Positions 1 to 64,000 of a stretch of DNA of 64,000 nt are shown piece after piece. The stretch covers positions 62,001-126,000 of the forward strand of contig NZ_WTCR01000012.1 of NCBI RefSeq assembly GCF_009795715.1. The letters are read 5' to 3'. The DNA is from Labilibaculum euxinicum. GTDB taxonomy: Bacteria > Bacteroidota > Bacteroidia > Bacteroidales > Marinifilaceae. The notes beneath the pieces are model-generated. The model had not been told where the DNA came from and ran no database searches. It saw only the letters and a list, made by a program, of their open reading frames with translations. Within the stretch, counting starts at the first letter, position 1, and each line of letters begins with the position of its first letter. The position numbers and the translations under genes were made by a program.

Positions 1-2
1 TG

Positions 3-98
3 CCATCAAGTGTTAAAGGAATGAATCCTATGGATCCTGCTCAAACAATTGAATTGGAAATGAATCAATTCGAAGTAGAGATTGCATTTACTTTTTAA
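3..98 (+). CDS. C-terminal end of an unidentified protein (partial)
   Basis: An open frame enters from the left window edge and ends with TAA at 96-98, giving about 31 residues. The tail alternates polar and hydrophobic residues (it ends IEIAFTF-like, read as VEIAFTF), as in a terminal beta strand. A strong terminator follows at once, which supports a real gene end. Too little is visible to name a family. Confidence 0.5.
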   Translation, partial: PSSVKGMNPMDPAQTIELEMNQFEVEIAFTF

Positions 99-114
99 CA
101 CTACATACTGAAGT

Positions 115-151
115 AAAAAGAGGTTTTCTTTCACGAAAACCTCTTTTTTTA
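115..151. terminator. Bidirectional intrinsic terminator
   Basis: The arms AGAGGTTTTC and GAAAACCTCT pair around a six-base loop, with an A-run on the left and a T-run on the right. It lies between two converging genes, so it can end transcripts from both sides. Confidence 0.8.
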
Positions 152-178
152 TTTTGTAAATCAGAATTTGTAAGGAAA

Positions 179-1219
179 CTATTTTTTCGATTTATCAGAG
201 AACAGATGTTTAATAAGACCCAGTAATACATCACGAAATGGTTCTGGTTGCACTCCAAGCTTTCTGTTTTCCTGACTAATTTCAAACACCAGTTTCATGT
301 GTTTAATGATTTCCTGATAGGCTTTAAAAAGAGAATAATCTGGATCATAAATGTGAGCAGGCTCCGAGTTTGTCCCATTTAATTCAATGATTTTGATATT
401 ATTCCCATTGTAAAGATCTTCTAAGCTGTTTACCTTAAGATCAAATCGACCATAGTAATAACCATCAAGCGGCTGAGCAATTTCACGAAAAACGTTAACC
501 AACCGATCGTTTATTAAACGATTTCCATCCAGAAATTTTGTGCCTCGATTATGATTTCCAATAGGTTCCAGTTTATAGGTTATCCCCGATGGAACAATTT
601 GATTCCACTTCGAATGGTATTTCTTTTTTAAGTAAGAAATTCTGCTTTTAGCACGAACGTTTTCAGTTACCAGTTCACTAAATCTGGATTTTCCATTTCC
701 TGTGATTTTTAAGAACTCTTTTCTAACTATTGATGTGATTCCATCTTTTGAAGAGATTGGGAACCGATGATAAAATACACCCAATTCAATTGGAAAGTCA
801 ATAAATTCCTGAACAAGAATATCCTCATTTTGAGTTTGTAAAAACAGATTTAAATCTTGTTTGGTATCTATCTTTTCAACACCAATACCTCTTTCACCAA
901 CGTTGGGTTTGCAAACAACAGGGAAATCAAATTCGTGCTCAGCCATTTTTGCACAAACAGTTTCAGTATTTTCATCTTTTATCGATAAAAATCCCTTAGG
1001 GATGTATTTATTGTCAATAAAATCGAGCATTTTCATTTTGTCCATTCCAAAAGCACCCCCGAATTTCATGCTTGGGTTGGTAGCTGTGAAGTAGGAAAAC
1101 GAACGAGCTTTTATTGCCAGATAAATTCCATATCCATATACAGGAAAGTAAAATATCCAGAAAGGCCAGAATTCAAAATGAAACCATTTTGAAAGAATAA
1201 AGGGTAGTTTTATTTTCAT
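179..1219 (-). CDS. ATP-grasp domain protein
   Basis: This 346-residue protein has the layout of an ATP-grasp ligase. Visible are the nucleotide-binding strand VVCKPNVGERGIGVEKI (about residues 100-116), the adenine-contact strand ILVQEFIDFP, and the metal-binding end GRFDLKV ... IIELNGTNSEP. It lacks the D-Ala-D-Ala ligase N-terminal domain. The N-terminus instead is hydrophobic and aromatic (residues 1-35), which suggests membrane contact. The ATG at 1219 was preferred to an in-frame TTG three codons upstream. ATP-grasp enzymes join an acyl-phosphate intermediate to an amine or thiol; the substrate cannot be read from the sequence. It stands alone and is convergent with the gene to its left. 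Confidence 0.75.
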   Translation of the reverse strand: MKIKLPFILSKWFHFEFWPFWIFYFPVYGYGIYLAIKARSFSYFTATNPSMKFGGAFGMDKMKMLDFIDNKYIPKGFLSIKDENTETVCAKMAEHEFDFPVVCKPNVGERGIGVEKIDTKQDLNLFLQTQNEDILVQEFIDFPIELGVFYHRFPISSKDGITSIVRKEFLKITGNGKSRFSELVTENVRAKSRISYLKKKYHSKWNQIVPSGITYKLEPIGNHNRGTKFLDGNRLINDRLVNVFREIAQPLDGYYYGRFDLKVNSLEDLYNGNNIKIIELNGTNSEPAHIYDPDYSLFKAYQEIIKHMKLVFEISQENRKLGVQPEPFRDVLLGLIKHLFSDKSKK

Positions 1220-1434
1220 ACACAGCAAATATTTTTTTAGTAGTACTTGTAATTAATCATACTCTTAAGAATATTTATAATTAATTGGGTAGATAAGGCA
1301 TCTATTTAAGAATGAAAATACAGATTTATACAATTCATCCGACAGAGATTCATTTATAAAACTATTTTCTATGAATTATTTTCATATTTTGATATCTTTC
1401 TATAGTATTCAATAATTTACAGAAATTCATTTTT

Positions 1435-1950
1435 ATGCAAACAGTCACTGTCTCTAAAATCATAATCAATCAGCTAATTGCTCTTTGTGAGAAACTTTCC
1501 TCAAAACAGTATTCTGCTTCTTTACAACTTTTGATGAATAATTCCATAGGAAAACACATTCGCCATATTGCAGAGTTTTACGATATTTTAAAGGATAGTT
1601 GCAACGCAGATTCTGTTCTGAGTTACGATACCAGAGAGCATTGCAGTAGAACTGAAACAGAGAAAGAAGTGGCTGTAAAAAGATTTAATGATCTCCTGAA
1701 TTGGTTGAATGATATTGATGAAAATTTAGTTCTTAAATTGAATGTAAGTTACGACAAGGTTGCAAATGCAGGCTTTGATATTGATACCAGTTTGCAAAGA
1801 GAATTGGTATACAATATTGAACATGCCATTCATCATATGGCTATTATCAGAATTGCGATAGAGCAGGAATTTCCTGACATTAAATTGGATAAACACTTTG
1901 GAGTAGCTTATTCAACCATCAGATTTAGAGATGACTTATGTGCACATTAA
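1435..1950 (+). CDS. DinB-family protein
   Basis: A 171-residue protein with the four-helix DinB/YfiT pattern. Histidines that would form the metal site are seen in IGKHIRHIAEFY (about residues 38-49) and in HAIHHMAIIRIA (about residues 129-140). Members of this superfamily are metal-dependent and include thiol transferases, but many are uncharacterised, so no substrate is proposed. Its end overlaps the start of the NRDE gene by 13 bases, so the two are probably cotranscribed and translationally coupled. No Bacteroidota -7 box is obvious upstream. Confidence 0.75.
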   Translation: MQTVTVSKIIINQLIALCEKLSSKQYSASLQLLMNNSIGKHIRHIAEFYDILKDSCNADSVLSYDTREHCSRTETEKEVAVKRFNDLLNWLNDIDENLVLKLNVSYDKVANAGFDIDTSLQRELVYNIEHAIHHMAIIRIAIEQEFPDIKLDKHFGVAYSTIRFRDDLCAH

Positions 1951-2666
1951 CCTACATACCTATTGGTTCTGCTGATTTCTTCTTTACTACCAATAGAGAT
2001 GAAAGCCCGTTAAGAGAAGCTGAGTTTCCTAAAGAATATCTTATTGGAGAGTCGTTTGCACTTTATCCAAAAGATAAAATGGCTAAAGGAACATGGATAA
2101 TGTGTCATGAAAATGATTTCTCACTTTGTTTATTGAATGGAGCCTTTGAAAAACACAAACATGAACCTCCTTACAAAAAGAGCAGGGGCGTTATGGTTCT
2201 CGAATTTTCAGAATTTGCATCAACCATTGATTTTATTAGAGATTACCATTTTGGTGGAATGGAACCATTTACACTACTTGTTTTAAGATATAAATACACA
2301 CGAAATTTGGAAGAGATACGTTGGGATGGAGAGACATTTCATTATCGGAAACTGGACTCCTCGAAGCCTTACATTTGGTCATCCTCTACCTTGTATACTG
2401 AAGAAGCTAGGGAAATGCGTCAGTACTGGTTTGATAATTGGCTTCGTCATTGTAATAATTTTTCGGGTAAAGAAACAATCAACTTTCACAAAACAACGGG
2501 AAGGGATGATGCTTTTAACGGATTAGTGATGAACCGGAAAGGGAAGGTGAAAACTCTTAGCATAACACAAATCAGGCGAAAGAATAGGATGGTTTCCATG
2601 TATCATGATGACTTAATAAAAGAAGAATCCCAAGATATTTATTTAACCAAAAAGAGCCTCAAATGA
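1938..2666 (+). CDS. NRDE/TANGO2-family protein
   Basis: This 242-residue protein begins MCTLTYIP and carries the family signature TNRDES at about residues 18-23. The second-position cysteine fits an N-terminal nucleophile after Met removal, as in Ntn hydrolases; that catalytic role is inferred. TANGO2-type proteins are found from bacteria to humans and are linked to haem or lipid handling in eukaryotes; the bacterial role is not settled. It overlaps the DinB gene. Its stop codon sits in the loop of the terminator shared with pckA. Confidence 0.75.
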   Translation: MCTLTYIPIGSADFFFTTNRDESPLREAEFPKEYLIGESFALYPKDKMAKGTWIMCHENDFSLCLLNGAFEKHKHEPPYKKSRGVMVLEFSEFASTIDFIRDYHFGGMEPFTLLVLRYKYTRNLEEIRWDGETFHYRKLDSSKPYIWSSSTLYTEEAREMRQYWFDNWLRHCNNFSGKETINFHKTTGRDDAFNGLVMNRKGKVKTLSITQIRRKNRMVSMYHDDLIKEESQDIYLTKKSLK

Positions 2667-2685
2667 ATGAAATGAGGCTCTTTTA
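2649..2685. terminator. Bidirectional terminator, NRDE gene / pckA
   Basis: The arms AAAAGAGCCTCA and TGAGGCTCTTTT pair perfectly over 12 bp with an 11-base loop that contains the stop codon of the + strand gene. A-runs and T-runs flank it, so it can serve both converging genes. Confidence 0.85.
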
Positions 2686-2692
2686 AGTTTAG

Positions 2693-4351
2693 TTATTTTC
2701 CCGGACATTGAGAAATAATTCCTGGATCCAGATTTTGGTTACCATATGACTTATCGAAATTAGTGGAAAATTTATTTGCTAATTTTTCGGCTGTTTTTTG
2801 ATATTCGTCTTGGTTTTTCCAAGTGTTAATTGGGTTAAGAATTTCGCTTGGTACATTTTCACAAGATGTTGGAATGTTCAAGTGGAATACTTTGTTCTCA
2901 ATAAAGTCTACTTTATTTAATTTGCCTTTTAAAGCCGCATCAACCATCGCTCTGGTGTACTTTAACTTTATCCTTGATCCGGTGCCGTATGAGCCTCCGC
3001 TCCAACCGGTATTAATCAGGAATACGTTGGTATTGTGTTTATCCATCTTATCGCCAAGCATTTCGGCATAAATGTTAGGATTACACGGCATAAATGGCTG
3101 ACCAAAAAATCTCGAAAAGGTTGCCTGTGGCTCTGTAACTCCTGTTTCAGTACCTGCCAGTTTCGAAGTATATCCCATTAAAAACCATAGCATCGCCTGC
3201 TCTTTGCTTAGTTTTGAAATTGGAGGAATTACTCCATAAGCATCAGCAGTCAAAAATAAAATCGTATTAGGATGACCGGCTTTCGAACTTTCCTTAATAT
3301 TATCCAGGAAAGAAAGAGGATAACTTGCTCTTGAGTTTGGAGTGTATCTGTCATCGAAAAAATCGATCTCACCATCAGGGTAAATCATGGCATTTTCAAT
3401 TATAGCTCCATGCTTGGTGTAATCTGCCTTATGCATTACTGCTTCATAAATTTCAGGCTCATTTTCTGGTTTGATGTCAATCATTTTTGCATAACAGCCA
3501 TTCTCAAAATTGAAAATGCCATCATCACTCCAACCATGCTCATCATCTCCAAGTAAGGCTCTTTCCGGATCGGCAGATAAGGTTGTTTTTCCAGTTCCTG
3601 AAAGCCCCAATAATAGTGCAGAATCTCCATTGACTCCTTCGTTAGCTGAACAATGTAAAGGCAATACTCCTTTAAAAGGAAGATAGTAATTCATTACCGT
3701 AAACATCAACTTCTTCATACTGCCCATATAAGATGAACCATAAACAATACCTATCTTCTTGTCGAAGTCCACAACTACACAGATGTCGGAAGTTTCTCCA
3801 TTTGGTTGGTCACGAACCAAACCTTTGTAGCGATCTTTATCCAATTTATCTTTTGGCAGTGCAATTAAAAAGAATTGCTCATCAGCAAAGATCGATTGGT
3901 TGATGTCATCAGGAGTTGGTCTAAACATATTGTCAACAAACACTTGACTTAGTGCTTTATCGCAAATAGTTTTTACACGCAGTGCATATTTAGAATCTGC
4001 ACCAATTACTCTGTCCGTAGTAAATATAGTCTTCTTCTTACCAATTGTTTTTAGGGCATCTTCAAAAACCAACGCAAACGTTTGCGGACTCATGCCGATA
4101 TTGTTCGGAGAAGACCAGTCTATATTTAACTCACTTTCAGGATTTCTTACAATGTAAGTGTCCTTAGGACTTCTTCCTGTAGAATTTGAAGGAGTCCAAG
4201 TGGCCAATGCACCATTTCTGGTTAAAACGGCCTCTTTGTTATCTACTGCTAAAGATATAAGAACTTCTCTTGGTAGATTTTCCCGAATGTTGGAATGCAG
4301 TTTTAACGATTTTTTTAAATCTTCAATCATGCTAATTTCAATGGTGTTCAT
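2693..4351 (-). CDS. pckA: Phosphoenolpyruvate carboxykinase (ATP)
   Basis: This enzyme of 552 residues interconverts oxaloacetate plus ATP with phosphoenolpyruvate, CO2 and ADP, at the gluconeogenesis/fermentation branch point in the cytoplasm. The ATP-type PEPCK P-loop GLSGTGKTTLSADP (about residues 248-261) is followed by the kinase-2 motif LLGDDEHGW. The substrate segment GRSPKDTYIV lies near residue 60. The length is typical of the ATP-dependent family. In anaerobic Bacteroidota it often runs toward oxaloacetate to feed the succinate pathway. It is a single-gene unit with a -7 box just upstream. Confidence 0.95.
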   Translation of the reverse strand: MNTIEISMIEDLKKSLKLHSNIRENLPREVLISLAVDNKEAVLTRNGALATWTPSNSTGRSPKDTYIVRNPESELNIDWSSPNNIGMSPQTFALVFEDALKTIGKKKTIFTTDRVIGADSKYALRVKTICDKALSQVFVDNMFRPTPDDINQSIFADEQFFLIALPKDKLDKDRYKGLVRDQPNGETSDICVVVDFDKKIGIVYGSSYMGSMKKLMFTVMNYYLPFKGVLPLHCSANEGVNGDSALLLGLSGTGKTTLSADPERALLGDDEHGWSDDGIFNFENGCYAKMIDIKPENEPEIYEAVMHKADYTKHGAIIENAMIYPDGEIDFFDDRYTPNSRASYPLSFLDNIKESSKAGHPNTILFLTADAYGVIPPISKLSKEQAMLWFLMGYTSKLAGTETGVTEPQATFSRFFGQPFMPCNPNIYAEMLGDKMDKHNTNVFLINTGWSGGSYGTGSRIKLKYTRAMVDAALKGKLNKVDFIENKVFHLNIPTSCENVPSEILNPINTWKNQDEYQKTAEKLANKFSTNFDKSYGNQNLDPGIISQCPGK

Positions 4352-4376
4352 GTAACATTATTTTAGGTTTCGAATT

Positions 4377-4384
4377 CAAAAGTA
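4377..4384 (-). promoter_or_regulatory. pckA -7 box (TACTTTTG)
   Basis: The minus strand reads TACTTTTG, matching TAnnTTTG, about 26 bases upstream of the pckA start. No clear TTG -33 element was seen at the expected distance. The rest of the 4352-4771 gap is AT-rich, with only the xerD terminator recognisable. Confidence 0.45.
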
Positions 4385-4673
4385 TGACTATATATAGAGT
4401 AATCCTACTATGTAGATATTATTTTTGCATTTTTGTTGTATTATTTTCCAATAAGATTTTGTAGTTTTACCGTGGCAAAGATTGGTTCGAACAGGTTCAT
4501 TAACAGTGGGTTTCTCTTATTTTGAAATTTGTATTGTTAATTACATAAATCTTCAGTATCTGAAATACAATCGTTTGCGTTAATTATATTATTATAAGTA
4601 AGACTCTTTTTTATCTTTAGAATTACGCTGGCAAACCTTTCATTAAATTAGTACAGAACTGATTTTTTTTATG

Positions 4674-4714
4674 AAAAAAACCTCCAAAAGTTATCTTTTG
4701 AAGGTTTTAAAAAT
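4674..4714 (-). terminator. xerD intrinsic terminator
   Basis: The minus strand reads AAAACCTTCAAAAGATAACTTTTGGAGGTTTTTTT. The stem pairs AACCTTCAAAAG with CTTTTGGAGGTT (one G-U) and is followed by a T-run. It lies downstream of xerD. Confidence 0.75.
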
Positions 4715-4771
4715 ATGTGTATCGTATTTTAACCATTACCTGTTGTCAATAATGGTTATTTTTAATACAAA

Positions 4772-5677
4772 TTAGTCTTTTGAACGAGGATGGAAATTTT
4801 TAATAGTTTCCTTTAAGTATTCTCTATCCAAATGAGTATAGATTTCTGTAGTAAGAATAGATTCGTGTCCTAACATTTCCTGTACAGCTCTTAAGTCAGC
4901 ACCACCTTCAACCAAATGCGAAGCGAAAGAGTGACGGAAAGTGTGAGGAGAAACATTTTTCTTCAATCCAACTTTTTTAGATAAATTCTTAATGATAGTA
5001 AAAATCATAACACGAGAAAGTTTGCGACCTCTGCGGTTTAAGAAAAGAATATCTTCACTATCCTTATCGATATTTAATTTTCCACGATAGCTCTTAAGAT
5101 ATATCTTGATTTCTTTTTTCGCTTTTTTTCCAATTGGAATTAAACGCTCTTTGTTACCTTTTCCATGAATTTTGATAAAACCCATTCTAAAATGCAGATT
5201 GGAAACACGCAGATCAATTAATTCTGATACACGTAATCCACAAGAGTAAAGTGTTTCAAGAATAGCTCTGTTTCTTTGACCTTCAGCTTTGTTCATGTCA
5301 ACTGCCTTAACTAAAACATCAATTTCTTCAGTTGTTAAGGTGTCAGGCAGTTTACGGCCAATTTTTGGAGCTTCTAATAATGCAGTAGGGTTCTTTTCAA
5401 TAATTTCTTCTAATAATAAGTATTTAAAAAATGCTTTAATACCAGAAATAACACGAGCTTGAGTTCTAGGACTTGTACCTGCATCATTAATCCATGCAAC
5501 AAAATCTTTCAAGTGTTGAAGAATAACTTCCTCCGGAGCAACCTCCATGTTCTTTTCTCTGAAGAAGGTTGTCAGTTTTGTAATGTCATTAATATAAGCA
5601 TCTACCGAGTTCTTAGAGAGGTTCTTCTCCAAAGTTAAGTAGGTCTTAAAATTTTCAATTGTTGTTGTCCATTTCAT
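4772..5677 (-). CDS. xerD: Tyrosine recombinase XerD-like
   Basis: A 301-residue tyrosine recombinase. The N-terminal SAM-like core-binding domain spans about residues 5-90, and the catalytic domain about 110-295. The catalytic set is complete: Arg in CGLRVSEL, Lys in HGKGNKERLIP, His/Arg in HTFRHSFASH, His in LGHES, and nucleophile Tyr in TEIYTHL. With XerC such enzymes resolve chromosome dimers at dif, at the septum where FtsK acts. Length, lack of extra domains and lack of neighbouring mobile genes favour a housekeeping Xer protein over an integrase. XerC/XerD assignment by eye is uncertain. Confidence 0.88.
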   Translation of the reverse strand: MKWTTTIENFKTYLTLEKNLSKNSVDAYINDITKLTTFFREKNMEVAPEEVILQHLKDFVAWINDAGTSPRTQARVISGIKAFFKYLLLEEIIEKNPTALLEAPKIGRKLPDTLTTEEIDVLVKAVDMNKAEGQRNRAILETLYSCGLRVSELIDLRVSNLHFRMGFIKIHGKGNKERLIPIGKKAKKEIKIYLKSYRGKLNIDKDSEDILFLNRRGRKLSRVMIFTIIKNLSKKVGLKKNVSPHTFRHSFASHLVEGGADLRAVQEMLGHESILTTEIYTHLDREYLKETIKNFHPRSKD

Positions 5678-5860
5678 TTTATTCAGTTTTTAGTATGTAG
5701 TTTAGTTGTAAGTAATACCATTTTATTATTAGTTTTACTCAAGTACTAATAATATACGAATTCTTTATGATAAAACTTGTCTGCAATTTAAAAAAATATT
5801 ACGTAAGCTGACAATTTTTTTAAGAGCTCTTTATGTTTAACCTTAAAATACTTTGACTAG

Positions 5861-6292
5861 ATGAATTTTTTGATCATTAACGGCCCTAACCTTAATTTGC
5901 TCGGAACCCGCGAAAAATCTATATATGGCGAGATCTCGTTCGAAACTTATTTTGAACAGCTGCAGGTGTTATATAGTAAAATCAGACTTGAATATTACCA
6001 GTCTAACATAGAGGGGGAATTGATAAATGAGATACATCGTGTAGGTTTTAGTTATGATGGAATTGTACTCAATGCAGGTGCCTATACTCATACCTCTCTC
6101 GCCCTTGCTGATGCTATATCTGCTGTAAATATACCGGTTGTAGAAGTTCACATTTCTAATGTACATAAAAGAGAGTTGGTGAGGCATTCTACTATGATTG
6201 GAAAGGCCTGTTTAGGTACTATTTCCGGTTTCGGAATGGATTCATATCGATTGGGAATTGAAGGGTTATTAAATTTTTGTGACAAAAGGTAA
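5861..6292 (+). CDS. aroQ: 3-dehydroquinate dehydratase, type II
   Basis: A 143-residue cytoplasmic enzyme that dehydrates 3-dehydroquinate to 3-dehydroshikimate in the shikimate pathway. Type II signatures are complete: NGPNLNLLGTREKSIYG at the N-terminus, with the catalytic tyrosine in the flexible loop; LNAGAYTHTSLAL in the middle; and VEVHISNVHKRE carrying the catalytic histidine. Dodecameric type II enzymes are about 145 residues, as here. It is divergent from xerD and 127 bases ahead of pyk, which has its own -7 box. Confidence 0.95.
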   Translation: MNFLIINGPNLNLLGTREKSIYGEISFETYFEQLQVLYSKIRLEYYQSNIEGELINEIHRVGFSYDGIVLNAGAYTHTSLALADAISAVNIPVVEVHISNVHKRELVRHSTMIGKACLGTISGFGMDSYRLGIEGLLNFCDKR

Positions 6293-6378
6293 TATTTTTT
6301 TGATAAATGATTTTTTTGTATGTTTTATATTATGGGTAAGTAGTTGATAGCTTATTAAATTGGTTTTGAGAAATTGAG

Positions 6379-6386
6379 TATCTTTG
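6379..6386 (+). promoter_or_regulatory. pyk -7 box (TATCTTTG)
   Basis: TATCTTTG matches TAnnTTTG 33 bases upstream of the pyk start. TTG triplets lie upstream at 6360-6362, slightly closer than the usual -33 spacing. Confidence 0.55.
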
Positions 6387-6419
6387 CAGTGCCAAAACTA
6401 AAATTGAAAGAGTTACTCG

Positions 6420-7835
6420 ATGAAGAAGCACACGAAAATTATTGCCACGATTTCCGACAGAAAATGTGATGTCGAATTTTTGACAGAATTGTTTGAAGAA
6501 GGAATGAACGTAGTTCGGCTAAACACGGCTCATCAGACTCATGATGATGCTATGAAGGTTATTGAGAATGTACGAAAAGTATCTGATAGGATTGCTTTGC
6601 TCGTAGATACTAAAGGCCCTGAGATTAGAACTATTGATGTTAAAGAGGAAATTCACCTTAAAAAGGGTGATTTAATTAAGATGAAAGGGAGCGACAATCT
6701 TCCCTGCACAGAGTTGTGTATAATGGTTAGTTATGAGGATTTTGTAAAAGATCTTGAAATTGGAAAGAAGATATTAATTGACGATGGTGAATTAGAATTG
6801 TTGGTAGTTGATAAGGATGAGCAATTTTTGACTGTAGAAGCACAAAATGCAGGACCCGTTAAAAACCGCAAGAGTATAAATGTTCCTGGTGTATCAATAA
6901 ATTTACCATCTTTGAGTCCTAAGGATATTGAATTTATTCATTTTGCTATTGCGCAGGACATTGATTTTATTGCTCATTCGTTTGTTCGTAACAAACATGA
7001 TGTTCTTCAAATTCAAGGAATTCTTGATCAGCAAAATTCGGATATTAAAATTATTGCAAAAATTGAAAATCAGGAAGGGGTTGACAATATTGATGAAATA
7101 TTGGAACATGTATATGGTATCATGGTTGCCAGAGGTGATTTAGCCATTGAGATTCCTGCCCAAAAAATTCCTGTAATTCAACGAAAAATTATTCGTAAAT
7201 GTATTGAGAGAAAGAAGCCTGTAATTATTGCTACGCAAATGCTTCACTCAATGATTAATAATCCAAGACCTACAAGAGCAGAAGTTAGTGATATTGCCAA
7301 TGCCATTTACAATAGAACCGATGCGATCATGTTAAGCGGTGAAACTGCCTATGGAGACTATCCTGTTGATGCAGTTCGGGTAATGAAATCGGTAGCAATC
7401 GAAGTGGAGAAAGAGCTTTATCCAGATACCAAACAAAATTTTGTGAGAAGTAATCATGAACTTTCGGCTATTTTAGCCCGCTCTGCAGTAAAAGCATCTC
7501 AGTTATTGCCGGTTAAAGCAATTGTAACCGATACTCTAACCGGTAGAACCGGAAGATATTTATCTGCTTATAGAGGAACACTTCCAGTTTATGCATTGTG
7601 CTATTCGAAGCGTGTAATGAGGGAGTTAGCTCTTTCGTATGGTGTTGAAGCGAGTTATCGTAAATTGCTTGTTAGTCGTGATGAGTATGTAAAGCAAACC
7701 ATGTTTTCCCTAATGGATCAGGGATGTTTTAAAAGCGAGGATATGGTTATTATTATAGGTGGTAGTTTTGGTCCTTCCAAAGGAGTATCATTTATGGAGA
7801 TCAGTGTTGTTGATCAATTAACGCATAAAGTGTAA
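6420..7835 (+). CDS. pyk: Pyruvate kinase
   Basis: This 471-residue glycolytic enzyme transfers phosphate from phosphoenolpyruvate to ADP. Visible are VDTKGPEIRT, the catalytic-lysine motif IAKIENQEGVDNIDEI, the metal/substrate motif VARGDLAIEIP, and MLSGETAYGDYP. The C-terminal regulatory domain (about residues 350-471) is present but no extra PEP-utiliser domain. The N-terminal strand reads TKIIATISDR rather than the common TKIVATIGP form, and the RLNFSHG loop reads RLNTAHQ. Both are departures from the E. coli pattern that leave the core catalytic residues intact. Confidence 0.95.
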   Translation: MKKHTKIIATISDRKCDVEFLTELFEEGMNVVRLNTAHQTHDDAMKVIENVRKVSDRIALLVDTKGPEIRTIDVKEEIHLKKGDLIKMKGSDNLPCTELCIMVSYEDFVKDLEIGKKILIDDGELELLVVDKDEQFLTVEAQNAGPVKNRKSINVPGVSINLPSLSPKDIEFIHFAIAQDIDFIAHSFVRNKHDVLQIQGILDQQNSDIKIIAKIENQEGVDNIDEILEHVYGIMVARGDLAIEIPAQKIPVIQRKIIRKCIERKKPVIIATQMLHSMINNPRPTRAEVSDIANAIYNRTDAIMLSGETAYGDYPVDAVRVMKSVAIEVEKELYPDTKQNFVRSNHELSAILARSAVKASQLLPVKAIVTDTLTGRTGRYLSAYRGTLPVYALCYSKRVMRELALSYGVEASYRKLLVSRDEYVKQTMFSLMDQGCFKSEDMVIIIGGSFGPSKGVSFMEISVVDQLTHKV

Positions 7836-7850
7836 AGATATATTTAGAAA

Positions 7851-7884
7851 AAAATGCGAACCACAATGGTTCGCATTTTTTTTT
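7851..7884. terminator. Bidirectional terminator after pyk
   Basis: The arms AAATGCGAACCA and TGGTTCGCATTT form a 12-bp perfect stem with a three-base loop, flanked by A-runs and T-runs. It separates pyk from the converging HupE-like gene. Confidence 0.9.
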
Positions 7885-8447
7885 CAATATCGTAAGTAAA
7901 TAAGAACAAGGGCTATACCAATGCCTATGCCCGTAATTACCAGATTAAAACTTCTTCTGTCTGTTTTAAAAACCAACATGAGTAATGATGATACAAGCAG
8001 GCTGCTGAATGAAATTAGAAAGTAGGAAACTGAAGCTCCAAGATTATATCCTGTAAATGGATAAAAAGAAAATGAGCTTCCGTAAACACTCTTATAATGT
8101 AGGTTAATTCCAATCCCCAAAATGATGCCAACTAAAGCAAAGAAATTATATCTTATTGTTGATGCAGAACTCTGACCGCCAATTAGATTTTGGATTCCCA
8201 CCAGCAGAATTGAGAGGGCCAAAATCAATTTAACGGTTGTGCCGGAAAAGGTTATAATCGAAAAATTACAAAGAAGGAGCCCAACAATCGAGCCAATAAT
8301 TAAGGCAAGTAAAAGAGAAAAATAGGCTTTCCAGTCTTTTATTTGAAAGGAGATTCCGAACAATGCCAAAAGCATAAAAGGTTCGAATGAAGAAAAAGAA
8401 ATTAAATGATAAAATGCTGATTCAAAGCTTGATAGTATAGTGTTCAT
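7884..8447 (-). CDS. HupE/UreJ-like membrane protein
   Basis: A 187-residue hydrophobic protein with about five or six membrane helices. Spacing and composition resemble the HupE/UreJ family of putative nickel/cobalt permeases in Bacteroidota, including the FKDW-like segment (here IKDWKAYFSLLL) after the first helix. The usual N-terminal Asp-His metal motif of that family is not seen; the equivalent region reads SSFEPFMLLALF. Metal transport should therefore not be assumed. It is the last gene of a tight minus-strand trio with the thioesterase and DUF4105 genes. Confidence 0.5.
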   Translation of the reverse strand: MNTILSSFESAFYHLISFSSFEPFMLLALFGISFQIKDWKAYFSLLLALIIGSIVGLLLCNFSIITFSGTTVKLILALSILLVGIQNLIGGQSSASTIRYNFFALVGIILGIGINLHYKSVYGSSFSFYPFTGYNLGASVSYFLISFSSLLVSSLLMLVFKTDRRSFNLVITGIGIGIALVLIYLRY

Positions 8448-8454
8448 TTTTTGT

Positions 8455-9204
8455 TTATTTCCATTTTATAACTACACGACAATTTTCAATGTCCGTGTTT
8501 TTCGTTTTGATTACAATTTTTGAGGTGTTATCACTATTTTGGTTGAATATCTCAAGAATCTGATCAAGTTTGGCTTCATGCAAGTAATTTATCTCCAGCT
8601 CGTGAATTGTTTTATTCAATAATATTTCAGAAAGGCAAGAGTCTATTGCCCACTTTATGTATTTTACATTATTCACATGCTGATAGAAATCCAGATCACT
8701 ATAGTGAATGTGCAGATCTTCTACGTAATTCCCTTGTTCAAGTTGTTGTAATTTACCTAGGCTATGTTCAAAGATAGGATCTTCAGAGTTGACTGGCATT
8801 TTAGCAACAATTTCTTGTGGTCTAATCAATCTTTTTGTTTTCGTATTAAGCACCAGCCACGAAGAGGTCGCCTGACCGATAACATCTCCTTTCATGTTAT
8901 AAATCCGGTATTCCCGATTTCCAAACAAACCATCCGCTCCAATCGACCAGGTTTCAATATCAATATTATCTTTCCACTTGGGTGTTGCAAAAATTTGAAC
9001 TTTTAATCTTGATAAAATCCAAGCCAAATTATTGGCTTTTAAATCATCAATGCCTTGATTGATTAAATCTACGTGATATCCGGCAATTTCCTGAAAGTAA
9101 TTGCAGATACTGGTGAGTTTTGCTCTTCCATTTAGGTCTGTATCAAAAGATCCAATCCGGAAGGTTTTTCGGTATTTTCTTATGTCGGTGTTTGATATAG
9201 TCAT
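8455..9204 (-). CDS. Acyl-ACP thioesterase family protein
   Basis: A 249-residue double-hotdog protein of the acyl-ACP thioesterase family, which releases fatty acids from acyl carrier protein. The first hotdog contains RKTFRIGSFDTDLNGRAKLT and a long helix with YFQEIAGYH. The pattern FGNREYRIYN and SSWLVLNTKTKRLIRP follows, and the second hotdog begins HYSDLDFYQHVNNVKY, where Asp, Asn and His fit the catalytic area. Its start overlaps the DUF4105 stop by one base and it lies 7 bases before the HupE-like gene, so the three form an operon. Chain-length preference cannot be read. Confidence 0.8.
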   Translation of the reverse strand: MTISNTDIRKYRKTFRIGSFDTDLNGRAKLTSICNYFQEIAGYHVDLINQGIDDLKANNLAWILSRLKVQIFATPKWKDNIDIETWSIGADGLFGNREYRIYNMKGDVIGQATSSWLVLNTKTKRLIRPQEIVAKMPVNSEDPIFEHSLGKLQQLEQGNYVEDLHIHYSDLDFYQHVNNVKYIKWAIDSCLSEILLNKTIHELEINYLHEAKLDQILEIFNQNSDNTSKIVIKTKNTDIENCRVVIKWK

Positions 9205-10400
9205 TACAGTAAACGAGTTCTGATTTTTTTTACAATGTATAGTGATCTTAAAAGGAGAAGAACCACAAAAGGTAATATTTCATTAGGAAAAGATTGCGGT
9301 ATAAATGCCCAGCTTCCTAATATCACTATGAGTATTATTGAATGCAGTAAAAAGTAATAATAAGCAAGCAAAGAGGGTTTTTTTCGTAGTAATGCAAAAA
9401 CCATTGGGAAGTGAAGAGGGAAGGCCCAAATAATATTCCAATTAGGTCCGGTGGCCTGATGATCTGTAAAAAACCATAAGAAAATTATAAGCCAGCCCAG
9501 CAATCCGCAAACGCCAAATATAAAAATATCAAAAATGAACAGATCTTTGTCTTTTTTTAGATATACAAGACTTAAGATTAGTCCAATTAATGCTAACAAT
9601 CCAAAAATAAAAACTGGTCTTTGGTACCAATTAGTTATTTTGAAGTTGAGGGCCGGTTTTAGAATAACATTGGTTGATTTTACCAAGGGTTTAATTGTCT
9701 CATCCGTCCTTATTTTTGCATTTTCAAAGCCCAGCATCATGTTGTCTGGTAAGAACATATATTGGTAAGGAGTCGCCTCAGCATCACAAGGTATTCCTAG
9801 AGCTAAATGGATTCCTAAAAATATCCAGCGACTTTTTTGCATGAATGGATCTAATAGATTCCAAAAGGATTTCGGTTGATCCGAAATTGTGTCGAAAAGA
9901 ATTGTGCCTGATGTGTTTTCACTAACAATATCCCGAATTCGTGTAGAGCAATTGTCAAAAAGAAAATCGTATCTGTAATATCTGTTTTCAGGTTGGTAAT
10001 TTTTTAATAAAGCGGTAAACAGTTTCTGCTTCTCAATACTATCAAGATTTAGTTTCTGCTCAACAATCCCTCTTTTCTCATAAATGTATCCGTTTTTAAA
10101 ACGATCAAACGTTGTGTAGGATAACATATAGTCTAATTTGCCTCTTGCGAATTTCGGATAAAAATTAGGGGTGTTGAAATTGAACGTACCGTAACCAAAA
10201 ACCAAATCTATTTTTTTTTCTTCATCTTTTATTCGTAATGCAGAATGACCAAATTGTGAGTACAGTTCATCTCCCGGAGAACAGGTGAGAAGACTGATTT
10301 CTGCATTCTTTGATAAATTTTGTCCTGATACATGATTGCCGATTGCCAATAACAAAAATATAATCAACAAGATACGAAAAGAGGCGGTTTTTAATGTCAT
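9204..10400 (-). CDS. DUF4105 (Lnb N-terminal periplasmic-like) membrane protein
   Basis: A 398-residue protein with a signal peptide (about residues 1-27, ending SGQ). A DUF4105 domain follows: SLLTCSPGDELYSQFGHSALRI, with Cys and His in the usual places, and YDFLFDNCSTRIRD. It ends in about five membrane helices (residues 240-390). The domain is related to papain-like/NlpC-like folds, so peptidase or acyltransferase chemistry is possible but unproven. The ATG at 10400 was chosen over an ATG 20 codons upstream because a -7-like box lies at 10422-10429 and a typical signal peptide starts there. It is the first gene of the trio. Confidence 0.75.
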   Translation of the reverse strand: MTLKTASFRILLIIFLLLAIGNHVSGQNLSKNAEISLLTCSPGDELYSQFGHSALRIKDEEKKIDLVFGYGTFNFNTPNFYPKFARGKLDYMLSYTTFDRFKNGYIYEKRGIVEQKLNLDSIEKQKLFTALLKNYQPENRYYRYDFLFDNCSTRIRDIVSENTSGTILFDTISDQPKSFWNLLDPFMQKSRWIFLGIHLALGIPCDAEATPYQYMFLPDNMMLGFENAKIRTDETIKPLVKSTNVILKPALNFKITNWYQRPVFIFGLLALIGLILSLVYLKKDKDLFIFDIFIFGVCGLLGWLIIFLWFFTDHQATGPNWNIIWAFPLHFPMVFALLRKKPSLLAYYYFLLHSIILIVILGSWAFIPQSFPNEILPFVVLLLLRSLYIVKKIRTRLL

Positions 10401-10421
10401 AATAGTAAAATGTTTACCCTT

Positions 10422-10429
10422 CGAAGATA
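10422..10429 (-). promoter_or_regulatory. Putative -7 box for the DUF4105 operon (TATCTTCG)
   Basis: The minus strand reads TATCTTCG, one mismatch from TAnnTTTG, 22 bases upstream of the chosen start. Its position decides the start codon of the DUF4105 gene. The remaining gap to 10720 shows nothing else clear. Confidence 0.4.
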
Positions 10430-10720
10430 GGTATTTTATGAATATTACGAATGTTTTCAATTTTCTATTTTATCGTGATAAAGGAAAATTATTGTTGGAA
10501 ATATTTGTTACTCTATTTCAACTGGCACCGCAATAATTTACATGTTGTTACTATTGCAAATTTTTACTTCTTAAAATATTGGTGAGTAGTTGTTTATCTT
10601 ATGTGCTTGCCTGACTGCTTTTTTTTAGTTACTTCGTCAAAAACATTACATATTGTTTATAAAATATGATATTATTTAACATCTTTATGTGGCTATTTAA
10701 ACAAATCTAATCTCAACTAA

Positions 10721-12799
10721 ATGAGAAGGCTTTTTTTCGTTATTCTTTTTGTTTCCCAATGTTTCTTTGTCTATTCGTCAAATTCAAAGCGTGATAGTCT
10801 AAAACAGCTTATTAACGTTCCCTCTGATTTATTAACTTATGATGTGTTGTATCAGTTGGGAGAGGATTATATTTCTGATTATCCGGATTCAGCAATTTAT
10901 TATGCGGATCAAATTCTGAAGTCCGAAAATTTATTTCTTGATTCAGTTTTTACTATGAAGGCGAACTACCTAAAAGGAAAAGCTTCTTATAGGAGTAGTG
11001 ATTATTCTAATTCCATCAAATATATTGAAAAAGCAATTTCCTATTGTGTTAAAAATCATGAAAAAGAAAAAGCTGATTGTTATAATATTTTGGGTAATTC
11101 ATTAATACAAATTGATAACTATAAACTTTCTCTTAGCGCCTATTTTACAAGTTTAAACATTCGAAATGGATTAAAAGACAGCTTGCTGATTTCTGCTTCC
11201 CTAAATAATATTGGGAATGTTTATTTTCAGATGCAGGAATATTCCAAGGCACTTGATTATTATAATCAATCTTTGGTTTTAAAGGAAAATGCCAACAATT
11301 TGCAGGGTATCGCTGTAATGCGTAATAATATTGGAAACGTATACCATAAAATGAATGATAGTCTTATGGCGTTGTCGTCATATCTGAAAGCGTTGGATAT
11401 CATTGAATTTGAAAGCAATGTTGATTGGAAGCCAATTTTACTCGAAAATATTGGTCAGTTGTATCTGGATTGTGGTGATATAAATAAGTGCATGGTTTAC
11501 TATCATAGAGCTTTGATTGAGTCTGAGCGAAAAGGGGATAAAATTTCTATTGCAAGTGTCAAGACATCCTTGGCAATAGCGCATTTAAAGAATGAAGATT
11601 ATAATGCATCTCTGGGTTTGTTCGAGGAGGCTTTAACAAAAGCAAAAGAAATAGGTGTTGCACGAATTGAATTGGACTGTTATTACTACATGTCGGAATT
11701 GTATGAGAAGAAAAATAATTTTGAGAAGAGTATCCAATATTTCAAAAAGTACGATAAAATAAGAGAGAGGATTTATAGAGAGAATAATAGCAAAGAAATT
11801 GCGGAAATTCAGGCGAAATTTCGATTGGAAAAAATCGATACCGAAAATGAGGTTCTGAAACAACGGAATACAATTCAAAGGTTAGAAATAGACAAACAAA
11901 AGACCAGAGGTTTATATTTTTTTAGTTTGGGTGTTTTGATTTTATCTCTGCTTATATATTCAATATACATTAGTCGATTCAGGAAGAAACACAATAAACT
12001 TTTAACGGAAAAAAATAAAATTATATCCGACAGAAATAAAAGTCTGACAAGTTTGAATGCTACCAAGGATAAGTTTTTATCTATTGTCGCACACGATCTG
12101 AAAAATCCGTTTAATGCAGTGCTGGGGTTTACCGATTTGTTAATTGACCGATATGATGAGCTTGAGGATTCAATGAGGCAGGAGTATATTGAAATTGTTC
12201 ATAAATCGGCTCTTCATGGCTCTTTATTGCTTGATACATTGCTAACATGGTCGAGATCGCAGATGGGGGTGATGGAGTATAACCCTATCATTATTAACGT
12301 AAATCAACTAATAGAAGAAGAAATGGAAGGCCTTGAGGAAAAAGCATATGCAAAAGGCATTTCACTTGAGTTGAATGAAATTAATGCTTCACTTGTTTAT
12401 GCCGATTCGGATATGATTCGAACTGTTGTGCGGAATTTAGGGAATAACTCCATTAAATTTACGGAGGAAAGAGGAAGAATCATTTTTTCGGTAAAGGCTG
12501 AAGAGAGCAAAGCAATTATAAGTGTTGAAGATAATGGTGTTGGGATCAGGCCTGAGGATAAAATAAAATTATTTAATCTTGACTCTAACTATTCAAGGCC
12601 AGGAACATCGAATGAAAAAGGAACCGGATTTGGCTTAATCTTGTGTAAAGATTTTGTGGAAAAAAATGGAGGAGAAATAGGTGTGGAAAGTAAAGAAGGA
12701 GTAGGGAGTAAATTTTGGTTCACTCTTCCTTTGCGTGTTAATGAAATAGAAAAAAAATCCTCTACCCTTGAAAGAGTAGAGGAGGAATGTATTGTTTGA
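10721..12799 (+). CDS. TPR-sensor histidine kinase
   Basis: A 692-residue membrane kinase. A signal peptide (1-20) leads to a periplasmic array of tetratricopeptide repeats (about 35-345; seen as ALDYYNQSL and SLGLFEEAL units). A coiled coil and one membrane helix (about 395-417) follow. The HisKA helix has the phospho-acceptor in FLSIVAHDLKNPFNAVLGF. The ATPase domain has N box NLGNNSIKFTEE, G1 DNGVGI and G2 GTGFGLILCK. There is no receiver domain and no response regulator beside it, so the partner is unknown. Such TPR kinases are common in Bacteroidota. Its last codons double as a terminator for the opposite strand. Confidence 0.88.
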   Translation: MRRLFFVILFVSQCFFVYSSNSKRDSLKQLINVPSDLLTYDVLYQLGEDYISDYPDSAIYYADQILKSENLFLDSVFTMKANYLKGKASYRSSDYSNSIKYIEKAISYCVKNHEKEKADCYNILGNSLIQIDNYKLSLSAYFTSLNIRNGLKDSLLISASLNNIGNVYFQMQEYSKALDYYNQSLVLKENANNLQGIAVMRNNIGNVYHKMNDSLMALSSYLKALDIIEFESNVDWKPILLENIGQLYLDCGDINKCMVYYHRALIESERKGDKISIASVKTSLAIAHLKNEDYNASLGLFEEALTKAKEIGVARIELDCYYYMSELYEKKNNFEKSIQYFKKYDKIRERIYRENNSKEIAEIQAKFRLEKIDTENEVLKQRNTIQRLEIDKQKTRGLYFFSLGVLILSLLIYSIYISRFRKKHNKLLTEKNKIISDRNKSLTSLNATKDKFLSIVAHDLKNPFNAVLGFTDLLIDRYDELEDSMRQEYIEIVHKSALHGSLLLDTLLTWSRSQMGVMEYNPIIINVNQLIEEEMEGLEEKAYAKGISLELNEINASLVYADSDMIRTVVRNLGNNSIKFTEERGRIIFSVKAEESKAIISVEDNGVGIRPEDKIKLFNLDSNYSRPGTSNEKGTGFGLILCKDFVEKNGGEIGVESKEGVGSKFWFTLPLRVNEIEKKSSTLERVEEECIV
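12750..12784 (-). terminator. lolA terminator inside the kinase coding end
   Basis: On the minus strand TCCTCTAC and GTAGAGGA form an 8-bp stem followed by seven T's. It lies just past the lolA stop, within the last 17 codons of the converging histidine-kinase gene. Confidence 0.75.
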
Positions 12800-12803
12800 T
12801 AAT

Positions 12804-13445
12804 TTATCGCATATCGTTCACTTCCACATCTGGATTTGATTTTGGATCAAAAACAAAATAAGAATCAGCAAATTTGAGGTTAGGAGTCAGCTTTTTAAGT
12901 GTAATACTTACATTATTTCCATCTTTCCCAATTGTTTTTAACGATTCAATTTGATTCTTAGCCTTATCGATTCTCAATTGTATCGAGGAGAATTCCCGTT
13001 CAGAATTTAAAGGAATGAGGTCTATTACATGGTAAGTAGAAGAATTTACTGTTTCCTCTCTGATGTATTTGTAGTTGTATCCTTTTTCATAAATGGAAAA
13101 AATTTGGGCTGGATTTAATCCTTCTTCTTCATTTTCTTCCGGTTTTGTAATGTTTACTTCATTAACATCAATGATGTGTGAAAACATGGTAGTTCCATCA
13201 TAATAAGTATCAACACCCATAAGTTTAAGACGATATTTATTACCCACCAGAACTATATTTCCTTCCGATACTTCATGGATATCTTCTTCCGCATTATCCA
13301 TAGAAAAAGTAAATTCTGCACTGATACTTTTAAATTCTTTATTTTTTGCAGAAACTTTATCAAGAATAGTTTTGGCTTTAATATCCTGAGCCGACAGGTT
13401 TAAACATATAGCTCCAAAAAGAAGGAAACAAAAGATTTTTTTCAT
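12804..13445 (-). CDS. lolA: LolA-like outer-membrane lipoprotein carrier
   Basis: A 213-residue periplasmic protein with a signal peptide (about 1-19, ending LSA-Q). The LolA-like pattern runs from ILDKVSAKNKEFKSISAEF through YRLKLMGVDTYYDGTTMF to the late segment KLTPNLKFADSYFVFDP. LolA shuttles lipoproteins from the inner to the outer membrane; in Bacteroidota the assignment by fold is common but sequence identity to E. coli LolA is low. It lies 61 bases after ftsK on the same strand, a gene order often seen in this phylum, and is probably cotranscribed. Confidence 0.82.
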   Translation of the reverse strand: MKKIFCFLLFGAICLNLSAQDIKAKTILDKVSAKNKEFKSISAEFTFSMDNAEEDIHEVSEGNIVLVGNKYRLKLMGVDTYYDGTTMFSHIIDVNEVNITKPEENEEEGLNPAQIFSIYEKGYNYKYIREETVNSSTYHVIDLIPLNSEREFSSIQLRIDKAKNQIESLKTIGKDGNNVSITLKKLTPNLKFADSYFVFDPKSNPDVEVNDMR

Positions 13446-13506
13446 TTTAGCTTATTTTATAAATATTCAAATATTCTTAATCAATAACTGTGCCACGCCG
13501 TTATTG

Positions 13507-15900
13507 CTACACATTACTTAATAATTTTTCCAGCGAATATTCATCTTGAATTAATACTTGTCTGGCTTTACTTCCTTCAAAAGGACCAACAATTCCAGCG
13601 GCCTCTAATTGATCCACTATTCTACCTGCTCTGTTGTAGCCGATAGAAAATCTTCTTTGAATTCCTGAAGTTGATCCCTGCTGAGATGAAACAACCAATC
13701 GGGCTGCATCTTCAAAAAGAGCATCTCTTTTTTGCAAATCGATATCCATTGCTGAATTTTCGGAAGACTCACCCACATACTCCGGCAAAAACATTGCGGT
13801 AGGGTAGGATTGCTGCTTTTGTACGAATTCTGTAACAGCTTCCACTTCCGGAGTGTCAACAAAAGCACATTGTACCCTTACCAGTTCACTTGTTAGTGAA
13901 ATAAGCATATCCCCACGACCAATCAACTGGTTTGCTCCAGGACTATCAAGAATTGTTCGGGAATCAATCATAGATGCTACTTTAAAGGCAATTCGTGCCG
14001 GGAAATTAGCTTTGATAACTCCTGTAATAATATTTGTTGAAGGTCGTTGTGTTGCAATAATCATATGTATTCCAATAGCTCTGGCTAATTGGGCGATACG
14101 AGCAATTGGAGTCTCAACTTCCTTTCCCGCTGTCATAATTAAATCAGCAAACTCATCAATAATTACTACAATATAGGGTAGGTAGCGATGACCGTTTTCC
14201 GGATTTAAATTACGTTTTACAAACTTGGTATTGTATTCCTTTATATTTCTGGCATGTGCCTTTTTCAACAAATCATATCTGGAATCCATTTCAATACATA
14301 AGGAGTTTAATGTTGCAATAACCTTATGGATATCAGTAATTATGGGTTCTTCTTCTCCCGGAAGTTTTGCCAGAAAATGTTTCTCGATAGTTGAGTAAAT
14401 GCTTAGTTCAACTTTCTTAGGATCGATAAGGACAAATTTAAGCTGGGAAGGATGCATCTTATATAAAAGCGATGTAATAATTGCATTCAAACCAACCGAT
14501 TTTCCCTGCCCTGTTGCTCCGGCCACCAATAAGTGAGGCATTTTGGTTAAATCAAGAGTATAGGTTTCATTCGATATTGTTTTTCCAAGTGCAACAGGAA
14601 GTGCATGTGTTGATTCCTGGAATTTTTTAGATGAAATAATGTTCTTCATTGACACGATTTCAGGTGTACGGTTCGGAACTTCAATACCAATAGTTCCCTT
14701 ACCCGGAATCGGAGCTATAATCCTAATTCCTAAGGCGGATAGACTAAGTGCAATATCGTCTTCCAGATTCTTTATTTTGGAAATGCGTACTCCAGGAGCG
14801 GGCACAATTTCATACAGCGTAATAGTAGGACCAATTGTAGCTTTTATCTGAGTAATTTCAATTTTGTAATGACGCAGTGTCTCTACAATTTTATCTTTAT
14901 TTGATTCAAGTTCTTCTTTACTTACACTCGAATTACTGGCATGATGCGCTTCTAATAATTCGATTGGAGGGTATTTGTAGTTTGAAAGATCAAGCGTAGG
15001 ATCGAAATCCTCCATAGGTCTGCGCTGAATGCTTACGATTTCTTCTTGTTTGGATACTGTCTCAATCTTTAGCTCCAAATCGTCATCTGCTGTTTTAGGA
15101 TTGTTTACTTCCTGTTCCAAAATAATTTCTTCCTCAGGAAAAATCTCAGAATTAATAATTAATTCATCTTCACCTTCTTCATCCTCTTGTTCATCATTTA
15201 GAGTGTGTATTACAGAAGTTAATGATTCTGTTTCATCTTCATCAGATTTGGAGAAGTCTTGGCTTTCTTTACGGTCTGTTTTAGATTTTGGACTAAATAT
15301 TTTTTTGAAAAAGGAAATTGAGTTTTGAAAGGCAAAGGTAATAAAGGTTAAAAAGCTAAGAACAATTAGAAACAGAGTGCCAACATTACCTATCAAGGAT
15401 ACAAGCCATTCACTTATAAAGTAGCCATGAATTCCTCCCAAGAATAAAAATGAATGCGATGTTGATTGAACAAATGTAAACGACATGAAAACCGAAAACC
15501 AAATGCAGAATAGTAAGGTGTATATAATTGTTTTTCGTAATGATTGTATTTTTACTCCCCAAATTCGAAGCGAAAGGACTACGAGTAAATAAAGGAATGA
15601 GAATGATGCGATTCCAAATCCTTTGTTTATAACCAAATTGGAAATGTAAGCCCCGGTTTTCCCCGTCCAGTTTTCAACACGTACTTTTGAGTCTGTGATT
15701 AATTCGAGCCATTTAATATCTAATTTACTTTGATCAGCTCCTCCTGTAAAAAAGAAGGAGACGAATGCCAATCCAATATAAATAGTAAACAGAGAAAGTG
15801 CAATACCAAAAAGGAATTTGGTTCTTTCGTCACTAAGAAATTTTGGGGCTGAGAAGCGCGATTTAGCTTTTGTATTGTTTGTTTTTTTCTTTTTAGCCAT
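13507..15900 (-). CDS. ftsK: DNA translocase FtsK
   Basis: A 797-residue septal DNA pump that clears chromosome DNA at division and activates Xer recombination. Four to five membrane helices occupy residues 25-200. A short acidic linker (about 205-300) leads to the motor, with Walker A AGATGQGKSVGLNA and Walker B VVIIDEFADLIM. The RecA-like core ends TPEVEAVTEFV. The C-terminal winged-helix gamma domain (RRFSIGYNRAGRIVDQLEAAGIVG) reads oriented DNA sequences. The linker is short compared with E. coli FtsK, giving a SpoIIIE-sized protein. A 9-bp inverted repeat lies upstream. Confidence 0.95.
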   Translation of the reverse strand: MAKKKKTNNTKAKSRFSAPKFLSDERTKFLFGIALSLFTIYIGLAFVSFFFTGGADQSKLDIKWLELITDSKVRVENWTGKTGAYISNLVINKGFGIASFSFLYLLVVLSLRIWGVKIQSLRKTIIYTLLFCIWFSVFMSFTFVQSTSHSFLFLGGIHGYFISEWLVSLIGNVGTLFLIVLSFLTFITFAFQNSISFFKKIFSPKSKTDRKESQDFSKSDEDETESLTSVIHTLNDEQEDEEGEDELIINSEIFPEEEIILEQEVNNPKTADDDLELKIETVSKQEEIVSIQRRPMEDFDPTLDLSNYKYPPIELLEAHHASNSSVSKEELESNKDKIVETLRHYKIEITQIKATIGPTITLYEIVPAPGVRISKIKNLEDDIALSLSALGIRIIAPIPGKGTIGIEVPNRTPEIVSMKNIISSKKFQESTHALPVALGKTISNETYTLDLTKMPHLLVAGATGQGKSVGLNAIITSLLYKMHPSQLKFVLIDPKKVELSIYSTIEKHFLAKLPGEEEPIITDIHKVIATLNSLCIEMDSRYDLLKKAHARNIKEYNTKFVKRNLNPENGHRYLPYIVVIIDEFADLIMTAGKEVETPIARIAQLARAIGIHMIIATQRPSTNIITGVIKANFPARIAFKVASMIDSRTILDSPGANQLIGRGDMLISLTSELVRVQCAFVDTPEVEAVTEFVQKQQSYPTAMFLPEYVGESSENSAMDIDLQKRDALFEDAARLVVSSQQGSTSGIQRRFSIGYNRAGRIVDQLEAAGIVGPFEGSKARQVLIQDEYSLEKLLSNV

Positions 15901-15923
15901 TGACTATTTTTTCATTTTTCACA

Positions 15924-15946
15924 AAATTCGTATTGTGTACGAATTT
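15924..15946. promoter_or_regulatory. Inverted repeat upstream of ftsK
   Basis: AAATTCGTA and TACGAATTT are perfect 9-base inverted arms with a 5-base spacer, 24 bases ahead of the ftsK start. The symmetry suggests a dimeric-repressor operator or an untranslated-leader hairpin. No factor is identified. Confidence 0.45.
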
Positions 15947-16025
15947 ATGTAAAAGTAATAAAAATGGCATTTAAAACCACAGGAAAATCAGCTTCTAAAA
16001 AGATAAGTTTGAAATCAGATGTTAA

Positions 16026-16706
16026 TTAATTGAAATCGACAATGTATTTTTTTAATGTCTTAAGATCAGAAAGGACATATTCCTCTGGAATATTGAAATC
16101 TTCCTCGCTAACAGCAATTAAATTTATTGATTGTGCTGTGAATTTTGCTTTTACTTGATTCATTGTAGTTTCAAATTCCATGAGTACCCCGGGGATTTGG
16201 TGCAATGGAGTGTTACGGTTAGGGTCTTTTAGTCCAATCTCCGAAGTGTAGTAAAGACTGACTTGAGTTTTTGATTGATCGGCCATAAAAACGGTTGCTT
16301 TTTTACATTCATAGCCAGCTATTAGTTTTGTGGAATCATTGTATTCTATTTTTGCCGGAGGAAGCTGACTGTATACAAATGCAACTTCATCTTTAGGAAA
16401 TTCATAGTTAAGCTTATTACTCAATACCTTTAGTAATATATTACTATTTGGATTGTTGTATTTAGAAAGAAATTTTGTGCTGAAAAAACCAAGATAGCCT
16501 TCAGATATGAGGCAAATGTTATTATCCTTAAAGTGCAATTCTACTTTGTTTGGTAAAAGGGCAATTATTGGGTTATCTTTTTCCGAGGAAAAGTAACTAA
16601 CACTATAGGTAATTATCCCTTCAGTAATTTTATTCTCGGTTTCGGATTTTGTTTTGCATCCCCAGACCAACAATAAAATTAGAATTATAGATAATCCTTG
16701 CTTCAT
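16026..16706 (-). CDS. Hypothetical lipoprotein
   Basis: A 226-residue protein with a type II signal peptide (lipobox LVWGC, Cys at about residue 16), so probably anchored in the periplasm or outer membrane. The segment IAGYECKKATVFM and the beta-rich pattern resemble DUF4412 or GLPGLI-like periplasmic proteins of Bacteroidota, in which a conserved GxxCKKA strand is usual. Function is unknown. It stands alone upstream of ftsK, separated by 125 bases. A 16-bp perfect palindrome lies 48 bases upstream of its start. Confidence 0.6.
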   Translation of the reverse strand: MKQGLSIILILLLVWGCKTKSETENKITEGIITYSVSYFSSEKDNPIIALLPNKVELHFKDNNICLISEGYLGFFSTKFLSKYNNPNSNILLKVLSNKLNYEFPKDEVAFVYSQLPPAKIEYNDSTKLIAGYECKKATVFMADQSKTQVSLYYTSEIGLKDPNRNTPLHQIPGVLMEFETTMNQVKAKFTAQSINLIAVSEEDFNIPEEYVLSDLKTLKKYIVDFN

Positions 16707-16754
16707 AGGATAATGTTTTGGTTAGTGAATATTTATTGAAAACAGATTTGTGCT

Positions 16755-16770
16755 TTTAACTATAGTTAAA
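16755..16770. promoter_or_regulatory. 16-bp palindrome TTTAACTATAGTTAAA
   Basis: A perfect 8+8 palindrome lies upstream of the lipoprotein gene, in the 566-base divergent gap before arcC. A second symmetric site, AGTTATCATAACT, lies at 17039-17051 nearer arcC. No perfect TAnnTTTG box was found in this gap. Either may be an operator or chance in AT-rich DNA. Confidence 0.35.
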
Positions 16771-17272
16771 TCTATCTGTAAATACAATAAATAGGATTTA
16801 CTAAAAGTATGAAAACATTGGGGAATACAATATTATATTTTGGCATCTTACATGAAATCGCACGATATCTTTACGAAAATCACATTTTTTGCCGATTAAA
16901 TTCCACTTTTAACTAATACGTAAATAATTGATAGAGGTTATGCTAAAAAAAATGACCAAGATATTTTAATTTCTCTTTTTTGCGTAAAAATCGATTTTGG
17001 GTAAAATAGTTGAACTGGAATGCTGACTTATGAGAAAAAGTTATCATAACTACTAAAATAGATTGACCTTTGCAAACGAGTGTATTTTAAAGATTATTTG
17101 CTTTGAATTTCATGCGTTTAGAGAATTAGGTACTAAACAGTAAATTTAGAAATGTCGTAATGTGTTGAAAAACAGAGGCTGAAAAATATTATAAATGAAA
17201 AGGTATTTCATTGTTTTGTTGTTATTTTTTTTAGATTTGCATTGTAAAATGAAAAACATAAAGGAAAAAATA

Positions 17273-18253
17273 ATGAAAAATAAATTAGCAGTTGTAGCAT
17301 TAGGTGGAAATGCCTTATTGAGGGGGAGTCAAAAAGGGACTGTTGAGGAGCAGACTCAGAACACAATTGATACTCTTGAAAATCTTATTTTTCTTGTTAA
17401 AGAAGGGTATGATGTTATTATTGCTCATGGTAATGGCCCTCAGGTAGGTAATATCTTAATGAGAAACGATGCAGGTGAGCAACTTTACAATATTCCTCAA
17501 ATGCCTTTGGATATTGATGTGGCTGATTCTCAAGGGGGAATTGGTTATATGATTGAGAGGAATTTGCGTAATGTATTAAAGCAAAATGGCATTGAGAAAG
17601 ATGTGGTGACTTTGGTGACTCAGGTTGTTGTTGATAAGAATGATCCTGCATTTGCTGATCCCTTAAAGCGTGTGGGTAAGATTTATACCAAAGCGCAAGC
17701 AGACGAGTTACGCGCTGATAAAGGGTGGATTTTTAAGGAAGAGGTGAAAACAGAGGGAGGATGGAGACGTGTTGTGCCTTCGCCAAAACCTATTCGTGTT
17801 TTGAATGAGAAGGTTATTGAAAACCTGGCTCGTCAGGGTAATATTGTAATTACTGTTGGCGGTGGTGGTATTCCGGTTTCTGAAGATGAGAATGGGAACC
17901 TTTGCCCTGTTGAAGCTGTAATTGATAAAGATCTTGCTTCGGCATTGATTGGAGCCCGGATTAAAGCGGATGAATTTTATATTCTTACTGATGTTTCCTT
18001 TGTTTATCGTGACTTTAGAGGTCCAAATGAGAAAAAACTTGAGTTTTTGAATCATGCCGATACAATGAAATACATGGAAGACGGTACTTTCGCAGAAGGA
18101 TCTATGGCTCCGAAAATCCGTGCTTGTCTAAGTTTTATTGAAAATGGCGGCGGTAAATCAGTTATTACTGAAGCAACCAAATTGGTCGATAAATCTTACG
18201 GAACCAAAATAACAATGGAATACGATAAAAACGACGTAGAGCATAATTTTTAA
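17273..18253 (+). CDS. arcC: Carbamate kinase
   Basis: This enzyme of 326 residues makes ATP from carbamoyl phosphate and ADP. The amino-acid-kinase fold is clear: ALGGNALL at the N-terminus, IAHGNGPQVG near residue 50, ITVGGGGIPV, and VIDKDLASALIGA for nucleotide binding, ending with GSMAPKI. The ATG at 17273 starts the fold directly and has an AAAGGA ribosome-binding site; an ATG 26 codons upstream would add a non-conserved hydrophobic stretch. It lies 64 bases ahead of the ornithine carbamoyltransferase gene. The pair can turn citrulline into ornithine and ATP. No arginine deiminase is in the window. Confidence 0.93.
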   Translation: MKNKLAVVALGGNALLRGSQKGTVEEQTQNTIDTLENLIFLVKEGYDVIIAHGNGPQVGNILMRNDAGEQLYNIPQMPLDIDVADSQGGIGYMIERNLRNVLKQNGIEKDVVTLVTQVVVDKNDPAFADPLKRVGKIYTKAQADELRADKGWIFKEEVKTEGGWRRVVPSPKPIRVLNEKVIENLARQGNIVITVGGGGIPVSEDENGNLCPVEAVIDKDLASALIGARIKADEFYILTDVSFVYRDFRGPNEKKLEFLNHADTMKYMEDGTFAEGSMAPKIRACLSFIENGGGKSVITEATKLVDKSYGTKITMEYDKNDVEHNF

Positions 18254-18281
18254 TTAACTATTATTAATATCAGATTATAAT

Positions 18282-18289
18282 TACTTTTG
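18282..18289 (+). promoter_or_regulatory. Possible -7 box (TACTTTTG) before the OTC gene
   Basis: TACTTTTG matches TAnnTTTG 29 bases ahead of the OTC start, in the arcC-OTC gap. No good -33 TTG was found. It could give the second gene a separate promoter. Confidence 0.35.
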
Positions 18290-18317
18290 TGATTGTAATT
18301 TTTAAAAAATACATACC

Positions 18318-19319
18318 ATGGCTTTTAATTTAAGAAACAGAAACTTTTTGAAGTTGTTGGATTTTACTCCAAAGGAAATGCAATATATGTTGGATCTTGC
18401 AAGAGATCTTAAAAGAGCAAAATATGCAGGTACAGAAGTGCAGACTATGAAGGGAAAGAATATCGCTTTGATATTTGAAAAATCTTCAACTCGTACTCGT
18501 TGTGCTTTTGAAACAGCAGCTTACGATCAAGGTGCTCACGTTACTTATTTAGGTCCTTCTGGTTCTCAGATTGGTGTTAAAGAGTCAATGGCTGATACCG
18601 CTCGTGTTTTAGGACGTATGTATGATGGTATTGAGTACCGTGGATACGGACAGGCAGTTGTAGAGGAATTAGGAAAATTTGCGGGTGTTCCTGTTTGGAA
18701 TGGTTTGACAGATGAATTTCATCCAACTCAAATATTAGCTGACTTTTTAACTATGACGGAGCATTCAGATAAGCCGCTTAGTCAAATGTCATTTGCATAT
18801 TTAGGCGATGCCCGTAATAATATGGCTAACTCTTTAATGGTTGGTGCTGCTAAAATGGGTATGGATGTAAGAATCGTTGGTCCTGCTAATCTTCAGCCAG
18901 AAGAAGAATTGGTGGCTCAATGTATGGAGATAGCTAAAGAAACCGGTGCTGTTATTACAATTACTGATGATGCGCAAGCAGGAGTTAAAGGATGTGATTT
19001 CCTTTATACTGATGTTTGGGTATCAATGGGCGAACCGGATAAGGTTTGGGAAGAAAGAATTGGAATTCTTAAACCATATCAGATTAATGCTGATTTGATG
19101 ACAGCTACAGGAAACGATAAGTGTAAATTTATGCATTGTCTACCAGCGTATCACAACAGACAAACAAAAGTTGGCGAAGAAGTTTTCCAAAAATTTGGTA
19201 TGGATGGTGTTGAGGTGACCGAAGAGGTTTTTGAATCTCCTGCATCTATCGTATTTGACGAAGCTGAGAACCGTTTACACACAATAAAAGCAGTAATGGT
19301 TGCTACTTTAGGAGCATAA
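18318..19319 (+). CDS. Ornithine carbamoyltransferase
   Basis: A 333-residue trimeric cytoplasmic enzyme that interconverts ornithine plus carbamoyl phosphate with citrulline. Visible are the carbamoyl-phosphate loop [10 protein letters not shown] (about 55-64), HPTQILADF (about 134-142), the ornithine-binding loop DVWVSMGE, and HCLPAYHN. The SMG loop argues for ornithine rather than putrescine or acetylornithine as acceptor. The length and pattern match E. coli-type ArgF/ArcB. Its position after carbamate kinase suggests catabolic use (arcB), but biosynthetic use (argF) cannot be excluded, so no symbol is given. Confidence 0.92.
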
Positions 19320-19336
19320 TTGAGCTTTTTAGATAA

Positions 19337-19371
19337 AAAGAAAAGGGTAGTTGTTTGACTACCCTTTTTAT
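19337..19371. terminator. Terminator after the OTC gene
   Basis: The arms AAAAGGGTAGT and ACTACCCTTTT form an 11-bp stem with a six-base loop and a T-run. The A-rich left flank also gives a T-run on the minus strand, so it may serve the converging feo genes. Confidence 0.88.
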
Positions 19372-19429
19372 TTGTTGTTATGTTTTATTATGTGTATTTT
19401 TTGTTTAAAATAAAGGCGTTCTGCATTTG

Positions 19430-19636
19430 TTAATTTTTAATATATGTAAAATTTTGGTTTTTAAGAATTGGATTTCCCGAAATGCCACGTTTTTTTAGCT
19501 CATTTTTAAAACTGCAACCTCCACAACTGCCTCCACAACTCGATTTCTGTTTTATGAATAAACGCACAAACTGATATATAGTATATCCAGATGCGAAAAT
19601 CACAATTGCATAAGTTGATATTAATTGAAAGCTCAT
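19430..19636 (-). CDS. FeoB-associated Cys-rich membrane protein
   Basis: A 68-residue protein with one N-terminal membrane helix (about 7-25) followed by the cysteine cluster SSCGGSCGGCSFK. This is the FeoB-associated Cys-rich layout, seen beside feoB in many Bacteroidota and playing the accessory role of FeoC-like proteins. It starts 4 bases after feoB ends, so translation is probably coupled. The cysteines could bind iron or sense redox state; that is inference. Confidence 0.85.
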   Translation of the reverse strand: MSFQLISTYAIVIFASGYTIYQFVRLFIKQKSSCGGSCGGCSFKNELKKRGISGNPILKNQNFTYIKN

Positions 19637-19640
19637 AATT

Positions 19641-22154
19641 TTAAAGTATTAAATTGCCTGTTTGGTAAATGATAAAGGAAACCAGCCAAGCTAATCCTGT
19701 AGTGTAAAACACAACAAAAGCTGCCCATTTCCAATTGGCTTCTTTAACGATAGTTACGATTACTGCTATACATGGAAAATAAATCAGAATAAATATAAGG
19801 AATGATAGAGCCGATAGGCTGGAAAAAACATTCTCACCTGTTCGATAACTGCCAGCAAATTTTTGCTCCTTCAACTTCGTTCTCAATCCTTCGCTGGTTT
19901 CACTTGCGCCTTCTCCTTCCTGATATAGAACCCCCATTGTACTTACCACAACTTCTTTGGCTGCAATACCGGTTAATATACTTACAGTCATTTTCCAATC
20001 GAAACCTAGAGGATGTAGAGCGGGTGCAACAAATTGACCGATTTGACCGATGTAAGATTTTTGTTGTTTCTCCTCCAGTTTAAGGTTTTGAATTTTTTTA
20101 ATCTCTACCTCTTTTTCGGATAGCAGCTGTTTCGTATCATTTTCATTGTCTTGCTGTATGTTGTTTATCCGACTATCAAAATCTTGATTGGTTTCCAATA
20201 TCATTTTATCGTAATCCTTCGAGAAATTGATCTCTCTGGGGAAATACCCTAAAGCCCAAATTATAATAGAAGCTAAAAGAATCACACCTCCCATTTTTTG
20301 GAGGTATTGAACACCTTTATGCCACATGTGAATTATGGTTGATTTAAGAGTCGGCAAACGATAAGGCGGTAATTCCATAACAAAGGGAGCATCTTTGGAT
20401 TTGAAAAAGCTCGCTTTAAAAATTTTTGCAAAGAAAATCGCAAGAGCTATACCAAAAGTGTAAATTCCGAATAGAACTAATGTTGCATGTTCAGGGAAAA
20501 ATGTTCCGATTATTAAAATATAAATAGGAAGCCTTGCACTGCATGACATGAATGGGGTGATCAGCATAGTTAGTATTCTGTCATTTCTGTTTTCAAGGGT
20601 TCTGGTTGCCATTAATGCAGGTACATTACACCCAAATCCCATTATTAATGGGATAAATGATTTTCCATGCAAGCCAATTTTATGCATTAGTTTATCCATA
20701 ATAAAGGCGGCTCTGGCCATATATCCTGTGTCTTCCATAAAGGATATAAAGAAGAATAAAATCAGAATGTTTGGCAGGAATACAATTACACCACCAACAC
20801 CACCAATTATTCCATCTATAAATAAATCTTTTAGCGGACCTTCGGGCATAAATTGTTCAATTAATCCAGCAAAAGCATTTACACCCATATCAATCCATTG
20901 CATTGGGTATTCGCCTAAATTGAAAGTGGCGTAAAACGTTAAAAACATGAACACGAAAAAAATCGGAAAACTAAACAGTTTATGAGTGATGAACGTGTCT
21001 ATTATTGTGGTTTTACGTCTACGTTTAATGGGACTCTCTTTGTAAGTTTCCTTAAGTGCGCCATCAATAAACCCGTACTTCGAATCAGTAATAACAGTTT
21101 CGCACACTTCGCCAAATTCTTTTTCAATTTTTTGAATTTCGTCCTTTACGATGTTCTTTATATTGAAATGCCGGTCACTATCCTGTACAAGGTGACGAGC
21201 ACTTTTGTCAGCTTCCAAAAGTTTAATAGACAGGAATCTAGGAGAGGTTTTTGTGCAGATTTTAGGATCCTTTTTTATTTCATGTTGTATTTTAGCAATC
21301 GATCTTTCAACCGATTTACCGTAATTAACATGAATGTGACGTACAATTGGATCTTTGTCTTCGTACACATTTATTACCTTATTAAAAAGTTCTTTTATGC
21401 CAGTTCCTTTTGGACTGATGGTTGGAATAATTGGAATGCCAAGCATTTTTGCAAGAGCCTTAAAATTAAGGACAGCACCTTTTTTTTCCAGTTCATCATA
21501 CATGTTCAAGGCAATAATCACCTTTATATCCATGTCAATTAACTGTGTGGTCAGGTACAGGTTTCTCTCCAGGTTAGATGCGTCAACAACGTTAATTACC
21601 ACATCCGGTTTTTCATTCATAATGTATTTGCGAACAAATAATTCTTCGGGAGAGTAGGCTGTTAACGAGTATGTACCCGGCAGATCAGTGATATTAAAAT
21701 GGTAACCATTTTGCTTTACTTTGGCTTGTTTGGCGTCTACGGTTACTCCGCTGTAATTGCCTACGTGCTCTTTTGATCCGGAGGCATAATTGAATAGTGT
21801 AGTTTTACCCGAGTTTGGATTTCCAACCAAAGCAATATGGATTTTTTTTCCTTTTTCTTTTGCGGAAGTTTTTAGAATATCATCACTAATAGTTCCTTCA
21901 AATCCATTTATCTTAATATCCTTAGCCTCTTCTTTTGTAATTACTTCAATTAAAGATGCCTCACTTCTTCTTAGGGAAACTTCGTACCCCATTATTTGAT
22001 ACTCAACAGGATCTTTAAGAGGAGCATTTTTTATAACAGTGACCTTCTTTCCCTTTACAAAGCCCATTTCGGTAATTCTCTTTCGAAAGGCTCCGTGTCC
22101 CTGAACTTTTATTATAATTCCCTCTTGACTATCAGATAATTCGGAAAGCTTCAT
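19641..22154 (-). CDS. feoB: Fused FeoA-FeoB ferrous iron transporter
   Basis: An 837-residue inner-membrane Fe(II) transporter with FeoA fused at the N-terminus (SH3-like, about 1-75). The cytoplasmic GTPase domain has G1 GNPNSGKTTLFN, G3 DLPGTYSL and G4 NMYD. Gate motifs GFGCNVPALMATR and SARLPIYI sit in the membrane core, with more than eight helices. A charged insert (about 640-690, coiled-coil-like) splits the membrane part before the TGIAAKEVVVSTMG segment. FeoA-FeoB fusions are usual in Bacteroidota. A good promoter lies 87 bases upstream, and a Cys-rich partner follows. Confidence 0.96.
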   Translation of the reverse strand: MKLSELSDSQEGIIIKVQGHGAFRKRITEMGFVKGKKVTVIKNAPLKDPVEYQIMGYEVSLRRSEASLIEVITKEEAKDIKINGFEGTISDDILKTSAKEKGKKIHIALVGNPNSGKTTLFNYASGSKEHVGNYSGVTVDAKQAKVKQNGYHFNITDLPGTYSLTAYSPEELFVRKYIMNEKPDVVINVVDASNLERNLYLTTQLIDMDIKVIIALNMYDELEKKGAVLNFKALAKMLGIPIIPTISPKGTGIKELFNKVINVYEDKDPIVRHIHVNYGKSVERSIAKIQHEIKKDPKICTKTSPRFLSIKLLEADKSARHLVQDSDRHFNIKNIVKDEIQKIEKEFGEVCETVITDSKYGFIDGALKETYKESPIKRRRKTTIIDTFITHKLFSFPIFFVFMFLTFYATFNLGEYPMQWIDMGVNAFAGLIEQFMPEGPLKDLFIDGIIGGVGGVIVFLPNILILFFFISFMEDTGYMARAAFIMDKLMHKIGLHGKSFIPLIMGFGCNVPALMATRTLENRNDRILTMLITPFMSCSARLPIYILIIGTFFPEHATLVLFGIYTFGIALAIFFAKIFKASFFKSKDAPFVMELPPYRLPTLKSTIIHMWHKGVQYLQKMGGVILLASIIIWALGYFPREINFSKDYDKMILETNQDFDSRINNIQQDNENDTKQLLSEKEVEIKKIQNLKLEEKQQKSYIGQIGQFVAPALHPLGFDWKMTVSILTGIAAKEVVVSTMGVLYQEGEGASETSEGLRTKLKEQKFAGSYRTGENVFSSLSALSFLIFILIYFPCIAVIVTIVKEANWKWAAFVVFYTTGLAWLVSFIIYQTGNLIL

Positions 22155-22240
22155 TCTTATTTATTAATAGATGATGCCGTTAGGCATCTGATAATTGCAA
22201 CTTGATTGTAATTTAATTATTGTGCTTAATTTATGCTTGT

Positions 22241-22271
22241 CAAACGTATAGGAAAAATAGGTGACTTGCAA
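22241..22271 (-). promoter_or_regulatory. feoAB promoter
   Basis: On the minus strand TTG (22269-22271) is followed after 20 bases by TACGTTTG (22241-22248), a full -33/-7 match. The long leader (about 80 bases) holds a small hairpin, GATGCC-GTTA-GGCATC, around 22171-22188. No convincing Fur box was found. Confidence 0.6.
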
Positions 22272-22440
22272 TCCCTAATAGTAGGTATTTTAACCTTTTC
22301 AATTCATTGTGTTTAATCCGGGATGTGTAATAATTAATCAGATTGGCAAAATTAAATATAAATTTGGGCAAAAGTAAGCGTTTTAAGGAAACATAGACTT
22401 TTTGACTTGCTTTTTTATTGATATAGATTGAATAAAAACA

Positions 22441-22471
22441 AAAAAAAAGCTGTCAGAAAGGACAGCTTTTA
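22441..22471 (-). terminator. Terminator of the PUR-like gene
   Basis: The minus strand forms AAAAGCTGTC-CTTTCT-GACAGCTTTTTTTT, a stem of about 10 bp followed by a T-run, just downstream of the DUF3276 gene. Confidence 0.85.
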
Positions 22472-22489
22472 TAATTATATATGGAATTA

Positions 22490-22885
22490 TTATTCCGTTA
22501 AATCTTCAAATTCTACATTTGTAAAGGATTCTGAATCAAATCCTTCAATAACTGTTGCTGGTTCATGGTATTCTGAATCTGCATAAGTTTCTTCGTCAGT
22601 TTCTTTCTCCAAATTTGAAGATTTGATAAAATCAATTGCCTCTAAAAGACCATCTGAAAATTTATCGAAATCTTCTTTATACAAAAATATTTTATGCTTT
22701 TCGAAGGTGAAATTTCCTTCTTTGTCATAACGTTTTTTACTTTCGGTGATTGTTAAGTAATAGTCGTTCTTCTTTGTTGCTTTAACATCAAAAAAATAAG
22801 TCCTTTTCCCCGCTCTTACCGCATTTGAATAAATTTCATCTCGATTATGTTTTTCAAACCCTTCCTTTTTATCGTAACCTTCCAT
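22490..22885 (-). CDS. PUR-alpha-like DUF3276 nucleic-acid-binding protein
   Basis: A 131-residue protein dominated by one PUR repeat (about 18-90): VRAGKRTYFFDVKATKKNDY and YYLTITESKKR, then FEKHKIFLYKEDFDKF. Two such repeats, here by dimerisation, form the PUR single-stranded nucleic-acid fold. The acidic C-terminal tail (about 95-131) is not conserved. The family is nearly universal in Bacteroidota, and a Borrelia relative binds DNA and RNA; the role here is unknown. A -7 box (TATTTTTG on the minus strand) lies at 22924-22931. Confidence 0.88.
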   Translation of the reverse strand: MEGYDKKEGFEKHNRDEIYSNAVRAGKRTYFFDVKATKKNDYYLTITESKKRYDKEGNFTFEKHKIFLYKEDFDKFSDGLLEAIDFIKSSNLEKETDEETYADSEYHEPATVIEGFDSESFTNVEFEDLTE

Positions 22886-22923
22886 TTGAAAATAATTTGT
22901 TATTTATTTTGATTTTATACATT

Positions 22924-22931
22924 CAAAAATA
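22924..22931 (-). promoter_or_regulatory. -7 box of the PUR-like gene (TATTTTTG)
   Basis: The minus strand reads TATTTTTG, 38 bases upstream of the start codon. The area is A/T-rich, so a chance match is possible. Confidence 0.4.
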
Positions 22932-23104
22932 AAAAAATATACGTACTATTTATTATGAATATGTATTTTATTGAGGAAAATGTGGTTATTTAAAATGAGT
23001 ATGCAAACCTTTTCAGGGCATAGGTGGTTTTTTTACTTGTTTTTAATATGTAAATCTATTTTGTTGGGAGGCTTAATTATTTTATCTTATTTGTTGGTTT
23101 TTTC

Positions 23105-23134
23105 TTGTTAACAAGTAAAAAAAGCCTACTTTTG
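23105..23134 (+). promoter_or_regulatory. nusB-cluster promoter
   Basis: TTG (23105-23107), a 19-base spacer, and TACTTTTG (23127-23134) match the Bacteroidota consensus. It lies 37 bases before nusB and probably drives the whole nusB-to-coaE cluster. Confidence 0.7.
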
Positions 23135-23171
23135 CAACCGAATTAATGTAATTGACAAGTTCTTTAAACGT

Positions 23172-24122
23172 ATGATTAGTAGAAGATTGCTTCGTGTTAA
23201 GGTATTGCAGATTTTGTATGCCTATTATAAAAACCAGGATCGCACAATAGCTAAGGCCGAAAAGGAATTATTTTTTAGCGTCGGAAAAGCTTACGATTTG
23301 TATCATTATTTACTTCTACTTATTGTGGATGTTGCTTTTGTTTCTGAAAAGAAAATTGAAAACTCAAGAGGCAAAATTATTCCATCTCATGAGGATTTAA
23401 ATCCCAACACAAGATTTATTAATAATTCTGTAATCAGACAGTTGGCAGATAACATTCAGTTGAATAGTTATTCTAAGTCGCACACCGTAAATTGGAGCGA
23501 TCAAGAGGATTACGTTCGGATTTTGCATGACAAATTGATTAATTCAGATTTGTATAATGAGTATATGGCCTTACCAGAGAGCACTTATGCTTCTGATAAG
23601 AAATTTGTAGAGAAGTTTTTTACTCATATTATTGCTGCAGATGAGGATTTTTACAGCTTAATGGAAGAGAAAAGCATCTATTGGAATGACGAAATAGAGT
23701 TCATTATTAGCATGGTTGTGAGAACTATAAAAGGATTTTCTCAAACTGATGACACTTACGCTTCTTTAATGTCTTTGTATAAGGATCGTGATGATGAGGA
23801 TTTTGTGAAAACATTGTTGCGCAAGGCCATTATCAATCATACTGATCATTTGGAATTGATTAAGGCGAATACTAAAAATTGGGATTTGGAGCGTATTGCA
23901 TACATGGATATTTTGATCATGGAGCTGGCTCTTACAGAAATAAAGGAGTTTACAAGTGTTCCGGTTAAGGTGAGCTTTAACGAATATCTTGAAATTGCCA
24001 AATTCTACAGTACAGTTAACAGTAGTAATTTCATTAATGGAATTCTTGATAAAATGGTTCAGGAGTTGAAATCAAATGGAACTGTTAAAAAAGTGGGCAG
24101 AGGCTTAATAGAAGGAAAATAA
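23172..24122 (+). CDS. nusB: Transcription antitermination factor NusB (long form)
   Basis: A 316-residue protein. It starts MISRRLLRVKVLQILYAYY, a NusB-like first helix. The recognisable NusB core is in the C-terminal third: INHTDHLELIKANTKNWDLERIAYMDILIMELALTE is the helical core (quoted only in outline here as WDLERIAYMDILIMELAL), then VPVKVSFNEYLEIAKFYS and NFINGILDKM. NusB with NusE binds boxA RNA to prevent termination in rRNA operons. E. coli NusB is about 140 residues; the long central insertion is normal in Bacteroidota. First gene of a cluster. Confidence 0.9.
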   Translation: MISRRLLRVKVLQILYAYYKNQDRTIAKAEKELFFSVGKAYDLYHYLLLLIVDVAFVSEKKIENSRGKIIPSHEDLNPNTRFINNSVIRQLADNIQLNSYSKSHTVNWSDQEDYVRILHDKLINSDLYNEYMALPESTYASDKKFVEKFFTHIIAADEDFYSLMEEKSIYWNDEIEFIISMVVRTIKGFSQTDDTYASLMSLYKDRDDEDFVKTLLRKAIINHTDHLELIKANTKNWDLERIAYMDILIMELALTEIKEFTSVPVKVSFNEYLEIAKFYSTVNSSNFINGILDKMVQELKSNGTVKKVGRGLIEGK

Positions 24123-24233
24123 TTCCAAAATATATACTTTAAAATGCGCTTATCTTTGGGTAATGCGCATTTTTTATTTTATTAAGAGAAGCAAATGTAC
24201 TTCCATTAAAATTCACTACATTCGGGAACCAAA

Positions 24234-24722
24234 ATGTTTGAACAATTAATGAATAAAAATACTCATCTTCAAACCGGAAAATATCTTTGTAGTATACTGT
24301 TTGTGATAATTTTGTTCTCATTTTTAGTACAATGCACTTCAAATAAAACAGGTAAACCTGACGGTAAATTGATTCAAGAAAAAAATTCTGAGGAGATTAT
24401 TCGGTCGAATGGTTTTCCGAAGTTTGAGTTTACTAAAGAAATACATAAATTTGGAGTGATTTCAGAAGGTGAAATCGTTGTTTGTGATTTCTTTTTTAAG
24501 AACATTGGGTCGAAAGATTTAGTAATTAAGAATGTTGAAACAAGTTGTGGCTGCACTGTGGTGAAATGGGAGAGGAAGCCAGTGAAAATTGGTGAAGAAT
24601 CACATATAACAGTGGAGTTTAACTCTGAAGGAAGATACGGAAAACAATACAAGGTGATTACCATTTTTTGTAATACTTTATCCGGAACAAAAGAGTTGGT
24701 GATCACAGCACAAGTGAAATAG
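24234..24722 (+). CDS. DUF1573 domain lipoprotein
   Basis: A 162-residue protein with an N-terminal hydrophobic segment ending LVQC at about residue 33, which fits a lipobox. A DUF1573 Ig-like domain follows: HKFGVISEGEIVVCDFFFKN and NVETSCGCTVVKWE, then SHITVEFNSEGRYGKQYK. The CGC motif is the family hallmark. A second ATG at 24252 would shorten the n-region and is equally possible. The domain often occurs between nusB and yajC in Bacteroidota; its role is unknown. It probably faces the periplasm. Confidence 0.82.
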   Translation: MFEQLMNKNTHLQTGKYLCSILFVIILFSFLVQCTSNKTGKPDGKLIQEKNSEEIIRSNGFPKFEFTKEIHKFGVISEGEIVVCDFFFKNIGSKDLVIKNVETSCGCTVVKWERKPVKIGEESHITVEFNSEGRYGKQYKVITIFCNTLSGTKELVITAQVK

Positions 24723-24778
24723 AATAATTAGTAATTGTATAATTAATATGGCCTTTGGCCTTAAAATTTAGGATTGAA

Positions 24779-25099
24779 ATGGATAATTTATTGAACATCT
24801 TATTGATGACACAACCTCAAGAGGGGCAGAACCCTATCATGCAATTTGTACCTCTAATTCTAATTGTAGTGGTATTTTATTTTTTCATGATTCGTCCGCA
24901 AATGAAAAAGCAGAAGGAATTGAAAAAATTTCGTGAAGATTTGAAAAAAGGAGATAAGGTTGTAACTACAGGTGGTATTTATGGTAAAGTTCTTGAAATA
25001 CAGGAGACTGTAATTATCATGGAAGTTGAAGGACAAAACCGATTGAAAATTGATAAAGCTGCAGTAGTTAAAGATATGAGCGATGTTGCTCAAAAATAA
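24779..25099 (+). CDS. yajC: Preprotein translocase subunit YajC
   Basis: A 106-residue accessory subunit of the SecDF complex. One membrane helix (about 21-40, [17 protein letters not shown]) is followed by the family motif [16 protein letters not shown] and the basic/hydrophobic tail. The ATG at 24779 has an AGGA site; an upstream in-frame TTG at 24755 is unlikely. It lies in the nusB-DUF1573-yajC-ybbR-coaE series. A perfect 11-bp hairpin follows the gene. Confidence 0.93.
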
Positions 25100-25105
25100 T
25101 AGTTT

Positions 25106-25132
25106 AGACTGTGCTCATTGAGCACAGTCTTC
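25106..25132 (+). terminator. Strong hairpin between yajC and ybbR
   Basis: AGACTGTGCTC and GAGCACAGTCT pair perfectly over 11 bp with a three-base loop, followed by an imperfect T-rich tail (TCTTCTAAATTTTTC). It could be a partial terminator, reducing readthrough into ybbR and coaE, or a processing site. Confidence 0.6.
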
Positions 25133-25150
25133 TTCTAAATTTTTCTAGCA

Positions 25151-26161
25151 TTGGGTATTCCAGATCTTCAAAAGATAAAGGAGCTTTTTAATACAGAAAA
25201 AATTGCTTCGAATAAAAAACTGCTTGTGTATGTTTTTTTTGTTGGGATCGCTACAATATTTTGGTTCCTAAATGCTTTAGGAAAAGAATATACAACCACA
25301 GTGCATTATCCTGTTCGGTATGTTAATTTACCGCAGAACAAAGTTCTTACCAATAAATTGCCGGAAAAATTAGCCTTAAAAGTTAATGCGTATGGTTTTG
25401 ATTTAATACGTTATAAAATAAGTACGGCATTCCTTTCAAATCCTTTCGATGTTGGGTTTTATACTAATAATCGCATAGAAAACAGAACTCTTCAAACCTA
25501 TTCTCTGGCTACAGCTCAAATTATGAGCCGGTTCGAAAGAGATTTGTCTTCAAATATTAAGTTAGTAAGTATATCACCGGATACAATACGTTTTGAGTTT
25601 TCTCCTATTGTAGAAAAGAAGGTTCCTATTAAGAGTAATGTGTCGAGTACCTTTGAGCAGCAATTCATGTTAGATGAAGCAATCTCTTTGGAATTTGACA
25701 GTGTGGTTGTGAAAGGGCCTAGTTCAATTCTCGATAGTATTGATTTTGTGGAAACCGAGGAACTCGTTTTAACTAATTTGCATAAAACGGTTAAAAAGAA
25801 AGTAAGTTTAAAACAGATAGGAGGTCTTGAGTTTGATCAACGGAAAGTTGAAATAACGGTTCCAGTTGAACAATTTACTGAAGAAAAAGTTACTGTTCCA
25901 ATTAAAGTGAGCAATCTTCCTGATTCTTTATTACTAAGGTTATTTCCGGGCGATGTTAAAGTATCTTATTTTGTGGGATTTAAAAAGCATGATAAGGTTT
26001 CGGTTGATTTGTTCGATGTGAGAGTGGATTATAATCAAACTTCAGATGAGGGCAGTAATAAGTTAAAGATACAGTTATTAAGCAGTCCCGGTTTCGTAAC
26101 AAATGTTCGTTTTTATCCTCAGGAAGTTACTTATCTGAAAGAGAAGAAATCATTCGAATAA
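25151..26161 (+). CDS. YbbR-like (CdaR-type) membrane protein
   Basis: A 336-residue protein with one membrane helix (about 25-43), then extracytoplasmic beta-rich YbbR-type repeats (about 50-320; typical phrases FEFSPIVEKKVPIKSNV and VVKGPSSILDSIDFVETE). YbbR domains in Firmicutes regulate the c-di-AMP cyclase CdaA; a similar role here is inference since no cyclase is in the window. The only usable start appears to be TTG at 25151; no in-frame ATG lies near the N-terminus. It is between yajC and coaE. Confidence 0.78.
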   Translation: MGIPDLQKIKELFNTEKIASNKKLLVYVFFVGIATIFWFLNALGKEYTTTVHYPVRYVNLPQNKVLTNKLPEKLALKVNAYGFDLIRYKISTAFLSNPFDVGFYTNNRIENRTLQTYSLATAQIMSRFERDLSSNIKLVSISPDTIRFEFSPIVEKKVPIKSNVSSTFEQQFMLDEAISLEFDSVVVKGPSSILDSIDFVETEELVLTNLHKTVKKKVSLKQIGGLEFDQRKVEITVPVEQFTEEKVTVPIKVSNLPDSLLLRLFPGDVKVSYFVGFKKHDKVSVDLFDVRVDYNQTSDEGSNKLKIQLLSSPGFVTNVRFYPQEVTYLKEKKSFE

Positions 26162-26205
26162 ATCAGTATGCCTTTTATAAAAAGGAATTATAAAATATTT
26201 CAAGA

Positions 26206-26796
26206 ATGTTGAAAATTGGCTTAACAGGAGGAATAGGATCTGGAAAATCAATTGTTGGGCGGGCATTTGAAATGATGGGAATACCTATTTATGTTGCAGA
26301 TAATGAGGCGAAAAGATTAATGGTTTCAGATGCGGAACTTCAGAACTTATTGGTTTCTCGTTTTGGGGATCAGATTTATGATTCTAATTTTAATTTAAAC
26401 CGAAAATTACTTGCCGAAATTGTATTTAATGATTCGGAAGCATTAAAAGATATTAATTCGATTGTTCATCCTGCAGTTCGAAAAGATTTTATAAGATGGT
26501 GCGAACAACATTCTCAAACGCCCTATGTAATACAAGAATCGGCTATAATTTTTGATAGTGGTTTGTACAAGAATTTTGATAAGATAATTACAGTTGCAGC
26601 AGAAGACGAGATAAGGATTCAAAGAGTCATGGAACGGGATTCGATAAGCAGGGAGCTGATTGTGGAGAGAATGAGAAGTCAACTTCCGGAATCGGTAAGA
26701 ATTGAAAAAGCTGATTTTGTAATTTATAACAATACAGAGTTAATTCTTCCTCAGATTGAACGGATAGACAAACAAATCAGGTCTTTAAGTCAATAA
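26206..26796 (+). CDS. coaE: Dephospho-CoA kinase
   Basis: A 196-residue P-loop kinase for the last step of coenzyme A synthesis, phosphorylating the ribose 3' hydroxyl of dephospho-CoA. The P-loop GLTGGIGSGKS (residues 5-15) is followed by MGIPIYVADNEAKRLM, the Asp that starts the CoA-binding region, and HPAVRKDF. The lid contains RIQRVMERD. The length is standard. It is the last gene of the nusB cluster. Confidence 0.94.
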   Translation: MLKIGLTGGIGSGKSIVGRAFEMMGIPIYVADNEAKRLMVSDAELQNLLVSRFGDQIYDSNFNLNRKLLAEIVFNDSEALKDINSIVHPAVRKDFIRWCEQHSQTPYVIQESAIIFDSGLYKNFDKIITVAAEDEIRIQRVMERDSISRELIVERMRSQLPESVRIEKADFVIYNNTELILPQIERIDKQIRSLSQ

Positions 26797-26926
26797 ATAA
26801 ATTTAAAACTTTTGTTAAACTTTGTTAATAGGATCGCTTTTTCAGAAGTGCGATTTCTAATTAAGTGATCTTTTGTTTTCTTTGTTTAAAGAAAACTGGG
26901 ATTGTAAAATAATTTAGTGCCGAAAA

Positions 26927-27646
26927 ATGGGAAAATACGGAAGATGGATTGCCGGAGGATTAGGTTGGGCTTTTTTAGGTCCAATTGGTGGAGTATTGGG
27001 ATTTATGTTGGGATCGGCAATTGATACAGTTGAAATTGAGAACGGTCATGTAAGAGGAGCTACAAGACAAGGTGATTTTGTAATGAGCTTGCTTATTTTG
27101 GTTGCTGCTGTAATGAAGGCAGATGGAAAAGTATTAAAAGTAGAATTAGATTACGTAAAAGGATATCTGGTAAAAAGTTTTGGTGTTGGCAGAGCTGGTG
27201 AAGCAATTACTGTGCTTCGTGATATTCTAAAGCAAAATATACCTGTTGAGGAGGTATGTCAGCAAATTCAGCACAATCTCGATTATTCCTCCAGATTACA
27301 GCTGATGCATTTTCTATTTGGAATTGCTCAGGCTGATGGAATTGTTTCTGAGTCTGAATTAAATGTTATTGATAAAATATCTTACTATTTGGGTATTCAG
27401 TCGGGTGATTACAACTCGATTAAGTCTATGTTTATTCAATCCACAGAATCAAGTTATAAGATTCTTGACTTAACACGGGATGCTTCTGACGCTGAGGTTA
27501 AAAAGGCTTATCGGAAAATGGCAGCTAAATATCATCCGGATAAAGTGAGCTACTTGGGTGAAGATGTGCAGGAGGCTGCAAAGGAGAAGTTTCAGAAGTT
27601 GAGTGAAGCCTTCGAGAAAATTAAAAAAGAAAGAGGGTTTGCGTAA
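26927..27646 (+). CDS. TerB-like and J-domain protein (DjlA-like)
   Basis: A 239-residue protein with three parts. The N-terminus is glycine-rich and hydrophobic (GGLGWAFLGPIGGVLGF, about 8-24), like a glycine-zipper membrane segment. A TerB-type helical domain spans about 45-150 (ILVAAVMKADGKVLKVELDY, FGIAQADGIVSESELNVID). The C-terminal J-domain (about 175-239) holds HPDK in YHPDKVSY. The order matches DjlA-type co-chaperones, which stimulate DnaK. It is a single gene after coaE, with a 130-base gap lacking a perfect -7 box. Confidence 0.82.
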   Translation: MGKYGRWIAGGLGWAFLGPIGGVLGFMLGSAIDTVEIENGHVRGATRQGDFVMSLLILVAAVMKADGKVLKVELDYVKGYLVKSFGVGRAGEAITVLRDILKQNIPVEEVCQQIQHNLDYSSRLQLMHFLFGIAQADGIVSESELNVIDKISYYLGIQSGDYNSIKSMFIQSTESSYKILDLTRDASDAEVKKAYRKMAAKYHPDKVSYLGEDVQEAAKEKFQKLSEAFEKIKKERGFA

Positions 27647-27705
27647 TCTGGATTAATTCTAAGATGTTTTTTTGCAAAATTGTTTTTTTTACTACAATTG
27701 AATTA

Positions 27706-27713
27706 TAAATTTG
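27706..27713 (+). promoter_or_regulatory. -7 box (TAAATTTG) for the DUF5606 gene
   Basis: TAAATTTG matches TAnnTTTG 25 bases ahead of the start. A TTG at 27680-27682 is 23 bases upstream, slightly longer than the usual spacing. Confidence 0.45.
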
Positions 27714-27738
27714 TGCTTCCAAATATAAAAACGAAAAT

Positions 27739-28152
27739 ATGTTGAAAGGAATATTGGCCATAGCAGGACATTCAGGTCTTTTTAAAATGGTGTCTAACTC
27801 AAAGAATGCTTTAATTGTGGAATCTTTGATTGATAAAAAGCGTATGGCAGCTTATGCTTCTTCTAAAATTAGTGCTTTAGAAGATATTGCTATTTTTACT
27901 GATGAAGGAGATGTTCAGTTAGCAGTTGTTTTTAAAAGTATTAAGGAAAAGGAAAATGGAGGTCAGGCAATAAGTCACAAAGCTTCAGGGAATGAATTGA
28001 AAGCTTACATGACTGAAGTGTTGCCTAATTACGATGAAGATCGGGTGTATGTTTCTGATATGAAAAAAGTTTTTCAGTGGTACAATATTCTACAGGAAAA
28101 TGATTTGTTGGATCTAGAAGAAGCCGTAGAAGAAATTAAAGAGGAAGAATAA
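27739..28152 (+). CDS. DUF5606 family protein
   Basis: A 137-residue soluble protein matching the DUF5606 pattern: LKGILAIAGHSGLFKMVSN at the start, LIDKKRMAAYASSKISALED, then a VLPNYDEDRVYVSDMKKVF segment and an acidic C-terminus. The family is confined to Bacteroidota as far as I know, and its role is unknown. It has its own -7 box and terminator, so it is a single-gene unit. Confidence 0.8.
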   Translation: MLKGILAIAGHSGLFKMVSNSKNALIVESLIDKKRMAAYASSKISALEDIAIFTDEGDVQLAVVFKSIKEKENGGQAISHKASGNELKAYMTEVLPNYDEDRVYVSDMKKVFQWYNILQENDLLDLEEAVEEIKEEE

Positions 28153-28172
28153 AAACTTTTATATCATTTAAG

Positions 28173-28205
28173 AAACTGTCCATATTATGGGCAGTTTTTT
28201 TTTGT
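28173..28205 (+). terminator. Terminator after the DUF5606 gene
   Basis: AAACTGTCC and GGGCAGTTT pair over 9 bp (one G-U) around ATATTAT, followed by nine T's. Confidence 0.85.
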
Positions 28206-28273
28206 GCATATTTGATTGCCAACAAAGTTTTTTTAACGTACTTGTAAGTAGAAATTGAAAATGGAGGTTTGCC

Positions 28274-28795
28274 ATGGCAGCAGAAATTGATAAAGGGTGT
28301 ATTTTATTAAGGAAATGGAAATTTGGAGACGAAGAGGATCTTGTTAAATCTGCAAGTGATTTGGATGTATCCCGTTTTTTAAAGAACAGCTTTCCATATC
28401 CATATACTCATAAGGATGCTCATCGTTGGATTCATTTTGTAAATCATGTTGCTAAGGGGTATTTTATGGCAATTGAGGTGAATAAAGAAGTGGTTGGCTG
28501 CATTGGTGTGGAACAACAGGAAGATGTTTTTTGTAAATCCGCTGAATTGGGTTATTGGATCGGGCAAAAGTATTGGAATAGAGGGATCATGACGCATGTG
28601 GTAAAGGAAACTGTAGATCATGCTTTTTTGCATATGAATATTGTGAGATTATATGCAAATGTTTTTGAAGGGAATATTGGATCAGTAAAAGTTTTAGAAA
28701 AGGCAGGTTTTGTGCAGGAAGCTGTTTTAAAGAATGCCGTTTACAAGAATGGCAATTATTTGGATCAATTGATTTTTGCTATAATTAGAAGATAA
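28274..28795 (+). CDS. GNAT-family N-acetyltransferase (RimJ/RimL-like)
   Basis: A 173-residue GNAT protein. The RimJ/L-type layout is visible: N-terminal LRKWKFGDEEDLVK, then YFMAIEVNKEVVGCIGVEQ, the acetyl-CoA motif A region SAELGYWIGQKYWNRGIMTHVVKE (in outline GYWIGQKYWNRGIM), and the late NVFEGNIGSVKVLEKAGF. Family members transfer acetyl from acetyl-CoA to amines of proteins or small molecules; the acceptor is unknown. The start at 28274 has a GGAGG site eight bases ahead. It converges with the next gene. Confidence 0.85.
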   Translation: MAAEIDKGCILLRKWKFGDEEDLVKSASDLDVSRFLKNSFPYPYTHKDAHRWIHFVNHVAKGYFMAIEVNKEVVGCIGVEQQEDVFCKSAELGYWIGQKYWNRGIMTHVVKETVDHAFLHMNIVRLYANVFEGNIGSVKVLEKAGFVQEAVLKNAVYKNGNYLDQLIFAIIRR

Positions 28796-28825
28796 AAAAA
28801 AAGAGGCTTTGGCCTCTTTTTTTTA
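28795..28825. terminator. Bidirectional terminator
   Basis: AAAGAGGC and GCCTCTTT flank a short loop (CTTTG), with A-runs and T-runs on the two sides. It serves the converging GNAT and carboxypeptidase-like genes. Confidence 0.88.
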
Positions 28826-30046
28826 TTTCCCATCAAAAATGATGTTGTAACTTTCCCAGAAATTTTTATCGTAAGGCATATTTTCATAATATGCTCGTTT
28901 CTCAATTACTTCCGGCTTGTTGGTATTAATTTGGGTTATCAGCATTTCTGTGTTGATATCCGTTGAAGTGATTTTTTTCGTTTTTTTATCTTCTACTTTG
29001 TGATGACGCTTGTAGTTCACATAGCTTAAGTAATACTTCCCTGAATGTTGCTTGTAGGTAACACTAAAATCGTATTCTATTTTTAATGGCTTCCACTTTT
29101 GCCGTTCTTCGTTAACGTAAAAACTTCTTCCCTGCGACGAATAATTACTGGCAACAACATGAGTTTCATTTTTAATCACAGCAAAATCTTTTATTTTGAT
29201 GTAAATTTTACCCGAATATTCTTTGGCATAGTAATCTCCTGTGTTGCTTAACATTGGTCTTTTGCTTTTGTAAGCGATCACCCAGATTGAGTCATTTTCG
29301 TACTCTGTAATTTGTTCCAGGTTTAAATCGTAAAAATCTAAATGATTGTCGTTCAGTATATTTCCTCGGCCACGTACAATGTCCATTTCCAATAATTCGT
29401 CTAAATAGGTCGACCCGTCGGCAAGCGATGAAGTCTCAAAATTCTTTCTTACCTGCAAAAACTTATAACCACGTTCTTTAAATACCTGATAAGCATCTGT
29501 CCGTTGATATCCTTTGTCGTCATAAATACGAATTGCAGCTTCTCTAAGCCGGTTTAGTTTTTTGTTTTCGAATTTTTCGGAGCGATAATAAACATCGTAA
29601 TTGAAAGGAGTCTGCAGGTAATTTTCCGGAATTTTTTCAATTGCAGTTTTAATTCTCTTTTTCAGAACTAATGATTGAGCAGTTACTTCAACTTCAGCAA
29701 TGCTGTAATTTTTTGGCGTTAATTTTATTATCAATGTATCTTCTTGTATGCAGTTTTTCACACTGTTTGAGAATGTGGAATAACCAACTGCTGAAGCCTG
29801 TATGGTTTTTTCAAATAAATCTCCTGGTATTTTAAGTTCGAAAACTCCATCCATATTAGATGCTGCACCGATATATGATCCAAGAACTCCAATATTTGCA
29901 AAAGGAATCGGTTCATTATTGATTTCATTTGTAAGCTTCCCTACAATCCGGATTAACTTTGTTTTTTCTTCGTTGTTATCTTTCTGTGCCGTTGTTGAAA
30001 AAGACAAGGTAATGAGAGCAAGGAGAAGTATAATGTATTTTTGCAT
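28823..30046 (-). CDS. Carboxypeptidase-like regulatory domain surface protein
   Basis: A 407-residue protein with a signal peptide (about 1-20, ending TTAQ). A CarboxypepD_reg-like beta-sandwich follows (about 32-115: IVGKLTNEINNEPIPFANIGV, SNMDGVFEL). The rest is a beta-rich, unassigned region (about 130-407) often seen with this domain in Bacteroidota surface or periplasmic proteins. There is no plug, barrel or peptidase motif, so it is not a TonB-dependent receptor or an enzyme that I can recognise. A -7 box lies about 135 bases upstream. Confidence 0.72.
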   Translation of the reverse strand: MQKYIILLLALITLSFSTTAQKDNNEEKTKLIRIVGKLTNEINNEPIPFANIGVLGSYIGAASNMDGVFELKIPGDLFEKTIQASAVGYSTFSNSVKNCIQEDTLIIKLTPKNYSIAEVEVTAQSLVLKKRIKTAIEKIPENYLQTPFNYDVYYRSEKFENKKLNRLREAAIRIYDDKGYQRTDAYQVFKERGYKFLQVRKNFETSSLADGSTYLDELLEMDIVRGRGNILNDNHLDFYDLNLEQITEYENDSIWVIAYKSKRPMLSNTGDYYAKEYSGKIYIKIKDFAVIKNETHVVASNYSSQGRSFYVNEERQKWKPLKIEYDFSVTYKQHSGKYYLSYVNYKRHHKVEDKKTKKITSTDINTEMLITQINTNKPEVIEKRAYYENMPYDKNFWESYNIIFDGK

Positions 30047-30178
30047 AAGTACGGGTTTGCTGATTTTTGAATAAATAAAAATTTAAGTTATAAGTAAGCT
30101 ATCAATTCTCTTGCCACAAAAAGAAATTAATGCCAATATTTTTACTTATTTGTTAAAATTAAGAATTAATAATTAGTA

Positions 30179-30186
30179 CAAAGATA
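30179..30186 (-). promoter_or_regulatory. Possible -7 box (TATCTTTG)
   Basis: The minus strand reads TATCTTTG, 133 bases ahead of the carboxypeptidase-like gene. No matching -33 TTG is seen. The 30047-30364 divergent gap is otherwise AT-rich with nothing clear. Confidence 0.4.
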
Positions 30187-30364
30187 TGTTTATGATAGAT
30201 TTTGGAAAGAAAAAGAACTGGTTTTCATGATAAAAAATGTTAATTTTTATGATATGAGTTTATTTTTTGTCGAATAAGAAATATCTTCGTTTACATTTAT
30301 GCTAATATTATGACCTTGCCAATTTGGTTTTGGTATAATAAATCTATTAACAAATAGTGATCCT

Positions 30365-31051
30365 ATGAAAAAACAATTTCTTGTCCTGTCGATGCTTCCT
30401 TTTTTTCTTCTGTCGTGTGTTGTTTCCAAGAAAAAATATGAAGAATTAGAATATGCAAAACGCCGAAGTGATGCCAAAGTTGTTGCTCTCGATAGCGAGA
30501 ATTCAAAAAAAAGCACGCAGATTACTGAGCTAAATTCCAAATTGGATCAAACATTGGCTGAGTACAATGAGATGAAGAATAGCATGTCGGAGAGTAATGC
30601 TATGAAAAATACAGAAATTGATGATTTGAGTACCGAATTAATGGGACTTGCTTCCGATACCACTGAGCTTAAAGTTAAGTTGATGGAAACATTGGATAAG
30701 TACAATTCTGCTTTGAATCTAAATGAAGAAAATAATTTGAAAATCTCTGGTTTGCTAAAACAAATTGATGAGTTGAAAACAGAATCAGGTAAGTTGAGTC
30801 AAGATTTAAAGACAGCCAGTGTTGAAGCTGATTGGGAAAAGAAGAAGATCGAAACAGAAACACAAAAGAATAGAGATCTGATCTCAATGAAAGACAAGGA
30901 GATTGAAAGTCTGAAAGCGGAAATTAAAGAAAAAGATGGAAAGTTGAGTTGGTTAAGAAAAGTTAAAGATGAGAATGAAGCTGAAATTGAAAAATTGACC
31001 AATCAAGTTAAATTGTATAAAAAAGAGTACGAGAAAGCAGTTGCTAAATAA
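30365..31051 (+). CDS. Coiled-coil lipoprotein
   Basis: A 228-residue protein with a lipobox (FFLLSC, Cys at about residue 18), so membrane-anchored. The remainder (about 25-225) is an almost unbroken charged coiled coil with a heptad pattern and no globular end. Its beginning CVVSKKKYEELEYAKRR resembles the N-terminal stalk of Bacteroidota OmpA-type lipoproteins, which normally continue into a peptidoglycan-binding OmpA domain; that domain is absent here. A broken OmpA-domain remnant lies 3.2 kb downstream at 34240-34430. Function is unknown. Confidence 0.7.
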   Translation: MKKQFLVLSMLPFFLLSCVVSKKKYEELEYAKRRSDAKVVALDSENSKKSTQITELNSKLDQTLAEYNEMKNSMSESNAMKNTEIDDLSTELMGLASDTTELKVKLMETLDKYNSALNLNEENNLKISGLLKQIDELKTESGKLSQDLKTASVEADWEKKKIETETQKNRDLISMKDKEIESLKAEIKEKDGKLSWLRKVKDENEAEIEKLTNQVKLYKKEYEKAVAK

Positions 31052-31073
31052 GCTTTTTAAAAATCGAATATAT

Positions 31074-31688
31074 ATGAAGGAGATGTGGGATCAGCGTTAT
31101 GCTGAATCGAAATATATTTATGGCGAAAAGGCAAACTTGTTTTTTGTAACACAATTGCATCTTCTTAAGTCGGGAAGATTGTTATTGCCGGGTGAAGGAG
31201 AGGGGCGAAATGCAGCCTATGCTTCTTGTGCAGGATGGAAGGTTGATGCTTTTGATTACAGTAAGAAAGCTGTAGAGAACGCTAAAAGGTTTTTTGCAGA
31301 GCAAAAGGTTGATGTGAATATGTATTCTGAAAGTATATTAGACCATCCTTCAATTGAGGGAAAGTATGATGTTGCAGCTCTGCTTTATTTGCATTTGCCC
31401 TCACAAAAAAGATTTATCGCACATCGATTTGTTGCCGATTCGGTGAAGCCGGGTGGAGTAGTTCTAATGGAGGTTTTTTCGAAAAATCAGATTGGCCGTA
31501 AATCCGGTGGACCATCAAACGAGGATATGCTCTACGATCTATCAGAAATCAGAAGAGATTTTGAAGAATTTGACATCTTACTGTTAGAGGAGGTTGAAAC
31601 CCATCTTTCAGAAGGCAAATTACATGATGGGAAAGCAATGGTTGTGCGATTTGTTGGAAAAAAAAGAACACCGGGATATCTTGATTAA
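31074..31688 (+). CDS. Class I SAM-dependent methyltransferase
   Basis: A 204-residue Rossmann-fold methyltransferase of the TehB/thiopurine-like group. It starts MKEMWDQRYAESKYIYG, a common first line in this group. Motif I is LLLPGEGEGRNAAYAS, followed by WKVDAFDYSKKAVENA, where Asp contacts SAM. Motif post-I holds YDVAALLYLHLP. The ATG at 31074 was preferred over one 11 codons upstream that would overlap the preceding gene. The acceptor substrate is unknown. It may be cotranscribed with the flanking genes. Confidence 0.82.
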   Translation: MKEMWDQRYAESKYIYGEKANLFFVTQLHLLKSGRLLLPGEGEGRNAAYASCAGWKVDAFDYSKKAVENAKRFFAEQKVDVNMYSESILDHPSIEGKYDVAALLYLHLPSQKRFIAHRFVADSVKPGGVVLMEVFSKNQIGRKSGGPSNEDMLYDLSEIRRDFEEFDILLLEEVETHLSEGKLHDGKAMVVRFVGKKRTPGYLD

Positions 31689-31716
31689 TTAACTGTGAAT
31701 ATTTAGCTTTGTGCTC

Positions 31717-32115
31717 ATGGAAGTTTTATTGATAGCACTTGTGGGGATTGCGGGAATTGCATTGCTAACCACCTATTTAGGACAGCGTTGGAAATTAAAA
31801 AATGGAGGAGATGTGGAAAGTGAAATTTCTGCAGAGCCAATAGAAGAGTGTTGCGGTGCTCACGAGATTTGTGAAACCGATTTGATTAATAGGATGTCTG
31901 AGGAAATTATATATTACGAGGACGAGGAATTAGACGCATATAAGAGCTTTGAAGAGAATGATTTTAACGACGATCAAATTGATGAATTTCGTGAGGTTCT
32001 TTATAGCTTAAAAGAGAATGAAATGGAAGGTTGGCTAAGAAGTTTAGAGCTTCGAAAAATAGAGTTGCCTTCTATAATAAAATCAGAAGTGGTTTTTATG
32101 CTTGTGAAAAATTGA
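31717..32115 (+). CDS. Hypothetical membrane-anchored acidic protein
   Basis: A 132-residue protein with one N-terminal membrane helix (about 1-20) and a basic KLKNGG stop. The acidic cytoplasmic part has a CCGAHEIC motif (about residues 45-52) and ends with a helical segment (DQIDEFREVLYSLKENEMEG). Similar proteins seem frequent in Bacteroidota but I know of no function. The Cys/His group could bind a metal. The start at 31717 was preferred over GTG two codons earlier. Confidence 0.6.
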   Translation: MEVLLIALVGIAGIALLTTYLGQRWKLKNGGDVESEISAEPIEECCGAHEICETDLINRMSEEIIYYEDEELDAYKSFEENDFNDDQIDEFREVLYSLKENEMEGWLRSLELRKIELPSIIKSEVVFMLVKN

Positions 32116-32262
32116 AAGTAGTGTTGAAAATATTGATGGATTCGTTTTTTGTAAGTTTTTGATTTTCAATGTGAAATTTATTCATACTTTCCTGTTTACC
32201 TGCTATTATTTTCTCCTGCAGGATAATACTAAAAAAGATGGCTTAGTTCATTATTAAATTCG

Positions 32263-32270
32263 TACCTTTG
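32263..32270 (+). promoter_or_regulatory. -7 box of the DEAD-box helicase (TACCTTTG)
   Basis: TACCTTTG matches TAnnTTTG, 21 bases ahead of the start. A TTAG at 32243 stands where a -33 element would be, so the upstream half is weak. Confidence 0.55.
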
Positions 32271-32290
32271 CGGCTCATAAATTTTATAGA

Positions 32291-34090
32291 ATGAATTCAT
32301 TTGAAAATCTTGGCCTTTCTGAGGCTATCCTAGGAGCTATCAAAGAGTTAGGCTTCGTAAATCCAACACCTATCCAAGAAAAGGCAATTCCAGTACTATT
32401 GGAAGGAAGATCGGATTTCGTTGGTTTGGCTCAAACTGGAACTGGGAAAACGGCGGCTTATGGTTTACCTTTGCTCGAACTAATCGAACAAGACGTAAAA
32501 TTACCACAAGCTTTGATTCTATCCCCTACAAGGGAATTGGGAATCCAAATTGCAGACGATTTAAGATTATTTTCTAAAAATATTTTGAATCTTAATGTTG
32601 TAAACGTTTATGGCGGAGCCAGCATTGATGATCAAATCCGGAAATTAAGAAGAGGAGCACATGTTATTGTTGCCACTCCTGGCCGTCTACTTGATATGAT
32701 TAGACGTAAAGCAGTAGATCTATCTAAAATTGAATATTTAATTCTTGATGAAGCAGATGAAATGCTTAACATGGGATTTAAAGAGGATATAGATGTAATT
32801 CTTTCTTCTACCTCTGAAGATAAGTTAACATGGTTGTTTTCTGCAACTATGCCTGCCGAAGTTCGTAGAATTTCTAAAAACTACATGACTGATCCTGTTG
32901 AGGTTACAGTAGGAAAAGCGAACACTTCCAATGTAAATATTGAGCATCAGTATTATTTAATGAATAATCGTGATCGATATAATGTTCTTAAAAGAGTAGT
33001 TGACTATTACCCTAATATATTTGGAATTATTTTTTGTCGTACCCGAAAGGAAACGCAGGAAGTAGCCGAATTATTAATGAAAGACGGATATTCTGCAGAC
33101 GCTCTGCATGGTGATCTTTCGCAGGTTCAGCGTGATAAAGTGATGAGAAGCTTTAAAAATAAAACTCTTCAGCTTTTAGTTGCTACAGATGTTGCAGCCC
33201 GAGGTATTGATGTTGACGATCTTACTCATGTAATCCATTACAACTTACCTGATGAGTTGGAATTTTATACGCACAGAAGTGGTCGTACAGCAAGAGCGGG
33301 TAGATCAGGTATTTCAATTTCTTTAATTACGCCTCGTGATGAGCGAAAAGTAAGAGATCTTTCCAAGAAACTAAATGTTGAATTTGCTCAGGTAAAGGTT
33401 CCTGGAGGTGAAGAAGTTTGTGAAAGGCAATTGCTTCACTTTATGAACCGTATTAAAGAGGTAGATATTGAAGAGAATAATATCGAAACATATTTTGAAG
33501 CTATTAGCAGCGAATTAAACGAATTAAGCAGAGAAGATATCATTAAGAAATTTGTATCTCTTGAGTTTAACCGTTTTATGGATTATTACAAAAATACTCC
33601 TGATTTGAATATGAAATCATCTACTCAAAAAAGAGCTCAAAGAGCAAGTGAGAGTCGTGATAGCAATGAAGATCGTATGTTTATTAATATTGGAATAAAA
33701 GATGGAATTGATGTCCCTCGTTTATTGACTTTAATTCATAAGCAATGTGGTGTTAGAGGAAAGAATATTGGTAGAGTAGATTTAAAAGGTGTATTCTCTT
33801 TCTTTGATGTGGAAAAAGAGTTTACTAACGATATTGTAAAAGGTTTTGCCGGAGCAGTTGTAGGGGGTAGAAGCATCCGTATTGAAGTGTCCGGAGATCG
33901 CCCAACGAGTGGAGGTAGCGATAGTCATAGAAAAGGCAGACCGAGAGGTGAGAGATCTGACAGATCTGGTTCTGACAGAGGTCGAGGAGGATCTGATCGC
34001 GGAGGAAACAAAAAAGAATCTTTTAGAGATAGAAAAAGGAAAACAAGTGATAGTCCGAGATATTCGGAAAGAAAGAAAAGGGAAGCGTAA
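32291..34090 (+). CDS. DEAD-box RNA helicase (DeaD/CsdA-like)
   Basis: A 599-residue ATP-dependent RNA helicase. Ordered motifs: Q motif around FVNPTPIQEKAIP, I AQTGTGKTAA, Ia PTRELGIQI, II DEADEML, III SAT, IV IIFCRTRKETQ, V ATDVAARGIDV, VI HRSGRTARAGRSG. A DbpA-type RNA-binding domain (about 460-540) is followed by an arginine/glycine/serine-rich tail (about 545-599). Such helicases help ribosome assembly and RNA turnover in the cold. The mRNA ends in a terminator whose loop contains the stop codon. Confidence 0.93.
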   Translation: MNSFENLGLSEAILGAIKELGFVNPTPIQEKAIPVLLEGRSDFVGLAQTGTGKTAAYGLPLLELIEQDVKLPQALILSPTRELGIQIADDLRLFSKNILNLNVVNVYGGASIDDQIRKLRRGAHVIVATPGRLLDMIRRKAVDLSKIEYLILDEADEMLNMGFKEDIDVILSSTSEDKLTWLFSATMPAEVRRISKNYMTDPVEVTVGKANTSNVNIEHQYYLMNNRDRYNVLKRVVDYYPNIFGIIFCRTRKETQEVAELLMKDGYSADALHGDLSQVQRDKVMRSFKNKTLQLLVATDVAARGIDVDDLTHVIHYNLPDELEFYTHRSGRTARAGRSGISISLITPRDERKVRDLSKKLNVEFAQVKVPGGEEVCERQLLHFMNRIKEVDIEENNIETYFEAISSELNELSREDIIKKFVSLEFNRFMDYYKNTPDLNMKSSTQKRAQRASESRDSNEDRMFINIGIKDGIDVPRLLTLIHKQCGVRGKNIGRVDLKGVFSFFDVEKEFTNDIVKGFAGAVVGGRSIRIEVSGDRPTSGGSDSHRKGRPRGERSDRSGSDRGRGGSDRGGNKKESFRDRKRKTSDSPRYSERKKREA

Positions 34091-34107
34091 GCTTCCTTTT
34101 TTTTTTG
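34080..34107 (+). terminator. Terminator overlapping the helicase stop codon
   Basis: GGGAAGC and GCTTCC pair around GTAA, the loop holding the TAA stop, followed by ten T's. Coding and termination signals thus overlap. Confidence 0.88.
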
Positions 34108-34239
34108 CAGTTAATTTTGATCTGGTTTTTGTATAGTAAGAATTATAATATATATAATCTTAAGTTTAGAGTAAAAAGGTAATGTTTTGATCAAATATAT
34201 ATTTTATATTCTGTTGATTTTATTTATTTTTATTCTAAT

Positions 34240-34430
34240 TGAAATGTTTTACTCAATGTATTATCTGAAAAAGAGCCAATGCAACCAAGAAGTTTTTAAC
34301 CGAAAAAGGCACCGTGGCTGAGCGAATTTCAGCTAAAGGTTTTGGAGAGTTGAATCCAATATCAACAAATGCTGTGGCTGAAGGAAGAGCTTTAAATAGA
34401 AGAGTACAATTTGAATTAGTAATGAAATAA
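34240..34430 (+). pseudogene. OmpA-like C-terminal domain remnant
   Basis: The reading frame ending at TAA 34428-34430 gives RANATKKFLTEKGT, then ISAKGFGELNPIST and GRALNRRVQFELVMK, the end of a peptidoglycan-binding OmpA domain. Just upstream the frame hits a stop, but one extra A in the run at 34267-34271 would restore LSEKRANATKK, the usual family phrase; so a one-base deletion is visible. No start or full N-terminal domain is present. Nearby, the coiled-coil lipoprotein at 30365 lacks precisely this domain; a common origin is possible but not shown. Confidence 0.75.
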
Positions 34431-34451
34431 TCACTTAAATATATTAAAAAA

Positions 34452-35273
34452 ATGGATTTGGATGTTGTGTATAGTAAATCGGATCAGTTGTGGACAATGG
34501 CGTTAGAGTATACTCCTAAATTATTATTAGCCTTAGTAACTTTAGTAATTGGATTGTGGATTATTAAAGCAATTGTAAAAGGTGTTTCTAAGGTGATGGA
34601 TAAGAGGGATATGGATCCTACTTTGAAACCATTTGTTGTAAGTTTATTTGGGATTCTGTTGAAAGTTATGCTATTTATTACTGTAGTAGGAATGGTTGGT
34701 GTTCAGATGACCTCATTTATTGCAATTTTAGGAGCAGCAGGTTTGGCTGTAGGTATGGCTTTATCAGGAACCTTGCAGAATTTTGCAGGAGGAGTAATGA
34801 TTTTAATTTTTAAGCCATTTAAGGTTGGTGATGTATTGGAAGCTCAGGGGTACGCTGGAGTTGTTCAGGAAATTCAACTTTTTAATACAATAATGCTTTC
34901 TTTTGATAATAAAACCATTATTATTCCAAACGGAGGTTTGGCAACAGGTTCTATGATAAACTATTCAACACAACCTACACGTCGGGTTGATATGAAGTTT
35001 GGAATTGGTTACTCTGATGACATTGATAAAGCAAAACAGATTTTGAATGGACTGCTGGTTAATCACGAATGTGTACTTAAGGATCCTGCGCATTTTATTG
35101 CGGTTTCCGAGTTGGGAGACAGTTCTGTTAACTTTACCGTAAGAGCATGGGTAAACGCAGCCGATTATTGGACTGTTTTCTTTTATATGCAAGAAACAGT
35201 GAAGAAAGAATTCGATAAGAACAATATTGGGATTCCTTTCCCACAACGCGATGTTCACGTTTATAATCATTAA
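34452..35273 (+). CDS. mscS: Small-conductance mechanosensitive channel MscS
   Basis: A 273-residue channel protein that opens under membrane tension to release solutes. Three membrane helices (about 20-45, 60-85, 92-125) lead to the pore helix with AGLAVGMALSGTLQNFAGG, then the FKPFKVGDVLEAQG beta domain, IIIPNGGL, and the C-terminal vestibule ending FPQRDVHVYN. Length and layout match E. coli MscS (286 residues). It has its own terminator. Confidence 0.94.
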   Translation: MDLDVVYSKSDQLWTMALEYTPKLLLALVTLVIGLWIIKAIVKGVSKVMDKRDMDPTLKPFVVSLFGILLKVMLFITVVGMVGVQMTSFIAILGAAGLAVGMALSGTLQNFAGGVMILIFKPFKVGDVLEAQGYAGVVQEIQLFNTIMLSFDNKTIIIPNGGLATGSMINYSTQPTRRVDMKFGIGYSDDIDKAKQILNGLLVNHECVLKDPAHFIAVSELGDSSVNFTVRAWVNAADYWTVFFYMQETVKKEFDKNNIGIPFPQRDVHVYNH

Positions 35274-35292
35274 TAAACGAGGAGTGTATTTC

Positions 35293-35321
35293 AAGGGAGA
35301 CTTTCGTCTCCCTTTTTTTTA
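35293..35321 (+). terminator. mscS terminator
   Basis: AAGGGAGAC and GTCTCCCTT pair over 9 bp with a TTTC loop, followed by eight T's. Confidence 0.9.
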
Positions 35322-35374
35322 TACAGTTGCCTGAGATAAGTACAAATTGATGTATTATCAAACAATGTATTTTC

Positions 35375-35382
35375 TATTTTTG
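35375..35382 (+). promoter_or_regulatory. -7 box (TATTTTTG) for the DUF748 gene
   Basis: TATTTTTG fits TAnnTTTG 22 bases ahead of the start. No well-spaced -33 TTG was found. Confidence 0.45.
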
Positions 35383-35404
35383 TTGGGTAAACTTTAAAGA
35401 TATT

Positions 35405-37600
35405 ATGATGAAACTTACCAAAGGAAAAATAATTATTGGCTCAATTGCCATTGTGCTGTTTTTTATCTTCCTAATGCTGTCTGCAATTGTTAGGTATTGG
35501 GTGAATAAGAATTCGGAAGAACTGATTGGGCGTAAGATTGAAATTTCAGAACTTCATTTTAACTATGCCAAGGTTTCGGCAAGAGTAAAAGGATTTAGCT
35601 TATATGAATTAGATGGAAACAGCAATTTTGTTTCTTTCGATGAATTGTATGTGAATATTAACCCTTGGAAATTATTGTCTGGAGAGTATTCTGTTAGTGA
35701 AATTTATTTGGATGGACTAAATGTATCGGTAATAAAGAATTTAGAAGAATTTAATTTTAGTGATTTGATAAAAGAGGATAATTCGCAAGCTGTTGATAGT
35801 ACTAATTTAAAAGAGGACAATGAGCTTGTGAAGTTTGAAATTCGGAATATCGAAATTAAAAACGGGCACGTTAATTACCTTGATCAGGAAAAAGATAACA
35901 ATATTGATCTCAAGAATATTAATATTGAATTACCCTTAATTGCTTGGAATAATGACAAATCAGAGATGGGTGTTAATTTTTCAATGGGAAAAACGGGGAA
36001 TGTTTCCATCAATGCGGACATCGATCATTCTATAAAACGATATACCATTAATTTAGGAGTTACTTCTTTGGATATTAGTCCTTTTGTGGTCTATTTGAAA
36101 GATTACATGATGGTTTCAAAAATGGAAGGCTTGTTGGATACGAAGCTTAACATTAATGGAAGTATGAATGATTTTATGGATGTTTTTGTTAAGGGAGATG
36201 CAGCTCTTCAAGAGTTCTCGATATATGATTCTGAGGAAAATCCATTTGTATCAGCGAAAGCAGCAAAAGTGGTTTTAGATTCATTGCATATTGGCTCTTC
36301 CCATTATAAAATAGGACGTGTTAGTATGGATTCGCCGGTTATTTATGCGGATTTATATTCTGATGACAGCAATTTTGAAAAGATATTTGAGCCCTACTTG
36401 AAATCAGATACACTTTCTGTTGACACTATTGCTAAAGAGGAACAGGAATCTTCATTGTTTTATCAACTGGATACAATCGTTCTTACTAAGGGAGTTGTGA
36501 AATTTACTGATCATACATTAAATCGAAAATTTGTTTACGATCTTCATGATATCAATATTAATATGGGAACTGTTAATGCAGATGTACCGAAGATCCCAGT
36601 TGCTTATTCAATGAATTTGAATGGAGGAGGGAAATCTTCCGGTTCTGCTGTTTTTAGTTTAAAAGACACAACACGATTTAATATCCGCGGAAAGATTGAA
36701 AGGCTTGATTTGATGAGCTTTTCACCATATACGGAGTTTTATATTGCAAGACCTATTACTCAAGGAGAGTTAACTTATGATTGTAGTCTGGATATGACTT
36801 CAGTATCGCTAAAAAATATGAATAAAATAAAAGTATCGGAATTTGATTTTGGGAATAAGACCAAAGATCCCAATACTATAAAGGCTCCGGTACGTTTAGC
36901 TTTGTATCTATTAAAAGATCAAAATGATCAGATTAGATTTGACCTGCCTGTTTCTGGGAATCCAAAAGATCCGGAATTTAGAGTAGGGAAAATTATATGG
37001 AAGACATTTATGAATTTTTTGGTGAAAACGGCCAGTAAACCTTTTGGGTTATTGGGTAATTTAGTAGGATCAAATCCTGAAAGTATTGAAAAAATACCGT
37101 TTCATTTTTTACAGGATAGTTTGGATGCTGCACAAATAAATACATTGGAAACAATTGCAGATATACTTAAGAAAAAACCGGATTTAAAATTTTCATTTTC
37201 TCAGGAAACAAATATTGGTGAAGAAAGGATTTTACTCGCAGTAAGAGAATGTGCAAATCGTTTTTTTCAATCAACAGCCATGGAGGAGAAGATTATCCCG
37301 AATCTTCAATTAATGGAATGGGCAAATAACAGTCCGGAATTTAGAACCTATATTTTTAATCAGGATAAGTCGAGTGCGGAACTATCAATTCAAGACAATT
37401 GTGTTGCCATAATTGGAGAACAGGAAATAGGCATTTTATTCGATAAGCTTTATGAGAAAAGAAACCAGTTTGTTTCAAATCACCTGATTAATAATTTATT
37501 AGTAGATGTAAGTGCATTTGAAATGAAAAGGACTGATTTAAGAAATTTGTCTGAGGAACAACGTACTCCAAATTTTCGAGTTGAGGTATCGTTACAATAA
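35405..37600 (+). CDS. DUF748/AsmA-like envelope protein
   Basis: A 731-residue protein with one N-terminal membrane helix (about 8-30), then extended beta-rich repeats of the AsmA/DUF748 type facing the periplasm. Typical phrases are NINPWKLLSGEYSVSEIYLD and IRNIEIKNGHVNYLDQ, then FNIRGKIERLDLMSFSPY and RFDLPVSGNPKDPEFRVGKI. AsmA-like proteins are thought to bridge the envelope and move phospholipids; this role is inferred from the family. Two ATGs start it (35405 and 35408). Another AsmA protein lies at 56103. Downstream the window switches to glycerol genes. Confidence 0.8.
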   Translation: MMKLTKGKIIIGSIAIVLFFIFLMLSAIVRYWVNKNSEELIGRKIEISELHFNYAKVSARVKGFSLYELDGNSNFVSFDELYVNINPWKLLSGEYSVSEIYLDGLNVSVIKNLEEFNFSDLIKEDNSQAVDSTNLKEDNELVKFEIRNIEIKNGHVNYLDQEKDNNIDLKNINIELPLIAWNNDKSEMGVNFSMGKTGNVSINADIDHSIKRYTINLGVTSLDISPFVVYLKDYMMVSKMEGLLDTKLNINGSMNDFMDVFVKGDAALQEFSIYDSEENPFVSAKAAKVVLDSLHIGSSHYKIGRVSMDSPVIYADLYSDDSNFEKIFEPYLKSDTLSVDTIAKEEQESSLFYQLDTIVLTKGVVKFTDHTLNRKFVYDLHDININMGTVNADVPKIPVAYSMNLNGGGKSSGSAVFSLKDTTRFNIRGKIERLDLMSFSPYTEFYIARPITQGELTYDCSLDMTSVSLKNMNKIKVSEFDFGNKTKDPNTIKAPVRLALYLLKDQNDQIRFDLPVSGNPKDPEFRVGKIIWKTFMNFLVKTASKPFGLLGNLVGSNPESIEKIPFHFLQDSLDAAQINTLETIADILKKKPDLKFSFSQETNIGEERILLAVRECANRFFQSTAMEEKIIPNLQLMEWANNSPEFRTYIFNQDKSSAELSIQDNCVAIIGEQEIGILFDKLYEKRNQFVSNHLINNLLVDVSAFEMKRTDLRNLSEEQRTPNFRVEVSLQ

Positions 37601-37636
37601 TATTTAATGTGGATGATTATACTGATGCATAGTATC

Positions 37637-37667
37637 TTGTAAAACTAGGTGTTTTTTTATATGTTTG
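37637..37667 (+). promoter_or_regulatory. padR promoter with very short leader
   Basis: TTG (37637-37639), a 20-base spacer, and TATGTTTG (37660-37667) match the consensus, with the padR ATG only 7 bases past the -7 box. The mRNA would be nearly leaderless. Confidence 0.55.
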
Positions 37668-37674
37668 TTAAATC

Positions 37675-38028
37675 ATGAATGAAGAAATAAATTTATATTT
37701 TATAACGAAGTGGAAGTCCCAATTTAAAAAGGGACTTCTCGAATATATTATTCTGCTATTGTTGCGGTCCAGGCCATGTTATGGATACGAGCTAATTAGT
37801 GAGATGAATCAATTTACATCACTCGAAATTGCTGAGGGTACTATTTATCCCTTATTGAATCGATTGAAGAAAGAAAAATTGGTTACCTCAGAATGGGCCG
37901 AAATGGATACAGGTATTCCACGAAAGTATTATAAACTTACCGAAGAAGGAACTGCTCATCTAATGGTGATGAGAGAATATGTTGATGCTTTAAACCTTTC
38001 GATTGAGAGGATCAAAGAAAGTGTTTAA
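37675..38028 (+). CDS. PadR-family transcriptional regulator
   Basis: A 117-residue winged-helix regulator. The PadR pattern is clear: QFKKGLLEYIILLLL, CYGYELISEMNQ, EGTIYPLLNRLKKEKLVTSEW and RKYYKLTEEGTAHL, then a final dimerisation helix. PadR repressors usually bind palindromes near their own promoter and answer to small ligands. The usual downstream membrane partner (HAAS/DUF1700 protein) is absent; instead glpK1 follows after 31 bases, so it may regulate glycerol genes. That link is inference. The nearby site at 39747-39779 is a candidate operator. Confidence 0.88.
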   Translation: MNEEINLYFITKWKSQFKKGLLEYIILLLLRSRPCYGYELISEMNQFTSLEIAEGTIYPLLNRLKKEKLVTSEWAEMDTGIPRKYYKLTEEGTAHLMVMREYVDALNLSIERIKESV

Positions 38029-38059
38029 ATAACCAAAGAAATCATATAATTAGTAGGTG

Positions 38060-39556
38060 ATGAAGAAGTATATTTTGTCCTTGGATCAAGGAACCTCAGT
38101 GTCGAAAGCAATAATATTTAATAAGGATGGAGAAATTGTTTCTTTGGTTCAAAAAGAATATGAACAATACTATCCTAAGCCCGGTTGGATTGAACAGGAT
38201 GCCAAGGAGATTTGGTATTCTCAGGCATCAGTTGCAGAAGAAGTTTTGGAAAAAGCGGGACTGACCGGAGCAGATATTGCAGGTATAGGTATTACGAATC
38301 AAAGGGAAACTACTATTATTTGGGATAAGGAAACTGGTCAGCCTATTTACAATGCTATTGTTTGGCAGGATAAACGTACTTCTCATATTTGTGATGAATT
38401 GAAGAAACGAGGTTACGCTTCCTTGATAAAAGCAAAGACGGGTTTAATTCTTGATGCTTTCTTTTCCGCAACAAAAATAAAATGGCTTCTTGATAATGTT
38501 GAAGGAGCAAGAGAAAAAGCAGAAAGAGGTGAGCTGGCTTTTGGTACCGTAGATAGTTGGTTAATATGGAAGCTTACCAAGGGAGAAAAGCATGTTACAG
38601 ACGTGTCTAACGCAAGTCGTACAATGCTTTATAATATTCATGAATTGGAATGGGATCAGGAGATATTGGATATCATGAACATTCCCGCTTCACTGCTGCC
38701 AAAAGTATGCTCATCAAGTGAAGTGTACGGAAGTACAAAAAGATCGATGTTTGGGACTGATATACCAATCTCAGGAATTTGTGGGGATCAGCAGGCAGCT
38801 TTGTTTGGGCAGGTTTGTTTCGAGAAGGGAATGGTGAAAAACACTTACAATACGGGTTGTTTTATTTTAATGAATACTGGAGATCAGCCGGTTGAATCAA
38901 AAAACGACCTAATTACAACAATTGCCTGGAGTATTGGAGATAAGGTTACTTATGCACTTGAAGGGAGTGTATTTATTGGTGGTGCGGTGGTTCAGTGGCT
39001 CCGCGATGGTTTGGGTTTAATTCACTCCACCGAGGAAATTGAAATTCTTGCTCTTACCGAAAAGGATAATGGCGGGGTGTATATTGTACCTGCTTTTACT
39101 GGATTAGGAGCACCTTATTGGGATCAATACGCCAGAGGAACATTTTGGGGATTGAATATGGGAACTAGTATTGGTCATATTGCCCGGGCTTCATTAGAAT
39201 CGATTGCTCACAGATCATCAGATGTATTGAAAGCAATGGAAGCAGACTCGGGGATGAAATTTAAACAACTTAGAGCAGGAGGGACTATGGTGAATAATAC
39301 CTTACTTCAATATCAGGCTGATTTTTATGATATTCCTGTGGTTCAATCTAGAATTAAGGAGATTGCAGCATTGGGAGCAGCCTATTTGGCAGGATTGGGG
39401 GTTGGCTTCTGGAAAGATACAGATGAAATAAGAGAACATTGGAAGATAGCAAAGGAATTTAATGTTTTAATGGAAAAGGAAACTGTAGCGCACCATAAAA
39501 AATATTGGGACAAGGCAGTAAGTCGTTCCTTAAACTGGATTGATTCTGATGAATAA
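38060..39556 (+). CDS. Diverged glycerol kinase paralogue (GlpK1)
   Basis: A 498-residue FGGY kinase, overall very like the canonical GlpK2 at 42256. It retains NQRETT, GDQQAALFGQ and PAFTGLGAPYWDQYARG. Several conserved sites differ: the nucleotide loop DQGTTSSR reads DQGTSVSK; the glycerol-contact PYFSGTK area reads [15 protein letters not shown] reads NTYNTGCF; and RVDGGA reads RAGGTM. These may change substrate, lower activity or make it a regulator. The ATG at 38060 was preferred over GTG one codon earlier. It follows padR after 31 bases, likely in one transcript. No frame damage is seen, so it is not a pseudogene. Confidence 0.85.
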   Translation: MKKYILSLDQGTSVSKAIIFNKDGEIVSLVQKEYEQYYPKPGWIEQDAKEIWYSQASVAEEVLEKAGLTGADIAGIGITNQRETTIIWDKETGQPIYNAIVWQDKRTSHICDELKKRGYASLIKAKTGLILDAFFSATKIKWLLDNVEGAREKAERGELAFGTVDSWLIWKLTKGEKHVTDVSNASRTMLYNIHELEWDQEILDIMNIPASLLPKVCSSSEVYGSTKRSMFGTDIPISGICGDQQAALFGQVCFEKGMVKNTYNTGCFILMNTGDQPVESKNDLITTIAWSIGDKVTYALEGSVFIGGAVVQWLRDGLGLIHSTEEIEILALTEKDNGGVYIVPAFTGLGAPYWDQYARGTFWGLNMGTSIGHIARASLESIAHRSSDVLKAMEADSGMKFKQLRAGGTMVNNTLLQYQADFYDIPVVQSRIKEIAALGAAYLAGLGVGFWKDTDEIREHWKIAKEFNVLMEKETVAHHKKYWDKAVSRSLNWIDSDE

Positions 39557-39575
39557 AAATTCTATTTTTTATAAA

Positions 39576-39611
39576 GGACGCCATACTTAATAAGTGTGGC
39601 GTTCTTGTTTT
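39576..39611 (+). terminator. Terminator after glpK1
   Basis: ACGCCATACTTA and TAAGTGTGGCGT pair (one G-U) over about 10-12 bp, followed by TCTTGTTTTT. Confidence 0.75.
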
Positions 39612-39746
39612 TAAGAGTTTATTTTTTTGGTTTTTTTAAGAAATTTAATATTTATTTAGAATTGTAACTAACTTATTATTAGTGTTTTATTGATTGGTTG
39701 TAAAATTTAGATTAAATAAGAATTAATAATTATAATACTACATACC

Positions 39747-39779
39747 TTGCAAAGCTAAGTATTTTATTTAGCTTTGTAA
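39747..39779 (+). promoter_or_regulatory. Promoter with overlapping inverted repeat ahead of glpD
   Basis: TTG (39747-39749), a 19-base spacer, and TAGCTTTG (39769-39776) match the consensus. The arms TTGCAAAGCTAA (39747-39758) and TTAGCTTTGTAA (39768-39779) are inverted, with 11 of 12 pairs. So both promoter elements lie inside one symmetric site, as expected of an operator. It could serve the small ORF at 39926 and glpD; the PadR protein is a candidate binder. Confidence 0.6.
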
Positions 39780-39925
39780 AGAAGGATTTATTAAAGGCTT
39801 TAGAAACATCTAAAATCTCAATAATAATCCGCAGGAAGTAATACTTCCAATTTTTTTCACAAGAAACATAGCTATACTATGTACTGTGTATACAGATTTA
39901 ATTTTTAAATGAAAATTATTTAGCA

Positions 39926-40072
39926 ATGGAAGATCAGAGATTTAATTTGGAAGTAGGCGATCGCCTTTACGACTTTTTCCTCGACATTTTGGTGCTGCAA
40001 AAAAACAACTGTGTTCGTGATGAGGAAAATGTTTATGGAAGTATTTGGGAGTTTTGGGAAAAAGAACTTTAG
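39926..40072 (+). CDS. Small ORF of 48 residues ahead of glpD
   Basis: An ATG-started frame of 48 codons, 38 bases before glpD. The peptide (start MEDQRFNLEVGDRLYDFF, end WEFWEKEL) is acidic and aromatic with no signal peptide. It has the composition of a real small protein, and it lies between the promoter and glpD, so it should be in the same mRNA. I recognise no family. It could be a small regulator or a translated leader. Confidence 0.5.
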   Translation: MEDQRFNLEVGDRLYDFFLDILVLQKNNCVRDEENVYGSIWEFWEKEL

Positions 40073-40109
40073 TAGTTCAAATTAGGAATAAACTATTTAT
40101 TGAGCTGTT

Positions 40110-41672
40110 ATGGAAAGAGATAGGATGATTAGGGAAATTGAAAAATTGGATCAAAAGTGGGATGTTATCATTGTAGGTGGTGGTGCTTCAGGTTTAGGTG
40201 CAGCTATTGAATCTGCAACAAGAGGATATAAAACCTTGCTTTTGGAACAAGATGATTTTGCTAAAGGAACATCGAGCAGGAGTACCAAGTTGGTACACGG
40301 AGGAGTTCGTTACCTGGCACAAGGAAATATTTCTCTTGTATTGGAAGCGCTTCGGGAGAGAGGTTTAATGAAACAAAATGCTCCTCACCTTGTGAAAGAT
40401 CAATCATTCATTATTCCTAATTATACTTGGTGGGGAACTCCTTACTACACATTAGGACTTACCATGTATGATTTAATGGCTGGGAAATTAAGTTATGGTC
40501 GTTCTTTACCTTTTTCAAAAAAGCGTACGTTAAAATACATTCCAACCTTACAAGAGAAAAATCTTTGCGGTGGTGTTGTTTATCACGATGGTCAATTCGA
40601 TGATGCTCGATTAGCGGTTAACTTGTGTCAAACATTTGTAGAAAATGGTGGCGTTGCTGTAAACTACATGAAGGTAGATGGATTAAAGAAATCCAATGGG
40701 AAAGTAGATGCTGTATTGGTAACAGATATGGAAAGCGGTTCCAAATACACCTTGGAAGCGAAGGTTATTCTAAATGCTACAGGTGTATTTGTTGATGAAA
40801 TCATCAAGATGGATGAACCTAAAGCAAGAGATATAGTAAAAGTTAGTCAGGGGGTTCATTTGGTGTTGGATAAGGAGTTTGTGCCTGGTGATCATGCTAT
40901 TATGATTCCAAAAACATCCGACGGACGTGTGCTTTTCGCAGTGCCTTGGCATGGTAAGGTTGTAGTTGGTACAACTGACGTACAAAAGGATTCTGCAGAA
41001 TTGGAACCAAGAGCTTTGGAAGAAGAGATTAATTTTATTTTAGAAACAGCAGGAAGATTCTTAACAAAACCGCCAAAAAGATCTGATGTAAGAAGTGTGT
41101 TTGCAGGCTTAAGACCTTTAGCGGCACCAAGTGGTGAGGGGAAGAAAACCAAAGAGATTTCGAGAGGACACAAAATTGTAGTTTCAAAATCAGGAATGGT
41201 TACAATTACCGGAGGTAAATGGACTACCTACCGCCAAATGGCAGAGGATGTTATTGATACTGTAGCAAAAACAGGTAAGCTGGCGGAAAAGAAATCGATT
41301 ACCCGAAATTTGAAAATACATGGCTATAAGAATGGTGTTGATTTGAAAAACCCAATGTCTTTCTATGGTTCTGATGAGGAAAAAATCTTAAATCTTGCAA
41401 AAAAAGAAACCGGACTAGATCAATATTTAAGTGAGAAATTGCAGGTGATTAATGCTCAGGTAGTTTGGGGAGCAAGACACGAGATGGCCAGAACGGTTGA
41501 AGATATATTATCCCGTAGAACAAGATGTTTGCTTTTGGATGCAAAAGAAAGTGTTTTGATGGCTCCTAAAGTTGCTGAATTGTTGGCCAAAGAATTAGGA
41601 TATGATAAACTGTGGGAAGAAAATCAGATTAAAGAATATAGTGAGTTAGCATCTCGATATATATTACAATAA
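40110..41672 (+). CDS. glpD: Glycerol-3-phosphate dehydrogenase (FAD-dependent)
   Basis: A 520-residue membrane-associated flavoenzyme that oxidises glycerol 3-phosphate to dihydroxyacetone phosphate and passes electrons to quinone. The FAD fold is WDVIIVGGGASGLGAAIES, followed by TSSRSTKLVHGGVRYLAQG, a family hallmark. The catalytic area holds TTDVQKDSAELEP and FAGLRPLAAPSG. The C-terminal helical domain (about 390-520) is present. Its position between two glycerol kinases and GlpF fits. A candidate structured RNA begins 14 bases past its stop. Confidence 0.95.
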   Translation: MERDRMIREIEKLDQKWDVIIVGGGASGLGAAIESATRGYKTLLLEQDDFAKGTSSRSTKLVHGGVRYLAQGNISLVLEALRERGLMKQNAPHLVKDQSFIIPNYTWWGTPYYTLGLTMYDLMAGKLSYGRSLPFSKKRTLKYIPTLQEKNLCGGVVYHDGQFDDARLAVNLCQTFVENGGVAVNYMKVDGLKKSNGKVDAVLVTDMESGSKYTLEAKVILNATGVFVDEIIKMDEPKARDIVKVSQGVHLVLDKEFVPGDHAIMIPKTSDGRVLFAVPWHGKVVVGTTDVQKDSAELEPRALEEEINFILETAGRFLTKPPKRSDVRSVFAGLRPLAAPSGEGKKTKEISRGHKIVVSKSGMVTITGGKWTTYRQMAEDVIDTVAKTGKLAEKKSITRNLKIHGYKNGVDLKNPMSFYGSDEEKILNLAKKETGLDQYLSEKLQVINAQVVWGARHEMARTVEDILSRRTRCLLLDAKESVLMAPKVAELLAKELGYDKLWEENQIKEYSELASRYILQ

Positions 41673-41685
41673 TTAGTAATTGAGG

Positions 41686-41810
41686 AAGTGGATTTGCGGT
41701 GAGAAGTTAGCAGTACTTCGGAAATTAAAAAGGTACTGCTGTAATTGTTAAGTATAATAATATTAATCAGTTAGTTTTTGGCACAAAATTAACTCAGAGT
41801 AAATCCACTT
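41686..41810. ncRNA. Candidate three-way-junction structured RNA
   Basis: Three nested stems are readable. P1 pairs 41686-41697 with 41799-41810 (12 bp, one G-U). P2 pairs 41708-41718 with 41731-41741 (11 bp, three G-U). P3 pairs 41769-41778 with 41785-41794 (10 bp, one G-U, loop TGGCAC). P2 and P3 sit side by side within P1, forming a closed three-way junction. A separate 13-bp hairpin follows. It lies in the glpD-glpK2 gap and has no long ORF. I know no matching riboswitch or RNA family; it could be a leader element for glpK2 or a 3' element of glpD. Strand is uncertain, plus is more likely. Confidence 0.5.
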
Positions 41811-41823
41811 ACATTTTACACTA

Positions 41824-41858
41824 GGAAGAAAGGTGATTATTTTTGTCACCTTTCTTCC
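41824..41858 (+). repeat. 13-bp perfect hairpin without T-run
   Basis: GGAAGAAAGGTGA and TCACCTTTCTTCC pair perfectly over 13 bp with a nine-base loop. No U-tract follows, so it is not a standard terminator. It stands just after the structured-RNA candidate. Confidence 0.6.
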
Positions 41859-41976
41859 ATCCTCTAAAAAGAAAAACTTGCAGAGCTGTTGATATGTTGA
41901 AAAAGGGAAGTTTTAAGTGGGATTTTTTTTACAATGTTGCTGCAATCGATTACAGAAATTGAAATTTACGGATAAA

Positions 41977-42057
41977 ATGAAGAAGTGGATAAGATATTTG
42001 TTGTGCCCTACTATTTTGATTAGCAGTATTGGCGTTGGATTTTTTTGTTTTGAGTGA
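41977..42057 (+). CDS. Possible 26-residue small ORF
   Basis: An ATG frame of 26 codons starts MKKWIRYLLCPTILISSIGV, basic then hydrophobic, like a tiny membrane peptide. No clear ribosome-binding site is seen. It may be chance, since the glpD-glpK2 gap is 583 bases long. Confidence 0.25.
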   Translation: MKKWIRYLLCPTILISSIGVGFFCFE

Positions 42058-42136
42058 ATAACGCAATCGATTTAATTAAATAACAAACGAACTAAATACA
42101 ATATTTTAATTGAAATGAAAATCCGTATTTCTTTCT

Positions 42137-42229
42137 ATGCGATCCTTTAAACAATACGAACTGATAGAAATCTATAAAACCGGATTGTTATCTATCGATA
42201 AGCTTACTATTAAATTGATAATTAAATAA
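42137..42229 (+). CDS. Possible 30-residue leader ORF before glpK2
   Basis: An ATG frame of 30 codons ends 26 bases before glpK2 and starts MRSFKQYELIEIYKTGLL, which is amphipathic and looks protein-like. It could be a leader peptide. The AATCGATT palindrome occurs twice upstream in this gap (41944-41951 and 42065-42072), with a related TATCGATA inside this ORF (42193-42200). Confidence 0.3.
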   Translation: MRSFKQYELIEIYKTGLLSIDKLTIKLIIK

Positions 42230-42255
42230 CACAATAACCCAAAATTAGAATTAAT

Positions 42256-43755
42256 ATGAAAGACAAGTTTATTTTAGCACTTGACCAAGGAACTACAAGT
42301 TCTCGTGCTATCGTTTTCAACAAGAAAGGCGAGATGATTAGTACTGCGCAAAAAGAATTTACACAAATTTTCCCTCAGCCAGGATGGGTGGAGCATGATG
42401 CAAATGAAATTTGGTTTACTCAGGCAGGTGTAGCAGCAGAAGCAATTACTCATGCAGGTGTTGATGGTAAAAGTATTGCCAGTATTGGTATTACCAACCA
42501 GAGAGAGACAACTGTCGTTTGGGATCGTGAAACCAGTGAGCCAATTTATAACGCAATTGTTTGGCAGGATAGAAGAACTTCAAAATATTGTGATGAATTA
42601 AGATCTGCCGGACATGCTGAGATGATTCAGGATAAAACAGGATTGATTATTGATTCGTATTTCTCAGGAACGAAAGTGAAATGGATTCTTGACAATGTTG
42701 AAGGTGCCCGTGAGAAAGCAGAAGCTGGTAAGTTGGCATTCGGTACTATTGATAGCTGGTTGATCTGGAAATTAACAAAAGGCAAAGTTCATGTAACCGA
42801 TGTAAGTAATGCAAGTAGAACCCTGTTATATAATATTAACACTCTTAAGTGGGATACTGAAATGTTAGAGCTGTTAAATATCCCTGGAAGTATGTTGCCG
42901 GAAGTTAAGTCTTCTTCTGAAATTTACGGATATACAACTTCTACATTATTTGCGCATAAAGTACCTATCGCAGGTATCGCTGGTGACCAGCAGGCTGCAA
43001 CTTTCGGTCAAATGTGTATAGAGCCGGGTTCTGTTAAGAATACTTATGGTACAGGTTGTTTCATGCTTTGTAATACAGGAAATAAGCCGGTAAAATCTAA
43101 AAATAACTTGCTTACCACTATTGGATGGAAAATTAATGGTGAAACTACTTACTGTCTGGAAGGAAGTATTTTCATGGGAGGTGCAATTGTACAGTGGTTA
43201 CGCGATGGATTAGGTATTATTAAATCATCTGCAGACGTTGAAGCATTGGCTACTTCAGTAAAAGATAATGGAGGTGTATTTATGGTTCCTGCTCTTACAG
43301 GTTTAGGAGCTCCACATTGGGATCAGTATGCCAGAGGAACAATTGTAGGTCTTACAAGAGGTTCAACCGCTGCTCACATTGCAAGAGCTGCTTTGGAAGG
43401 AATCGCTTTCCAGGTAATGGATGTTTTGAAGTCCATGGAAGCTGATGCTGGAATCGAAATTAGAGAACTGCGTGTGGATGGAGGTGCTGCAATTAACAAC
43501 TTATTAATGCAATTCCAGTCGGATGTACTTGATGCACCGGTTTATCGTCCTAAGACTCTTGAAACAACTGCTTTGGGGGCAGCTTACTTAGCTGGTTTAG
43601 CAGTAGGATATTGGGATGGTATAGATGATATTAAAAATCAATGGCAGATGGATCAGAAATTCGAACCTACAATGGCTAAAGACGAATCTAAAAGACTTAT
43701 TTCCGGTTGGAATAAAGCTTTAGGACGTTCTAAGAATTGGGATATCGAAGAGTAA
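42256..43755 (+). CDS. glpK: Glycerol kinase (canonical, GlpK2)
   Basis: A 499-residue FGGY kinase that phosphorylates glycerol to glycerol 3-phosphate in the cytoplasm. The canonical residues are present: DQGTTSSR (10-17), NQRETT, SYFSGTK, catalytic Asp in [18 protein letters not shown], and [10 protein letters not shown]. Its length equals the E. coli enzyme. It follows the structured gap after glpD and precedes glpF. The closely related GlpK1 at 38060 differs at these same motifs, so this copy is the likely working kinase. Confidence 0.95.
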
Positions 43756-43777
43756 GCTTAAATAAAAGCTATTTGAA

Positions 43778-43840
43778 TTAATACCAGATTTGTGATGGAT
43801 AGATTGGAGGAAAAGAAACAATCTGGTATTTTCTTTTTTT
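43778..43840 (+). terminator. Terminator between glpK2 and glpF
   Basis: AATACCAGATT and AATCTGGTATT form an 11-bp stem with a 29-base loop, followed by TTCTTTTTTT. The long loop may make it inefficient, leaving glpF partly dependent on readthrough. Confidence 0.65.
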
Positions 43841-43870
43841 AATAACAAAACCTGTTTAATATTTTATATT

Positions 43871-44605
43871 ATGAATGAATTTATTGCAGAATTTTTAGGA
43901 ACAATGCTGCTAATTTTACTAGGTAATGGTGTGGTAGCGAATGTGGTATTGAATAAAACAAAAGGAAATAACAGTGGTTGGATAGTTATCACTTTAGGTT
44001 GGGGATTAGCGGTATTTACTGGAGTTGCAGTTGCAGGTCCTGTTTCAGGAGCACATCTTAACCCTGCTGTTACTATTGGCCTTGCAGTTGCAGGTATGTT
44101 TGCATGGTCGAAGGTTGGTTTTTTTATTGCAGCACAAATGCTGGGTGCGGCTATGGGAGCATTTTTGGTTTGGTTAATGTACCGCGATTACTTTAATGCT
44201 ACAGAAGATGGTGGAGCGAAATTAGCTTGTTTCTCTACGGGTCCAGCTATCAGAAACCTTACCAGCAATGCAATTAGCGAAATAATAGGAACGTTTGTAT
44301 TGGTATTCGTAATCTTTTATTTAGCAGGTCCATCCTTGCAAGCTTCAGGAATAGAAGGTGCTAAAATTGGATTAGGAACTTTAGGTGCTTTACCTGTTGC
44401 CCTATTGGTTGTTGCTATAGGTCTTTCACTTGGTGGAACTACTGGATATGCAATTAATCCGGCAAGAGATTTAGGTCCAAGAATTATGCACGCAATTCTT
44501 CCAATGGATAATAAAGGAACAAGTGATTGGGGATATTCTTTGATCCCAATTGTAGCACCAGTATTAGGAGCTGTAATTGCTGCAGTACTTTTCATGTCTT
44601 TATAA
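43871..44605 (+). CDS. glpF: Glycerol facilitator (MIP family)
   Basis: A 244-residue channel of six membrane helices and two half-helices that lets glycerol cross the inner membrane. The two motifs are GAHLNPAVTIG (about residues 64-74) and AINPARDLGPR (about 197-207). Asp after the second NPAR is typical of aquaglyceroporins rather than water-only aquaporins. Its position in the glp locus agrees. A 12-bp hairpin lies between it and the next gene. Confidence 0.94.
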   Translation: MNEFIAEFLGTMLLILLGNGVVANVVLNKTKGNNSGWIVITLGWGLAVFTGVAVAGPVSGAHLNPAVTIGLAVAGMFAWSKVGFFIAAQMLGAAMGAFLVWLMYRDYFNATEDGGAKLACFSTGPAIRNLTSNAISEIIGTFVLVFVIFYLAGPSLQASGIEGAKIGLGTLGALPVALLVVAIGLSLGGTTGYAINPARDLGPRIMHAILPMDNKGTSDWGYSLIPIVAPVLGAVIAAVLFMSL

Positions 44606-44638
44606 TAAAATTAACCACTACAAAAATTAACCTGTCTA

Positions 44639-44673
44639 ATGAGATTTGGAATACATGGTAATCCAAATCTCAT
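44639..44673 (+). repeat. Intercistronic 12-bp hairpin after glpF
   Basis: ATGAGATTTGGA and TCCAAATCTCAT pair perfectly around an 11-base loop. No T-run follows, so it may stabilise or process the mRNA between glpF and the barrel gene. Confidence 0.55.
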
Positions 44674-44694
44674 CAGAAACTAATTCAAATTAAG

Positions 44695-45417
44695 ATGAAA
44701 AAAATTACATTCAAACTATCAGCATTATTAGTTCTGATGATAATAATGGCTTCAAACCTTACTGTTAACGCACAAGGTAAAGTAGCAGTAAGTCCATCGG
44801 TAACTACCCGTCACTACTGGAGAGGTATCATGGTAAGTAATACTGCTAACTTCGAAATGGATATGGCATATACCAATGAAAATTTTACTTTTGGAGCATG
44901 GGGTGGATATGCATTTGACAATACTTATTCAGAGTTCGATTTTCATGTAGGATATAAGTTTAGTGATCATTTTAATGTTGCAGTTTGGGATTTATTCGCA
45001 AACAGAGACAGAGCTTCTATCGACGATTACAACTATCTTGATTTGGATAAAAGCACAACAAATCACTTGATTGATGCGAGTTTCAATTTCTATGTTACTG
45101 ATAACTTTCCGTTAAGTGTTAGTTGGAGTACAATGCTTTATGGTCGCGATTTGGATGCAAACGGAGATCAGAACTACTCAACCTATATAGAGTTTGGCTA
45201 TCCAGTAAAAATTGGAGGAGAGACAGTTTCTTTATTTGCAGGTCTTAATGCATTTGAAAATCAGGTTTACGGAGAGAGCTTTGGTTTTGTAAACATTGGA
45301 GCTTCTGCTACAAGAACAGTGAAAATTACCGAAAATTTTTCTTTGAATACATGGGCTAAGATCGGTATTAACCCACAGGCAGAAACTGCTAACCTTATTT
45401 TAGGTATCGGTTTCTAA
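44695..45417 (+). CDS. Outer-membrane beta-barrel protein linked to glycerol genes
   Basis: A 240-residue protein with a signal peptide (about 1-26, ending VNAQ) and a barrel pattern of alternating hydrophobic strands with Tyr/Trp girdles; it ends with Phe, as outer-membrane proteins do. The phrase TTRHYWRGIMVSNTANFEMDM resembles the TorF-type family of unknown barrels. Position after glpF suggests it carries glycerol or a glycerol-containing substrate across the outer membrane. That is inference from the neighbourhood. Confidence 0.75.
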   Translation: MKKITFKLSALLVLMIIMASNLTVNAQGKVAVSPSVTTRHYWRGIMVSNTANFEMDMAYTNENFTFGAWGGYAFDNTYSEFDFHVGYKFSDHFNVAVWDLFANRDRASIDDYNYLDLDKSTTNHLIDASFNFYVTDNFPLSVSWSTMLYGRDLDANGDQNYSTYIEFGYPVKIGGETVSLFAGLNAFENQVYGESFGFVNIGASATRTVKITENFSLNTWAKIGINPQAETANLILGIGF

Positions 45418-45486
45418 ATTGGAACTAATTGTCAGAATATATTCTGATTAAATATAAGTTCAGAACTTAATTAACGATCAACATTG

Positions 45487-45522
45487 AAATCCCGCATCCT
45501 TTTGGAATGCGGGATTTTTTTG
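45487..45522. terminator. Bidirectional terminator
   Basis: AAATCCCGCATCC and GGAATGCGGGATTT form a stem of about 13 bp (one bulge) with a T-run. It separates the glp locus from the converging lipoprotein gene. Confidence 0.88.
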
Positions 45523-46236
45523 TTACCAAACAATCTCTTTGTATTCAACAGTTTCGCAGTTGATGTTTGATCCATCAGCGACTGAAGAATTTTCAAATTC
45601 ATAACCAAATACACCTAGCCAATAAGTTTTTCCGGCGGTTAATTGAATATTGTATGCCCAGTTTTTTGAGTTTTGATTAAACTTATATTCTGTTGCAGAT
45701 ATTCGATCAGAAATATAATAAGACAATCCATCTTTCTCGGCCATTAATTTTACCACATAAGTATCGGCATGATTCAATTCATTCCACTTAATTTCGAAAA
45801 TATGGCCTTCTTTAGTATAGGTAAAATCAGTAATAACCATTGGGTCAATTCTCGAATCCAAAAGTTTATCCTGAGTTTGGATTGTTTCTTGTTTTGTTGA
45901 GGTTAATTTAAATTGATAAATACCATTGGCTACATCATCAGTTGAATAATCTGCAGCATTAGGAAGTAGTCTAAACACTCTTTTATCAGCAGAATAATCA
46001 CTTAAATTGTAATCCGGCACTTCGGATGCAGGACTTTCAACTGATGTTAAGGATAAATTTTCATTCGAGTAAGAATAAAATACCGGAGCATACCGGGTTT
46101 CATCACCAACTTTAATGCAACGCACAAATACATCGCCAGCACCATTAAATTGAACATCTTGAATATCGTTTGTGTCACAAGCAGACAGTAATGATATGGA
46201 TATTAATAGTAGAAGGCTAATTTTTAACTTTTTCAT
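45523..46236 (-). CDS. Hypothetical lipoprotein with Fn3-like part
   Basis: A 237-residue protein with a lipobox (SLLSAC, Cys at about residue 20). The C-terminal part (about 135-225) has the strand pattern of a fibronectin type III-like domain: FEIKWNELNHADTYVVKL and YWLGVFGYEFENSS. Beta-rich throughout, with no enzymatic motif. It is divergent from the ECF sigma gene. Function is unknown. Confidence 0.6.
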   Translation of the reverse strand: MKKLKISLLLLISISLLSACDTNDIQDVQFNGAGDVFVRCIKVGDETRYAPVFYSYSNENLSLTSVESPASEVPDYNLSDYSADKRVFRLLPNAADYSTDDVANGIYQFKLTSTKQETIQTQDKLLDSRIDPMVITDFTYTKEGHIFEIKWNELNHADTYVVKLMAEKDGLSYYISDRISATEYKFNQNSKNWAYNIQLTAGKTYWLGVFGYEFENSSVADGSNINCETVEYKEIVW

Positions 46237-46420
46237 TTTTTAATAAATATTAAATTAATATTTCTGTTGACTTACCTATTTGATGAGTAAAAATGAAATT
46301 GGTTGCTTTGAGAGGTGTTATTTTTTACATTTATTTTGAAGATCTAAGGAGTAGAGATGAGGATCAAATATTTAAAAAAAAGCGTAAATTTAACGCAACC
46401 CATTTGTAATTACTGCAACT

Positions 46421-46436
46421 AACAGATAAATCTGTT
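46421..46436. promoter_or_regulatory. Palindrome AACAGAT-AA-ATCTGTT ahead of the ECF sigma gene
   Basis: Seven-base arms with a two-base spacer form a perfect palindrome, 22 bases before the TTG start. Such symmetry and position suggest an operator for the sigma/anti-sigma pair, or an ECF-type promoter part. No binder is known. Confidence 0.4.
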
Positions 46437-46458
46437 TTGCGCTAAACCACGAAAGAAG

Positions 46459-47022
46459 TTGGAAAACCATCTGTTGGATCAAATCATAAAGGATTGCATT
46501 AAGGGAAAATCGAAAGCTCAAGAATTTCTCTATGTAGAATTTGCCTCTAAAATGTTAGGGGTGAGTTTGCGCTATTCCAAAGATTTGGCCGAGGCTGAAG
46601 ACACTTTGCAGGATGGGTTCATTAAAATTTTCCAGAATATTAAATCTTATCAGTTTAAAGGATCATTTGAAGGGTGGATGAGGAGAATAATAGTGAATAC
46701 CGCACTCGAAAAATTTCGAAAAGCGAAGAAAATTAAAGTTGTTGAGGAGTTTATTGAGATAGAAGATGATGGTGATGAAAACTATTCAGAATTGGATATT
46801 TCTATAGATGTTTTGCTTAAAATGGTGCAGGAATTACCCGATAGGTATCGAATGGTATTTAGCTTATATGTTTTGGATGGATATCCGCACAACGAAATTG
46901 CTGAAGTGATGAATATTTCAGTTGGAACGTCAAAATCTAATTTGGCTCGGGGAAGAGCCATTTTAAAACAAAAAGTAAATGATTACTTAAGTGTGAAAGA
47001 GAATAATTTGAGAGTATGCTAA
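46459..47022 (+). CDS. ECF-type RNA polymerase sigma factor
   Basis: A 187-residue sigma factor with regions 2 and 4 only. Region 2 shows DLAEAEDTLQDGFIKIFQNI and FKGSFEGWMRRIIVNTALEK; region 4 shows LPDRYRMVFSLYVLDGYPHNEIAEVM and SVGTSKSNLARGRAILK. (The motifs are given in pieces.) The start is TTG at 46459 with GAAAGAAG ahead; no suitable ATG exists. It overlaps the next gene by 7 bases, as sigma/anti-sigma pairs do. The signal and targets are unknown. Confidence 0.9.
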   Translation: MENHLLDQIIKDCIKGKSKAQEFLYVEFASKMLGVSLRYSKDLAEAEDTLQDGFIKIFQNIKSYQFKGSFEGWMRRIIVNTALEKFRKAKKIKVVEEFIEIEDDGDENYSELDISIDVLLKMVQELPDRYRMVFSLYVLDGYPHNEIAEVMNISVGTSKSNLARGRAILKQKVNDYLSVKENNLRVC

Positions 47023-48539
47023 AGGACAACAAACATATGGATAGTCTTTTTGCCGATGGATTAAAAAATCTGTCAGTTCCTCCGAACCCTAAAGTGTGGG
47101 AAGGAATAAACAGCCAGCTGATGGCAGCAAAGAAGAAGAGGTTGTTCGCTATTTACATGTGGACAGGTGTTGCTGCGTCAATTCTTTTGCTCTTGGTTAT
47201 AGGCAATCACTATTTTAGTGGGCAGTCAAATTACAACATGCAGTTAAATACTCTTTCTGAAAACAGCGCATCGCATCAAAATGATTCTGTGCGAAACTTC
47301 GATCAGCAAATAGACTCCAAAACGAATAGTTCAACTAAAAAGGAATTAACCAATAATGTGAATACTTCAGATGAATTGTATGTGTCTGAAAATAAGCAAG
47401 AGGAAATAATGATTGCAGATAAAGTATCTCATAAACCGAATTTAGGGGATGCAAACTCACCGGAAATATTTAACAATGGAAATACAAGCAGTCTGCTTAG
47501 TAAGTTTCCAGATTCTAATGGTACGGAAATTAGAGCATCGAAATTAAACACCGCATTTCTATCAAACAAAAAAGATTTGGCCTTTTTGGATAGCGAATTT
47601 GTGAATGGATTGATGAATCGAAAAACGAAGGAAAAGCTTTCGAATTTCGAGTACGATCTTCCTTCTCAGTTAGTTCCAAATACGAGTCAGTTAGCCAAGC
47701 AACAGGATTTAGTGCTTTTAGCGGATGAAATACAAATTCAAAAAAATATTTTGGCAATTGAGCAATTGGGGCACGATAAAAATAAAGAAAACAGATGGTC
47801 AATAATAGGTCAGGTTTCGTCTAGTTATTCTTCTTATTCGGGCGATAGTAAAGGTGGTAATGCAGGTTCTGGAATTTGGAGTGTTGGAGGAGGAGCTAAG
47901 GTAAATTATGCCATGAATGAGAAATTGGCTGTGCAAACCGGAATAGTTTACAACCGCTTTGGTCAGGATATGAGTGCTCGCGGTGGAAGCCGGGATGGCC
48001 TTATGTATGCCGATCCGATTTTTGGATCTGATGAAAATTTTGTGAATAATGAGGTTGTATTAACACGAACTTATCCGGAACATACAGCAGCAGGACCAAT
48101 AAAATTAAGTGGTGGTAGCAATTTACCTATGACTGCAGCATCTGGCGATAAAATTTCAAGTTCTTATTCTCCATCTTCTTCGGAAGATTTAATTCAAAGC
48201 TTTAAGTCGATCGAAATACCTCTTTTAATGCGTTACAATCTTATTCAGAAGAGAGTAGGAATGTTCGTTTCGGGTGGATTAAGTGCCAATATGATTGTTG
48301 GAAATGGTGTGTACGACCAATCACAGGGAAATAAAAAGATAGGAGAAATTGATGGCATTCGTACAACAAACTTCAGTTCTCAGTTTAGTTTTGGTTTGGA
48401 ATACAGGCTGAACTCAAAACTTCAGATTGGTTTAGAACCTTCGGTAAAATATTATCTAAACTCTATTAGCACAAGTAATCAGTACGATTACAAGCCATAT
48501 TCAATTGGCATCTTCACTGGTATTCGTTACGATTTTTAA
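47016..48539 (+). CDS. Sigma-linked membrane protein with C-terminal beta-barrel domain
   Basis: A 507-residue protein. Residues 1-42 (MLKDNKHMDSLFADGLKNL) look like a small cytoplasmic anti-sigma-like part. A membrane helix spans about 46-65, then a low-complexity polar stretch (about 70-245). The C-terminal third (about 265-507) has outer-membrane barrel-type strands ending GIFTGIRYDF. It overlaps the sigma gene by 7 bases. An inner-membrane helix and an outer-membrane-like barrel in one chain are hard to reconcile topologically; such fusions recur in Bacteroidota. Likely role: anti-sigma or envelope sensor. Confidence 0.7.
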   Translation: MLKDNKHMDSLFADGLKNLSVPPNPKVWEGINSQLMAAKKKRLFAIYMWTGVAASILLLLVIGNHYFSGQSNYNMQLNTLSENSASHQNDSVRNFDQQIDSKTNSSTKKELTNNVNTSDELYVSENKQEEIMIADKVSHKPNLGDANSPEIFNNGNTSSLLSKFPDSNGTEIRASKLNTAFLSNKKDLAFLDSEFVNGLMNRKTKEKLSNFEYDLPSQLVPNTSQLAKQQDLVLLADEIQIQKNILAIEQLGHDKNKENRWSIIGQVSSSYSSYSGDSKGGNAGSGIWSVGGGAKVNYAMNEKLAVQTGIVYNRFGQDMSARGGSRDGLMYADPIFGSDENFVNNEVVLTRTYPEHTAAGPIKLSGGSNLPMTAASGDKISSSYSPSSSEDLIQSFKSIEIPLLMRYNLIQKRVGMFVSGGLSANMIVGNGVYDQSQGNKKIGEIDGIRTTNFSSQFSFGLEYRLNSKLQIGLEPSVKYYLNSISTSNQYDYKPYSIGIFTGIRYDF

Positions 48540-48547
48540 AGTGAAAC

Positions 48548-48588
48548 AAAAACCACTGGAAATTCCAGTGGTTTATAGTTTATTTTTG
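48548..48588. terminator. Bidirectional terminator
   Basis: AAACCACTGGA and TCCAGTGGTTT form an 11-bp stem with a three-base loop; A-runs and T-runs lie around it. It serves the barrel gene and aguA, which converge. Confidence 0.82.
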
Positions 48589-48597
48589 CAAAGTGGT

Positions 48598-49641
48598 TTA
48601 TTCAGGAATTTGCTGACTCAAGCAATGTAAAGTTCCAAAACCCCAAATTAGATCAATAGCGCTGATGCCTATTATTTCTCTATCGGGAAAACAATCAGCT
48701 ATAATCTGCAATGCAATTCGATCTTTACTGTCGTTGAATGTAGGAACAAGAACGCAACGGTTTAAAATTAAAAAGTTAGCATAACTTGCAGGGATTCTAA
48801 TTCCATCGAATTCTAATTTGCCAGGCATTGGCAATTCCACAATATTGGGTTGTGTACCATCTTCCAGTCTGGCATTTTTTAATCGGGTAAGGTTATCCTG
48901 CAAAGGCAGATAATTTGCATCCTCTTTGTCCGACTCAACCACTGTAATAATGGTATTCTGGTTAACGAAACGGCACAAATCATCGATATGTCCATGTGTA
49001 TCGTCTCCGCCAATTCCATTTCCCAACCAAATGGTGTTTGTGATTCCTAAATATTCTTTAAAAACAGCTTCGTAATCTGATTTGATAAAGCCAGGGTTGC
49101 GAACCTGAATTTCAGGGTCGAGCAAACATTCCTCAGAAGTTAAAAGCGTTCCTTTGCCATTGGTGTCAATAGCTCCACCTTCCAAAACTACAGGTTTGCC
49201 TTTATACATAGCCTGTGTTACAGGAAGTTTAAGAAAGGAAGCCAATTTTTCAGGGACAGGTTTGTCCAACTGGAAATTTTTATATTTCGCCCAGCCATTA
49301 AAATTGAAGTTTAATGCTTCACGTGAATCGGTTCCATTTTTTATAATAATAGGTCCGGAATCGCGCATCCAACTCCGATTTGTTTTGTGCAGCACATAAT
49401 CGATGTTGGCAAGATTTACATGAGCCGTTGTAAGCATCCCGCTTACTTTTTGTTTTATTTTTTCATTGGCCACTACAAGCACAACTTGCTCAATGCCGGC
49501 AACTTTCTTAATAAACTCTATAAATACCCACTGTATGGCCTGATATTTTCCAGGCCAATCGTTCCCGTTGTGCGGGAAACAAAGAATAATTCCTTGTTGT
49601 TTTTCCCATTCAGCTGGGAATCTTCTGTTTTGTGCACTCAT
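48598..49641 (-). CDS. aguA: Agmatine deiminase
   Basis: A 347-residue enzyme that turns agmatine into N-carbamoylputrescine and ammonia. The peptidylarginine-deiminase-like fold is clear: WEKQQGIILCFPHNGNDWPG, SWMRDSGPIII, VLEGGAIDTNGKGTLLTS, GIGGDDTHGHIDD, and the catalytic Cys in FGTLHCLSQQIP. The ATG at 49641 was chosen; the frame continues upstream into the aguB coding end but lacks family similarity there. It is one base after aguB. Together they convert agmatine to putrescine. Confidence 0.93.
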   Translation of the reverse strand: MSAQNRRFPAEWEKQQGIILCFPHNGNDWPGKYQAIQWVFIEFIKKVAGIEQVVLVVANEKIKQKVSGMLTTAHVNLANIDYVLHKTNRSWMRDSGPIIIKNGTDSREALNFNFNGWAKYKNFQLDKPVPEKLASFLKLPVTQAMYKGKPVVLEGGAIDTNGKGTLLTSEECLLDPEIQVRNPGFIKSDYEAVFKEYLGITNTIWLGNGIGGDDTHGHIDDLCRFVNQNTIITVVESDKEDANYLPLQDNLTRLKNARLEDGTQPNIVELPMPGKLEFDGIRIPASYANFLILNRCVLVPTFNDSKDRIALQIIADCFPDREIIGISAIDLIWGFGTLHCLSQQIPE

Positions 49642-49642
49642 A

Positions 49643-50527
49643 TTAATCAATTGCTCTTTTGGTAATTTCTCCGAATGCATCAATTCTTCTGTCTCTGAAA
49701 AAAGGCCAGTTTTGGCGAACATTCTCTTGTAAATCCAAGTCGACTTCAGCAATTAATATTTCTTCTTTATCGTGAGAAGCCTGAGCTAATATTTCACCTT
49801 GCGGACCGGCTATAAATGAACCTCCCCAGAAAATAATCCCATTTGTGTCAGGAACATATTTTTCTAATCCTATTCGGTTTGCTGCAGCAACATAAATTCC
49901 ATTTGCAACAGCATGACCTTTCATTACATTCATCCATGCGCCGTGTTGTTTTTCTCCAAACTCTTCAACTTCGTGCGGAGCCCAACCAATTGCAGTAGGA
50001 TAAAATAAGATTTCAGCTCCCTTTAGTGCAGTTAATCTTGCAGCTTCGGGATACCATTGATCCCAGCAAATTAAGGTTCCTATTTTGCCCTTACTGGTAT
50101 TTATGCTTTTAAAGCCTAAATCTCCCGGAGTAAAGTAGAATTTTTCGTAGAAATGGGGATCATCCGGAATGTGCATTTTTCGGTACAAGCCAGCTTCAGA
50201 TCCATCGGTATCAATAATGTAAGCACTGTTGTGATAGATGCCTGGCATTCTTTTTTCAAAAAACGGGACAATGATCACTACACCCAGCTCTTTTGCCAAA
50301 GCACTAAAAGCTGTAAATGAGGTACTGTACAAAGGTTCTGCTAAGGCAAAATTGTCAACATCTTCGCTTTGGCAAAAATAATGACTGCTGTATAATTCTG
50401 GTAATGATATTACCTCTGCTCCTTGTTTTGCAGCCTCTCTCACCCAGCTTAAACATTTTTTTAGGTTGTTTTCCGGTATGTCATTTAGGTTAAGCTGAAT
50501 AACCGATACTTTATATTTTCTTTTCAT
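49643..50527 (-). CDS. aguB: N-carbamoylputrescine amidase
   Basis: A 294-residue nitrilase-superfamily enzyme that hydrolyses N-carbamoylputrescine to putrescine, CO2 and ammonia. The Glu-Lys-Cys triad is in EVISLPELY, YRKMHIPDDP and GTLICWDQWYPE. The ATG at 50527 starts the conserved MKRKYKVSVIQLN; an upstream extension of 27 codons is not conserved. It precedes aguA by one base. Arginine decarboxylase, which would supply agmatine, is not in the window. Confidence 0.93.
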   Translation of the reverse strand: MKRKYKVSVIQLNLNDIPENNLKKCLSWVREAAKQGAEVISLPELYSSHYFCQSEDVDNFALAEPLYSTSFTAFSALAKELGVVIIVPFFEKRMPGIYHNSAYIIDTDGSEAGLYRKMHIPDDPHFYEKFYFTPGDLGFKSINTSKGKIGTLICWDQWYPEAARLTALKGAEILFYPTAIGWAPHEVEEFGEKQHGAWMNVMKGHAVANGIYVAAANRIGLEKYVPDTNGIIFWGGSFIAGPQGEILAQASHDKEEILIAEVDLDLQENVRQNWPFFRDRRIDAFGEITKRAID

Positions 50528-50932
50528 CGTCTTTACTATTTCGGCATAAAAATAGTTCTTTTTATAAAGGACAGGATAAAAAGGCGGCAAAAATTTAAAA
50601 TTTCGCATTGTAAATAAAAAGTGAAGTGAAGAAAAATTCAGATTCTTACCAGCACTTAAAGAATCAGCAAAGAGAAGCTAACTTAAGTCTGTTTGGATTC
50701 TATTGTTACTTTAAATATGTGCTCATTACATCATTTACTGATATAGTATAAGACTTTAGTACTTTGACCGCTCATTAATTGGCATTCGAATTGTTTCTTA
50801 ATTATTGAAAATAATTCGGATTCTCTGAAAGTCTTAATTTTATTGGGGTTGAAAAGAGTTGTGAATATGTTTTCCCTACATAAATGTAGGATATGGCTCG
50901 GGAATGTTAACAAAAATGTAAAATCAAACCAT

Positions 50933-51184
50933 ATGTCGATAGGAAATGCAATAAAATTCATGAAAAACGTGGATCTAGATTCCAGTTTTCGGAAATCGCT
51001 TTACAAATTAAATGGAATTATGGAATTTAGAAAGTTTCAGATTGCAGAGGATTTGGAGTTTTCGGATGCCGAATTTGAAGATGCTTTTAATCATTTGCAT
51101 TCTGAATGCCAGTTTGCCGAGCAGGCCGACAAATTTTTTCATGTAAAACATCTATTTGAATTAATCATTTGTGACACGAAATAA
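50933..51184 (+). CDS. Small Nif11-like hypothetical protein
   Basis: An 83-residue helical protein beginning MSIGNAIKFMKNVDLDSSFR, which resembles the Nif11 domain start, then LSDAEFEDAFNHLHSECQ-like helices (read as FSDAEFEDAFNHLHSECQF). Nif11-type proteins occur in nitrogen fixers and as leader peptides, but there is no Gly-Gly cleavage site here and no modification enzyme nearby. The start at 50933 was chosen over one 30 codons earlier. It is followed closely by another small gene. The 50528-50932 gap has nothing else recognisable. Confidence 0.4.
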   Translation: MSIGNAIKFMKNVDLDSSFRKSLYKLNGIMEFRKFQIAEDLEFSDAEFEDAFNHLHSECQFAEQADKFFHVKHLFELIICDTK

Positions 51185-51185
51185 T

Positions 51186-51506
51186 ATGTTTATGAGTACT
51201 ATATACCGGGAATTAACAAAAATAAAAGAGTTGATTGAAGAGCTGGGATTTACAATCTCTTATCCTTATGATGATTTGTTGTTTGTAGACAGCAATGCTT
51301 TCTTGATTCAGTTTGACGATACGAATTTAAATTCTTTTTTTCTGCACTTTAATGATTGTTTGTCACAGGAAGTTCAGACTGAGTTAAAGGATAGAATTAC
51401 GAGTTCTTCCACTGAAAAGGGCTTGAAAATTAATCCGAAAGGGCAGTTTCAGTTAATGCAAAAAGAAGGGAGCGACAACGAAGTAGAATTAAAATTTATT
51501 CCCTGA
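51186..51506 (+). CDS. Hypothetical protein, 106 residues
   Basis: A short protein beginning near MFMSTIYRELTKIKELIEEL. It contains a predicted helix, then beta-rich FTISYPYDDLLFVDSNAFLIQFDD. No motif is recognised. The start could be 51186 or 51192. It follows the Nif11-like gene by one base, so the two are probably coupled. Function is unknown. Confidence 0.45.
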   Translation: MFMSTIYRELTKIKELIEELGFTISYPYDDLLFVDSNAFLIQFDDTNLNSFFLHFNDCLSQEVQTELKDRITSSSTEKGLKINPKGQFQLMQKEGSDNEVELKFIP

Positions 51507-51595
51507 TTCTTAAATAAACCTTACTCATCTTTGTTACTCGATTTTGTAGTATTCTTCTCAATTCGCTAGAGGAGCTATTGTTTGTATGCTGCAAA

Positions 51596-51620
51596 AAGTC
51601 CCCTAGGGGATTTAGGGGTG
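51596..51620. repeat. REP-like GC-rich element
   Basis: AAGTCCCCTAGGGGATTTAGGGG is a GC-rich island in AT-rich DNA, containing the palindrome TCCCCTAGGGGA. Near-identical forms recur as intergenic repeats in many Bacteroidota genomes (recalled, not searched). No transposase is near. Confidence 0.5.
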
Positions 51621-51685
51621 AAAAATAAATGCGACATTATTATTCTCCGACTTACCAGAAGATAGTTGTCTGTTGTTTAAAAATA

Positions 51686-51716
51686 TAAATGGCCATCTGT
51701 TGCAGATGACCATTGT
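51686..51716 (-). terminator. Terminator of the acyl-CoA dehydrogenase gene
   Basis: The minus strand forms AATGG/CATCTG arms around a short loop, with one A-C mismatch, followed by TTTATATTTTT. It lies 27 bases after the gene end. Confidence 0.6.
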
Positions 51717-51742
51717 TTGTTATTGCACAAATAGATATTGAA

Positions 51743-53233
51743 TTAAGAGAATTCCAACCATGAACTTCCGTCTTGATATTCATCAACACTTGTAATTTTA
51801 CAGCTGTTGTGGTAAGAATAGATTAGATTACTGATGTCTTGCTGAAGAGAAGACAAACAGTTTTCAATTAAATCTTTTCGGAATCCTTTTTCAGCAAGGT
51901 CAATTACTAATCCTGCTGATACAATTCTACCTATGGCTCTTCCCAGATCAACTAATTTACGTTGAGGTAAATCGGTGTTTAAAGAAAAATCAGTTTGCTT
52001 TTTAAAGAATTCGGATGCTTTAGTTGTTAAATCGAAATTTTTCAGAAATTGAAACAAGTTGAATTCTTTTTTCTTTTTCATTAGTTTGATTACCATTTCT
52101 GAAATTTGAGTATAGAGCATTTCATTTGCTCCTTCAAAAATTTGAAACGGGCGGCTATCCACAATTCCTCTGCCTCCAATGTGACTAAGTCGATAGCCTT
52201 TTGCGCCAGATAACTGAACCAGTGTTTGGGCAGATTCCTGCATTAAATCAGTTACGATCGTTTTTACACTATTGGCCTCAATTCCATCTGCAGAAAGATC
52301 ATTTTCGATGCTGCTTTTTGTGCTGCTTCTGGAACAAAACGCCGAGCATATTGTGAAAGCGCTCTGAATTTTAGAGATTTGAAATTGGACTTGATCGTAA
52401 GAAATTAAACTTTTGCCGCCAACGATTCTATTTTTACATTGATTCAAAGCTTCATCCATCAGTCTTTTAATAAAACCAAGTCCCATACCCGGAAATTGCA
52501 TTCTACTTCGGTGCAAAATATCAAGCATCATTTTAATTCCAGTTGTTTCAGGATTTAATTTGAAGTTTTTTGGAATTTGTAAATCGAGCTTATTTTTGCC
52601 GTAAGGAATCATATACAAACCAAGATTGTCATAGTATTCTTCAACAACGACTTGTTGGTTTTTTTGAGTTACATCGCAAATGAAAAAATCAATATCTCTG
52701 CCAAGTTGTCCATCCTGTTTTTGATGACGGGATGTAATTAGCCAATAATCGGCTAAACCGGTTAGTCCCTGCCAATGTTTCGTTCCTTTAATATGAAAAC
52801 AATCGTCTTTCTCTGTGAATGAAGTTTGCATATTTAAAGCACCACTTCCATGATCAGGTTCAGTAATCATTAAGCCGCCCATATTTTGTTTGGTAAGGAA
52901 GCGTTGAAAAATATCTTTTTTTACGATCTCATTTGCATATTTGGCCACAGGTTCAAGAAAGAGACCTATATTAATTCCAAAGGTTAGCGATAAAGGAAGA
53001 GATTCATATGCGGCAGAGGCTAATATGCCGAGACATTCTTTTACTTTAATGCCTCTACCTCCATAATTTTCAGGAATTGCAACGGAAAGTGGGTTTCCTG
53101 ACATAACTTCTCTCATTACCAAAGGAGGCAAACCTCTTTGTGAACTAAATTTGTTAATGTCATCTCGTTCGTGAAAAACAGATTTAAGAGTCTTTTCAAA
53201 AGCCTGTATGTATTCAGAAAAATTTGTACTCAT
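51743..53233 (-). CDS. Acyl-CoA dehydrogenase family protein
   Basis: A 496-residue flavoprotein of the acyl-CoA dehydrogenase family, which desaturates acyl-CoA and passes electrons to ETF. Visible are the N-terminal helical domain with AIPENYGGRGIKV, the beta-domain substrate loop MITEPDHGSGALN, and the C-terminal helical domain with PFQIFEGANEMLYTQI, in which Glu is the catalytic base. It is about 110 residues longer than common members; the extra length is the C-terminal helix bundle (about 390-496). Neighbours give no clue to the substrate. Transcription ends at a hairpin at 51686-51716. Confidence 0.85.
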   Translation of the reverse strand: MSTNFSEYIQAFEKTLKSVFHERDDINKFSSQRGLPPLVMREVMSGNPLSVAIPENYGGRGIKVKECLGILASAAYESLPLSLTFGINIGLFLEPVAKYANEIVKKDIFQRFLTKQNMGGLMITEPDHGSGALNMQTSFTEKDDCFHIKGTKHWQGLTGLADYWLITSRHQKQDGQLGRDIDFFICDVTQKNQQVVVEEYYDNLGLYMIPYGKNKLDLQIPKNFKLNPETTGIKMMLDILHRSRMQFPGMGLGFIKRLMDEALNQCKNRIVGGKSLISYDQVQFQISKIQSAFTICSAFCSRSSTKSSIENDLSADGIEANSVKTIVTDLMQESAQTLVQLSGAKGYRLSHIGGRGIVDSRPFQIFEGANEMLYTQISEMVIKLMKKKKEFNLFQFLKNFDLTTKASEFFKKQTDFSLNTDLPQRKLVDLGRAIGRIVSAGLVIDLAEKGFRKDLIENCLSSLQQDISNLIYSYHNSCKITSVDEYQDGSSWLEFS

Positions 53234-53537
53234 GTTTTTTGTTTGGTTAATTTATTCTACTTCAAAAGGAAGTAGGTTATTTGGTTTAAATCCACAATTT
53301 GCTTGCTGTAATAGTTGTCGCTTATTTTAATTGGGATTTAGACGGAATAAAAATAAGCTAAATAAATGAATTTAAAGACTCACATGTCTTTTAATTTCGT
53401 TTTTCTAAATTGAAAAGGCAGTATTTAGGAGGAATATGTCAGTCTTTATTTCTGCAGGAGTTATTTTTTCACAGGTATTTATTAAGAGAATAATTTTAGC
53501 TATTGCTATATAATTGTGTTTTTTTAGTATATTCGTT

Positions 53538-53711
53538 CCGTTAGCGAACACGGACTAACTTATTCTTTTTGTTTTTTTAAATTAAACGAGAATATTCCGT
53601 GGTTTAAAGCTTATTGTATGTTGTGTTGTATGTATTTGTTTTCAAAATTTAATTACAGCTGATTTTGGTTTTTTTGACTCTGGCCGTTAACGCACACAGG
53701 ATCTAGTATTT
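53538..53711. promoter_or_regulatory. Pair of similar 17-18-base motifs upstream of the KDG kinase gene
   Basis: CCGTTAGCGAACACGGA (53538-53554) and CCGTTAACGCACACAGGA (53694-53711) are similar direct copies 156 bases apart in the 557-base gap before the kinase. The first is also an imperfect palindrome (TCCGT-ACGGA). They look like binding sites for one regulator, perhaps of the LacI type common for such sugars. The rest of the gap is AT-rich with no clear -7 box. Confidence 0.4.
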
Positions 53712-53790
53712 TTCGAATAATTTCTCACAAGATGAAAAAAAAGAGGTGTTTGTCTTGAGTTTTAGATTTAAATGATAGTAGGAATTAGCA

Positions 53791-54822
53791 ATGAATAAAA
53801 AAGTAATCACTTTCGGAGAAATTATGTTGCGACTGGCAACACCTGGCTACAAACGATTTTCACAAACCAACATTTTTGCTGCCACTTTTGGTGGAGGAGA
53901 GGTGAATGTTTCTGTATCATTGGCAAATTATGGGATTCGTACTTCTTATATTACTCGTTTACCGGATAATGATATTGGTAAATTATGCAAAGAAACACTG
54001 AATGAGCTTGGTGTAAATACGCACCAAATTGTTTTTGGTGGTGAACGGTTGGGAATTTATTTTTTGGAGACAGGAGCAGTTGCCCGAGGCTCAAAAGTAG
54101 TTTATGATCGGGCTTGTTCTGCATTTACTGGATTTAAAAAAGGCATGATCGATTGGGATGAGGTATTTCGAGATGCAGGTAGGTTTCATTGGACGGGGAT
54201 CACGCCTGCCATTTCTCATGGTGCCACTGAGGTATTAGAGGAAGCATTGGTGAAGGCGAACGAAATGGGAATAAGTGTATCTTGTGATGTAAATTACCGC
54301 AGCAAGCTTTGGAAGGAAGACAATAAGGTGGAAGAAGTAATGCCTGCCTTAATTGCTAAAACAAATGTGCTGATAGGAAATGAGTTTGATGCAGGTAAAG
54401 TTTTGGGTATTCAAACCAATTTACCCGCCGATGCTGAGTATTCGAATGAAACTTTTGGTACTGTATCCAAACTTTTGATGGAAAAGTATCCAAGGCTTGA
54501 AAAAATTATAACCACACGAAGAGGAACCATTAGTGCTAATCACAATAGTTGGATTGGGATTATGTTCGATGGAAACCAAGTGTTGAAATCTTCAACTTAT
54601 CAAATGACTCATATTGTCGATCGTGTAGGTGGAGGGGATGCTTTAATGGCTGGATTGATTTATGGTTTTCTTACTTATCCCAACAATCCTCAAAAAATAA
54701 TTGATTTTGCTGTTGCATCCTCATTTTTGAAACATACGATTTCAGGTGATTCTAATGATGTTAGCGTAGAAGAAGTGGAACAGTTGATGAAAGGGGACTT
54801 GGGCGGTAAAATTGATTGGTAG
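53791..54822 (+). CDS. kdgK: PfkB-family sugar kinase, probable 2-keto-3-deoxygluconate kinase
   Basis: A 343-residue ribokinase-fold protein. It begins VITFGEIMLRLATPGYKRFS, a KdgK-type start, has FGGGEVNVSVSLANYG, and ends with the catalytic motif VDRVGGGDALMAGLIYG, where Asp is the base and the Gly-rich turn forms the anion hole. KdgK phosphorylates 2-keto-3-deoxygluconate ahead of aldol cleavage to pyruvate and glyceraldehyde 3-phosphate. The aldolase is not adjacent, so the substrate is inferred from the family. Confidence 0.82.
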   Translation: MNKKVITFGEIMLRLATPGYKRFSQTNIFAATFGGGEVNVSVSLANYGIRTSYITRLPDNDIGKLCKETLNELGVNTHQIVFGGERLGIYFLETGAVARGSKVVYDRACSAFTGFKKGMIDWDEVFRDAGRFHWTGITPAISHGATEVLEEALVKANEMGISVSCDVNYRSKLWKEDNKVEEVMPALIAKTNVLIGNEFDAGKVLGIQTNLPADAEYSNETFGTVSKLLMEKYPRLEKIITTRRGTISANHNSWIGIMFDGNQVLKSSTYQMTHIVDRVGGGDALMAGLIYGFLTYPNNPQKIIDFAVASSFLKHTISGDSNDVSVEEVEQLMKGDLGGKIDW

Positions 54823-54900
54823 TAAAATCTTCTAAAAATACACTATTGTTTCCAAACATATTGATCTTAAATCAGTAGGGGGCAATCATTCTTATTAAAA

Positions 54901-54930
54901 CAAAAAACTCATCAAGAAATTGGTGAGTTT
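54901..54930 (-). terminator. Hairpin after the 54935 unit, in reversed orientation
   Basis: The arms are AAAACTCATCAA and TTGGTGAGTTT around GAAA on the plus strand. Elsewhere in the array the plus strand reads the reverse complement of this hairpin, so this copy is inverted relative to the others. Confidence 0.6.
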
Positions 54931-54934
54931 CCTG

Positions 54935-55010
54935 TGAACGCGGAGGGATATTCCCTGCCCTTCGTGATGAACTTGTTACGAACCCTAATTGGGTTCTCAT
55001 CCCTGAATGT
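54935..55010 (-). pseudogene. tRNA-Arg 3' scrap fused to unrelated sequence
   Basis: Only the 15 bases at the tRNA 3' end (54935-54949) match the other units. Beyond that the sequence differs and contains short hairpins such as GAACCC-AATTA-GGGTTC. This is either a recombination junction or the remnant of a different element. Confidence 0.6.
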
Positions 55011-55028
55011 GTTTTGAATTTGAAGTAT

Positions 55029-55060
55029 AAAAAAACTCACCAATTTATTTGATGAGTTAT
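55029..55060 (-). terminator. Terminator of the intact tRNA-Arg at 55065
   Basis: The minus strand reads CTCATCAAATAAATTGGTGAG followed by T's. The 9-10-bp stem matches the array's other terminators. Confidence 0.75.
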
Positions 55061-55064
55061 TCTG

Positions 55065-55138
55065 TGAACGCGGAGGGATTCGAACCCCCAACCTCTACGG
55101 CCGTAACGTAGTGCACTATCCAGTTATGCTACGCATCC
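55065..55138 (-). tRNA. tRNA-Arg (anticodon ACG)
   Basis: The minus strand folds into a full cloverleaf of 74 bases: acceptor GGATGCG/CGCGTTC (two wobbles), D arm GCAT/GTGC, anticodon arm CTACG/CGTAG with loop TTACGGC (ACG at 34-36), and T arm GGGGG-TTCGAAT-CCCTC. The 3' CCA is not encoded. ACG becomes ICG after TadA action and reads CGU, CGC and CGA. It has its own promoter. Confidence 0.93.
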
Positions 55139-55160
55139 TTTTTTGCTTTTTAAGGCGGTG

Positions 55161-55192
55161 CAAATATAGGTATTTTTCTGTTAATACTGCAA
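55161..55192 (-). promoter_or_regulatory. Promoter of the tRNA-Arg at 55065
   Basis: On the minus strand TTG (55190-55192), a 21-base spacer and TATATTTG (55161-55168) lie 22 bases before the tRNA 5' end. Confidence 0.65.
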
Positions 55193-55246
55193 GCCTTTGT
55201 TTGAATAATACGAAAAAAATATTTTTGTTTAAATAAATAAGCAAAT

Positions 55247-55278
55247 AAAAAAACTCACCAATTTATTGATGAGTTTTT
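55247..55278 (-). terminator. Terminator of the 55280 unit
   Basis: The minus strand forms ACTCATCAA-TAAA-TTGGTGAGT, then a T-run. It is the same hairpin as in the other units. Confidence 0.7.
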
Positions 55279-55279
55279 G

Positions 55280-55344
55280 TGAACGCGGAGGGATTCGAAC
55301 CCCCAACCTCTACGGCCGTAACGTAGTGCACTATCCAGTTATGC
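55280..55344 (-). pseudogene. 5'-truncated tRNA-Arg(ACG) copy
   Basis: The D, anticodon and T arms and the 3' acceptor strand match the intact gene, but the 5' acceptor strand (GGATGCGTA) is replaced by unrelated AT-rich sequence. Without that strand the acceptor cannot pair, so it should be non-functional as tRNA. The upstream area has only a degenerate -7 box. Confidence 0.8.
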
Positions 55345-55400
55345 TTTATTTTTAGCGAGACATTTTTGTGGAGAGTAAATATAAAAGCGGTGTTAATACA

Positions 55401-55430
55401 AAAAAACTCACCAATTTCTTGATGAGTTTT
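55401..55430 (-). terminator. Terminator of the 55434 unit
   Basis: The minus strand forms AAACTCATCAA-GAAA-TTGGTGAGTTT followed by a T-run. It lies in the first 170-bp repeat. Confidence 0.75.
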
Positions 55431-55433
55431 CTG

Positions 55434-55509
55434 TGAACGCGGAGGGATTCGAACCCCCAACCTCTACGGCCGTAACCCAGAAATAGTTATGCACTATCCA
55501 GTTATGCTT
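55434..55509 (-). pseudogene. Decayed tRNA-Arg copy with insertion
   Basis: The T arm and 3' acceptor strand are intact. The 5' half of the anticodon stem is replaced by an insert around CCCAGAAATAGTTATG (plus strand), and AGTTATGC is duplicated. The 5' acceptor is missing. Identical to the next unit at 55604. Confidence 0.8.
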
Positions 55510-55570
55510 TCTTTTTTATTTTTAGCGAGATATTTTTGTGGAGAGTAAAAATAAAAGCGGTGTTAATACA

Positions 55571-55600
55571 AAAAAACTCACCAATTTCTTGATGAGTTTT
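55571..55600 (-). terminator. Terminator of the 55604 unit
   Basis: Same hairpin as in the 55434 unit, in the second 170-bp repeat. Confidence 0.75.
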
Positions 55601-55603
55601 CTG

Positions 55604-55679
55604 TGAACGCGGAGGGATTCGAACCCCCAACCTCTACGGCCGTAACCCAGAAATAGTTATGCACTATCCAGTTATGCTT
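55604..55679 (-). pseudogene. Decayed tRNA-Arg copy with insertion (second)
   Basis: Base-for-base the same as the 55434 copy: the same insert in the anticodon stem, the same AGTTATGC duplication and the same missing 5' acceptor. This shows that the insertion came before the last 170-bp duplication. Confidence 0.8.
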
Positions 55680-55740
55680 TCTTTTTTATTTTTAGCGAGA
55701 TATTTTTGTGGAGAGTAAATATAAAAGCGGTGTTAATACA

Positions 55741-55770
55741 AAAAAACTCACCAATTTCTTGATGAGTTTT
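55741..55770 (-). terminator. Terminator of the intact tRNA-Arg at 55773
   Basis: The minus strand forms AAACTCATCAA-GAAA-TTGGTGAGTTT followed by a T-run, two bases after the tRNA 3' end. Confidence 0.8.
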
Positions 55771-55772
55771 CG

Positions 55773-55846
55773 TGAACGCGGAGGGATTCGAACCCCCAAC
55801 CTCTACGGCCGTAACGTAGTGCACTATCCAGTTATGCTACGCATCC
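55773..55846 (-). tRNA. tRNA-Arg (anticodon ACG), second intact copy
   Basis: Identical in sequence to the copy at 55065-55138: 74 bases, full cloverleaf, anticodon ACG, no encoded CCA. It is the first unit of the array in transcription order. A -7 box TATATTTG (minus strand) is at 55870-55877. Confidence 0.93.
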
Positions 55847-55869
55847 ATGATTACCTCGGTAATGCGGTG

Positions 55870-55877
55870 CAAATATA
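55870..55877 (-). promoter_or_regulatory. -7 box of the tRNA-Arg at 55773
   Basis: The minus strand reads TATATTTG, 23 bases before the tRNA 5' end, and the following GCACCGC matches the other intact copy's leader. The upstream TTG is not conserved. Confidence 0.6.
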
Positions 55878-56102
55878 GATAAATTTTACATTTTGGGTCT
55901 ATAAATAGGAGTCTTTTTTTAATAAAAATGAAACTTCAGAAAGAAGCTGGTATTAAAAAACTCTAAATCTTTTAGTTAGGATTTTAGTTGCGGTTTAAAA
56001 AAACTAAATTTACGTTATTCATGATTATTTTTTCATTGAATCGAGTATAATCCTTCAGGTTTTGTACTTTTGTTATGTAAAACCATATAAATAAATGATA
56101 TA

Positions 56103-58580
56103 ATGAAGAAGTTTCTAAAGTTTTTTGGAGGATTTGTAGTCTTGCTTTTAGCGCTGCTAATCATTTTACCCTTTTTCTTTAAAGATAAGATAATGGAGCG
56201 GGTAAAAACCGAAATTAATAATACGATAGATGCTAAGGTAGAAATAGGAGATTTGTCCTTATCGATGTTTAAAAAATTTCCAAACCTCTATGTTGAGCTT
56301 GAGAATGTAACTGTTGTTGGTAAAAATGAATTTTCAAATGACACTTTGGCTTCAGTTGGTAGTTTATATACTGCAGTTGATTTGGGTTCAGCGTTGTCCG
56401 GTACTCAAATAAAAGTTGGGGCAATTGTGCTGGCCAACGCAAAAGTAAATGCTGTTGTTTTGGAATCGGGTAAAGCAAATTGGGATATTGTAAAGGAATC
56501 TGATGAGGCAGTGGTGGAAGAGGAGACTGGCGAGGTTTCCGATTTTAAAGTGATTTTTGAAGAAGTGCGTATTGAAGATTTCTTTTTGCGTTATGCGGAT
56601 GCATCCATAAAAACTGTTCTTGTTGTAGATGATTTGGATTTGACGTTAAATGGTGATTTTACAGTGAAATCGACGAATTTGAATGTAAAATCGCAAATTA
56701 CAGGAATTGATTTGGATTACGATGGCGTAAAATATTTGAAAAAGGCGAGTGTAACGCTTGATGCGGTTATTGGAGCTGATCTTCAGAATATGATATTCAC
56801 ATTTAAAGAGAATAAACTAACCTTAAATGAACTAGTGTTCGGTATAGATGGAAATGTTGGAATGTTAGAGGATGGTTATAGTCTGGATCTGAAAATGAAT
56901 GCTCAGGAGGCAGATTTTAAAACCTTGCTTTCAATGGTTCCTGATGTATTCAAAGCCGATCTTAAAGGATTGGAGACTAACGGAACTCTGGCATTAACAG
57001 CTTTCGTAAAAGGGGATTATAAAGAAGATTATATGCCGTCATTTGGTGCTAAACTAGCAGTTGATAAGGCTACTCTAAAATATCCTGATCTCAAAGAATC
57101 GATTAACAATATTACCATAAATGCAGAAGTAAAACATCCGGGAGGAGATCTGGATTTATTGACAGCTGATGTAAATTCATTTCATTTTGAGGTTGCCAAC
57201 AATCCATTCGATGCAGAAATCCATGTAAAAAATCCAATATCCGATCCTTACATGAATGGTTTATTCAAAGGAGTGATTGATTTTGCCAAAATTCGCCATG
57301 CAATCCCAATGGATAGCATTAAAATTACAGGCATCGTAACTTCTGATGTTAGTTTTAGCGGAAAGATGTCTGCTATAGAAAAGGAGGAATATGAAAAAAT
57401 TACGACCAAAGGGGATGTGAAATTGAAAAACTTCGAATTCTTAACTCCTGATTTTCCGCAGGGAATTAAGATCATAAGTTCTGTTCTGAATTTTACGCCA
57501 AAATACATCAGCCTGACTTCTTTTAACTCCAAAATTGGATTTTCGGATATTCAGTTAACTGGAAAAATAGAGGACTATATCCCTTACGTTTTAAAAGATA
57601 AAGTTTTAAAAGGAAACTTCATTTTGAGTTCAAATTTATTTGATATAAATGAATTTATGACTGAGGAAGAGGATGCAAAAGCAGTTTCGGATACAATTCC
57701 ATTAAGCGTGATTGAAATTCCGGCTAATTTAGACTTAAAATTGGTTTCTTCGATGAAACTGATACGGTTCGATAAAATGAATATCGAAAATATGAAGGGA
57801 CTAATTGTTGTTAAAAATGCTAAAGCACAGTTAACTGACTTATCCATGGATATGTTAAAAGGCTCGATGACAATGAATGGTTCCTACAATACTAAGAATA
57901 TTCAGAAACCAGCCATTGATTTTGGTTTGGATGTGAAGGATTTTGATATCAATTCAGCATACGGATCATTAAGCATGATTAAAAAGATGCTCCCAATTGC
58001 TATGAATTGTTCCGGTAAGATGTCATCCGATTTAAAGATTACATCTTTGCTTGATCAGGAAATGAATCCGGTAATGAATACATTGAATGGAAATGGAGCA
58101 ATTCATTCCAAAATGATTGTGATAAAAGATAATAAAGCTTTCGACGCCTTAGCTGCAGCATTAAAAAATGACAAATACAAACGGATTTCGATAACTCAAT
58201 TCGATATGAATTTTGTAATTACTGATGGAAACGTGGAGGTAAAGCCGTTTGAAGCTAAAGTTGCAGGACATCCGGCACAAATTTACGGAACTCAGTCTGT
58301 TGATGGAAAATTGAATTTTACCATGGATATGAAATTGCCAAAAGATGAGTTGGGCAAAGAGGTAAATCAGTATTTCGATAAATTACCTGGTTTCGATGAA
58401 GTTAAAGAGCTTGATGTTGCTGTGAAGATTACTGGTACGGTTGATAATCCAAATGTGAAGCTTGATTTAAGTAAAGCAATTAAGCAGGCTCAGCAGGCCG
58501 TGGCCAAAGAGTTGGAACGACGGGCCAAGAAAGAATTGGAAAAGAAAGGGAAGGATTTACTGAAGAAATTATTTAAGTAG
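56103..58580 (+). CDS. AsmA-family envelope protein
   Basis: An 825-residue protein with an N-terminal membrane helix (about 5-27) and then the AsmA start: TIDAKVEIGDLSLSMFKKFP, NLYVELENVTVVGKN. The rest is repeated beta strands facing the periplasm, ending NPNVKLDLSKAIKQAQQAV and a basic helical tail (about 790-825). AsmA-like proteins are thought to form bridges that move phospholipid between membranes or affect outer-membrane assembly. It is longer than E. coli AsmA (617). It is the second AsmA-type gene in the window after 35405. Confidence 0.85.
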   Translation: MKKFLKFFGGFVVLLLALLIILPFFFKDKIMERVKTEINNTIDAKVEIGDLSLSMFKKFPNLYVELENVTVVGKNEFSNDTLASVGSLYTAVDLGSALSGTQIKVGAIVLANAKVNAVVLESGKANWDIVKESDEAVVEEETGEVSDFKVIFEEVRIEDFFLRYADASIKTVLVVDDLDLTLNGDFTVKSTNLNVKSQITGIDLDYDGVKYLKKASVTLDAVIGADLQNMIFTFKENKLTLNELVFGIDGNVGMLEDGYSLDLKMNAQEADFKTLLSMVPDVFKADLKGLETNGTLALTAFVKGDYKEDYMPSFGAKLAVDKATLKYPDLKESINNITINAEVKHPGGDLDLLTADVNSFHFEVANNPFDAEIHVKNPISDPYMNGLFKGVIDFAKIRHAIPMDSIKITGIVTSDVSFSGKMSAIEKEEYEKITTKGDVKLKNFEFLTPDFPQGIKIISSVLNFTPKYISLTSFNSKIGFSDIQLTGKIEDYIPYVLKDKVLKGNFILSSNLFDINEFMTEEEDAKAVSDTIPLSVIEIPANLDLKLVSSMKLIRFDKMNIENMKGLIVVKNAKAQLTDLSMDMLKGSMTMNGSYNTKNIQKPAIDFGLDVKDFDINSAYGSLSMIKKMLPIAMNCSGKMSSDLKITSLLDQEMNPVMNTLNGNGAIHSKMIVIKDNKAFDALAAALKNDKYKRISITQFDMNFVITDGNVEVKPFEAKVAGHPAQIYGTQSVDGKLNFTMDMKLPKDELGKEVNQYFDKLPGFDEVKELDVAVKITGTVDNPNVKLDLSKAIKQAQQAVAKELERRAKKELEKKGKDLLKKLFK

Positions 58581-58608
58581 ATTAAGAATTTCTGAAAAAA
58601 GAATATGT

Positions 58609-58637
58609 GAAGGAGGGATCTGATATTCCTCCTTTTT
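58609..58637 (+). terminator. Terminator of the AsmA gene
   Basis: AAGGAGG and CCTCCTT pair around a ten-base loop, followed by TTT. Confidence 0.75.
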
Positions 58638-58685
58638 ATGATGTTTTTAAGAGATTTGTATTCAAACAAACAAGAGTTTTCTCAT

Positions 58686-58740
58686 GAAAAAAGGGATGGC
58701 AACCACTCCATCCCTTCTCTAATTCACTTTATAACCTGAA
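58686..58740 (-). repeat. Twin hairpin element, copy 1
   Basis: On the minus strand this reads AGGTTATAAAGTGAATTAG, then the hairpin AAGGGATGG-AGTGGTTG-CCATCCCTT and a T-run. A similar copy lies at 58846-58898. It is a terminator by structure and may end a small RNA or the pump operon. Confidence 0.65.
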
Positions 58741-58845
58741 TTTTCAATTGAGAATTCAACTTAAATATAGGAATAAATTTTTTATTGTCAAGTAATTGAT
58801 AAATATATTGATAATTTACGATGAAAAATACTAATTATTGGACAA

Positions 58846-58898
58846 CAAAAAAGGATGGTAACCACCCCATCCTTTTTTAATCTATTCACTTTAAACCT
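58846..58898 (-). repeat. Twin hairpin element, copy 2
   Basis: On the minus strand this reads AGGTTTAAAGTGAATAG, then AAAAGGATGG-GGTGGTTA-CCATCCTTTT with a T-run. About 50 bases are alignable with copy 1, including the AGGTTxTAAAGTGAAT leader and the GTGGTT loop. It is the first terminator-like site after the TolC gene. Confidence 0.65.
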
Positions 58899-58987
58899 TA
58901 AAAACGGAAACCGTTTTGCTACTTCTACGCTAAGGGTTTCAAAAAAGTTATACGAAAAGTGATATTTTTAATGGATCTACATAAGTA

Positions 58988-60163
58988 TTAAAGTAGATAT
59001 CTTAGTATCTTAGCCTTGTTGATGTTGTATTCATGTTCAATTTCAAGATAAGTATCGAAACTTTCGTAGTAGTAAATGCTCTCCATAAGATACTCAATTC
59101 CAGATATTTCGCCGAAATCAAGAGCCTTGCGCAAAAGAGAATCATATTTCTTTTCCGCAAATACATTTTGATAATCGGAAAGACTGGATTTTAGACTGAA
59201 AAAAGTTTGAAAAAGTTTCTCATATTCATTTTCTTTCTCCGTTTTCTCGAAGGACAGCTCTTCTTTTCGGAACAGTTCCATTAGTTTTGCCTGCTTTACT
59301 TTGTTTTTATTTTCCCACAAAGGAATGCTGATTCCGAGTTTCATACCGTTGGCTTCTTTCATCAAATCTGAACCTAAATAGCGATATCCGATTGATATCT
59401 TAGGAAGAGAATTTGTTTTTACCAAAGAAGTTTCTTTCGAAGCCATCTGTTCATTTGCTCTTAGTTGGTTTAAGTAAGGATCGGTGGTTACAGCATTTGC
59501 AAGTAGAAGTTTAGTGTCCTCGTCCATACTCACAACAGGATACTCAAGGTCATTTAAATTCAGTTCCAAACCTCCATTCTGCTTTTGTAAATCTTTTTTT
59601 AGATTGGATATTTTGTTTCGAACCAGTTGCAGCTGATTTTTTGTGTTAAGAGCCAGCATTCTAATTTTATTAACCTCTAGAATATTGGCATCTCCTTCTT
59701 GTAACCTCTTCTCAAAAAAGCGTGTTAATTTTTCAGCATTATCCAATCTTGTACTCAACTCTATATTTTGTTTGTTTCGGTAAATAAGCTCAAAACAAAT
59801 CAATTCTGTTTCCAGTAAAATGTCTTGTCTTACTTTTGCCTGTATATTTTTCAGATTGGTTATTTTCTCATCCCTAAGCTGATTTTTGTAGATATAGCTG
59901 GTTGGAAAATCAAAACTCTGACTTACCAAAATTTCGTAGGGTTTGCCTTCCTGCGAAGAAAAACTTTTTTCCCATTCCAATTCAGGATTGGCCAAATTAT
60001 TTTGAGACCGTATTCCTAATTTTTGTGCTTCCAAATATTGCTGATGTGCTTGAAGTTTTGGATTGTTTTTTTCAACTTCCTGCAAAATTCTCTGAACAGA
60101 GGATTGAGCCATTGCCTGAAAGCTCAATCCTGTTATGACGATGATTAATAATTTTCTAAGCAT
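58988..60163 (-). CDS. TolC-family outer-membrane efflux protein
   Basis: A 391-residue TolC/CusC-type protein that forms the outer-membrane channel of a tripartite pump. A signal peptide (about 1-19, ending AMAQ) is followed by long helices with two repeats (NPKLQAHQQYLEAQKLGIRSQ; the second around NAVTTDPYLNQLRANEQ). It is somewhat short for the family. Its start overlaps the RND gene end by 8 bases, giving an operon of adaptor, RND pump and TolC. Two hairpin elements follow. Confidence 0.85.
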   Translation of the reverse strand: MLRKLLIIVITGLSFQAMAQSSVQRILQEVEKNNPKLQAHQQYLEAQKLGIRSQNNLANPELEWEKSFSSQEGKPYEILVSQSFDFPTSYIYKNQLRDEKITNLKNIQAKVRQDILLETELICFELIYRNKQNIELSTRLDNAEKLTRFFEKRLQEGDANILEVNKIRMLALNTKNQLQLVRNKISNLKKDLQKQNGGLELNLNDLEYPVVSMDEDTKLLLANAVTTDPYLNQLRANEQMASKETSLVKTNSLPKISIGYRYLGSDLMKEANGMKLGISIPLWENKNKVKQAKLMELFRKEELSFEKTEKENEYEKLFQTFFSLKSSLSDYQNVFAEKKYDSLLRKALDFGEISGIEYLMESIYYYESFDTYLEIEHEYNINKAKILRYLL

Positions 60164-63100
60164 TTCCTTTGTTTTTAGTGTTCAGTAAGAGATACACGAT
60201 TGGAATAATATAAATATTCAGTAGGGTAGAACTCAATAGTCCACCCAGAATAACAACTGCCATCGGACTTTGAATTTCATTTCCCGGCTGATCACCAGCT
60301 ATTGCCATTGGAATTAAAGCCAGTGCTGCTGTCAATGCTGTCATTAAAATAGGACTCAATCGGTGAACAGATCCCTGAACGATAATATCCTTAATTTCCA
60401 GTCCCTTTTTCTTCATGCTCTGGTAGTTAGAGATAAGTAAAATACCATTTCGTGTAGCAATACCAAACAGAGTGATGAATCCAATTATTGCTGGAATACT
60501 AAGCATTCCAGAGGTGAAATAAATTGTAAAAACACCTCCAATAAGCGCCAAGGGTAAATTCAATAAAATGATACCCGCCAGTTGAGTACTTCTAAATTCC
60601 TGAAATAGCAGAAGGAAAATAATCAGAAAACTGAACATTGATGCGATCATTAAAACCCGGGAAGCTTTGGCTTCACTTTCAAACTGTCCGCCGTACTCAA
60701 TTCTATAACTTTCAGGTGATTTTATGTCTTGTTCAACTTTGTTCTGAATATCAGTAACAACACTGCGAAGATCACGATCGGCAACATTGGCAGAAACAAC
60801 CAGCTTGCGTTGAACATTTTCGCGGTGAATGGTATTTGGACCCGATAGCGATTGAATTTCGGCTACATAACTAAAAGGGATTTTCTTTCCATCCCATGTA
60901 TCAATCAAGGCATTTTGAATGGCATCATAACTACCACGGTTTTCTTCGTTGTACTTTACCACCAAATCGAAAGCCCTGATTCCTTCAAACACATCCGAAA
61001 CTTTCGATCCGGCAAATGCTACATGAATAAATTCAGAGAATTGAGCAATTGAAATTCCATATTTAGCCAGCATATCGCGTTTTGGCAAAATTCGGATTTG
61101 CGGAATTTCTACTTGCTGTTCTACATTCACATCCACAACACCTGCTATTGGAGAGATTGATGCTTTGATATCATTTGCCAGCTTGAACATTAAATTTAAA
61201 TCATCACCAAAAATCTTGATCGCAATATTGGCTTTAGTGCCGGAAAGTATATGATCTATTCTGTGTCCTAAGGGTTGTCCTATGGCGAAATTAACGCCTG
61301 AGATATGACTCAATTTTTCACGGACTTCCAGAAGGAATTCAGATTTGGTTCTTTCTGTCAATGTAAAAGGCACTTCAATTTCAGAAGTATTGACACCAAA
61401 CGAATGTTCATCCAACTCAGATCGGCCTGTTCGTCGGGCTGTTAAACTGATTTCAGGAATTGTTCTTAAGGCATCTTCGGCCAAAACTTTAATCTTGTTC
61501 GATTCTTCCAAAGAAATTCCCGGTTTGGTGATCGCTGTAATGGTTAGAGAGCCTTCGTTGAATTCAGGAAGGAAATTTCTGCCTAATCCCGAAAGGATAA
61601 AAATGGAAACAACAAACAGGAGGGCAGCACTTCCCAATATCCATTTTTTATATTGCAAGGCTTTCCCGAGAGAATGGCCATACCATTTGTTTAAATGAGC
61701 AACCAACCAGCTTTCTTTGTTCTTTCTGTCGAGCATTTTATTGCTGGTGAGCATGAAGCTGCACAAAACAGGAGTGAGAGTAAGCGCAACAACCAATGAA
61801 GCAAAAAGAGAAACGATAAACGCAATGCCAAGTGGCTGAAGCATTCGGCCTTCCATACCACTTAGGAAAAATAAAGGCAAAAAAGCAGCAATAATAATAA
61901 AGGTTGCATTGATAATGGATGAACGAATTTCGCAGGATGCAGAGTAAACGATTTTAATTGGTTTTTTTCTCTGTTCCTTTGGTAAAAGATGATTTTGCCT
62001 GAGTCGTTTGTAAACATTTTCCACATCAATAATTGCATCATCAACCAAATCACCAACAGCAATGGCCATACCACCTAAAGTCATGGTGTTTATGGTAATG
62101 CCCAGAAATTTGAGGGTGATCATGGTTACCAAAAGCGAAATCGGAATGGCCAAAAGCGAAATTACAGTGGTTCTGTAGTTCATCAGAAATACCAATAAAA
62201 TCACGATTACAAAAATGGAACCTTCCATCAGTGCTTTTTTTACATTTCCGATGGAAGAATTGATGAAATCTGCCTGACGGAAAATGTGCGTATTTACCGT
62301 AACTCCTTCGGGCAGTGATTTTGATAATTCTGCAATAGACTGATCCAATTTTTCGGTCAGCTTTAGTGTATTGATGCCTGGTTGCTTTTTTACAGTTAGC
62401 AAGACTGCCTGCTCACTGTTAATGGTTCCCAAACCAATTTTTGGCGCAGCGGCAGCCTTAACTTCAGCAATATCACTAATTCGAACAGGAATATTGTTGT
62501 ACATTTTCACAACAGAGTTCCCAAGTTCTTTAAAATCTGATGTGCGGGCAATTCCTCTAATGTTATAATGGTTTCCGTATTCGTTGATAAATCCACCGGC
62601 AGAATTCTGGTTGGTAGAGCGGGCTGCCTTCATTAATTCATCAATACTAACTTTGTAATACCTCATTTTTTGAGGATTGGCCAAGATCTGATATTGTTTG
62701 AATTCGCCGCCGATTACAACAACCTGTGCAACCCCGTTAATCGCCAGCAAATGCGGACGAATGGTCCAGTCAGCCAAAGTTCTTAGTTCCATTGGAGAAA
62801 TGCTGTCCGATTGCAGTCCAATCATTAAGACTTCTCCCATAATTGATGATTGAGGAGCCAAACTAGGATTTCCAGCTCCTTCGGGCAAGCTTTCGGAAAC
62901 TGCTAACAGCTTCTCGCTCACAATTTGCCGGGCTTTGTAAATGTCGGTTCCCCATTCGAATTCGATCCATACGATGGAGAATCCTGCTGATGATGAGGAA
63001 CGTAAGCGTCTGACATTAGTAGCTCCGTTAACAGCAGTTTCAATAGGGAAGGTGACCAGTTTTTCAACTTCTTCGGGAGCCATTCCATGAGCTTCTGTCA

Positions 63101-63248
63101 TAACTACCACGGTTGGGGCAGTCAGATCGGGAAACACATCCACATCCATGTTTGCTGTTGTATAACCACCACCTAAAATTAGGAGGATGGATACAAACAG
63201 CACAAGAATACGATTGTGTAATGCATATTGTATGATTTTATTTAACAC
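60156..63248 (-). CDS. Heavy-metal RND efflux pump (CusA/CzcA-like)
   Basis: A 1030-residue inner-membrane proton/metal antiporter of 12 helices with two large periplasmic loops. It begins MLNKIIQYALHNRILVLF, has MDVDVFPDLTAPTVVV and the TM4 motif GGMAIAVGDLVDDAIIDVEN, where the Asp and Glu are the proton-relay residues of the heavy-metal group. The adaptor ends in a His-rich tail, which supports metals. Copper/silver versus cobalt/zinc/cadmium cannot be decided from what is visible. The gene lies between a periplasmic adaptor and a TolC protein. Confidence 0.92.
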   Translation of the reverse strand: MLNKIIQYALHNRILVLFVSILLILGGGYTTANMDVDVFPDLTAPTVVVMTEAHGMAPEEVEKLVTFPIETAVNGATNVRRLRSSSSAGFSIVWIEFEWGTDIYKARQIVSEKLLAVSESLPEGAGNPSLAPQSSIMGEVLMIGLQSDSISPMELRTLADWTIRPHLLAINGVAQVVVIGGEFKQYQILANPQKMRYYKVSIDELMKAARSTNQNSAGGFINEYGNHYNIRGIARTSDFKELGNSVVKMYNNIPVRISDIAEVKAAAAPKIGLGTINSEQAVLLTVKKQPGINTLKLTEKLDQSIAELSKSLPEGVTVNTHIFRQADFINSSIGNVKKALMEGSIFVIVILLVFLMNYRTTVISLLAIPISLLVTMITLKFLGITINTMTLGGMAIAVGDLVDDAIIDVENVYKRLRQNHLLPKEQRKKPIKIVYSASCEIRSSIINATFIIIAAFLPLFFLSGMEGRMLQPLGIAFIVSLFASLVVALTLTPVLCSFMLTSNKMLDRKNKESWLVAHLNKWYGHSLGKALQYKKWILGSAALLFVVSIFILSGLGRNFLPEFNEGSLTITAITKPGISLEESNKIKVLAEDALRTIPEISLTARRTGRSELDEHSFGVNTSEIEVPFTLTERTKSEFLLEVREKLSHISGVNFAIGQPLGHRIDHILSGTKANIAIKIFGDDLNLMFKLANDIKASISPIAGVVDVNVEQQVEIPQIRILPKRDMLAKYGISIAQFSEFIHVAFAGSKVSDVFEGIRAFDLVVKYNEENRGSYDAIQNALIDTWDGKKIPFSYVAEIQSLSGPNTIHRENVQRKLVVSANVADRDLRSVVTDIQNKVEQDIKSPESYRIEYGGQFESEAKASRVLMIASMFSFLIIFLLLFQEFRSTQLAGIILLNLPLALIGGVFTIYFTSGMLSIPAIIGFITLFGIATRNGILLISNYQSMKKKGLEIKDIIVQGSVHRLSPILMTALTAALALIPMAIAGDQPGNEIQSPMAVVILGGLLSSTLLNIYIIPIVYLLLNTKNKGNA

Positions 63249-63327
63249 GATAGTTTATTTTAAATTTTTTGTATCAGTTTTAGTTAAGCCTGCTTTCTTG
63301 TTCATTCCTAAACACTTGCATCAAAAT

Positions 63328-63999
63328 TTAATGCTCGTGCGTGTGTGCGGGCAATGCACCTGCCATTGAGGCAAGTTTTACAAAATAAGCACCCTTGCTT
63401 ACAACACGCTCGCCGGCTTTAAGTCCTGAAGTAATTTCTACTTCCTGACCGTTACTAATACCAATAGTTACAAATCGTTTTTCGAAGCTTTCGCCGGATA
63501 ATTGCACAAACACATATTTTAGTCCCTGATCTTCCAGAACAGCTGACTTTTCGATATGAAGAACATTTGATGATCTTTCTGATTTCAGATAAACTTCAAC
63601 AAACGATCCGGCGTATAAATCCGAAGTCAAATCCAGTTCAAAATACAGAGGTGTTGTATAATCATCTTCGTGTATGTCTTTACCGTAGGCGATTAATCTT
63701 CCGTTCAGCTTTTCTGTATCGAATATTTGTTCGTTATACGGTAATTTAAAGTTTGCTGATTTAATGTGTTTCAATTGCTGAAGGTGTTTCTGATACACAT
63801 CTGCTTTTAGTAATAATTTAGATCCCTGATCAATTTTAGCCAATACATCTCCTTTTTCAACATACTGTCCTTCGTTCACATAAACATCACAAATAAATCC
63901 GCTGACAGGCGAAGCAATTAAAAAACCATTCGAATTGTAATCTTTATTGATGCTCTCGTAATTTACGCTTGCATTCTCGAAATTGCTTTTTGCTTCCAC
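63328..63999 (-). CDS. RND periplasmic adaptor (CusB-like), partial
   Basis: At least 223 residues, cut by the right edge, so the N-terminus and signal peptide are missing. Visible are a lipoyl/barrel-sandwich half (IASPVSGFICDVYVNEGQYVEKGDVLAKI is the lipoyl strand, here cited as SGFICDVYVNEGQYVEKGD), a beta-barrel part, and the C-terminal membrane-proximal part with LKAGERVVSKGAYFVKL. The tail PAHTHEH is a possible metal ligand. It is first in the pump operon. The adaptor links the RND pump to TolC. Confidence 0.85.
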   Translation of the reverse strand: MEAKSNFENASVNYESINKDYNSNGFLIASPVSGFICDVYVNEGQYVEKGDVLAKIDQGSKLLLKADVYQKHLQQLKHIKSANFKLPYNEQIFDTEKLNGRLIAYGKDIHEDDYTTPLYFELDLTSDLYAGSFVEVYLKSERSSNVLHIEKSAVLEDQGLKYVFVQLSGESFEKRFVTIGISNGQEVEITSGLKAGERVVSKGAYFVKLASMAGALPAHTHEH

Positions 64000-64000
64000 A

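Follow-up and report, generated by a model that had tools for sequence, protein, structure and literature searches.

The glycerol locus of Labilibaculum euxinicum (Bacteroidota; Bacteroidales; Marinifilaceae) raises the question of what occupies the space between glpD, encoding glycerol-3-phosphate dehydrogenase, and the glycerol kinase gene that follows it on the same strand. The glpD stop codon ends at position 41672 of the window, that is, of the whole 64,000-nucleotide stretch of contig NZ_WTCR01000012.1 that was analysed, and glpK2 starts at 42256; the 583 bases between them hold no open reading frame of at least 60 amino acids, in agreement with an initial annotation of this DNA, made from the letters alone, which had seen no convincing gene there. 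The names of glpK1, glpK2, glpD and the MIP channel are taken from NCBIfam matches; glpK2 (TIGR01311) and the channel (TIGR00861) exceed their cut-offs, and the best match of glpD (NF008899, E = 9.6e-85, 284.9 bits) falls short of the curated cut-off of 360. On either side of glpD lies a glycerol kinase gene (38057-39556 and 42256-43755), and directly 5' of glpD there is a 48-codon open reading frame (39926-40072) with no Pfam match at E <= 0.01. The features that the argument needs are the following.

40110-41672, + strand: glpD, glycerol-3-phosphate dehydrogenase (best NCBIfam match NF008899; the same neighbour in 16 of 16 genomes)
41684-41817, + strand: the conserved RNA element in full (extent given by covariance model R2; homologues lie 3' of glpD)
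41686-41703, + strand: 5' arm of the closing stem P1 (comparative pairing evidence)
41709-41740, + strand: hairpin P2, 41709-41717 pairing with 41732-41740 (fold and alignment)
41743-41784, + strand: conserved core, AATTGTTA ... TAATCA ... GTTAGTTTTTGGCAC (32 of 42 positions identical to G038, another genus)
41769-41794, + strand: P3, the third stem of the initial annotation, 41769-41778 pairing with 41785-41794, loop UGGCAC (lineage-specific)
41793-41810, + strand: 3' arm of P1 (comparative pairing evidence)
41824-41858, + strand: separate 13-bp hairpin (covaries within Labilibaculum and its sister genus)
41906-41930, + strand: weak AU-rich terminator-like hairpin with T-run at 41923-41930 (predicted, -1.8 kcal/mol)
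41941-41954, no strand assigned: TGCAATCGATTACA, near-palindromic operator-like site directly behind the T-run and before glpK2
42231-42243, + strand: ACAATAACCCAAA, conserved motif in the glpK2 leader (16 of 16 RNA-bearing genomes)
42256-43755, + strand: glpK2, glycerol kinase (TIGR01311, 745.8 bits)
43871-44605, + strand: MIP-family channel, probable glycerol facilitator (TIGR00861, 175.4 bits)

The stretch behind glpD folds far more stably than expected from its composition. The RNA of 41660-41900 reaches -67.9 kcal/mol against -44.2 +/- 4.3 for shuffled sequences (z = -5.5, with 0 of 200 shuffles as low), its minus strand folds less strongly (z = -3.9), and the presumed 3' UTR as a whole, 41673-41931, has a z of -4.9, again with 0 of 200 shuffles as low. 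The nested stems and the separate 13-bp hairpin lie where the initial annotation had placed them. Its positions for the stems hold as well, but P1, which begins 13 nt 3' of the glpD stop codon, is longer than was described: with its inner part (TGAG/CTCA) it comprises 18 positions, of which one or two are mismatched in each sequence. The core that it encloses is 42 nt long and ends in GGCAC. In the window, GAGG at 41682-41685 can further pair with CCTC at 41861-41864, enclosing both the P1 domain and the 13-bp hairpin; by eye, this outer pairing is kept only in part in relatives.

Relatives of the element were sought with two covariance models, R1 and its second-generation successor R2, and with the core sequence itself. 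Matches to glpD at E <= 1e-60 occur in 33 of 56 genomes of the family. The 16 in which glpD has an identity of 82% or more to that of the window all have the core TTTTGGCAC 100-113 nt behind the glpD stop codon, on the same strand. These RNA-bearing genomes span five genera, and in each of them glpD lies 5' and glpK 3' of the RNA. The core is absent behind the 14 other glpD loci examined (54-75% identical), the examination having covered the 30 of 37 glpD matches for which there was a locus. G005, the sole genome of the genus in which the RNA is missing, has a completeness of 63% and no glpD match either. With R1, 16 of the 56 genomes gave a match at E <= 1, and 15 of these lie behind glpD; the remaining one, in G018 (E = 0.81), has no core by eye. 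R2 was run on 52 of the 56 and finds the element in 15 (E from 4e-25 to 2.5e-17), among them G039, which is outside both training sets though close to training members. The element itself scores 143.8 bits, the next match within the window having an E-value of 0.33, and it is single-copy in its own genome, where the next of 18 matches has an E-value of 0.07. Across the order, with eight candidates scored per genome, R1 recovers the element in its own genome only (393 genomes), and R2 (384 genomes) in its own genome and at L102, a match inside a protein-coding gene that was taken as false. A core pattern with a gap of N{2,8}, which covers only the form of the other genera (the Labilibaculum gap being 1 nt), has no match in 393 genomes and, in a second set, matches in 2 of 395, neither with an R2 match. 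The exact Labilibaculum core occurs in six stretches of a contig collection, all titled Labilibaculum or Marinifilaceae. Within the order genomes scored at eight candidates each, nothing credible lies outside the family.

Conservation is spread unevenly over the element. Between the window and G038, the P1 arms are identical at 8 of 21 and 9 of 22 positions and P2 at 16 of 33; the core agrees at 32 of 42, or at 35 of 39 in a slightly longer hand-gapped stretch, and the four-fold sites of glpD at 58 of 156. Judged by this comparison, the core is conserved far above the four-fold sites of the neighbouring gene, and P1 is largely rewritten between genera yet still pairs. Duplexes formed by the two P1 arms of one genome range from -22.5 to -30.1 kcal/mol across 16 genomes, whereas 5' arms of the other genera joined to 3' arms of Labilibaculum or its sister genus give only -9.2 to -17.1 kcal/mol. 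Crossing in the reverse direction gives -10.5 to -24.6 kcal/mol, and several Labilibaculum 5' arms reach -18 to -25 kcal/mol with the 3' arms of genus g11; arm crossing is a mixed control for P1. When the P1 3' arm was shuffled, 0 of 2000 shuffles paired as well in G002, G040, G034 and G038, 3 of 2000 in the window and 40 of 2000 in G049.

In a sequence-only MAFFT alignment (A7; 13 rows, 12 of them distinct, with one deep split), the outer and inner parts of P1 and P2 are paired in 95% of cells. The covariation score of A7 is 0.564, against 0.287 +/- 0.032 in shuffled alignments (0 of 500 as high) and at most 0.115 when the pairing partner is slid, a comparison biased in favour of the element since the pair counts used an RNAalifold structure derived from the same alignment. 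Changes on both sides are seen in 8 of 15 pairs, a weak measure that 26 of 500 shuffles equal, and the number of further pair types is unremarkable (86 of 500); these are the two weak ones among five measures. An R-scape-style G-statistic applied to single pairs finds none significant among the 12 distinct rows, and for its helix sums over P1 the null is higher in 30 of 30 simulations for either part; so few rows with a single deep split give this statistic little power. A test based on compensated cells in stacks, which was devised after the G-statistic had given nothing significant, identifies P1 outer as the most compensated 5-bp stack of A7, with 14 cells. In 60 simulated alignments in which the substitutions were re-dealt over columns along the tree, the best stack had a mean of 1.85 and a maximum of 13 cells, and none reached P1 outer.

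Within Labilibaculum and the sister genus taken alone, covariation is modest: 4 of 35 pairs have changed on both sides, a number equalled by 112 of 500 shuffles, and three pairs (10/137, 18/129 and 19/128) are broken in 3, 4 and 8 of the nine distinct rows, respectively. The 13-bp hairpin has both-sided changes in 4 of its 13 pairs with 96.9% of cells paired, and 0 of 500 shuffles reach its score. The case for covariation rests on this score together with the stack test and the A7 score. Compensatory changes are present in P1, P2 and the 13-bp hairpin, single pairs falling short of significance. The third stem behaves differently: P3 forms in all six of the cores tested from Labilibaculum and the sister genus and in 0 of 3 from other genera, whose cores fold into a different, imperfect hairpin. 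On these cores, the three-way junction as originally drawn is lineage-specific, whereas P1, P2 and the core sequence are general, and the conserved feature is the primary sequence of the core rather than P3.

This pattern bears on three explanations in which the element would not act as a regulatory RNA. The first is a passive 3' end, in which P1, P2 and the further hairpins would shield the glpD mRNA from exonucleases and insulate it from glpK, with no partner involved. The strong hairpins at the 3' end are in keeping with such a role, as is the presence in G010 and G013 (genus g2) of other hairpins behind glpD with, by eye, no core, but shielding leaves unexplained why a 42-nt core stays alike while the letters of the stems change; we hold it unlikely, though to be reckoned with. 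The second is a short coding sequence. Translated, the frame that runs through the core gives YNNINQLVFGTKL in Labilibaculum and YNIINQFVSFGTKL or the like elsewhere. All 16 genomes keep it open over the core, the core part is alike in all of them, and some of the differences between genera are third-position or 3-nt changes; against this, the open stretch varies in length from 31 to 76 codons, the compensation in P1 is left unexplained, and no ATG, GTG or TTG stands before FGT within the open stretch of any of the 16 genomes, for which reason a peptide through the core was set aside as very improbable. In the window, the start-less open frame extends over 41729-41821 (KGTAVIVKYNNINQLVFGTKL...). 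The third, and the least probable of all, is an element acting as DNA, either a sigma-54-like promoter (TTGGCAC) or protein sites in an inverted repeat. TGGCAC does resemble the -24 box of sigma-54 promoters, but by eye the cores that were folded have no GC at the -12 spacing and the TGCC of G038 comes one base too early, so that such a promoter was rejected on spacing; moreover, P1 keeps pairing after changes of letters on both sides.

If the element acts as an RNA, its place in the transcripts becomes the central issue. As glpD lies upstream and glpK downstream in every genome, position cannot tell a 3' RNA from a leader. The initial annotation had described the 13-bp hairpin as lacking a T-run; none follows it directly, but one is found 64 nt later, at 41923-41930, behind the weak AU-rich hairpin, and it is presumed to mark the 3' end of the glpD transcript. 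The sequence GCAATCGNTTAC lies between the RNA and glpK in 16 of 16 genomes, and in 15 of them a run of at least five T's ends 9-11 nt before it, G040 being the one without. In the ten Labilibaculum and sister-genus genomes, 101-115 nt separate the RNA from the start of the T-run. Six of them (the genome under study, G008, G001, G049, G050 and G004) have a weak hairpin directly next to the T-run, with energies of -4.8 to -5.5 kcal/mol in the five relatives, and local folding finds no abutting hairpin in G003, G006, G007 and G002. G035, G036, G038 and G039 have a self-contained hairpin before the T's, and a scan of the window for consensus terminators found none.

Directly after the T-run comes the near-palindrome TGCAATCGATTACA, which we take to resemble an operator of the LacI type; its pattern has one exact match in the whole window, and the corresponding site reads TTGCAATCGTTTACAA in other genera and GCAAACGTTTTCA in G010 and G013. 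The succession of T-run and operator-like site before glpK makes it simplest to assign the RNA to the 3' end of the glpD mRNA, and a separate promoter for glpK probably lies behind the palindrome. The motif ACAATAACCCAAA looks like a second regulatory site; it is not evident by eye in G010 and G013, both of which lack the RNA.

The same stretch is where an intercistronic cis-regulator would have to operate. On this model, P1, P2 and the core would form an aptamer with glycerol 3-phosphate, glycerol or a protein as its ligand, and this aptamer would control read-through from glpD past the T-run into glpK2 and the channel gene. Riboswitch aptamers have a closing helix of free sequence around a conserved core, and the element shares this design as well as a position upstream of genes of one pathway: glpK is 3' of the RNA in all 16 genomes, with a T-run in between in 15. 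Unlike such aptamers, it has no match in Rfam, an operator-like site precedes the gene, which suggests a separate glpK promoter, and no expression platform sharing the strands of P1 was found in ten genomes. These ten, from Labilibaculum and its sister genus, are those that the strand-swap test took in, and in them 52 to 177 of 200 shuffles pair with the P1 3' arm as well as the stretch before the T-run does. In the window, the P1 3' arm could instead pair with AAGTGGGATTT, just ahead of the T-run, a match that had been striking by eye and proved no better than shuffles. Furthermore, each of G035, G036, G038 and G039 has a self-contained terminator hairpin, and between 178 and 484 nt separate the core from the start of glpK in 13 genomes. 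We regard read-through control as unlikely, albeit the foremost of the alternatives. A new class of RNA sensing glycerol or glycerol 3-phosphate, which would affect both the upstream glpD message and the read-through into glpK downstream, seems to us doubtful.

Pairing between the core and the glpK leader fares no better: in 13 genomes (all but G003, G007 and G035), 26 to 244 of 300 dinucleotide shuffles are as good, and a match of UUAGUUUUUGG in the core with CCCAAAAUUAG in the leader, promising by eye, did not exceed shuffles. The proposal that the structure is a glycerol-responsive leader of glpK2 is disfavoured by all of this, that is, by the operator-like site in between (16 of 16), the T-run (15 of 16), the variable distance and the failure to find either a strand swap or a leader pairing. 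The alternative that the initial annotation had offered, a stable 3' RNA, is the better fit.

We favour a conserved structured RNA in the 3' UTR of glpD, likely a 3'-derived regulatory RNA; with action through its core included, this reading has a probability of roughly 45%. Sequence comparison shows the structure, the helix-level covariation, the conservation and the constant position behind glpD, and from these we infer joint transcription with glpD, an end at the T-run, processing and contacts. Transcription of glpD would continue through the P1-P2-core domain and at least one lineage-specific hairpin and stop at the T-run, just 5' of the operator and promoter of glpK. The folded tail would then act either while attached to the glpD mRNA or after being cut free, with P1 and P2 exposing the AU-rich core (AAUUGUUA...UAAUCA...GUUAGUUUU-GGCAC) for contact with a partner. 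Other mRNAs or an RNA-binding protein are the most likely candidates, and the contact might tie the use of glycerol 3-phosphate to other genes. The full Bacteroidetes promoter pattern (TTTG, 17-23 nt, TAnnTTTG) has no match near the RNA, which is compatible with co-transcription with glpD. An end at the T-run is less comfortably accommodated where its hairpin is weak or absent, as in several genomes, or where there is no T-run, as in G040. A profile search of the genome at E <= 0.001 found no Hfq or RRM_1 protein (the controls matched elsewhere), and thus no known RNA chaperone of such systems.

The promoter pattern also weighs on the idea of a separate small RNA gene, transcribed from a promoter of its own close to the 3' end of glpD. 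The element is compact and has a terminal T-run in 15 of 16 genomes, as such a gene might, but next to it there is only a lone TAnnTTTG at 41838, inside the 13-bp hairpin, and matches resembling sigma-70 promoters number 5 against 4.4 in shuffles, which is no excess; a gene of its own is quite improbable.

Control of glycerol genes by RNA has a precedent in the glpD leader of Bacillus subtilis, which is under antitermination by GlpP; that element is upstream of glpD and the present one downstream. To our knowledge, few regulatory RNAs have been described in the phylum Bacteroidetes. In Bacteroides thetaiotaomicron, UTR-derived sRNA candidates are known, among which a 3' class is defined by a start or processing site together with a terminator or processing site in common with the mRNA (PMC7366714). 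Like 3'-UTR-derived sRNAs, the element lies on the same strand behind a metabolic open reading frame, near a presumed terminator, and has an AU-rich conserved stretch; it differs in being more structured, with a long closing helix, and in belonging to a genome in which no Hfq or RRM_1 protein was found.

The view that this is a structured RNA of no known family is upheld by the fold, the covariation and a search of Rfam 15, in which three tRNAs are the only features of the window to reach the gathering score. Below that score there are six matches to unrelated families, the best being mir-627 with 23.7 of 86 bits. In the open-licence full-text literature, no paper was recognised as dealing with this RNA. 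Bacteroidales-1, Bacteroides-1, Flavo-1 and 6S-flavo, tabulated in PMC2864571, are likewise narrowly distributed structured RNAs of the same phylum, and the element matches none of them at the gathering score. It looks like a new, uncatalogued family of structured RNA that has no match in Rfam 15, is supported by comparison at the level of helices, and is narrow in distribution and confined to a single locus. The element stands at a metabolic branch point, between glpD, whose product consumes glycerol 3-phosphate, and glpK2, whose product makes it; should the core make contact with a metabolite, a protein or target mRNAs, the element would exemplify RNA control in a bacterium with no detected Hfq or RRM_1 protein. 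Two isolated species, L. manganireducens and L. filiforme, carry the RNA, which makes direct testing possible.

Two further observations concern the history of the locus. In G010 and G013, each of which has two adjacent copies of glpD, long hairpins (L071, L072) lie behind glpD where, by eye, the core is absent, and these are possibly an analogous or a replaced element. G050 and its sister G049 have the same RNA, but behind it the sequence of G050 is similar to that of G004, and the next glpK differs (L028 as compared with L027 and L014), which suggests recombination between the RNA and glpK in that genome.
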